A stretch of DNA of 23,606 bases from a virus, in IMG/VR virus record IMGVR_UViG_3300042549_003237, positions 1 through 23,606 of that record. The stretch is one strand, 5' to 3'. The position numbers and the translations under genes were made by a program. Below are positions 1 through 23,606 of the stretch, piece by piece; the stretch's first letter is position 1, and every line of letters starts with the position of its first letter. The notes beneath the pieces were generated by a model. That model was not told the DNA's origin and made no database searches. It worked only from the letters and a program-made list of their open reading frames with translations.

Positions 1-261
1 GCCTTTTTCAGCGTCTTTGTAAATATTAATGTCGTTGTCGTTAACGTGTTCATAAACTATTTCTGTCAATTTTTCTGAACCAATCATTTCTTCACCTTCT
101 TCATCGGTAAATGAAATGTCGTCAACTAAACACTCACGATCATCTTCGATGTCGTGATGAAAGTCTGCCGGAATATATGAACCAGATAACATTGCAGTAG
201 CACCAACGTTAATTGTTACACCATCGTTTGATACGATATCGAAATAAATTTGTATTTCCAT
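1..261 (-). CDS. Hypothetical acidic protein, 3' end cut by window edge
   Basis: An open frame of 87 codons runs from an ATG at 261 to the left edge without a stop, so the C-terminus is missing. A strong ribosome binding site, AGGAGAAC, ends 3 nt before the ATG. The product starts MEIQIYFDIVSND and is rich in Asp and Glu, with the stretches DIEDDRE and TDEEGEE. No signal peptide, membrane segment or catalytic motif is visible, and I do not recognise the family. It follows the 63-residue gene on the same strand and is separated from it by a GC-rich hairpin, so the two probably share the second leftward promoter. A small acidic early phage protein is a reasonable description; any function would be a guess. 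Confidence 0.75.
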   Translation of the reverse strand, partial: MEIQIYFDIVSNDGVTINVGATAMLSGSYIPADFHHDIEDDRECLVDDISFTDEEGEEMIGSEKLTEIVYEHVNDNDINIYKDAEKG

Positions 262-277
262 TTTGTTCTCCTAAAAT

Positions 278-295
278 GCGCGGCTTGCACCGCGC
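278..295 (-). other. Perfect GC hairpin between two small genes
   Basis: GCGCGG (278-283) and CCGCGC (290-295) form a perfect 6-bp stem around a 6-nt loop. The stem lies between the stop of the 63-residue gene and the ribosome binding site of the next gene. On the minus strand only ATTTTAGG follows, so the T-run is weak. It could be an attenuator or an mRNA-stabilising hairpin rather than a full terminator. Confidence 0.5.
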
Positions 296-305
296 TTTGT
301 TGTTA

Positions 306-497
306 TTAAATTAATTTCATTGCCGCTGAAATTTTATTTTTTGGCAAATATCTGCTTGGTTGATCTTCCCAAACTCTGCCAACTATTTCACCGTTGCGCA
401 CATACCAGCCAGCGCAATCGTCTGTTTTGTTAGCTTGAAATTCGACAACAACTTTTACTGTTGTGTCTGATACTTTTTTAAATGTCCAAGTTGCCAT
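306..497 (-). CDS. Hypothetical protein, 63 aa
   Basis: This is a short complete frame starting MATWTFKKVS and ending ISAAMKLI. GGAG lies 8 nt upstream of the ATG, which supports the start. The sequence alternates charged and hydrophobic residues (TTVKVVVEFQ, GWYVRNGEIVGRVW) and suggests a small beta-rich fold. There is no membrane segment and no catalytic motif, and I do not recognise the family. It is the first gene after the second leftward promoter (555-583), so it can be expressed apart from the nuclease and helicase genes upstream. Given its position it is probably an early accessory protein. Confidence 0.7.
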   Translation of the reverse strand: MATWTFKKVSDTTVKVVVEFQANKTDDCAGWYVRNGEIVGRVWEDQPSRYLPKNKISAAMKLI

Positions 498-554
498 GTC
501 GTTTACTCCGTAAATTATTTTATTATTGTTTCGCCTTCTTGAAAGCGTGGTTAT

Positions 555-583
555 ATATTAAACCCTATATTCTAAAAAGTAAA
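555..583 (-). promoter_or_regulatory. Second leftward promoter
   Basis: On the minus strand, -35 TTTACT (578-583), a 17-bp spacer and -10 TAATAT (555-560) predict a start near 548, reading into the 63-residue gene. The block just upstream of and overlapping the -35 (579-595) is identical over 17 nt to the same region of the main leftward promoter at 7147-7175. It sits directly after the stop codon of the VRR-NUC gene. Confidence 0.65.
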
Positions 584-599
584 CATATTTTTTTATATT

Positions 600-998
600 T
601 TAAACAATAGATTCTAAAAAAGCCTGATAAGCCGCTTCATAACCCAGCGCAACGCAAACAAATGCGCCTGCATCATGCGCAGCTTTAAGATATTCAAGTT
701 GCCCATCCTGCCATTTTGACTTGGTGTGATCTTGCCGTTTCAGCTCGCAAACAAACGATCTGCCTATTGGAATAATAATATCGGGCGCACCTTTCGTCAT
801 GCCTTCGCTTTTTTGCCGTGCTACCTGCTGCCAGTTGCGCTTTCCTTCGTTTCTGATATGTGTGGCAATCTTTCCATAAGTCGTCGGGTATTCGCGTCTT
901 ATACGCGCAAAAAACGTCACCGCTTCAAGTGTTTCACTGGGGCAGTCACCACGAAAACCGACATCGCCATAAACTTTAAGCCACTGGGGGAATTTCAT
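600..998 (-). CDS. VRR-NUC domain nuclease
   Basis: This 132-residue protein has the core of the VRR-NUC family (PD-(D/E)XK fold). GAPDIIIPIGRSFVCELKR supplies the catalytic Asp, Glu and Lys (D..ExK pattern), followed by QLEYLKAAHDAGAFVCVALGY, the usual helix-strand end of this small fold. Stand-alone VRR-NUC proteins of this length are common in phages beside helicase genes and are thought to act as structure-specific nucleases in replication or recombination. The gene overlaps the end of the upstream helicase gene by 23 nt, so the two are translationally linked and probably cooperate. Family assignment is confident; the DNA structure it cuts is not visible from sequence. Confidence 0.88.
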   Translation of the reverse strand: MKFPQWLKVYGDVGFRGDCPSETLEAVTFFARIRREYPTTYGKIATHIRNEGKRNWQQVARQKSEGMTKGAPDIIIPIGRSFVCELKRQDHTKSKWQDGQLEYLKAAHDAGAFVCVALGYEAAYQAFLESIV

Positions 999-2739
999 CG
1001 TTTCTAAATCTCATGTTGTAATTATGAACCTTGTAAAAATCACCTTCTTTTTGATAAGTGACTGTTTCGGGCGGTCTTGTTCCATTTATCGTAACAGTCA
1101 TAAAACTGTTGTAGTCGCGCGGGATTTTTGGCGTAAAAAACACGGTAAACGTTCGCCATGCGGTAGTAAATTCAACCCGCAAACATTCGTTGCCGGCTTT
1201 GCTAATGGTTGGCTTAACTTTCATATCAAGCACCTCATCGGTCTGTGATTGATATGGATCGCTTTTTCGCTCGCGGTATTGCCTAACCAATTTTTCGTTA
1301 GGGTCAATTAGTTCTTCTTTGCACCCGCCACAATAACGCGCTGCAACATCGTTCTCATAGTTGCACTCGCCACATGGTTTAAAGCTCCATTTGTAATTGC
1401 ATAATTCAGATTGGCACGATCTGCTATGATGCGCAGGAAAAAAACCATGCTCGGTTTCAATTCGATTACCTTGCAAATCGACAAAATAACCGTTGTCATC
1501 AATGCCAAAACCAGCATCGTTGTCGCGCGGTTTAGTTTCATTTAATAATCCGCACTCAGGACAACGCGCAATCAGATACTCGCCATTAAACTCTACGCTG
1601 TTACTGGTTTTAATGTCGGGATTAAAAACATCACCATCGGGGCAATGTCGCTCGATGTTCTCAGCATAATCTAAGACTAAGCAATCTTGCTTTTCATCGC
1701 TTAGACGCAAACCACGCCCAATTATTTGCTGTAATAATGACGCTGATTCGGTAGCGCGTAAAATTGCGACAACATCGCAGTGAGGTGCATCAAATCCAGT
1801 TGTTAAAACCGCCACATTTACTAAATATTTTAAAATCTGCGCTTTAAATTTAAGCAGGATTATTTCACGCTCTCGAGCTGGCGTTGAGCCTGTGACAATA
1901 GCTGATAATTCTGGCGGTAAAGATTCCATGATCTCACCCGCGTGTTGAATCGTAGCCGCAAAAAATAACACGCCTTTACGATCTCGCGATTGCTCGATAA
2001 CATCCGCGACAATCTCAGCCGTTAACCTGCCTTTGCCGTGATACGCCTTGTCAATATCATCTTTGCTAAAATTACCCATTGCATTAGTTTGCATGTTTAG
2101 CGTTTCATAATGTTTGCTATGGATTGCACCAATTACGGGTTGGCATAGATAACCTTGCTGGATTAACTCACGCGCGGTGATCTTGTAAATCAATCTATCA
2201 AAATACGGGTTGCGTGTTTTGCTTTCATGCAATGCTACACCGCGCAAATCGTGTTTAAAAATGTAACCCGTTGACATACGATAAGGTGTAGCTGATAACC
2301 CAATAATGCGCAGGTTTTCATTAAATACCTGCAGCTGATCAATAATATGAATAACGGTTGGCGTAATCTTGTGGCACTCGTCAATAATCACTGCGCAGAA
2401 TTGACTGCCAAAACGTTCAAGCTGGTTTTTAATACTGACAGGCGTTCCAACCACTAATGGATTAGCAAGGCAGGTTTCACCAACGCTTGCGCTAAACAAT
2501 GAAACCGCATTGCCTGTGGCTTGAATCTTATCGGCATTTTGCTCCAGCAATTCTTTGCTCGGTACAATACATAAAACGTGTTTGCCTTTGCTTACCTTGT
2601 TTAATGAGTTTGCTATTTCAGCAACAATGATGGATTTACCTGCACCTGTAGGCAATTCAAGAACGCATGGCGCGGTATTCTTGCGAACCCACGCAATGCA
2701 GTCATCATGCGCCTGTTGTTGGTATGGACGCATTCTCAT
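976..2739 (-). CDS. SF2 DEAD/DEAH-type helicase with C-terminal zinc ribbons
   Basis: The 587-residue product has the SF2 helicase motifs in order: motif I PTGAGKS (30-36), motif II DECH (120-123), motif III SATP (149-152) and motif VI QIIGRGLR (338-345). It resembles the Rad25/SSL2-type phage helicases. After the helicase core come cysteine pairs at about 393/396, 442/447, 456/459 and 470/473 (CPEC, CGEC, CGGC), which look like two zinc ribbons for DNA binding. A beta-rich C-terminus of about 100 residues is unassigned. The start is uncertain: ATGs at 2739 and 2731-2733 are both possible and neither has a clear ribosome binding site; the gene begins 2 nt after the stop of the helicase-methyltransferase gene, so translational coupling is likely. 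It probably unwinds DNA for the VRR-NUC nuclease encoded next to it. Confidence 0.88.
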   Translation of the reverse strand: MRMRPYQQQAHDDCIAWVRKNTAPCVLELPTGAGKSIIVAEIANSLNKVSKGKHVLCIVPSKELLEQNADKIQATGNAVSLFSASVGETCLANPLVVGTPVSIKNQLERFGSQFCAVIIDECHKITPTVIHIIDQLQVFNENLRIIGLSATPYRMSTGYIFKHDLRGVALHESKTRNPYFDRLIYKITARELIQQGYLCQPVIGAIHSKHYETLNMQTNAMGNFSKDDIDKAYHGKGRLTAEIVADVIEQSRDRKGVLFFAATIQHAGEIMESLPPELSAIVTGSTPAREREIILLKFKAQILKYLVNVAVLTTGFDAPHCDVVAILRATESASLLQQIIGRGLRLSDEKQDCLVLDYAENIERHCPDGDVFNPDIKTSNSVEFNGEYLIARCPECGLLNETKPRDNDAGFGIDDNGYFVDLQGNRIETEHGFFPAHHSRSCQSELCNYKWSFKPCGECNYENDVAARYCGGCKEELIDPNEKLVRQYRERKSDPYQSQTDEVLDMKVKPTISKAGNECLRVEFTTAWRTFTVFFTPKIPRDYNSFMTVTINGTRPPETVTYQKEGDFYKVHNYNMRFRNDEIPPVA

Positions 2740-2741
2740 AA

Positions 2742-4922
2742 TTAAAAAATACTTATTTGACTTTTTTCTGAAATTGCTGATTTTAAATTTTTCTTAGCCA
2801 TTTCAAAATATGACTCTTTTAATTCAAAACCAATCCCAAATCGTTCCATTTTTACTGCTTGATATACTTCACTACCAATGCCCATGAAAGGCGTTAGAAC
2901 AGTATCGCCTTTGTTTGAATAAAGTAAAATCAATCTTTCAATGGTTTCTAATTGAAGTGGACAAATATGCTTTTCATCATTATCTTCTCTAGCGTTTCTA
3001 AATCCTTGTAGTGTTTTCCCATAGTTAATGTCGTTCCAAACTGGTGATGCTATCTTTTGCCACATATCAACAGATATATCGGTATTGGCTACAGGATCAA
3101 ATCTTTCACCATCTTTTCTAAACACCATCACATAATCGGGAATACCCACTCTTGACATGGTAGAATCTTTTTTAACTTGTTTATGAAGTAATCCAAGAGC
3201 CTTAGTTCTTTGCATTTCGACAACAGGATCTTTCCATATGGTAATTCGAGAATGATAAATAAAACCGCATTCTTCAAAAACTTTTAGAATCATGCCGCTA
3301 AAATCTCTTAAGCCGATAAATCCCTCTTTGCCTTTTTGAATTGGCAAATCCATACAATGCACAGCCACATTCCTGCCAGATTTCATAACGCGATATAATT
3401 CATTTACCAAAAATGAAAACTGCATTAAAAATTCTTTGTAGTCTTTTGAATTTCCCATATCCTCGACATGATTTGAATATGTGTAAAGCTCGGCAAATGG
3501 TGGGCTAAAAACAGTTAACCCAACAGATTCATCATCAATATTTTTTATCAATTGAACACAATCACCACGCTGAATATTATAGTATTTGTTATTATCTGGG
3601 GTTGTATCAAATAAATCCGTTGATATTTGGCTATCATTTACGATATTAGTCATTGTAATTCTCATCTGCTCTTGCATTTTTTCAAATTGTTGTTGTTTTG
3701 TTTTTATTGCATCAGATACGTTTTTCATTGAATCTGTAGTAATTAAATGAATGTTGACGTTGTTTTTTTGACCAAAACGATATGATCTACGAATTGACTG
3801 ATATAAACCCTCAAAGCTAAAATCAAGTGATGCAAATATCTGATTGTGGCAATTTTGATAATTCAAACCGAACTGCGCTATTTTGGTTTTAGTGATTAAC
3901 ACTCTAAAATCACCATTTGCAAATCCCAATAGATTTTTTTCTTTGCTTTCTGGCGAATCACTGCCTTTCACTTCTACAGCGTCATTGATTAGTTTGCGTA
4001 ATACTTCGCCTTCTTCATTTTGTTTTATCCAAACAATAAACGATTTATCACTTGAATTAACTAAATCTGCAACTTTAGACAATCTATCATTCATAGTTAA
4101 TCGCAGATTTTGATTAAAATTCATTGCATTTGTTAAATCATCATTAAAAATTCTGCCGTTTTGTTGTTTTTCCGTAACGATTTCATGCTCAATCAAATTT
4201 AAATCCGGCAAAATGTAATCGTTAGAATCAAAACCAATATCATGCGGTTTTGATAGCATCACTGAAAATGACCCTATAAACTGATAAAAAATATCATTAG
4301 CGTGTCCTTTTAATCTCCATTTGGCAGTTTCACCGCCATCATGAATAAAATACATTGCAAGCATTTCGTTTCGTGTCATTACATCTAAAAACTCAGCATG
4401 GTTTCCTATCTCCATTGGATCATTTGGTGATGGTGTGGCAGTACAAGCCAATTTGTATGGTGTTTCTTTAAACTTATCAATAATCAATTGTTTTGTTTTA
4501 CCATCAAAATTTTTCAAAATTGATGATTCGTCTAAAACAACACCACAAAATTGATCTGTTTCAATATCACCTAATTTTTCATAATTGATAATTTGAATCT
4601 TTGATGATGTGCCATATTTATTAACATCAATATCAAATTTTTTACCTTCTGCTATTGTCTGACCGCTAACAGCTAATGGCGCAAGAATCAAAACAGGTTT
4701 TTTTTCGTATTTGCTAATTTCATGCGCCCATGATAATTGCATAAGCGTCTTACCAAGTCCGCAATCAGCAAATATGGCATATTTGCCATTTTTAATAGCG
4801 CGTTTAACAATGAATTTTTGAAAATCGAAAAGATTGCTATTTAGTTTTGTTTCACAAATATCAAAACCGCTATTAATTTTTTTTGTTGTTTTATTTTTTA
4901 AAAAATCTTTGTAATCTTTCAT
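2742..4922 (-). CDS. SNF2-like helicase fused to beta-class DNA methyltransferase
   Basis: This is a two-domain protein of 726 residues. The N-terminal half is an SF2/SNF2-type ATPase: ADCGLGKT (52-59), DESS (131-134), TATP (161-164) and SIRRSYRFGQ (376-385). The C-terminal part is an amino-methyltransferase: catalytic motif IV SPPF (473-476) precedes the SAM-binding motif TPFMGIGS (677-684), with HICPLQLETIERLI between them. That order (IV before I) marks the beta class (N4-cytosine or N6-adenine), and SPPF favours N4-cytosine. ATG at 4922 is chosen because GGAGG lies 5 nt upstream and the ATG forms an ATGA overlap with the exonuclease gene; a TTG at 4934 is less likely. Fusions of this kind occur in phages and may protect phage DNA from restriction or mark it; the target site is unknown. 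Confidence 0.88.
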   Translation of the reverse strand: MKDYKDFLKNKTTKKINSGFDICETKLNSNLFDFQKFIVKRAIKNGKYAIFADCGLGKTLMQLSWAHEISKYEKKPVLILAPLAVSGQTIAEGKKFDIDVNKYGTSSKIQIINYEKLGDIETDQFCGVVLDESSILKNFDGKTKQLIIDKFKETPYKLACTATPSPNDPMEIGNHAEFLDVMTRNEMLAMYFIHDGGETAKWRLKGHANDIFYQFIGSFSVMLSKPHDIGFDSNDYILPDLNLIEHEIVTEKQQNGRIFNDDLTNAMNFNQNLRLTMNDRLSKVADLVNSSDKSFIVWIKQNEEGEVLRKLINDAVEVKGSDSPESKEKNLLGFANGDFRVLITKTKIAQFGLNYQNCHNQIFASLDFSFEGLYQSIRRSYRFGQKNNVNIHLITTDSMKNVSDAIKTKQQQFEKMQEQMRITMTNIVNDSQISTDLFDTTPDNNKYYNIQRGDCVQLIKNIDDESVGLTVFSPPFAELYTYSNHVEDMGNSKDYKEFLMQFSFLVNELYRVMKSGRNVAVHCMDLPIQKGKEGFIGLRDFSGMILKVFEECGFIYHSRITIWKDPVVEMQRTKALGLLHKQVKKDSTMSRVGIPDYVMVFRKDGERFDPVANTDISVDMWQKIASPVWNDINYGKTLQGFRNAREDNDEKHICPLQLETIERLILLYSNKGDTVLTPFMGIGSEVYQAVKMERFGIGFELKESYFEMAKKNLKSAISEKSQISIF

Positions 4923-5785
4923 GACAACCTCCAATACTCGCTAGCTTCACCCATGTATGGCGTTAAATCTGCATTAGGTAGCAATTCTTTAACAGCTTTG
5001 GCGTAACTCACCGCGCCTTTTTTGACTACTTTGGTTAATTTATGCCCGTTGATATCGCTGTCTTGTTCTTTGCAATCTCGAACAATATGCTCAAGCACGC
5101 CTTTTTTAATGGCTTCAAGTTCTGCGATCTGCGCAGACAATTCAAAATAATACTCCACGCGGTACGCTGTCGAGTTTGCGTTATTGGTGGCGCGTTTATC
5201 CTGCAAATACTTTTCTGGTTTATCACGCTCAATCAAATACTCGTCATGGAAACTTTTTAGAATTGGCAGGTGTTTGTTTATCCACTCACGATCATAATCA
5301 ATGGTTTCTAATTGGTCACCGTTTGGCGACCATTGATAAAAATCACACGCTGCCATATGCGTCACAAATAATTGCACTTGAATCTGCGCATAATAATGCG
5401 GCTGCTGCGCTAAGTTTTTAAACATTGGCGGGATTTTATCGCGTTGACCGTATGGGCATTTAATCTCAATTAGTTTATCAAAACCAACAAATCCATCTGG
5501 TGAAGCACCTAGCCAATTTTCATAAGTATAAAATCCACATTTTTCTACCATAACACCAGTTTTTAACTGGTAATCCATCTTTGCCAAATCTTCGTGAAAC
5601 GTGCCATATTCTGTGGCTTGGTTGCCTTTAAACTCACGCTCTGCGCTGTGATATTCACGCACCATGTTGCGCATGACATCTTCACGTTTCATAAACGGGG
5701 ATAATCCAAGTATTGCGCCAACGCTTGACGCGGTAATACGCCCCACACGTTGTGCAAACCATTCTGGCGTTCTTTGTTCTATCAT
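4919..5785 (-). CDS. YqaJ-type viral recombinase / lambda-like 5'-3' exonuclease
   Basis: The 288-residue protein opens with RTPEWFAQRVGRITAS, the hallmark start of YqaJ-family phage exonucleases. The catalytic PD-(D/E)XK residues are visible: Glu65 in GTFHE, Asp97 in ASPDG, and Glu107 and Lys109 in EIKC. QQPHYYAQIQVQL is the conserved helix that follows. These enzymes resect double-stranded ends to give 3' single strands for annealing. The start at 5785 is preferred because AAGGTGAG lies just upstream; an in-frame ATG at 5815 has no ribosome binding site. The gene sits between an SSB-like gene and the helicase-methyltransferase gene, consistent with a recombination module. Confidence is high on family and role. 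Confidence 0.9.
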   Translation of the reverse strand: MIEQRTPEWFAQRVGRITASSVGAILGLSPFMKREDVMRNMVREYHSAEREFKGNQATEYGTFHEDLAKMDYQLKTGVMVEKCGFYTYENWLGASPDGFVGFDKLIEIKCPYGQRDKIPPMFKNLAQQPHYYAQIQVQLFVTHMAACDFYQWSPNGDQLETIDYDREWINKHLPILKSFHDEYLIERDKPEKYLQDKRATNNANSTAYRVEYYFELSAQIAELEAIKKGVLEHIVRDCKEQDSDINGHKLTKVVKKGAVSYAKAVKELLPNADLTPYMGEASEYWRLS

Positions 5786-5836
5786 TTTACTCACCTTTAT
5801 TTGCTGCACGTCCATGTGCGTTTGTTTAGTTAATTA

Positions 5837-6343
5837 TCAAAAAGGAACATCGAAATTATCATCAGCAATTTCTGGTGTTGTTTTAGGTGCTTGCACAGGT
5901 TCTTCAACACTGCGTGGTGATACTGCTGCAACCCAGTTGCCTGTTTTGTCGTTTATCTCCCACACCATAACTTTAATTAGCATGGGTTTATTCATTATTT
6001 GCAGTAACGTTACATTAGTTGGCGCTGCATTAAATTGTGCCAATACTCCACCAGCATTTTTATCAATAGCTGCAAGCATATTTAAAGCCTTGTCGCGTTT
6101 CTTTGTGTCTGCGTCAAATACGCGCACTTTTTGAAACACTTTGCGGTTTTTATAAGCGTCTGGTTTGTTTACTGTCCACGCCAAATTAATATATTCATCG
6201 CCTTGATATTCCGCAATGTTAGCTTCAGTAATCATGGCCAAGCAGGTCGTGTTTTCCGGTATCAACGCAATACCACCGCCCGATTCAAATTTACCCGTTG
6301 TGTCTGTTGCGCTTTTACCTTCGCTTGTTTGCCAAAAACTCAT
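5837..6343 (-). CDS. SSB-like single-stranded DNA-binding protein
   Basis: The 168-residue protein begins MSFWQTSEGKSATDTTGKFESGGG. A beta-rich central region follows (CLAMITEANI, YINLAWTVNKP, MLIKVMVWEIND), and the tail DDNFDVPF closely imitates the acidic SSB tail that docks partner proteins. An OB-like fold is inferred, not shown. It lies between the Sak4-like ATPase and the exonuclease, the usual place for a phage single-strand binding protein in such modules. The start has an AGGAGAAT ribosome binding site that overlaps the stop of the upstream gene, leaving only 2 nt between the genes. Function is inferred from the tail and the context. Confidence 0.72.
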   Translation of the reverse strand: MSFWQTSEGKSATDTTGKFESGGGIALIPENTTCLAMITEANIAEYQGDEYINLAWTVNKPDAYKNRKVFQKVRVFDADTKKRDKALNMLAAIDKNAGGVLAQFNAAPTNVTLLQIMNKPMLIKVMVWEINDKTGNWVAAVSPRSVEEPVQAPKTTPEIADDNFDVPF

Positions 6344-6345
6344 AA

Positions 6346-7095
6346 TTATTCTCCTAAAAATTTTAATAATGGATTGATTCCGTGTTGGATAAAAATATCG
6401 TCAGTTAATCCCATGCGGTTTTTGCTAACGCTTGACGCTTCACTTGTGCATTGAATAATCCGCTCACCCGTGCTTTTTGCTTTTGATTTCTTTTGCTCAT
6501 CTTTCATCACAAAAGTTTCTAGGCGCATAAAACCTACAAAATCTGCATCATCAATGTAATGGCTTTGTGATTTCTTTTCCATTTTTAAGCCATACTGTTG
6601 ATAAGCATCACTGTCTGGCAAATCAATTGTGTTTAATTCTGCGTGGCTTAAAAAAACAATGTTCATATCTTTTTTATCCACTAAAATCTGACACGCTTTG
6701 CGTACTCTGCCGTGCATAGATGATAATGCCTGATAACCTGCGCCATAACCACCCATTGCAAGTGCTAATGCTTTCGCGCTGGTGTTGCCTTTGGTTATTT
6801 CGTCAGTAAATAAGCGGTCAAGTTTACTGATTGAATCAATCACCAATGTTTTGTACTGGTGATCTTCATTGATAAGCGTTAACAGTTGATTATAAATATC
6901 GTCGCTGCTTGTAAGCAATGGGAAGGCGTCAGGCATTGCACTGGAAGGAACAGCAGATAAACCATCTTCTGCTCTGATAAAAATAGGTGCGGGGAAAGTG
7001 CTGGCTAGACTGGTTTTGCCAATACCAGCTCCACCATAAATGGTGAACAATCGGTATTTATTAACGGGTTTGCTAATCGTGCTTAAAAGGCTCAT
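6346..7095 (-). CDS. AAA-family ATPase, Sak4-like annealing/recombination protein
   Basis: The 249-residue protein has Walker A GGAGIGKT (21-28) and Walker B TLVIDS (83-88), and matches the phage nucleotide-binding family often called AAA_24 or Sak4-like. Members are RecA-core ATPases that serve as single-strand annealing or recombination proteins, usually encoded next to an SSB and an exonuclease as seen here. ATG at 7095 is preferred because CGGAG lies 7 nt upstream; the in-frame ATG at 7110 lacks a ribosome binding site. It is the first gene of the leftward operon, about 45 nt from the predicted transcript start. No separate RecT, Erf or Redbeta annealase is seen in the window, which strengthens this role. 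Confidence 0.82.
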   Translation of the reverse strand: MSLLSTISKPVNKYRLFTIYGGAGIGKTSLASTFPAPIFIRAEDGLSAVPSSAMPDAFPLLTSSDDIYNQLLTLINEDHQYKTLVIDSISKLDRLFTDEITKGNTSAKALALAMGGYGAGYQALSSMHGRVRKACQILVDKKDMNIVFLSHAELNTIDLPDSDAYQQYGLKMEKKSQSHYIDDADFVGFMRLETFVMKDEQKKSKAKSTGERIIQCTSEASSVSKNRMGLTDDIFIQHGINPLLKFLGE

Positions 7096-7146
7096 TGTAT
7101 TGCTCCGCATTGGGATTAAAAAAAATAATTTGTTACTACGGGTACT

Positions 7147-7175
7147 ATATTACTAAAAATAGTTTATAATGTAAA
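7147..7175 (-). promoter_or_regulatory. Main leftward promoter
   Basis: On the minus strand, -35 TTTACA (7170-7175), a 17-bp spacer and -10 TAATAT (7147-7152) predict a start near 7140 for the recombination operon. An A-tract (AAAAAAATATG) sits upstream of the -35, like an UP element. The 17-nt block 7171-7187 is repeated exactly at 579-595. Confidence 0.7.
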
Positions 7176-7176
7176 C
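7162..7176. promoter_or_regulatory. Inverted repeat, possible operator, with rightward -10
   Basis: GTTTA and TAAAC form a 5-bp inverted repeat with a 5-nt spacer. It overlaps the -35 of the leftward promoter and a TATAAT (7165-7170) that could serve rightward transcription of the HTH gene, although no good rightward -35 is present. A regulator bound here would affect both directions. Confidence 0.4.
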
Positions 7177-7217
7177 ATATTTTTTTAAATCTTAAAATAC
7201 AACAAGGAAAACACACA

Positions 7218-7394
7218 ATGACACCAGATGAAATCAAAGAAAAATTACGCGTGATGAACATTAGCAAAGTAGCGGAAGAATCGGGCGTGTCGCGCAATAT
7301 GCTTCATCGATTTTTGCACGATCAGTTTAAAAAAGAAAAAACACCTTATGAAAAAACCGTTGAACGCTTAGCGCAATATTTAGGAAAATTATGA
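7218..7394 (+). CDS. Small HTH-like DNA-binding protein, 58 aa
   Basis: A 58-codon frame encodes a protein starting MTPDEIKEKL. The stretch ISKVAEESGVSRNMLHRFL reads as a Cro/XRE-type helix-turn-helix: the pattern is A-E-E-S-G-V-S-R-N-M-L, with the turn glycine in place. AAGGA lies 9 nt upstream of the ATG. The stop overlaps the start of the primase-helicase gene (ATGA, 7391-7394), so the two are co-translated. Its place at the divergent promoter region suggests it regulates the leftward promoter, or both directions. It could instead be a replication accessory protein. Gene reality is well supported by the ribosome binding site and overlap; its target is inferred. Confidence 0.8.
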   Translation: MTPDEIKEKLRVMNISKVAEESGVSRNMLHRFLHDQFKKEKTPYEKTVERLAQYLGKL

Positions 7395-9235
7395 ATGATC
7401 TATTAAATGCAATACGCGCTTCGGGCATAAACCCGCCAACACATATAAATCAGCACGGCATTACGCGCTTTGCCACTACAGGCAAAGAGAAATCTGGCTG
7501 GGTATCATTATTTATAGACGGCAAAGGCGCATGTTATGGTGACTGGAAATCGGGCGAGCAACACGTTTGGTTTGCTGATGGCTTTAGAAGTAGCGAAAAC
7601 GATTACGAACGCGAACAAGCTATTGAGAAAGCCAAAGAAGAACGGGATTTTGCTTACAGCAACGCAGCGTTTAACGCTCAGGAGCTGTATGCAAAACTCC
7701 CACACGCTTTAGATCACGATTATTTGACGCGCAAAAATGTCAAATCACACGCAGCACTGCGCATTTATGACGGCAAACTCGTTATTCCTGTTTATGGCGT
7801 GGGTGGTGAAATCCAGTCGCTTCAATATATTGCCACAGACGGCACAAAACGATTTTACACGGGCGGTAAAATGCAGGGCGGTTACTTCACTATTGGTGAG
7901 CCGTCCGACATGGTAATCATTGCCGAAGGATTTGCCACCGCTATGACAATCCACGAAGCCACAGCACAATGTGTTGTGGTTGCGTTTAACGCTGGGAATT
8001 TAAAGCCAGTGTGCGACATGGTGCGCAGTCAGTACAAAGGCAGGGTGATTATATGCGCGGATAACGATGCAAGCGGTGTAGGTATTGAAAAAGCCAATAA
8101 ATGCGGGGTAGAAGTTATCCACTCGCCCATTGTTGGTGAAGATTTTAACGACATGGCAAAACGAGCAGGCATATCGGCTGTTGCGGATCTCATTATTGGC
8201 ACAAAGCAAAACTTGTTTGTTTCAGTCCATGATTTAATGGCAAACACCACACGCGCTGACTGGGTGATTAAAAACCTGCTGGAGCGTGGCTCAAACACGT
8301 TATTGTTTGGTGAATCTGGGGCGTGTAAATCGTTAATTGCGATGGACTGGGCGTTCTGTATTGGCAACGGTATTGCGTGGCACGGTCACAAAACCAAGAA
8401 AGGTACGGTGGTGGTCATTGCTGGTGAGGGTCATCGAGGGCTTGCAATGAGGATGCAAGCTCTCAAACAAAAATACAACATGAATCCTGACAATATTTAT
8501 TTTAGCACAAAAAGCGTTAATTTGCTCGATACAGACGCGGTTATGCGTGTAGCCAGTATATTAGATGGGTTAGGCTTAGACGAGCCTCCATGCGCCATTT
8601 TCATCGACACAATGCACAGAAATATGCACGGTGACGAGAATAGCAGCGAGGATATGGCGATATTTTTGGCTAACATGGAATTATTGGCTAAAAAATACAA
8701 CGCAGCTATTTCACCAGTGCATCATAGTGGTCATGGCGACAAGGGCAGGGCGCGTGGAAGTTCAGCTATTAAAGCAGGCATGGACGCAGAATTTTGCATG
8801 ACAAAGAAATCAAAGATGGAAGTTACGCTGTCATGTACCAAATCAAAAGATTTTAGTGCAGGCAATAATATGGATTTTAGAATAAAAGTGGTTGATCTTG
8901 AGGGCGATTGTTTTTATGACGATGACGAGCAAAAACAGATTGAGGGCGTTTATTTGGAATATGTTGGCAGTCAAGAAATTGTAAAAGAATTAAAAAAGGG
9001 AACAACACAATGTTTTGAAGGTTTAAAAAACGCCATAAATGCCACCAAAAAGTTGGGAGGTGGGCGTACATTGGTGGGTGAAAATGAGATGGTTGTGTCG
9101 CTTGAAGAATGGCGTCCATTTGCTTATGAGTACATAACAGACAAGAATAATAGACGCTCTTTTGCTGATGGAATAAAAGATTTATTAAATCAGCAACTTA
9201 TAGGGAATGATGGTGTTTATTATTGGCTTAAATAA
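7391..9235 (+). CDS. Toprim primase fused to RepA-like replicative helicase
   Basis: The 614-residue protein joins a primase N-terminus and a RecA-fold helicase. Residues 1-170 resemble the Toprim-associated primase region, including GWVSLFIDGKGACYGDW. The Toprim core shows the catalytic Glu in IIAEG (about 176-180) and DND (224-226). The helicase part has Walker A GESGACKS (307-314), Walker B CAIFIDT (401-407) and VHHSGHGDKGRARGSSA (about 443-459), typical of the RepA/AAA_25 family. No N-terminal zinc-binding cysteine set is seen. It should prime and unwind at the phage origin. The GTAC-rich repeat array starts at its stop codon. The C-terminal region of about 100 residues is unassigned and may bind DNA. 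Confidence 0.87.
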   Translation: MNDLLNAIRASGINPPTHINQHGITRFATTGKEKSGWVSLFIDGKGACYGDWKSGEQHVWFADGFRSSENDYEREQAIEKAKEERDFAYSNAAFNAQELYAKLPHALDHDYLTRKNVKSHAALRIYDGKLVIPVYGVGGEIQSLQYIATDGTKRFYTGGKMQGGYFTIGEPSDMVIIAEGFATAMTIHEATAQCVVVAFNAGNLKPVCDMVRSQYKGRVIICADNDASGVGIEKANKCGVEVIHSPIVGEDFNDMAKRAGISAVADLIIGTKQNLFVSVHDLMANTTRADWVIKNLLERGSNTLLFGESGACKSLIAMDWAFCIGNGIAWHGHKTKKGTVVVIAGEGHRGLAMRMQALKQKYNMNPDNIYFSTKSVNLLDTDAVMRVASILDGLGLDEPPCAIFIDTMHRNMHGDENSSEDMAIFLANMELLAKKYNAAISPVHHSGHGDKGRARGSSAIKAGMDAEFCMTKKSKMEVTLSCTKSKDFSAGNNMDFRIKVVDLEGDCFYDDDEQKQIEGVYLEYVGSQEIVKELKKGTTQCFEGLKNAINATKKLGGGRTLVGENEMVVSLEEWRPFAYEYITDKNNRRSFADGIKDLLNQQLIGNDGVYYWLK

Positions 9236-9353
9236 GCGTACGTACGCGTACATTTTACCTATAATGTACATATGTACGCATGGGTACATTTAAGCGTACG
9301 TACGCGTACACCCTCCCTTTAAAGGGTGTACGCGCATGTACGGTGTACGGTAC
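9233..9353. repeat. GTAC-rich iteron array with 20-nt direct repeats (candidate origin/operator)
   Basis: GTAC occurs 13 times in about 120 bp, at 9238, 9242, 9248, 9266, 9274, 9284, 9296, 9300, 9306, 9328, 9338, 9345 and 9350. The 20-mer TAAGCGTACGTACGCGTACA is present at 9233-9252 and again at 9291-9310. Each copy contains the 12-bp palindrome GCGTACGTACGC, and a third palindrome GTACATATGTAC lies at 9266-9277. The first copy includes the stop codon of the primase-helicase gene. Iterated palindromes beside a replication gene suggest an initiator-binding origin; a regulator-binding array is the main alternative. Confidence 0.7.
9303..9334. repeat. 11-bp perfect inverted repeat inside the GTAC array
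   Basis: CGCGTACACCC (9303-9313) and GGGTGTACGCG (9324-9334) are perfect inverted arms around a 10-nt centre. The centre overlaps a second perfect palindrome, CCCTTTAAAGGG (9315-9326), so two hairpins or cruciforms exclude each other. There is no T-run, so it is not an intrinsic terminator. Confidence 0.7.
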
Positions 9354-9388
9354 TTTAAAAAGATTAAGCATAAAAAAGCAAAATGCGG

Positions 9389-9394
9389 TATAAT
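9389..9394 (+). promoter_or_regulatory. Possible -10 box of the structured RNA
   Basis: A perfect TATAAT lies upstream of the folded segment 9401-9507. The best upstream hexamer, TTAAGC (9364-9369), is a poor -35 with a 19-bp spacer, so this is only a candidate; transcription could also read in from the primase-helicase gene. Confidence 0.35.
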
Positions 9395-9400
9395 TATTTC

Positions 9401-9507
9401 GGGTTGTGATAAACCTAATTAACAAGTGATTAAACAAAACCGAATTTAAAGTTAGAGCCGAAATCACTCGCGGCAATTATCACCTAACTTAAAAGACGGT
9501 TTTTTTT
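9401..9507 (+). ncRNA. Candidate structured small RNA or leader
   Basis: About 107 nt with a nested fold lies between the GTAC array and the orphan gene. A small hairpin GGTTTGTGATAAACC-like stem (9402-9415 region) is followed by a long imperfect stem, 9438-9455 with 9484-9501 (15 of 18 positions paired), enclosing an inner GCCG/CGGC stem (9457-9460 with 9471-9474). GTGATAA (9406-9412) could alternatively pair with TTATCAC (9477-9483), and AGTGATT (9425-9431) with AATCACT (9462-9468), which suggests switchable folds. The segment ends in eight T residues. No coding frame of note lies here. It may be a free small RNA or an attenuating leader for the next gene. Confidence 0.5.
9438..9507 (+). 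terminator. Intrinsic terminator-like stem with T8
   Basis: The stem of the candidate RNA, AACCG..AGTTAG (9438-9455) with CTAACTT..CGGTT (9484-9501), runs directly into TTTTTTTT (9500-9507). The stem is long but carries three mismatches and a large internal loop, so termination may be partial. It separates the orphan 104-residue gene from the primase-helicase transcript. Confidence 0.5.
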
Positions 9508-9521
9508 ATGGGTAAAATAAA

Positions 9522-9836
9522 ATGAAAGATAAATTTTATTACGGAATTCCACCTAAAAATGATTCCTATTTTTGTATTGGCTCAATTCAATATGATGGAA
9601 ACTGGGATGTGTATTTTTTAGTTAATGCTGAAAATACATTTTGGTTAAATTTTAAATTAGTTTTTAATGGTAAACGAGAACATAAAGCTAATTTTTGGTT
9701 GGCTTATAATTACGATGAACAAAGATTTGCAGATAATTCTTGTTACAAAGCATTAGTTAAAAATTACGATGATTTAATTCCAAAAATTATTTATTTTGTA
9801 AATGAAAATAAAAATTGTTTTAATGTAGCAAAATAG
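9522..9836 (+). CDS. Orphan hypothetical protein, 104 aa, AT-rich (moron-like)
   Basis: The product starts MKDKFYYGIPPKND and is rich in aromatic residues, Asn and Lys, with no signal peptide or membrane segment. I do not recognise it. The gene is visibly more AT-rich than its neighbours and has a weak ribosome binding site (GGG 10 nt upstream). A five-codon ORF (9508-9525) overlaps its start by ATGA, which might couple translation. It is the only protein gene between the replication and packaging modules, and is bounded by a terminator-like RNA upstream and a folded segment downstream. That setting is typical of accessory moron genes. A host-takeover or anti-defence role is possible but has no direct support. 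Confidence 0.65.
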   Translation: MKDKFYYGIPPKNDSYFCIGSIQYDGNWDVYFLVNAENTFWLNFKLVFNGKREHKANFWLAYNYDEQRFADNSCYKALVKNYDDLIPKIIYFVNENKNCFNVAK

Positions 9837-9843
9837 TTTTACC

Positions 9844-10022
9844 CCAACCAATTCAGAAATCACTTTATGGCGATTTATCAATAACTGGGTTGGTTGGTTT
9901 AACCATGAAGAATTAAACCTAACGCGTGTCCTCTCGCACGAAAAAAAGACGGGAGCAGTTATCGCATCGTGTTTCTTGCAACGCTTCTTCGGTGTGTTAT
10001 GGTTTAATTACTTGATGGTTAA
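9844..10022 (+). ncRNA. Highly folded segment upstream of late operon
   Basis: Two adjacent long stems fill this gap. Stem 1 pairs 9844-9856 with 9885-9897 (13 pairs, two of them G-U) and holds an inner AAATC/GATTT hairpin (9857-9861 with 9872-9876). Stem 2 pairs TTAACCAT (9899-9906) with ATGGTTAA (10015-10022), AAG (9908-9910) with CTT (10011-10013), and AATTAAACC (9911-9919) with GGTTTAATT (10001-10009). It then continues as TAACGCG (9920-9926) with TGTGTTA (9993-9999), using G-U pairs. No T-run follows. It could be the 5' leader of the late mRNA, a separate RNA, or DNA structure such as a cos or packaging site. Confidence 0.55.
9976..10003 (+). promoter_or_regulatory. Possible late-operon promoter
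   Basis: TTGCAA (9976-9981), a 16-bp spacer and TATGGT (9998-10003) with an upstream TG (extended -10) give a predicted start near 10010, just before the first late gene. Each hexamer matches consensus at four of six positions, so this is only moderate. It lies inside the folded segment. Confidence 0.35.
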
Positions 10023-10039
10023 CTTAAACAGGAACAAGA

Positions 10040-10264
10040 ATGAAAAATACGTTAACAGATTTAAACAATCATTTATTTGCTCAAATGGAAAGATTGAGCG
10101 AAGAATCATTAAGTGTTGAGCAACTTGCTTTTGAAGCAGAACGCTCAAAAAGTTTGACAATTATTGCGCGTACAATTGTCGATAATGCGCGTTTAGTCCT
10201 TGATGCACAGACACGCATTAATGACATCCCAGAACGCAAAGAGCTACCTGCTATTTTAAAATGA
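10040..10264 (+). CDS. Small helical protein, first gene of late operon
   Basis: The 74-residue protein starts MKNTLTDLNNHLFAQMERL and reads as two or three amphipathic helices. It resembles the small conserved phage proteins usually found just before HNH and terminase genes; their function is not established. AGGAAC lies 5 nt upstream of the ATG. The stop overlaps the HNH start by ATGA (10261-10264), so both are translated together. It contains no cysteine or catalytic motif. A role as a small packaging or DNA-binding partner of the HNH protein is inferred only from position. Confidence 0.8.
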   Translation: MKNTLTDLNNHLFAQMERLSEESLSVEQLAFEAERSKSLTIIARTIVDNARLVLDAQTRINDIPERKELPAILK

Positions 10265-10704
10265 ACAGTGGACGGTTTCAGAAAGGGTTTACGCCTTGGA
10301 ACAAAGGCGTTAAAAAATCAACTGGTGAATCAAAAACTCGATTCAAAAAAGGAAATGAAACATGGAACACTCGACCATTAGGTGATGAGCATGTTGATAA
10401 TGATGGGTATATTCGTGTTAAAGTGGCTGAAACAGGAACAAAAAAAGAACGTTGGAAATTAAAGCATCGTTTGATTTATGAGCAGCATTATGGCGAAATA
10501 TCGCCAAGCATAGTTATTAGGTTTTATGATAACGACAAACAAAATTTTAATATTAAAAATTTATATGCGGTAACAAAAGGCGAAAACGCTGTTTTAAATC
10601 GTTTAAAATTTGCAAATGAACCGCTTGAATTAAAACCGACAATATTGGCAATGGTTAGAATGTGCTTAAAAGCTAAAATACCTTATAGGGTTTCCGCACA
10701 GTAG
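10261..10704 (+). CDS. HNH endonuclease, packaging-associated or homing-type
   Basis: The 147-residue protein starts with two basic NUMOD-like segments (FQKGFTPWNKGVK and RFKKGNETWN) that likely bind DNA. An HNH core follows: LKHRLIYEQHYGEIS, then IRFYDNDKQNFNIKNLYAVTKGEN. The first His (HRLIYEQ) and the Asn residues of the second half (NFNIKNL) match phage HNH proteins. An HNH gene directly before terminase is common in cos phages, where it helps the terminase cut DNA; a free-standing homing endonuclease is the other reading, and the NUMOD-like N-terminus keeps that open. Translation is coupled to the preceding gene by the ATGA overlap. Confidence 0.82.
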   Translation: MNSGRFQKGFTPWNKGVKKSTGESKTRFKKGNETWNTRPLGDEHVDNDGYIRVKVAETGTKKERWKLKHRLIYEQHYGEISPSIVIRFYDNDKQNFNIKNLYAVTKGENAVLNRLKFANEPLELKPTILAMVRMCLKAKIPYRVSAQ

Positions 10705-10712
10705 GGGGAAAT

Positions 10713-11099
10713 ATGGAAAATAAAAAATTATTACCTAAACAAAAGGCTTTTTGTGAGCATTATGCTACCAATGGTAATGCGACAGAATCAGCTCGTTTAG
10801 CTGGTTATAGTGAAAAAGATATAAATACAAACGCCTCAAAATTACTGCAAAATACTACAATTAAAGAATATATTGCAGAATTAGCAAATCCGATTGAAAA
10901 CAAACGCATTGCAAACGCAAATGAGATTAAAGAATTTTGGTCAAGTATAATGCGTGAAAATGTTGAAAAAATGAATGATAGATTAAAAGCAAGTGAACTG
11001 CTTGCAAAGTCGGGTGGTATGTTTATTGATCGCGTAGAAATACAAGAAACAAGCATGACAGACGTTTTAAAAGATTTAGTCAATAAACTTCCTGACTAA
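10713..11099 (+). CDS. terS: Terminase small subunit
   Basis: The 128-residue protein begins with LPKQKAFCEHYATNGNATESARLAGYSE, the signature N-terminal HTH of the Terminase_2 family. It recognises the packaging site on phage DNA and recruits the large subunit. A GGGGGAA ribosome binding site sits just upstream of the ATG. The C-terminal part (NEIKEFWSSIMRENVEKMNDRLKASELLAKSGGMF) matches the oligomerisation helices usual for this family. The stop overlaps the large-subunit start by one base (TAATG), as expected for a terminase pair. Confidence 0.9.
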   Translation: MENKKLLPKQKAFCEHYATNGNATESARLAGYSEKDINTNASKLLQNTTIKEYIAELANPIENKRIANANEIKEFWSSIMRENVEKMNDRLKASELLAKSGGMFIDRVEIQETSMTDVLKDLVNKLPD

Positions 11100-12424
11100 T
11101 GAAAACAAGACAGCAAACGCAGCTAGAAAATCAGCACAATCGGTGGTACAAGTTAATTGACCACCCTGTTCAGTTAGCATTGATTAAAGCAGTCGAAAAC
11201 GGTGTTAGATTCCCAGTTGTTCCAGCAGGTAGACGTAGCGGCAAAACAGAACGATTCAAACGGTTTTTAGCAAAGCAAGCAATGCTAAATGATGGTGAGA
11301 AATACTTTATTGCTGCGCCAACATACAGCCAAGTTAAAAAGATTTACTGGCAAGATATGAAAGCACTCACGTTTTCATGCACTCATGATAAAAAACCAAG
11401 TGAAACCGATTTAATTATCACGCTACCAAACGAAACTGAAATACATTTAATTGGCTTAGATAAGCCTGAACGTATTGAAGGTATTGCATGGACAGGCGGC
11501 GGCATTGATGAAATTGCAGATATTAAATCAAATGCGTGGGCTGAAAACATACTGCCTGCATTAAATACCGTTCACCCTTTGCGCCCTGATTATCGCGCTT
11601 GGTGCTGGTTGCTTGGTGTTCCCGATGGTTTAAATCATTATTATGAGATGGCAGAATATGCCAAAAACAGCGGTGATCCAGACTGGGCGTTATATCATTG
11701 GAAAAGTAGCGAGATATTGCCGCCAGACGTGATTGAATCAGCTCGTAGAGTAATGAGCGAAAAGCAATTTAAACAAGAATTTGAAGCAAGTTTTGAAACT
11801 GCAAGCGGTAGAATTTATGAGGATTATTGCAGTGATAATTATACTGATGAAACCATAAAAGAACATGAGCAATTATGCTGGTATCATGACTTTAACTTTA
11901 CGCCATTATCCAGCGGAATAGGCGTTATCAGAGGAAATAACATTTTATTGCTTGATGAAATTATTTTAATCAGTGCAGTGGCGCAACAGTCAGCCTTAGA
12001 ATTTGTGGATAAGTTTAAAAATCATAAAAATAAACATGTTTTAATTTATGGCGATCCAGCAGGAAAAGCAGGGGAAAAACACGGACACGCCTCAGACTAT
12101 ACTGATATTGAACAAATATTAAGAGATAATAAATGGAGCTACTCAAGAAGAGTAAAGCCATCAACTAGATCAATAAAAGACGGACAAAACGCAGTAAGAG
12201 CAAAAATACGCAATGCAAATAGTGAAAACTTCATATTTGTTAATACAAAAAACGCGCCATACACTCACAAATCATTATCAACAGGTCAGTTAAAAGATGG
12301 CTCTACGTTTCTTGAAGCTGATAGTGATTATCAGCACATTGGCACTGCTATTCGTTATTTCATTGATTTTGAATATCCGATTATTAATAATCGCCCTAAT
12401 TTAGCTACAATTACAGGAATATAA
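11099..12424 (+). CDS. terL: Terminase large subunit
   Basis: The 441-residue protein carries the packaging ATPase Walker A GRRSGKT (44-50) and Walker B GGGIDEIA with the catalytic Glu (133-140). The nuclease half shows WYHDFNFTP, with the Asp expected for metal binding, and IYGDPAGKAGEKHGHASDY, a conserved nuclease region. Length fits the 420-500 residues common for siphovirus TerL. It pumps DNA into proheads through the portal encoded next. Start is coupled to the TerS stop (TAATG) and has little ribosome binding site of its own. Confidence 0.93.
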   Translation: MKTRQQTQLENQHNRWYKLIDHPVQLALIKAVENGVRFPVVPAGRRSGKTERFKRFLAKQAMLNDGEKYFIAAPTYSQVKKIYWQDMKALTFSCTHDKKPSETDLIITLPNETEIHLIGLDKPERIEGIAWTGGGIDEIADIKSNAWAENILPALNTVHPLRPDYRAWCWLLGVPDGLNHYYEMAEYAKNSGDPDWALYHWKSSEILPPDVIESARRVMSEKQFKQEFEASFETASGRIYEDYCSDNYTDETIKEHEQLCWYHDFNFTPLSSGIGVIRGNNILLLDEIILISAVAQQSALEFVDKFKNHKNKHVLIYGDPAGKAGEKHGHASDYTDIEQILRDNKWSYSRRVKPSTRSIKDGQNAVRAKIRNANSENFIFVNTKNAPYTHKSLSTGQLKDGSTFLEADSDYQHIGTAIRYFIDFEYPIINNRPNLATITGI

Positions 12425-12426
12425 AA

Positions 12427-13818
12427 ATGGCAGTCGACACTAAACACAGCGAGTATCACGAATATTATGAGCAGTGGGAGCGATGCGAACACGCGTCAGA
12501 AGGGCAAGACGAGATCCACGAATATGGTATTAAATACCTTCCACGTTTAAGCGGTCAAAATGACGCGGAATATTACGCTTACAAACAGCGGGCACTTTAT
12601 TACAACGCTACAAATCGCACAATCGACGGCTTAACGGGAATGCTATTCCTAAAACCCGAAGTCATCACAGCACCAAGCGCAATGGATAATATTATTGCAG
12701 ACGTGACAATGGGCGGGTTATCGTTGCATCAATTTGCTGAAATGGTAGCAGAAGAAGTTATTACTATCGGACGTTGTGCCGTGCTTGTCGATTTTCCACC
12801 CATTGTTAATGCGGTAACACTTGCACAAGCACAGGCACAAGGCGCAAGACCTTACGCGACCATGTACGATGCAGAATCAATTATAAACTGGAAAACGGGG
12901 CGCATTAACAACGTTGAACAGTTAACACTGGTTGTGCTTGAAGAAGAAAACGAGATCGCAGTTGATGAGTTTGAATCTAAATGCGAACCACAATGGCGCG
13001 TTTTAGATTTAGGCGATGGTGGAATTTATCGTCAGCGTGTTTTCCGCAAAGACAAACGCGGTGAGTTTATTTTAGTGGATGAAGTTTACCCAAAAATTAA
13101 CGGGCGACCACTTAACAAAATCCCGTTTGAGTTTTTTGGGGTTAGAGATAATTCACCATGTGTTGATAAGCCGCCATTGCTTGACCTTGTTGACGTGAAT
13201 TTATCGCATTACAGAACCACAGCCGATTATGAACACGGTTTGCACTTTACTGGACTCCCAACACCAGTAGTCACTGGCTATTATTCAGACGATAAAAGCG
13301 CGTCATTGCGTATCGGTAGTGGCACGGCATGGCTATTGCCAGACTCACAATCAAAAGCGTTTTATCTTGAATTTACTGGTCAAGGTTTGGGCGAATTGCG
13401 CGAAGCATTGCGGTCAAAAGAAGCAATGATGGCAACACTTGGGGCGCGAATCTTAGCACCAGAAAAACGCGCAGCAGAATCAGCACAAACGGCTAATATT
13501 CATAGATCAAGTGAAAACAGTGTACTTGCTTCAATTTCACAATCAATCAGTATCGGATTAACGCACGTCATGGAGTATTTGCGCGATTGGTCAGGCGTGA
13601 CTGGTGATGTTAAGGTTGATCTTAATCGTGATTTTATTCCAAACTCAATGACAGCTCAGGACTTGGATGTTCTTGTTAAGAGTTGGCAGGCGGGGGCAAT
13701 ATCAGCTAATGTTTTGTTTGAAAATCTTGTGTCTGCTGACATTATTTCTCAAGATACAAGCTTTGACGATGAGCAAGAGAGGATTAAAATAAATCCTGCT
13801 GGCGGTGGAATGTTGTAA
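12427..13818 (+). CDS. Portal protein, DUF4055-type
   Basis: The 463-residue protein matches the DUF4055 portal family: HEYGIKYLPRLSGQNDAEYYAYKQRA near residue 30 and NATNRTIDGLTGMLFLKPE near 60, followed by the stem and wing region with LDLVDVNLSHYRTTADYEHGLHF. It forms the dodecameric DNA channel at one prohead vertex and the dock for terminase. AGGAATAT precedes the ATG. The stop overlaps the MuF-like gene by one base (TAATG). The order TerL, portal, MuF is standard, which strengthens the call. Confidence 0.9.
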   Translation: MAVDTKHSEYHEYYEQWERCEHASEGQDEIHEYGIKYLPRLSGQNDAEYYAYKQRALYYNATNRTIDGLTGMLFLKPEVITAPSAMDNIIADVTMGGLSLHQFAEMVAEEVITIGRCAVLVDFPPIVNAVTLAQAQAQGARPYATMYDAESIINWKTGRINNVEQLTLVVLEEENEIAVDEFESKCEPQWRVLDLGDGGIYRQRVFRKDKRGEFILVDEVYPKINGRPLNKIPFEFFGVRDNSPCVDKPPLLDLVDVNLSHYRTTADYEHGLHFTGLPTPVVTGYYSDDKSASLRIGSGTAWLLPDSQSKAFYLEFTGQGLGELREALRSKEAMMATLGARILAPEKRAAESAQTANIHRSSENSVLASISQSISIGLTHVMEYLRDWSGVTGDVKVDLNRDFIPNSMTAQDLDVLVKSWQAGAISANVLFENLVSADIISQDTSFDDEQERIKINPAGGGML

Positions 13819-14846
13819 TGGAAGAATCAGCGAACACGCAACTACGAGATAAAACGATTGCACATGAAATTTATTTGCAGCGATATTATTCATCAACAAG
13901 TAAAAAGGTCATGGACTTGTTGCGTGTTGTTGAAAAAGATTTGGTTAAACAATTAAAAACGCTCGACCTTGATAATCAAATGACAATCCCGCAAATTGAC
14001 GCGCGGTTAGAATCAGTGCGGGCGATTTTAAATGAAGGTTATGATTTAGCCGGTAAAGAGTTAATCAGTAACATGAAAGACGCAGCAGAGTATGAGCAAG
14101 AATGGCAAATCAAAGCCATTGATGATTCAACGCCTGTTGTGCTTGATATGGTAGCGGTTGCGCCCGTGACGTTATTTGCTGCGATTGAATCAAAACCATT
14201 GCAGGGAAAACTGATTAAAGAATGGATTGATAAATTAGATCAAGATAGTTACACGCGCATACAGGACGCTGTGCGTATCGGTTTAGTTGAAGGGCAATCT
14301 TATAGTGACGTGGTTAAGCGTATTACCGGCACGAAAGCACTGCAATATACCGATGGTATTAACTCACTTAACGCACGTCAAACGCAGGCGTTAGTATCAA
14401 CTGCAATGTCACACGCAACCAATGTAGCAAGCGAAGAATTTTATAAAGCCAACGACGATTTAATAAAAGGCTGGCAATTTTTAGCTACGCTTGATTTTAA
14501 AACAACAACCCTGTGCAAATCATACGATGGTCAAAAGTTTGATTTAGGTAAAGGTCCATATCCGCCTATTCACGTTCGATGCAGATCAAGCACCGTTCCT
14601 GTTTTAAAATCGTGGAAAGAAATGGGAATGAAAGACCCACCAGCGGGAACACGGTCATCACTTGATGGGCAAATTAGCGAAACAATCAATTATGATGAAT
14701 GGTTGCGTAAACAATCACATGAAAAGCAAGATGAAGCACTAGGAAAAGGAAAAGCTGAAATATTTAGATCGGGCGTAAAGCTGGAACGATTTGTTGAAAA
14801 TGGGAAAGAATTAACACTTGAACAATTGAAAAAAATTGAAAAGTAA
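13818..14846 (+). CDS. MuF-like minor head / head morphogenesis protein
   Basis: The 342-residue protein has an N-terminal helical region and a C-terminal phage Mu F domain: LNARQTQALVSTAMSHATN, then GWQFLATLDFKTTTLCKSYDG and YPPIHVRCRSSTVPV. These are the characteristic motifs (TLDxxTTxxC, PPxHxxCRC-like). Members sit inside or on the prohead near the portal, and some carry toxin or protease domains; none is seen at this C-terminus, which ends LTLEQLKKIEK. Start is coupled to the portal stop. Confidence 0.9.
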   Translation: MEESANTQLRDKTIAHEIYLQRYYSSTSKKVMDLLRVVEKDLVKQLKTLDLDNQMTIPQIDARLESVRAILNEGYDLAGKELISNMKDAAEYEQEWQIKAIDDSTPVVLDMVAVAPVTLFAAIESKPLQGKLIKEWIDKLDQDSYTRIQDAVRIGLVEGQSYSDVVKRITGTKALQYTDGINSLNARQTQALVSTAMSHATNVASEEFYKANDDLIKGWQFLATLDFKTTTLCKSYDGQKFDLGKGPYPPIHVRCRSSTVPVLKSWKEMGMKDPPAGTRSSLDGQISETINYDEWLRKQSHEKQDEALGKGKAEIFRSGVKLERFVENGKELTLEQLKKIEK

Positions 14847-14936
14847 ATGTTTATGCTGTATAAATGCGACAAACACTCGCCATGTGTTTATTCTAGTGTC
14901 GTTGGTGTTACACCTTTCATCAGCGGCACACCCTAA
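14847..14936 (+). CDS. Possible tiny protein, 29 aa
   Basis: An ATG immediately after the MuF stop (TAAATG) opens a 29-codon frame, MFMLYKCDKHSPCVYSS..., ending GTP before TAA. Residues 7-13 give C-x2-H-x2-C, which could bind a metal but is too short to judge. No clear ribosome binding site is present, so translation would rely on coupling to the MuF gene. It fills most of the gap between two certain genes and contains no rare features. It may be a real mini-protein or a chance frame. Confidence 0.45.
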   Translation: MFMLYKCDKHSPCVYSSVVGVTPFISGTP

Positions 14937-14953
14937 TTTGTAAGGAAATATTT

Positions 14954-15136
14954 ATGTCATTTTTTGATAATATTGTTCATAAAGTTTCAGACGGTGCTAA
15001 AAAAGCAGTCGATGAAGCAACAGGTGCAGTTGATGATATTTCACACGGTGACATTATCGGTGCGGCAGAACACGTTGAAAATATCCGTGAAATCCCACAA
15101 GATACAGCGATTGAAATTATTAAAGACGCAATTTAG
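14954..15136 (+). CDS. Hypothetical small acidic helical protein, 60 aa
   Basis: This frame has an AAGGAAA ribosome binding site 6 nt upstream of the ATG. The product MSFFDNIVHKVSDGAKKAV... is acidic and mostly helical, with alternating Ala and charged residues, and has no membrane segment. It shares the hexapeptide AVDEAT with the start of the scaffold protein encoded next (DNA GATGAAGCAACA in both), possibly by chance or by local duplication. It lies in the prohead-assembly cluster. I do not recognise the family; a small head-assembly factor is a guess from position. Confidence 0.7.
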   Translation: MSFFDNIVHKVSDGAKKAVDEATGAVDDISHGDIIGAAEHVENIREIPQDTAIEIIKDAI

Positions 15137-15183
15137 ATTTTATTAACGATGGCAGAGCCGTCAACCACAACCCAGAGGGTTAT

Positions 15184-15804
15184 ATGTCAGAAGAATTAAG
15201 TATTGCAGAGCAAATTAAAGCCGCAGTTGATGAAGCAACAAGCGGACTTGCAAAGAAAAACGGTGAACTTTTAGCAGAGCTGAAAGAGGCACGAAAAGGA
15301 AAGCAAATAGATCCAGCGGAATTGGATAAACTACAAAATAAAATTGATGAGTTAGAAAACAATCTAACGGCATCACAAAAAACAATCAAAGATCAGCAAA
15401 AAGCATTTGAGCAAACTAAAGCCGCATTAGATTCAGAAAGTGGTTTCACATCTAAATTGCTTTTAGATAATGGTTTGACGGATGCACTTGTAAAGGTTGG
15501 TGTTGCTACACCATTTTTACCTGCGGTCAAAGCTATGTTATCATCACAGGCGAAAATCGCTATTGATGGCGACACACGCAAGGCAGTTATAGGCGACAAA
15601 GATTTAAGCGCGTTCGTAACAGAATGGGCGACCAGTGATGACGGCAAACATTATATTGCAGCACCACAGAATAACGGTGGTGGGGCAAGTGGTGGAAGTG
15701 GTAGCACTGGACAACAAGTTGTAAGCCGTTCAACGTTTGACAATATGTCACACCCAGAGCGGGCAAGTTTTGCAAAAAGTGGCGGCAAAGTTACAGAGCA
15801 GTAG
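15184..15804 (+). CDS. Scaffold protein
   Basis: The 206-residue protein has a long charged coiled coil (residues about 20-85, with ELLAELKEARKGKQIDPAELDK and KIDELENNLTASQK), a short globular part (LLDNGLTDALVKVGVA..) and a flexible Gly/Ser linker (GGGASGGSGSTGQQ) before a C-terminal segment. This organisation is typical of phage scaffolds that shape the prohead and then leave. It sits just before the homing endonuclease and coat genes, the normal scaffold position. An AGAGGG ribosome binding site precedes the ATG. The C-terminal segment DNMSHPERASFAKSGGKV likely binds the coat protein, by analogy to other scaffolds. Confidence 0.85.
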   Translation: MSEELSIAEQIKAAVDEATSGLAKKNGELLAELKEARKGKQIDPAELDKLQNKIDELENNLTASQKTIKDQQKAFEQTKAALDSESGFTSKLLLDNGLTDALVKVGVATPFLPAVKAMLSSQAKIAIDGDTRKAVIGDKDLSAFVTEWATSDDGKHYIAAPQNNGGGASGGSGSTGQQVVSRSTFDNMSHPERASFAKSGGKVTEQ

Positions 15805-15852
15805 TTAAGCGATTGTTTATAAAAAACAGCCGCTAGATATATCCAATTATGA

Positions 15853-15858
15853 TATAAT
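15853..15858 (+). promoter_or_regulatory. -10-like box directly before GIY-YIG hairpin
   Basis: TATAAT is followed by AACTACTCC, and no -35 is seen at the right distance. A transcript from this box would start near 15864-15866, inside the left arm of the hairpin that covers the ribosome binding site of the homing endonuclease gene. Confidence 0.45.
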
Positions 15859-15887
15859 AACTACTCCTAAACTTAGCTGGAGTAGTT
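15859..15887 (+). promoter_or_regulatory. Hairpin hiding the ribosome binding site of the homing endonuclease
   Basis: AACTACTCC (15859-15867) pairs perfectly with GGAGTAGTT (15879-15887) around an 11-nt loop. The right arm contains GGAG (15879-15882), the only good Shine-Dalgarno sequence for the ATG at 15891. A transcript that reads through from the scaffold gene would fold and block translation; a transcript that starts inside the left arm would not. Confidence 0.65.
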
Positions 15888-15890
15888 TTC

Positions 15891-16607
15891 ATGATTGGTG
15901 GAATTTATAAAATTCAAAATGTTGTTAATGGTAAATGCTATATCGGTTCAGCAAAATCATTTAAAACACGTTTTCGAAAGCATAAAAACGTTTTAGTTAA
16001 AAACGCCCATCATTCAATAAAACTTCAACGCTCATGGAATAAGCATGGCGAAGATGCTTTTATATTTCAACCTATTATTATTTGCAAACCTAAAGATTTA
16101 TTATTTTATGAACAACAAGCTATAGACGCTTATAATTCGTATTATAAAGGCTATAATGCAACTATTAGAGCAAGTAGCGCGATAGGCGTAAAACGCTCAG
16201 ACGAAACAAAAAATAAAATTAGTCTTGCCAGAAAAGGAATGAAACTATCAGATAAGCATAAAAAAGCTATATCTGATGGCGGAAAAGGAAAGATACTTAG
16301 TAATGAAACAAAATTAAAAATGCACACAGCACATATTGGCAAAAAAAAATCTGCATCTCAAATTGAAAATATGAGAAAAGCAAATTTAGGTAAAAAATAT
16401 AACAATGAAACAAAAGCAAAAATATCTGCTAGTTTAATTGGAAATACAAGAGCGTTAGGAAATGTGTTATCGGCTGAAACAAGATATAAAATGTCGGTGG
16501 CTCACAAAGGTAAAGCGCAATCACCTGAATGGGTTGAAAAGCGCATTGCATCAAGATTAGCGACATTAGCCGCTAAAAAACTTCAAATTAAAGAGGAATT
16601 ATTATGA
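15891..16607 (+). CDS. GIY-YIG homing endonuclease with NUMOD3 repeats
   Basis: The 238-residue protein has a GIY-YIG nuclease domain (residues 1-95): GIY at 4-6, YIG at 17-19, Arg27 and His31 in TRFRKH, and Glu74 in FYEQQ, all consistent with an active site. Residues about 100-235 carry several NUMOD3-type DNA-binding repeats (SDETKNKISLARKG, SNETKLKMHTAHIGKK, NNETKAKISASLIGN, SAETRYKMSVAHKGK). It resembles free-standing SegA-type enzymes and sits between scaffold and coat genes. Its stop overlaps the coat-gene start (ATGA), so the coat ribosome binding site lies inside its end. Such enzymes cut homologous sites in relatives and copy themselves in. Translation is probably controlled by the hairpin upstream. 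Confidence 0.92.
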   Translation: MIGGIYKIQNVVNGKCYIGSAKSFKTRFRKHKNVLVKNAHHSIKLQRSWNKHGEDAFIFQPIIICKPKDLLFYEQQAIDAYNSYYKGYNATIRASSAIGVKRSDETKNKISLARKGMKLSDKHKKAISDGGKGKILSNETKLKMHTAHIGKKKSASQIENMRKANLGKKYNNETKAKISASLIGNTRALGNVLSAETRYKMSVAHKGKAQSPEWVEKRIASRLATLAAKKLQIKEELL

Positions 16608-17752
16608 GTAACGTGTTAAATTCGCTAGCAGCAGACATTTACAAAGCGGCAGATGTAGTCGGTCGTGAATTAGTTGGTTTTATCCCTTCATCTACCATCA
16701 ATGGTGATGCAACAATCCGCGCTGCAAAAGGCGACACAATCCGTGCGGCATTTACTCGCACACCAAGCGTTAACACTTCATTCGCGCCTTCAATGACAAT
16801 TCCTGAAGGTACAGATCAAACCGTTGACAACAAAACAATGACGCTTGACTCTTACGCTTCAGTTCAGATTCCGTGGACTGGTGAAGATATTAAGCACGTT
16901 AACAACGGCGCAGGTTATGAAACCATTTATGGCGATCAAATTGCCCAAGCAATCCGCGCATTATGCAACAAAATTGAGCAAGATTTATTCTCAGCTGCTT
17001 ACAAAGGCGCATCACGCGCTGTAGGTTCAGCTGGCACTACACCATTCGCGTCTAACTTCGACACTATTGCGCAAGTGCGTCAAATCTTAGTTGATAACGG
17101 CTGCCCTACTGATAACCAAATCAGCTTAGTGATGAACACAGCGGCTGGCGTTAAATTACGCAACCTTGCAACACTTCAACAAGTTAACACTTCAGGAAAT
17201 GAAGCGTTACTCCGCCAAGGTACTTTGCTTGATTTGCAAGGCATCATGATTAAAGAATCGGCTGGTATTACTACGCACACAAAAGGCGGTGGTACTTCTT
17301 ACGTTACTTCTGGTTCAACTGCTGTTGGTGTTACTGACATTGCATTGGTAACAGGTAGCGGCACAGTTCTAGCTGGTGACGTTGTAACATTTGCAGCGGA
17401 TACCGTTAACAAATACGTTGTTGGTACTGGTGTTACTGCTGCTGGTACTATTTCATTAAATGCTCCAGGCGCACAAAAAGTCATTGCTACAGCAAACGCT
17501 TTAACAGTTGGCGATTCTTACACACCAAGTGTTGCTTTCCACAAATCAGCAGTTGAGTTAGGTATGCGCCCACCTGCAATGCCAAACGGTGGTGATTCTG
17601 CTGTTGACGTGATGACAGTACAAGACCCAACAAGCGGTTTAGTATTTGAAATTGCAGTTTATAAAGGTTACATGAAAACTATGCTTGAAGTACGTTGTTT
17701 GTATGGCGTAAAAGTATGGAAACCAAACCACGTTGCTACGTTGCTAGGTTAA
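16604..17752 (+). CDS. Major capsid protein, P22 coat-like
   Basis: The 382-residue protein fits the HK97-fold coat proteins of the P22 gp5 type: an N-terminal region with LAADIYKAADVVGRELVGFI, the ASVQIPWTGEDIKHV segment, a long spine helix (GDQIAQAIRALCNKIEQDLFSAAYKGA), then a Thr/Val/Gly-rich insertion (about residues 235-300, TSGSTAVGVTDIALVTGSGT onward) and a C-terminal strand (FEIAVYKGYMKTMLEVRCLYGVKVW). The insertion corresponds in place to the P22 I-domain. AGAGGAA for this gene lies inside the homing endonuclease gene, which ends in ATGA at the coat start. Assigned from sequence plus position after the scaffold gene. Confidence 0.88.
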   Translation: MSNVLNSLAADIYKAADVVGRELVGFIPSSTINGDATIRAAKGDTIRAAFTRTPSVNTSFAPSMTIPEGTDQTVDNKTMTLDSYASVQIPWTGEDIKHVNNGAGYETIYGDQIAQAIRALCNKIEQDLFSAAYKGASRAVGSAGTTPFASNFDTIAQVRQILVDNGCPTDNQISLVMNTAAGVKLRNLATLQQVNTSGNEALLRQGTLLDLQGIMIKESAGITTHTKGGGTSYVTSGSTAVGVTDIALVTGSGTVLAGDVVTFAADTVNKYVVGTGVTAAGTISLNAPGAQKVIATANALTVGDSYTPSVAFHKSAVELGMRPPAMPNGGDSAVDVMTVQDPTSGLVFEIAVYKGYMKTMLEVRCLYGVKVWKPNHVATLLG

Positions 17753-17792
17753 TTTTTTCAGGGGGTTCGCGTTCGTTCCTGTTCGCGTTCTC

Positions 17793-17811
17793 CCGCCTTT
17801 ATTTATGGCGG
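17793..17811 (+). other. Hairpin overlapping ribosome binding site of head protein gene
   Basis: CCGCC (17793-17797) and GGCGG (17807-17811) pair around a 9-nt loop. GGCGGA is the only Shine-Dalgarno candidate for the ATG at 17816, so the stem could limit translation after the coat gene. A 10-nt direct repeat GTTCGCGTTC lies just before it at 17765-17774 and 17781-17790. No T-run follows, so it is not a normal terminator. Confidence 0.4.
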
Positions 17812-17815
17812 ACTT

Positions 17816-18295
17816 ATGAAGCATTACGTTTGCAAAATAGCAACAAAACCAACCACCGTAACAGCGGGGACGGTTTATCAGGCGTTTGTTAATACTGATG
17901 ACACATCACTGCGTATAACAAAAATGCACATCCAGCTAGATAGCGCAGACGCGCACGGCAGTGGTAATTCAGTTTATGCGTTTGCTCGCATTAAAGGCAC
18001 ACCAACAAGCGGCACAACGTTAACCGTAACAAAGTACGACAATCAAAACGAGCCTAGCAAAATGTTATGCTTACGCAATCAAGCGGGTTTAGATATGACA
18101 GGCGTGACGCAAGAGCCTTATTTTTTGGAACGCTCAGTTATTTCTAAATTTACTGGAAATGCGTCAACTATTGAGTTTGACAATAATGGTGAAGGTTTTA
18201 TATTGGCAAAAAATGAAGGTTTAATTATTTTTGCTGATAACGCAGTTATTTCTGGCAGTGGAGTTTACGGCATGATTGAATGGATGGAGGATTAA
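17816..18295 (+). CDS. Putative head-associated (decoration or fiber-like) protein
   Basis: The 159-residue protein begins MKHYVCKIATKPTTVTAGTVYQAFVN and is beta-rich, with Thr/Val/Gly patterns and short strands (SLRITKMHIQL, TLTVTKYDNQ, STIEFDNNGEGFILAKNEG). It follows the coat gene directly, where decoration or head-stabilising proteins are often encoded. I do not recognise a family with certainty. No membrane segment is seen. It probably works on the head surface or in the neck, but that rests on position only. A hairpin at 17793-17811 covers its ribosome binding site. Confidence 0.75.
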   Translation: MKHYVCKIATKPTTVTAGTVYQAFVNTDDTSLRITKMHIQLDSADAHGSGNSVYAFARIKGTPTSGTTLTVTKYDNQNEPSKMLCLRNQAGLDMTGVTQEPYFLERSVISKFTGNASTIEFDNNGEGFILAKNEGLIIFADNAVISGSGVYGMIEWMED

Positions 18296-18298
18296 ACT

Positions 18299-18829
18299 AT
18301 GGCTTTAATCGTTGAAGACGGCACTGGACTTGCAAACGCTGAAAGCTATGTTTCAGTTGCAGACGCGACAACCTACCATGCAAATATTGGCAACACAGCT
18401 TGGGCGGCAATTACAAGTGATGCAACAAAAGAACAATTACTGCGCAAAGCCACAGATTATATGGTGGCTCAATATCGTTTGCAATATGCGGGTTATCGCA
18501 GATACTCAACACAGTCGCTTGATTGGCCGCGCTTATACGTTCCATTGATTGATTCCTTATCAGCAAATGTTTTTCCGCAATATGTGGATTTTGACATTGT
18601 GCCAACTACTGTAAAAAATGCGTGTGCTGAATTAGCGTTAAAATCTTACACAGCTATTTTAATGCAGGATTTAACGCAAGGCGTTATTCGTGAAAAAGTA
18701 GACGTTATTGAGGTGGAATATGATAAATATTCACCACAGCAAACCCGCTATGCTCAAATTGACGCCATGTTATCCGTGTTTTTTAAACAACAAGGCAATG
18801 ATATGTCGAGATCATTGGTGAGAACATGA
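18299..18829 (+). CDS. Head-tail connector (DnaT-like family)
   Basis: The 176-residue protein matches the phage family labelled 'DnaT-like ssDNA-binding': VEDGTGLANAESYVSVADATTYHANIG at the start, then KEQLLRKATDYMVAQYRLQYAGYR, SLDWPRLYVP, and VKNACAELALKSY. Despite the label, members between coat and tail genes act as head-tail adaptors that sit under the portal. GGAGG lies 9 nt upstream of the ATG. Its end overlaps the next gene by ATGA. Role is inferred from family and position. Confidence 0.82.
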   Translation: MALIVEDGTGLANAESYVSVADATTYHANIGNTAWAAITSDATKEQLLRKATDYMVAQYRLQYAGYRRYSTQSLDWPRLYVPLIDSLSANVFPQYVDFDIVPTTVKNACAELALKSYTAILMQDLTQGVIREKVDVIEVEYDKYSPQQTRYAQIDAMLSVFFKQQGNDMSRSLVRT

Positions 18830-19185
18830 CACTTGATGCTCGCGCTCGCTCCACAGCAGATAAATTGCTCGATAAGTTTGGCAAATCAATCACGCTAACG
18901 TCTATTGTTGAGGGCACTTATGACCCAACAACGGGTGAGTTATCGGGCGGAACAACAACATCCACTAATCATACTGCTGTTATCAAAGACTATAACGGAA
19001 TTGATTTTATTAGCGGTGTAGTGCAAGCGGGTGATAGAAAGGTAATGATCGCGGCATTAGGTGCACCAACTCCACAGCCAGCCGATAAAGTAACCGTTGA
19101 TAGTGAAGTTTATCAAGTGGTGGCGGTTCGTCATATCTGGTCGGGTGAATTACCCGCGCTTTATGAAATGCAGGTGAGAAAATGA
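18826..19185 (+). CDS. Head-tail joining / stopper-like protein
   Basis: The 119-residue protein has an N-terminal helix (ARARSTADKLLDKFGKSITLTS) followed by a beta-rich body (NHTAVIKDYNG, VQAGDRKVMIAAL, QPADKVTVDSEVYQVVAVRHIWSG, ALYEMQVRK). This is the usual form of phage head-closure (stopper) proteins that close the neck after packaging. ATGA overlaps at both ends (18826-18829 and 19182-19185) tie it to its neighbours in one translational unit. Family is assigned from pattern and gene order rather than unique motifs. Confidence 0.78.
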   Translation: MTLDARARSTADKLLDKFGKSITLTSIVEGTYDPTTGELSGGTTTSTNHTAVIKDYNGIDFISGVVQAGDRKVMIAALGAPTPQPADKVTVDSEVYQVVAVRHIWSGELPALYEMQVRK

Positions 19186-19586
19186 CAGGTTCAATGTCGC
19201 AAATTGTGGCGCGTGTTAATGGTCGCATTGATGACCAAATAAGAATGGCAACGCTTGGCGTATTTATTGGAATTAGAAAAGATACACCAGTTGGCGAACC
19301 TAGCACTTGGAAAAATCCAGCGGCAGCTCCAGAAGGTTATGTTGGCGGAAACGCTCGCAATAATTGGCAATGCACAATTGGTGCGCCTTTTGTTGGTGAA
19401 GATGCAAACGGGTCGGATGAGAAAATACAAAGAACTATTCCACGCAGAGCTGGAAGTGTTGTGTATTTAACCAATAACGTGCAATACATTCAGCCATTAG
19501 AATATGGACACAGCACAAAATCACCCAATGGCATGGTTAGAGTAAACGTTGCACGTTTTGAGGGGTTATTAAATGGCACTAGTTGA
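19182..19586 (+). CDS. Tail completion / neck protein (HK97 gp10-like)
   Basis: The 134-residue protein ends with VVYLTNNVQYIQPLEYGHSTKSPNGMVRVNVARFEG, a signature of the HK97 gp10-like tail completion family. The N-terminus (SQIVARVNGRIDDQIRMATLGVFIGI) is helical then strand. It should sit at the top of the tail and join it to the head closure protein. Its end overlaps the start of the next gene by 14 nt, with that gene's ribosome binding site (GAGGGG) inside. Confidence 0.8.
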   Translation: MTGSMSQIVARVNGRIDDQIRMATLGVFIGIRKDTPVGEPSTWKNPAAAPEGYVGGNARNNWQCTIGAPFVGEDANGSDEKIQRTIPRRAGSVVYLTNNVQYIQPLEYGHSTKSPNGMVRVNVARFEGLLNGTS

Positions 19587-19980
19587 GATCCGTACAGCAT
19601 TAGAAACAAAACTCAATGCGCTAACGCCTACGATTGCGACAGCGTGGGAAAACGTACCTTTTACGCCCGTCGTTGGCACAGCATATCAGCAAGTTAATTT
19701 AATGATTGCAGATACATTAAACCCAACATTAGGCGGCAATCATTATCGCGTAAAAGGATTTATGCAGGTGCTATTGTGTTATCCAGCTAATGTAGGCGCA
19801 AAAACAGCAGCAACCCGCGTTGATTTACTGGTTAATCATTTTAAACGCGGTACAAGTTTAACAAACGGCAGTGTAACTGTTATTATTGACAAGACACCAT
19901 CAATTGCACCGGCATTGATTGACGGGGTGCTTTATAAAATTCCGGTATCAATTTACTTTTCAGCAGATATTTATCCATAA
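19573..19980 (+). CDS. Tail terminator protein (gpU-like)
   Basis: The 135-residue protein starts MALVEIRTALETKLNALTPTIATAWENVPFTP and has HYRVKGFMQVLLCYPANVGAKTAATRVDLLVNHF in the middle, the pattern of the DUF4128/lambda gpU-like family. It caps the tail tube when the tape length is reached. ATG at 19573 has GAGGGG upstream, inside the previous gene. The order (stopper, completion, terminator, tube) is the usual siphovirus order. Confidence 0.82.
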   Translation: MALVEIRTALETKLNALTPTIATAWENVPFTPVVGTAYQQVNLMIADTLNPTLGGNHYRVKGFMQVLLCYPANVGAKTAATRVDLLVNHFKRGTSLTNGSVTVIIDKTPSIAPALIDGVLYKIPVSIYFSADIYP

Positions 19981-19991
19981 GAGGTTACAAA

Positions 19992-21203
19992 ATGACAATT
20001 GCACAAGGCGTTAAAAAAGTCGTATCTTACAAAAAACAAACAGGCTTAGGCGTAGCAGCTTCAGGCGGTGGCGGTCAAGAATTAAGACGTGTTACAAGCA
20101 CGATTAACTTAACCAAAGAAACATTCCAGTCAAACGAAATTCGCCCAGATCAACAAGTTGCTGATTTCCGTCATGGTTCAAGACAATCAACGGGTACATT
20201 AAGCGGTGAATTATCAGCGGGAACATATAAAGACTTTTTGCAGTCAGTTTTGCGTAGAGACTTTACGGCAATTTCATCGTTAACAGCGGCTGCTGTAACT
20301 ATTGTTGCATCAACTGGCGTGATTACATTCCAAACAGGCAATCCGTTAACTGGCGGCTTTAAAATTGGTAACGTGGTTAGAATTACTGCTGGCAGTGTTA
20401 ACGCGGCTAACTTAAATAAAAACTTGTTAGTGACTGGCGTTACAGCAACCACATTAACGGTTAAAACGTTAAACGGTAGCGCATTAGCTGACAATGCGAC
20501 AAGCATTACTGGTGTTACGGTTGCGGCTACAGGAAAAACCACTTATGTTCCTGAAACAAGCCAAACACAAGATTATTATACGGTTGAGCATTGGTTTAGT
20601 GACGTTGCACAGTCAGAGGTTTACACTGACATTATGCAAACCAACGCACAGGTAAAAATCCCTGCAAACGGTATGGCAACCATTGATTTTCCGTTAGTTG
20701 GCTTGAGCGTTACTACTGGCACGTCACAAGTTTTAACGTCACCAACTGCGATTACAACAGGTGGCGTGACTGCTGGCGTGAATGGTTTGTTGCTTGTTGC
20801 AGGCACACCCGTTGCTATTGTTACTTCAATTGACTTTGACATCAACGGCAATATTGCAGTAGCTGATGCAGTTGTTGGTTCATTAACACGCCCAGATGTA
20901 TTTCAAGGCATCGTAGGCGCAACAGGTACATTTAGTGCTTATTTTACAGATGCAACATTCCGCGATTATTTTATCAATGAAACCGAAGTGTCTATCATTG
21001 TTGCATTAACAACAGATAGCACTGCAACGGCTGATTTTGTATCGTTTACTATGTCACGCGTTAAAATTGGTGGTGCTGATGTAACTGATGGCGCGTCTGG
21101 TTTAACTCGCACATTCCCATTCACCGCGCTTAAAAATACAGCGGGTGGTAGTGCGGTGGCTAATTTAGCAACAACAATCATGGTTCAAGATTCACTCGCT
21201 TAA
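19992..21203 (+). CDS. Major tail tube protein
   Basis: The 403-residue protein begins MTIAQGVKKVVSYKKQTGLG and carries RVTSTINLTKETFQSNEIRPDQQV and HGSRQSTGTLSGELSAGTY, typical of a phage tail tube family. It is Thr/Val/Ala-rich throughout, and is longer than lambda gpV (about 250 residues). The middle TAAAVTIVASTGVITFQTGN..VKTLNGSALADN region looks like an inserted beta domain, and YTDIMQTNAQVKIPANGMATIDFPLVGL resumes the tube fold. AAGAGGT precedes the ATG. A strong terminator follows, consistent with a need for much more of this protein than of the downstream tail proteins. Confidence 0.87.
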   Translation: MTIAQGVKKVVSYKKQTGLGVAASGGGGQELRRVTSTINLTKETFQSNEIRPDQQVADFRHGSRQSTGTLSGELSAGTYKDFLQSVLRRDFTAISSLTAAAVTIVASTGVITFQTGNPLTGGFKIGNVVRITAGSVNAANLNKNLLVTGVTATTLTVKTLNGSALADNATSITGVTVAATGKTTYVPETSQTQDYYTVEHWFSDVAQSEVYTDIMQTNAQVKIPANGMATIDFPLVGLSVTTGTSQVLTSPTAITTGGVTAGVNGLLLVAGTPVAIVTSIDFDINGNIAVADAVVGSLTRPDVFQGIVGATGTFSAYFTDATFRDYFINETEVSIIVALTTDSTATADFVSFTMSRVKIGGADVTDGASGLTRTFPFTALKNTAGGSAVANLATTIMVQDSLA

Positions 21204-21218
21204 AAATAGTGCTACAAT

Positions 21219-21257
21219 TACCCACGCTTGCAATCATGCGGGCGTGGGTATTTTTTT
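21219..21257 (+). terminator. Strong intrinsic terminator after tail tube gene
   Basis: TACCCACGC (21219-21227) pairs perfectly with GCGTGGGTA (21242-21250), and TTGCA/TGCGG extend the stem with two G-U pairs to 14 bp around ATCA. Seven T residues (21251-21257) follow. The site lies inside the tail operon, so it must be partial or be read through by late transcription. Confidence 0.88.
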
Positions 21258-21281
21258 ATAAATCAACAGGAACATACGAAC

Positions 21282-21689
21282 ATGAGCAAAAAAACAGGTT
21301 TATCATTTGATGATTTAGATTTAGTTAGCGCGTCAGAAAACGCTTATGAGTTTGAATATTTAAGAGCTGACGGTGGCGATACAGGCGTATTTATTACAGT
21401 GCTTGGTTCACAATCACCAAAAGTACAAGATTGGGTACGCAAAACGTTAAACCGTAGAAAATCACAAGATCAGTTAGCGGCTAAACGCGGAAAAGAAATT
21501 GAGCGCACAATCGAAGATGATGAACAATTCGGGATTGATGCAGCAGCAATTCGTGTTGTTGGCTGGCGTGGAATTACTAACTTTGAGTATTCACCTGAAA
21601 ACGCCACAAAGTTAATGGAACGCAACAGCGAAATACGCGAACAAGTATTTGAGGCAAGTAATAACTTGGGAAACTTCACCAAAGCCTAA
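21282..21689 (+). CDS. Tail assembly chaperone (G-like)
   Basis: The 135-residue product starts MSKKTGLSFDDLDLVSASENAYEFEY. ATG at 21282 is chosen because AGGAAC precedes it; upstream in-frame starts from 21228 lie inside the terminator hairpin. The protein has a beta/alpha N-terminus and a charged helical end (RKSQDQLAAKRGKEIERTIEDDEQF). It corresponds to lambda gpG, which binds the tape-measure protein during tail assembly. Near its end, GGGAAAC (21668-21674) provides a -1 slip site leading into a long downstream frame, as in lambda G/GT. Confidence 0.85.
   Translation: MSKKTGLSFDDLDLVSASENAYEFEYLRADGGDTGVFITVLGSQSPKVQDWVRKTLNRRKSQDQLAAKRGKEIERTIEDDEQFGIDAAAIRVVGWRGITNFEYSPENATKLMERNSEIREQVFEASNNLGNFTKA
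21668..21674 (+). other. Programmed -1 frameshift site GGGAAAC
   Basis: The heptamer lies in frame as G GGA AAC, an exact X XXY YYZ slippery site, five codons before the G-gene stop. It resembles the lambda G-GT site GGGAAAG. The -1 frame is open from 21665 to the stop at 22052-22054. No strong downstream pseudoknot is obvious. Confidence 0.88.
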
Positions 21690-22054
21690 TCAATGACATT
21701 GTCGAGTTTGGCACACGAGAATTTGAACTCAGCAAAACAAACGACAATGGCAGCAGTTTACGCGATGAAGCTCAAGCGATTATTGCAATGGGGCATGAGA
21801 TACCTGATGATTATAAATCATTGCCCATGCCAGAAAATTACGCCTACTGCTGGGCGTGGTTTGGTGAATTAAGCCGAACACGCTCAAGCAATGGGTTTGG
21901 TCAAAATCCAATTAGTTACGCGGAAATTGACGCATGGTCAAGATTGACCAACATAGAATTAACGCCATTAGAAGTAAGTGCTATTATGCGGCTCGATAGT
22001 GCTTATTTAAATATTCAAGCAGAGCAAATTGCAAAACGGAGCAAAACAAAATGA
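21674..22054 (+). CDS. T-frame extension of the tail chaperone (GT fusion)
   Basis: After a -1 slip at 21668-21674 the frame continues as LHQSLINDIVEFGTREFELS... for 126 residues, giving a GT fusion of about 257 residues with the first 131 codons of the G gene. The extension contains GSSLRDEAQAIIAMGHEIPDDYK and SYAEIDAWSRLTNIELTPLEVSAIMRLDSAYL, typical of T-domain proteins with an EIxAW-like motif. No usable start codon with a ribosome binding site exists at the beginning of the extension; an ATG at 21788 would remove much of it. It ends in an ATGA overlap with the tape-measure gene. The fusion protein recruits the tail tube to the tape measure, by analogy with lambda. Confidence 0.83.
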   Translation, partial: LHQSLINDIVEFGTREFELSKTNDNGSSLRDEAQAIIAMGHEIPDDYKSLPMPENYAYCWAWFGELSRTRSSNGFGQNPISYAEIDAWSRLTNIELTPLEVSAIMRLDSAYLNIQAEQIAKRSKTK

Positions 22055-23606
22055 CCACCGATACCTATTCTATTCAAGTCGCAGTTGATTCGACCAGTGC
22101 AGTAACAGCCACGCGCAATTTAACTGCAATGGAGCAAGCCACTGGACGCAGTGAACGTGCGTTGAGTAGTCTAGGTAACGTTGCAAAAATAGCGGGAAGC
22201 GCGCTGGCTGGCATTAGCATTGCGTCAATGGCTAAAGATATTTTAAGAGTTAACATGGAGTTTGAATCACTGCGAACCAGTTTAGAAACGGTTACAGGTA
22301 GTGCTAAAAATGCAAAAATCGCGTTTGAGGGAATTCAACAATTTGCTGCAAAAACGCCATATTCGGTTAAAGAAGTAACAGACGCATTTATTAAAATGAA
22401 GGCGTTAGGCTTATCACCATCTGAAAAAGCATTAACTTCATTTGGAAATACAGCAAGCGCAATGGGGCAATCATTAAATAGAATGGTTGAAGCAGTAGCA
22501 AATGCAACAACAGGTGAATTCGATAATTTAAAAGCATTCGGCATTAAAGCAAGTAAGCAAGGCGATGATATTAAATTTACTTTTAAAGGCGTTGAAACAA
22601 AAATAAAAGATAGTTCTGAAGCAATTGTTGGATATTTAACTAAAATTGGTAATACTGATTTTGCTGGTGGCATGGAACGTCAAGGTCAAACAATGAAAGG
22701 CACATTAAGCTCGCTTGCTGATGCTTGGGATAACTTTATTGACCACATTTTAAATGATAAAAGTGGCGGTGCTATTTCACGATGGATTACAAGCGCAACA
22801 AGCGCATTAGGTAAATTTGATGTTTGGTTAAATGGCGCAACTACTTCAATTGGTAAATTAGCGGAACTTCAACAAGAACAAAACAGATTGCAAGCATCAA
22901 TTAACGCACATAATCAAAATGGTGTAATTGGAAGTTTAATTGATGATTTATCTGGTTTTGATGCAAGTGGTAAACAATCAAAATTAGCAAAAAATATTGA
23001 AGAACAAAAACGCTTAAGAAAAGAATTAGAAGATGAAAAAAAGGTAATGGTAGATATAACCAAAGCCGCACCAGTTAGCAAAATTGATGAACCAGATAAA
23101 AAAGCAGCAGCAAAAGCAGCAGCCGAAGCTAAACGCGCACAAGCACAAGCAACAAAAGAATTAGCACTTGCGGAAAAAGATTATAACGAGCAAATCAATA
23201 TGCAAGTAGCCACAGCAGAAAATGCAGGCAAACTATTTGCGGCACAACAACAAACCAAGATTGCAGCACTTGAAGCAGAGCGCGTATCTATATCAGATAA
23301 AGCAGCTATTGAGTATGAATCAGCAAAAACTTACGAAGAAAAATCACGCATATTAAATGAATCACAATCTGCGACCAATTTATTATTAGCTAAAGAAAAA
23401 GAAATCCGCGATTCATTAACTAATCAAAGTGCTGAAACCATTGACGCTAAAATTGCAGCGGCTCAGGCAGAATTAGATAACGCGGGAAAATACAATTTAA
23501 CGCTGGCTGAACAATTACGCTTAAAAACTGAAATTGCAGGATTGCAAACAGATAAAGCAGTATTAGCAGAAACATCAACGCAATCTGATATTAAAGCAAA
23601 ATCTGA
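22051..23606 (+). CDS. Tape-measure protein, 3' end cut by window edge
   Basis: The frame runs from ATG at 22051 (overlapping the chaperone stop by ATGA) to the right edge without a stop, so at least 518 residues. The N-terminal region shows the tape-measure domain: MEFESLRTSLETVTGSAKNAK, FAAKTPYSVKEVTDAFIKMKALGL, NRMVEAVANATTGEFDNLKAFGIK and GQTMKGTLSSLADAWDNF. After about residue 270 comes a long Ala/Lys/Glu-rich coiled coil (KAAAKAAAEAKRAQAQATKEL and onward). It sets the length of the tail and is wrapped by the G/GT chaperones. The remaining part, with any transmembrane or lysozyme domain, is outside the window. Confidence 0.93.
   Translation, partial: MTTDTYSIQVAVDSTSAVTATRNLTAMEQATGRSERALSSLGNVAKIAGSALAGISIASMAKDILRVNMEFESLRTSLETVTGSAKNAKIAFEGIQQFAAKTPYSVKEVTDAFIKMKALGLSPSEKALTSFGNTASAMGQSLNRMVEAVANATTGEFDNLKAFGIKASKQGDDIKFTFKGVETKIKDSSEAIVGYLTKIGNTDFAGGMERQGQTMKGTLSSLADAWDNFIDHILNDKSGGAISRWITSATSALGKFDVWLNGATTSIGKLAELQQEQNRLQASINAHNQNGVIGSLIDDLSGFDASGKQSKLAKNIEEQKRLRKELEDEKKVMVDITKAAPVSKIDEPDKKAAAKAAAEAKRAQAQATKELALAEKDYNEQINMQVATAENAGKLFAAQQQTKIAALEAERVSISDKAAIEYESAKTYEEKSRILNESQSATNLLLAKEKEIRDSLTNQSAETIDAKIAAAQAELDNAGKYNLTLAEQLRLKTEIAGLQTDKAVLAETSTQSDIKAKS

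Follow-up and report, generated by a model that had tools for sequence, protein, structure and literature searches.

The window, by which we mean the whole stretch of DNA analysed here, comprises positions 1 to 23,606 of the IMG/VR virus record IMGVR_UViG_3300042549_003237, and the feature considered below lies on its plus strand, at a junction between structural genes. The gene at 15184-15804 has no Pfam match and is called a probable scaffolding protein gene because of its position before the coat gene. It is followed by an intact gene of 238 codons (15891-16607) encoding a GIY-YIG homing endonuclease with a NUMOD3 motif and then by the major coat protein gene (P22_CoatProtein in Pfam; 16604-17752). 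The endonuclease stop codon and the coat start codon overlap by 4 nt, and the Shine-Dalgarno (SD) sequence of the coat gene (GAGG, 16593-16596) is located within the 3′ end of the endonuclease gene. Pfam search of the endonuclease detected PF01541 (2.8e-8) and PF07460 (2.2e-12) and its motif residues (G4-I-Y, Y17-I-G, R27 and E74) are invariant, so that the protein combines the GIY, YIG, Arg and Glu signature of a GIY-YIG homing endonuclease domain with NUMOD-type DNA-binding motifs. Relatives with 97-99% coat identity, including L029 and L037, have no endonuclease at the same site, which is the presence/absence pattern of a homing gene; a search of bacterial genomes revealed no relative of the enzyme. 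We considered whether the gene is carried by a group I intron and rejected this, since an Rfam search of the window gave no match to an intron or any other known RNA family and the flanking genes are intact and separate.

The leader between the scaffolding and endonuclease genes contains an extended -10 promoter element, TGATATAAT (15850-15858), with no recognisable -35 box. Its TATAAT ends at 15858 and the next base is the first of a perfect 9-bp stem, composed of a left arm, AACTACTCC (15859-15867), an 11-nt loop, TAAACTTAGCT (15868-15878), and a right arm, GGAGTAGTT (15879-15887), which contains the only SD sequence of the endonuclease gene (GGAG, 15879-15882, 8 nt before the start codon) and is followed by TTC and the ATG at 15891. 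A preliminary description of this DNA had noted the stem, the single GGAG in its right arm and the adjoining TATAAT, all of which are exact in the sequence. It overlooked an outer helix, in which CCAATTATGA (15843-15852) is predicted to pair with TCATGATTGG (15889-15898, including the start codon at 15891-15893) in read-through RNA only. The exact motif TGnTATAAT occurs once in the 23.6 kb when both strands are scanned; a general sigma-70 scan did not report the promoter because this extended -10 site has no -35 box. Judging from the layout and from folding, transcription would start 6-8 nt past the -10 box, towards the end of the left arm (15864-15866); these bases are pyrimidines in the window, which speaks against a start there.

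Of 200 dinucleotide shuffles, 199 folded less stably than the local sequence (z -3.3). When the 86-base leader was shuffled in the same way, an SD sequence fell within a stem of at least 8 bp in 27 of 100,000 shuffles, and in combination with a TATAAT whose +7 position lies in or after the left arm in 3 of 100,000. Just past the upstream gene there is also an accessory hairpin (AGCG-A-TTGTTT/AAACAG-C-CGCT, 15808-15834), which the relatives L013 and L082 retain with changed bases. The sequence AGTAGTT at the stop codon of the upstream gene (15800-15806) is complementary to the left arm, and we do not claim it as an anti-hairpin; the match may be due to chance, because the corresponding stretch in L082 lies off the aligned position.

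To compare read-through RNA with RNA initiated at the promoter, we computed the cost of opening the region from the SD sequence to the start codon, taking the promoter RNA to start 7 nt after the -10 box. For the window the predicted cost falls from 10.9 kcal/mol in read-through RNA, in which the 9-bp stem would sequester the SD sequence, to about 5.1 kcal/mol in promoter RNA, which supports the earlier proposal that a start at the usual distance, inside the left arm, would free the binding site. A start at the purine at 15863 would be less effective, leaving 5 bp of the stem and an opening cost of 7.2 kcal/mol. The same calculation gave similar drops for two T4 genes, I-TevI (14.3 to 5.1 kcal/mol) and segB (16.1 to 5.4 kcal/mol), indicating that the window behaves like these published cases.

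The layout is present in 13 close relatives among viral contigs (L001-L013, 82-100% protein identity). In L001-L012 the leader is identical to that of the window letter for letter wherever it is present (the L005 sequence begins about 56 bases before the start codon), and the encoded proteins differ by up to 13%. L013 carries T.G at one stem pair that is T-A in the window, and L081 and L082 (76-77% protein identity) carry C-G at this position together with two further wobbles, retaining 9 of 9 pairs. Across the window, L013 and L082 there are thus changes at three pairs, including the series T-A to T.G to C-G, and 27 of 27 cells are paired, although this pair-by-pair covariation rests on three sequences, too few for a shuffle control to be discriminating. 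Sliding the arms out of register reduces pairing from 100% to 37-67% in these sequences. The predicted opening cost falls from 9.5 to 4.7 kcal/mol in L013 and from 14.9 to 3.9 kcal/mol in L082, in which the -10 box is itself part of a 23-pair helix. L012 (100-830) and L013 (180-950) also contain a second GIY-YIG gene, downstream of a portal-like gene and preceded by TATAAT and a long hairpin. Its SD sequence lies outside the stem and is uncovered, which counts against the reading of such leaders as switches.

Another lineage with the gene at this scaffold/coat junction (L091, L093, L131, L132, L098 and L105; 60-65% protein identity) has wholly different arms; those of L091, L132 and L098 (TGCCGCC/GGTGGCA and TAGCCACC/GGTGGCTA) are unrelated to the arms of the window. 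TATAAT or CATAAT nevertheless abuts the left arm in L091, L093, L131, L132 and L098, and the predicted start is the first loop base or adjoins it. Promoter RNA again has the lower predicted opening cost, with drops from 7.8 to 2.8 kcal/mol in L091, 8.4 to 3.1 kcal/mol in L132 and 8.2 to 4.2 kcal/mol in L098; L105, with CATTAA, is a weak case (5.5 to 4.3 kcal/mol). The comparison with homologous enzymes in related phages that the preliminary description recommended therefore came out in its favour, since the layout is kept either with compensatory change or with unrelated arms. That divergent relatives (60-77% protein identity) share one layout with different arms implies that structure and promoter placement persist as the sequence turns over. 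Separately, the leaders of L098, L091 and L105 hold three copies of an arm (GGTGGC..GCCACC..GGTGGC or near variants). These would give the left arm two alternative partners, one upstream around the -10 box and the other at the SD sequence, and may represent competing hairpins or a DNA operator.

We consider it likely, with good though not complete confidence, that the leader acts, by way of two transcripts, as a translation switch for the free-standing homing endonuclease, an interpretation supported by comparison and computation. When RNA reads through from the structural genes upstream, the left arm together with the promoter region would fold onto the SD sequence and the start codon, so that the endonuclease would be little translated. 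RNA polymerase recognising the extended -10 box would start within or just past the left arm, yielding a short RNA that has neither this arm nor the outer helix, in which the SD sequence would be free and the enzyme made. The proposed benefit is that an enzyme encoded beside the major capsid gene would not be over-produced from abundant capsid mRNA. We infer the activity of the promoter, its start site, the protein output and this benefit from the layout, its conservation despite changed arms and the computed energies.

A hairpin and promoter device of this kind has been described for I-TevI, I-TevII, I-TevIII, T4 segB and Aeh1 mobE (PMC2988022), and a second paper concurs on the hairpins (PMC3014915). 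The principle is therefore already published for T4-type phages, free-standing enzymes (T4 segB, Aeh1 mobE) included (PMC2988022). The anatomy of the window matches that of T4 I-TevI and especially segB: the 5′ arm contains or adjoins a -10 box, the 3′ arm contains the SD sequence and the computed opening cost falls to a similar extent in promoter RNA. I-TevI, encoded in the td intron, is likewise a GIY-YIG enzyme with similar computed energies, whose ribosome binding site is held in a hairpin in read-through RNA and whose promoter lies in the 5′ arm, giving hairpin-free RNA; it differs in being intron-encoded and served by a T4 late promoter, whereas the gene in the window is free-standing, has no intron match and is preceded by a host-type extended -10 element. 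Like the window, segB is a free-standing GIY-YIG gene with a hairpin over the SD sequence and start codon and a predicted late promoter in the 5′ arm; unlike the window, it lies among tRNA genes of T4, has a promoter of the T4 late type and has leader arms that are dissimilar by eye. Aeh1 mobE, as far as the accounts in PMC2988022 and PMC3014915 go, is also a free-standing homing gene, with a ribosome binding site hairpin shown to lower translation, but encodes an HNH enzyme and lies in the ribonucleotide reductase gene of a T4-type Aeromonas phage. What is added here is the occurrence in phages with P22-type coats, the host-type extended -10 element in place of a T4 late promoter and the structural-gene read-through RNA; a literature search, with most subscription papers outside its reach, found no paper describing the device outside T4-type phages.

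The endonuclease-specific promoters of free-standing T4 genes are middle or late, none being early (PMC2988022), whereas TGATATAAT is of the host sigma-70 extended -10 type rather than of the T4 late type, TATAAATA. With a host-type promoter and with capsid genes upstream, the read-through RNA probably being late capsid mRNA, the order of timing may be the reverse of that in T4, and such a reversal is plausible. The layout of the I-TevI-like control originally proposed holds and is accompanied by a computed energy drop; the early-off, late-on timing of T4 is not simply transferable.

The inverted repeat might instead act as DNA, as an operator adjoining the promoter, bound by the endonuclease itself or by a phage repressor so as to shut off transcription of the enzyme's gene, in the manner of the published autorepression of I-TevI at its own operator (PMC2988022). 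The dyad lies directly on the promoter, and L091, L098 and L105 have an additional inverted copy (GGTGGC/GCCACC) placed around the -10 box. However, three of the changed pair types in the window, L013 and L082 are G.U, which keep RNA pairing and break DNA symmetry. The right arm invariably carries the SD sequence, the position of the start would in every case eliminate most of the left arm, and arms of different lineages bear no relation to one another. We therefore regard an operator as an unlikely explanation of the repeat, one that could nonetheless coexist with an RNA switch.

Slightly less probable still is that the hairpin is an ordinary leader structure of this position in the phage, inherited by the endonuclease, with an accidental -10 box. 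In the endonuclease-free relatives (97-99% coat identity), the coat SD sequence also lies in a strong hairpin, with opening costs of 5-17 kcal/mol in most of them (L029:3449-3503, L077:3449-3503, L092:3449-3503 and L095:2508-2562; for example GATTGCC-G-TCTAA..TTAGA-A-GGCAATC), the arms varying between lineages. Against such inheritance, the main coat hairpins have no strong -10 box, the nearest being TAAAAT in L077 and L079 only, whereas the endonuclease hairpins carry a near-consensus -10 box whose position is constant across two diverged lineages and in unrelated phages. Genomes with the endonuclease lack the left arm of the coat hairpin and have the coat SD sequence in the last part of the endonuclease gene; the median opening cost of their coat start is 5.8, compared with 8.6 without the endonuclease. 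RNAalifold returned no structure for the mixed coat leaders, the aligner having apparently put the arms of different lineages out of register. In L085, L086, L107 and L115 the stretch immediately before the coat gene, between it and the scaffold gene, holds a G+C-rich hairpin that resembles a terminator in having a T run after it.

That the stem is an intrinsic terminator or attenuator at the scaffold/coat junction, as the four-T run ending the right arm in the window might suggest, is very improbable and was rejected, since L013 and L082 have ATTATG and no T run after the stem, a terminator scan did not report this stem and the coat gene downstream must be transcribed.

Returning to the translation switch, we surveyed 63 distinct GIY-YIG genes and 765 other genes of the same loci for a promoter-like -10 box combined with a drop in opening cost of at least 4 kcal/mol. 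The layout was found in 11 of the 63 and in 9 of the 765 (Fisher p 2e-8), or in 6 of 56 against 9 of 765 when the two families of the window are left out (p 2e-4), these p-values being only indicative because L022 and L024 were already known when the criterion was set and because the 11 of 63 counts related genes separately. The majority of the surveyed GIY-YIG genes do not have the layout. L022, L024 and L193 are clear cases outside the families of the window; the L193 leader reads CCTCACCTCT-TGCTATGGTATAATATTAAT-AGAGGTGAGG before the ATG, and a near-DNA search of the phage collection with L193 found nothing. Among annotated phages inspected by eye, gp595 of Bacillus phage G has its SD sequence under a long stem whose left arm is overlapped by TTGACA, and a leader in Sinorhizobium phage phiN3 resembles that of I-TevI.

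More tentatively, and with rather less than even confidence, we suggest that the endonuclease is produced early, or steadily in small amounts, from its host-type promoter, with its synthesis shut off on the plentiful late mRNA of the capsid genes, and that free-standing homing genes in unrelated phages have reached this arrangement recurrently. The host-type promoter, the P22-type capsid operon, the turnover of the letters and the enrichment among GIY-YIG genes suggest a general rule for selfish genes that stay quiet in highly expressed operons, and the layout offers a cheap sequence signature by which such a rule could be tested.

Two other genes may be mentioned. A GIY-YIG gene at L135:3501 has a very strong hairpin over its SD sequence (opening cost 20.9 kcal/mol), within which a promoter is not recognisable. 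The window itself contains an HNH_3 endonuclease gene (10261-10704) directly before the terminase genes, which overlaps the preceding small gene by 4 nt.
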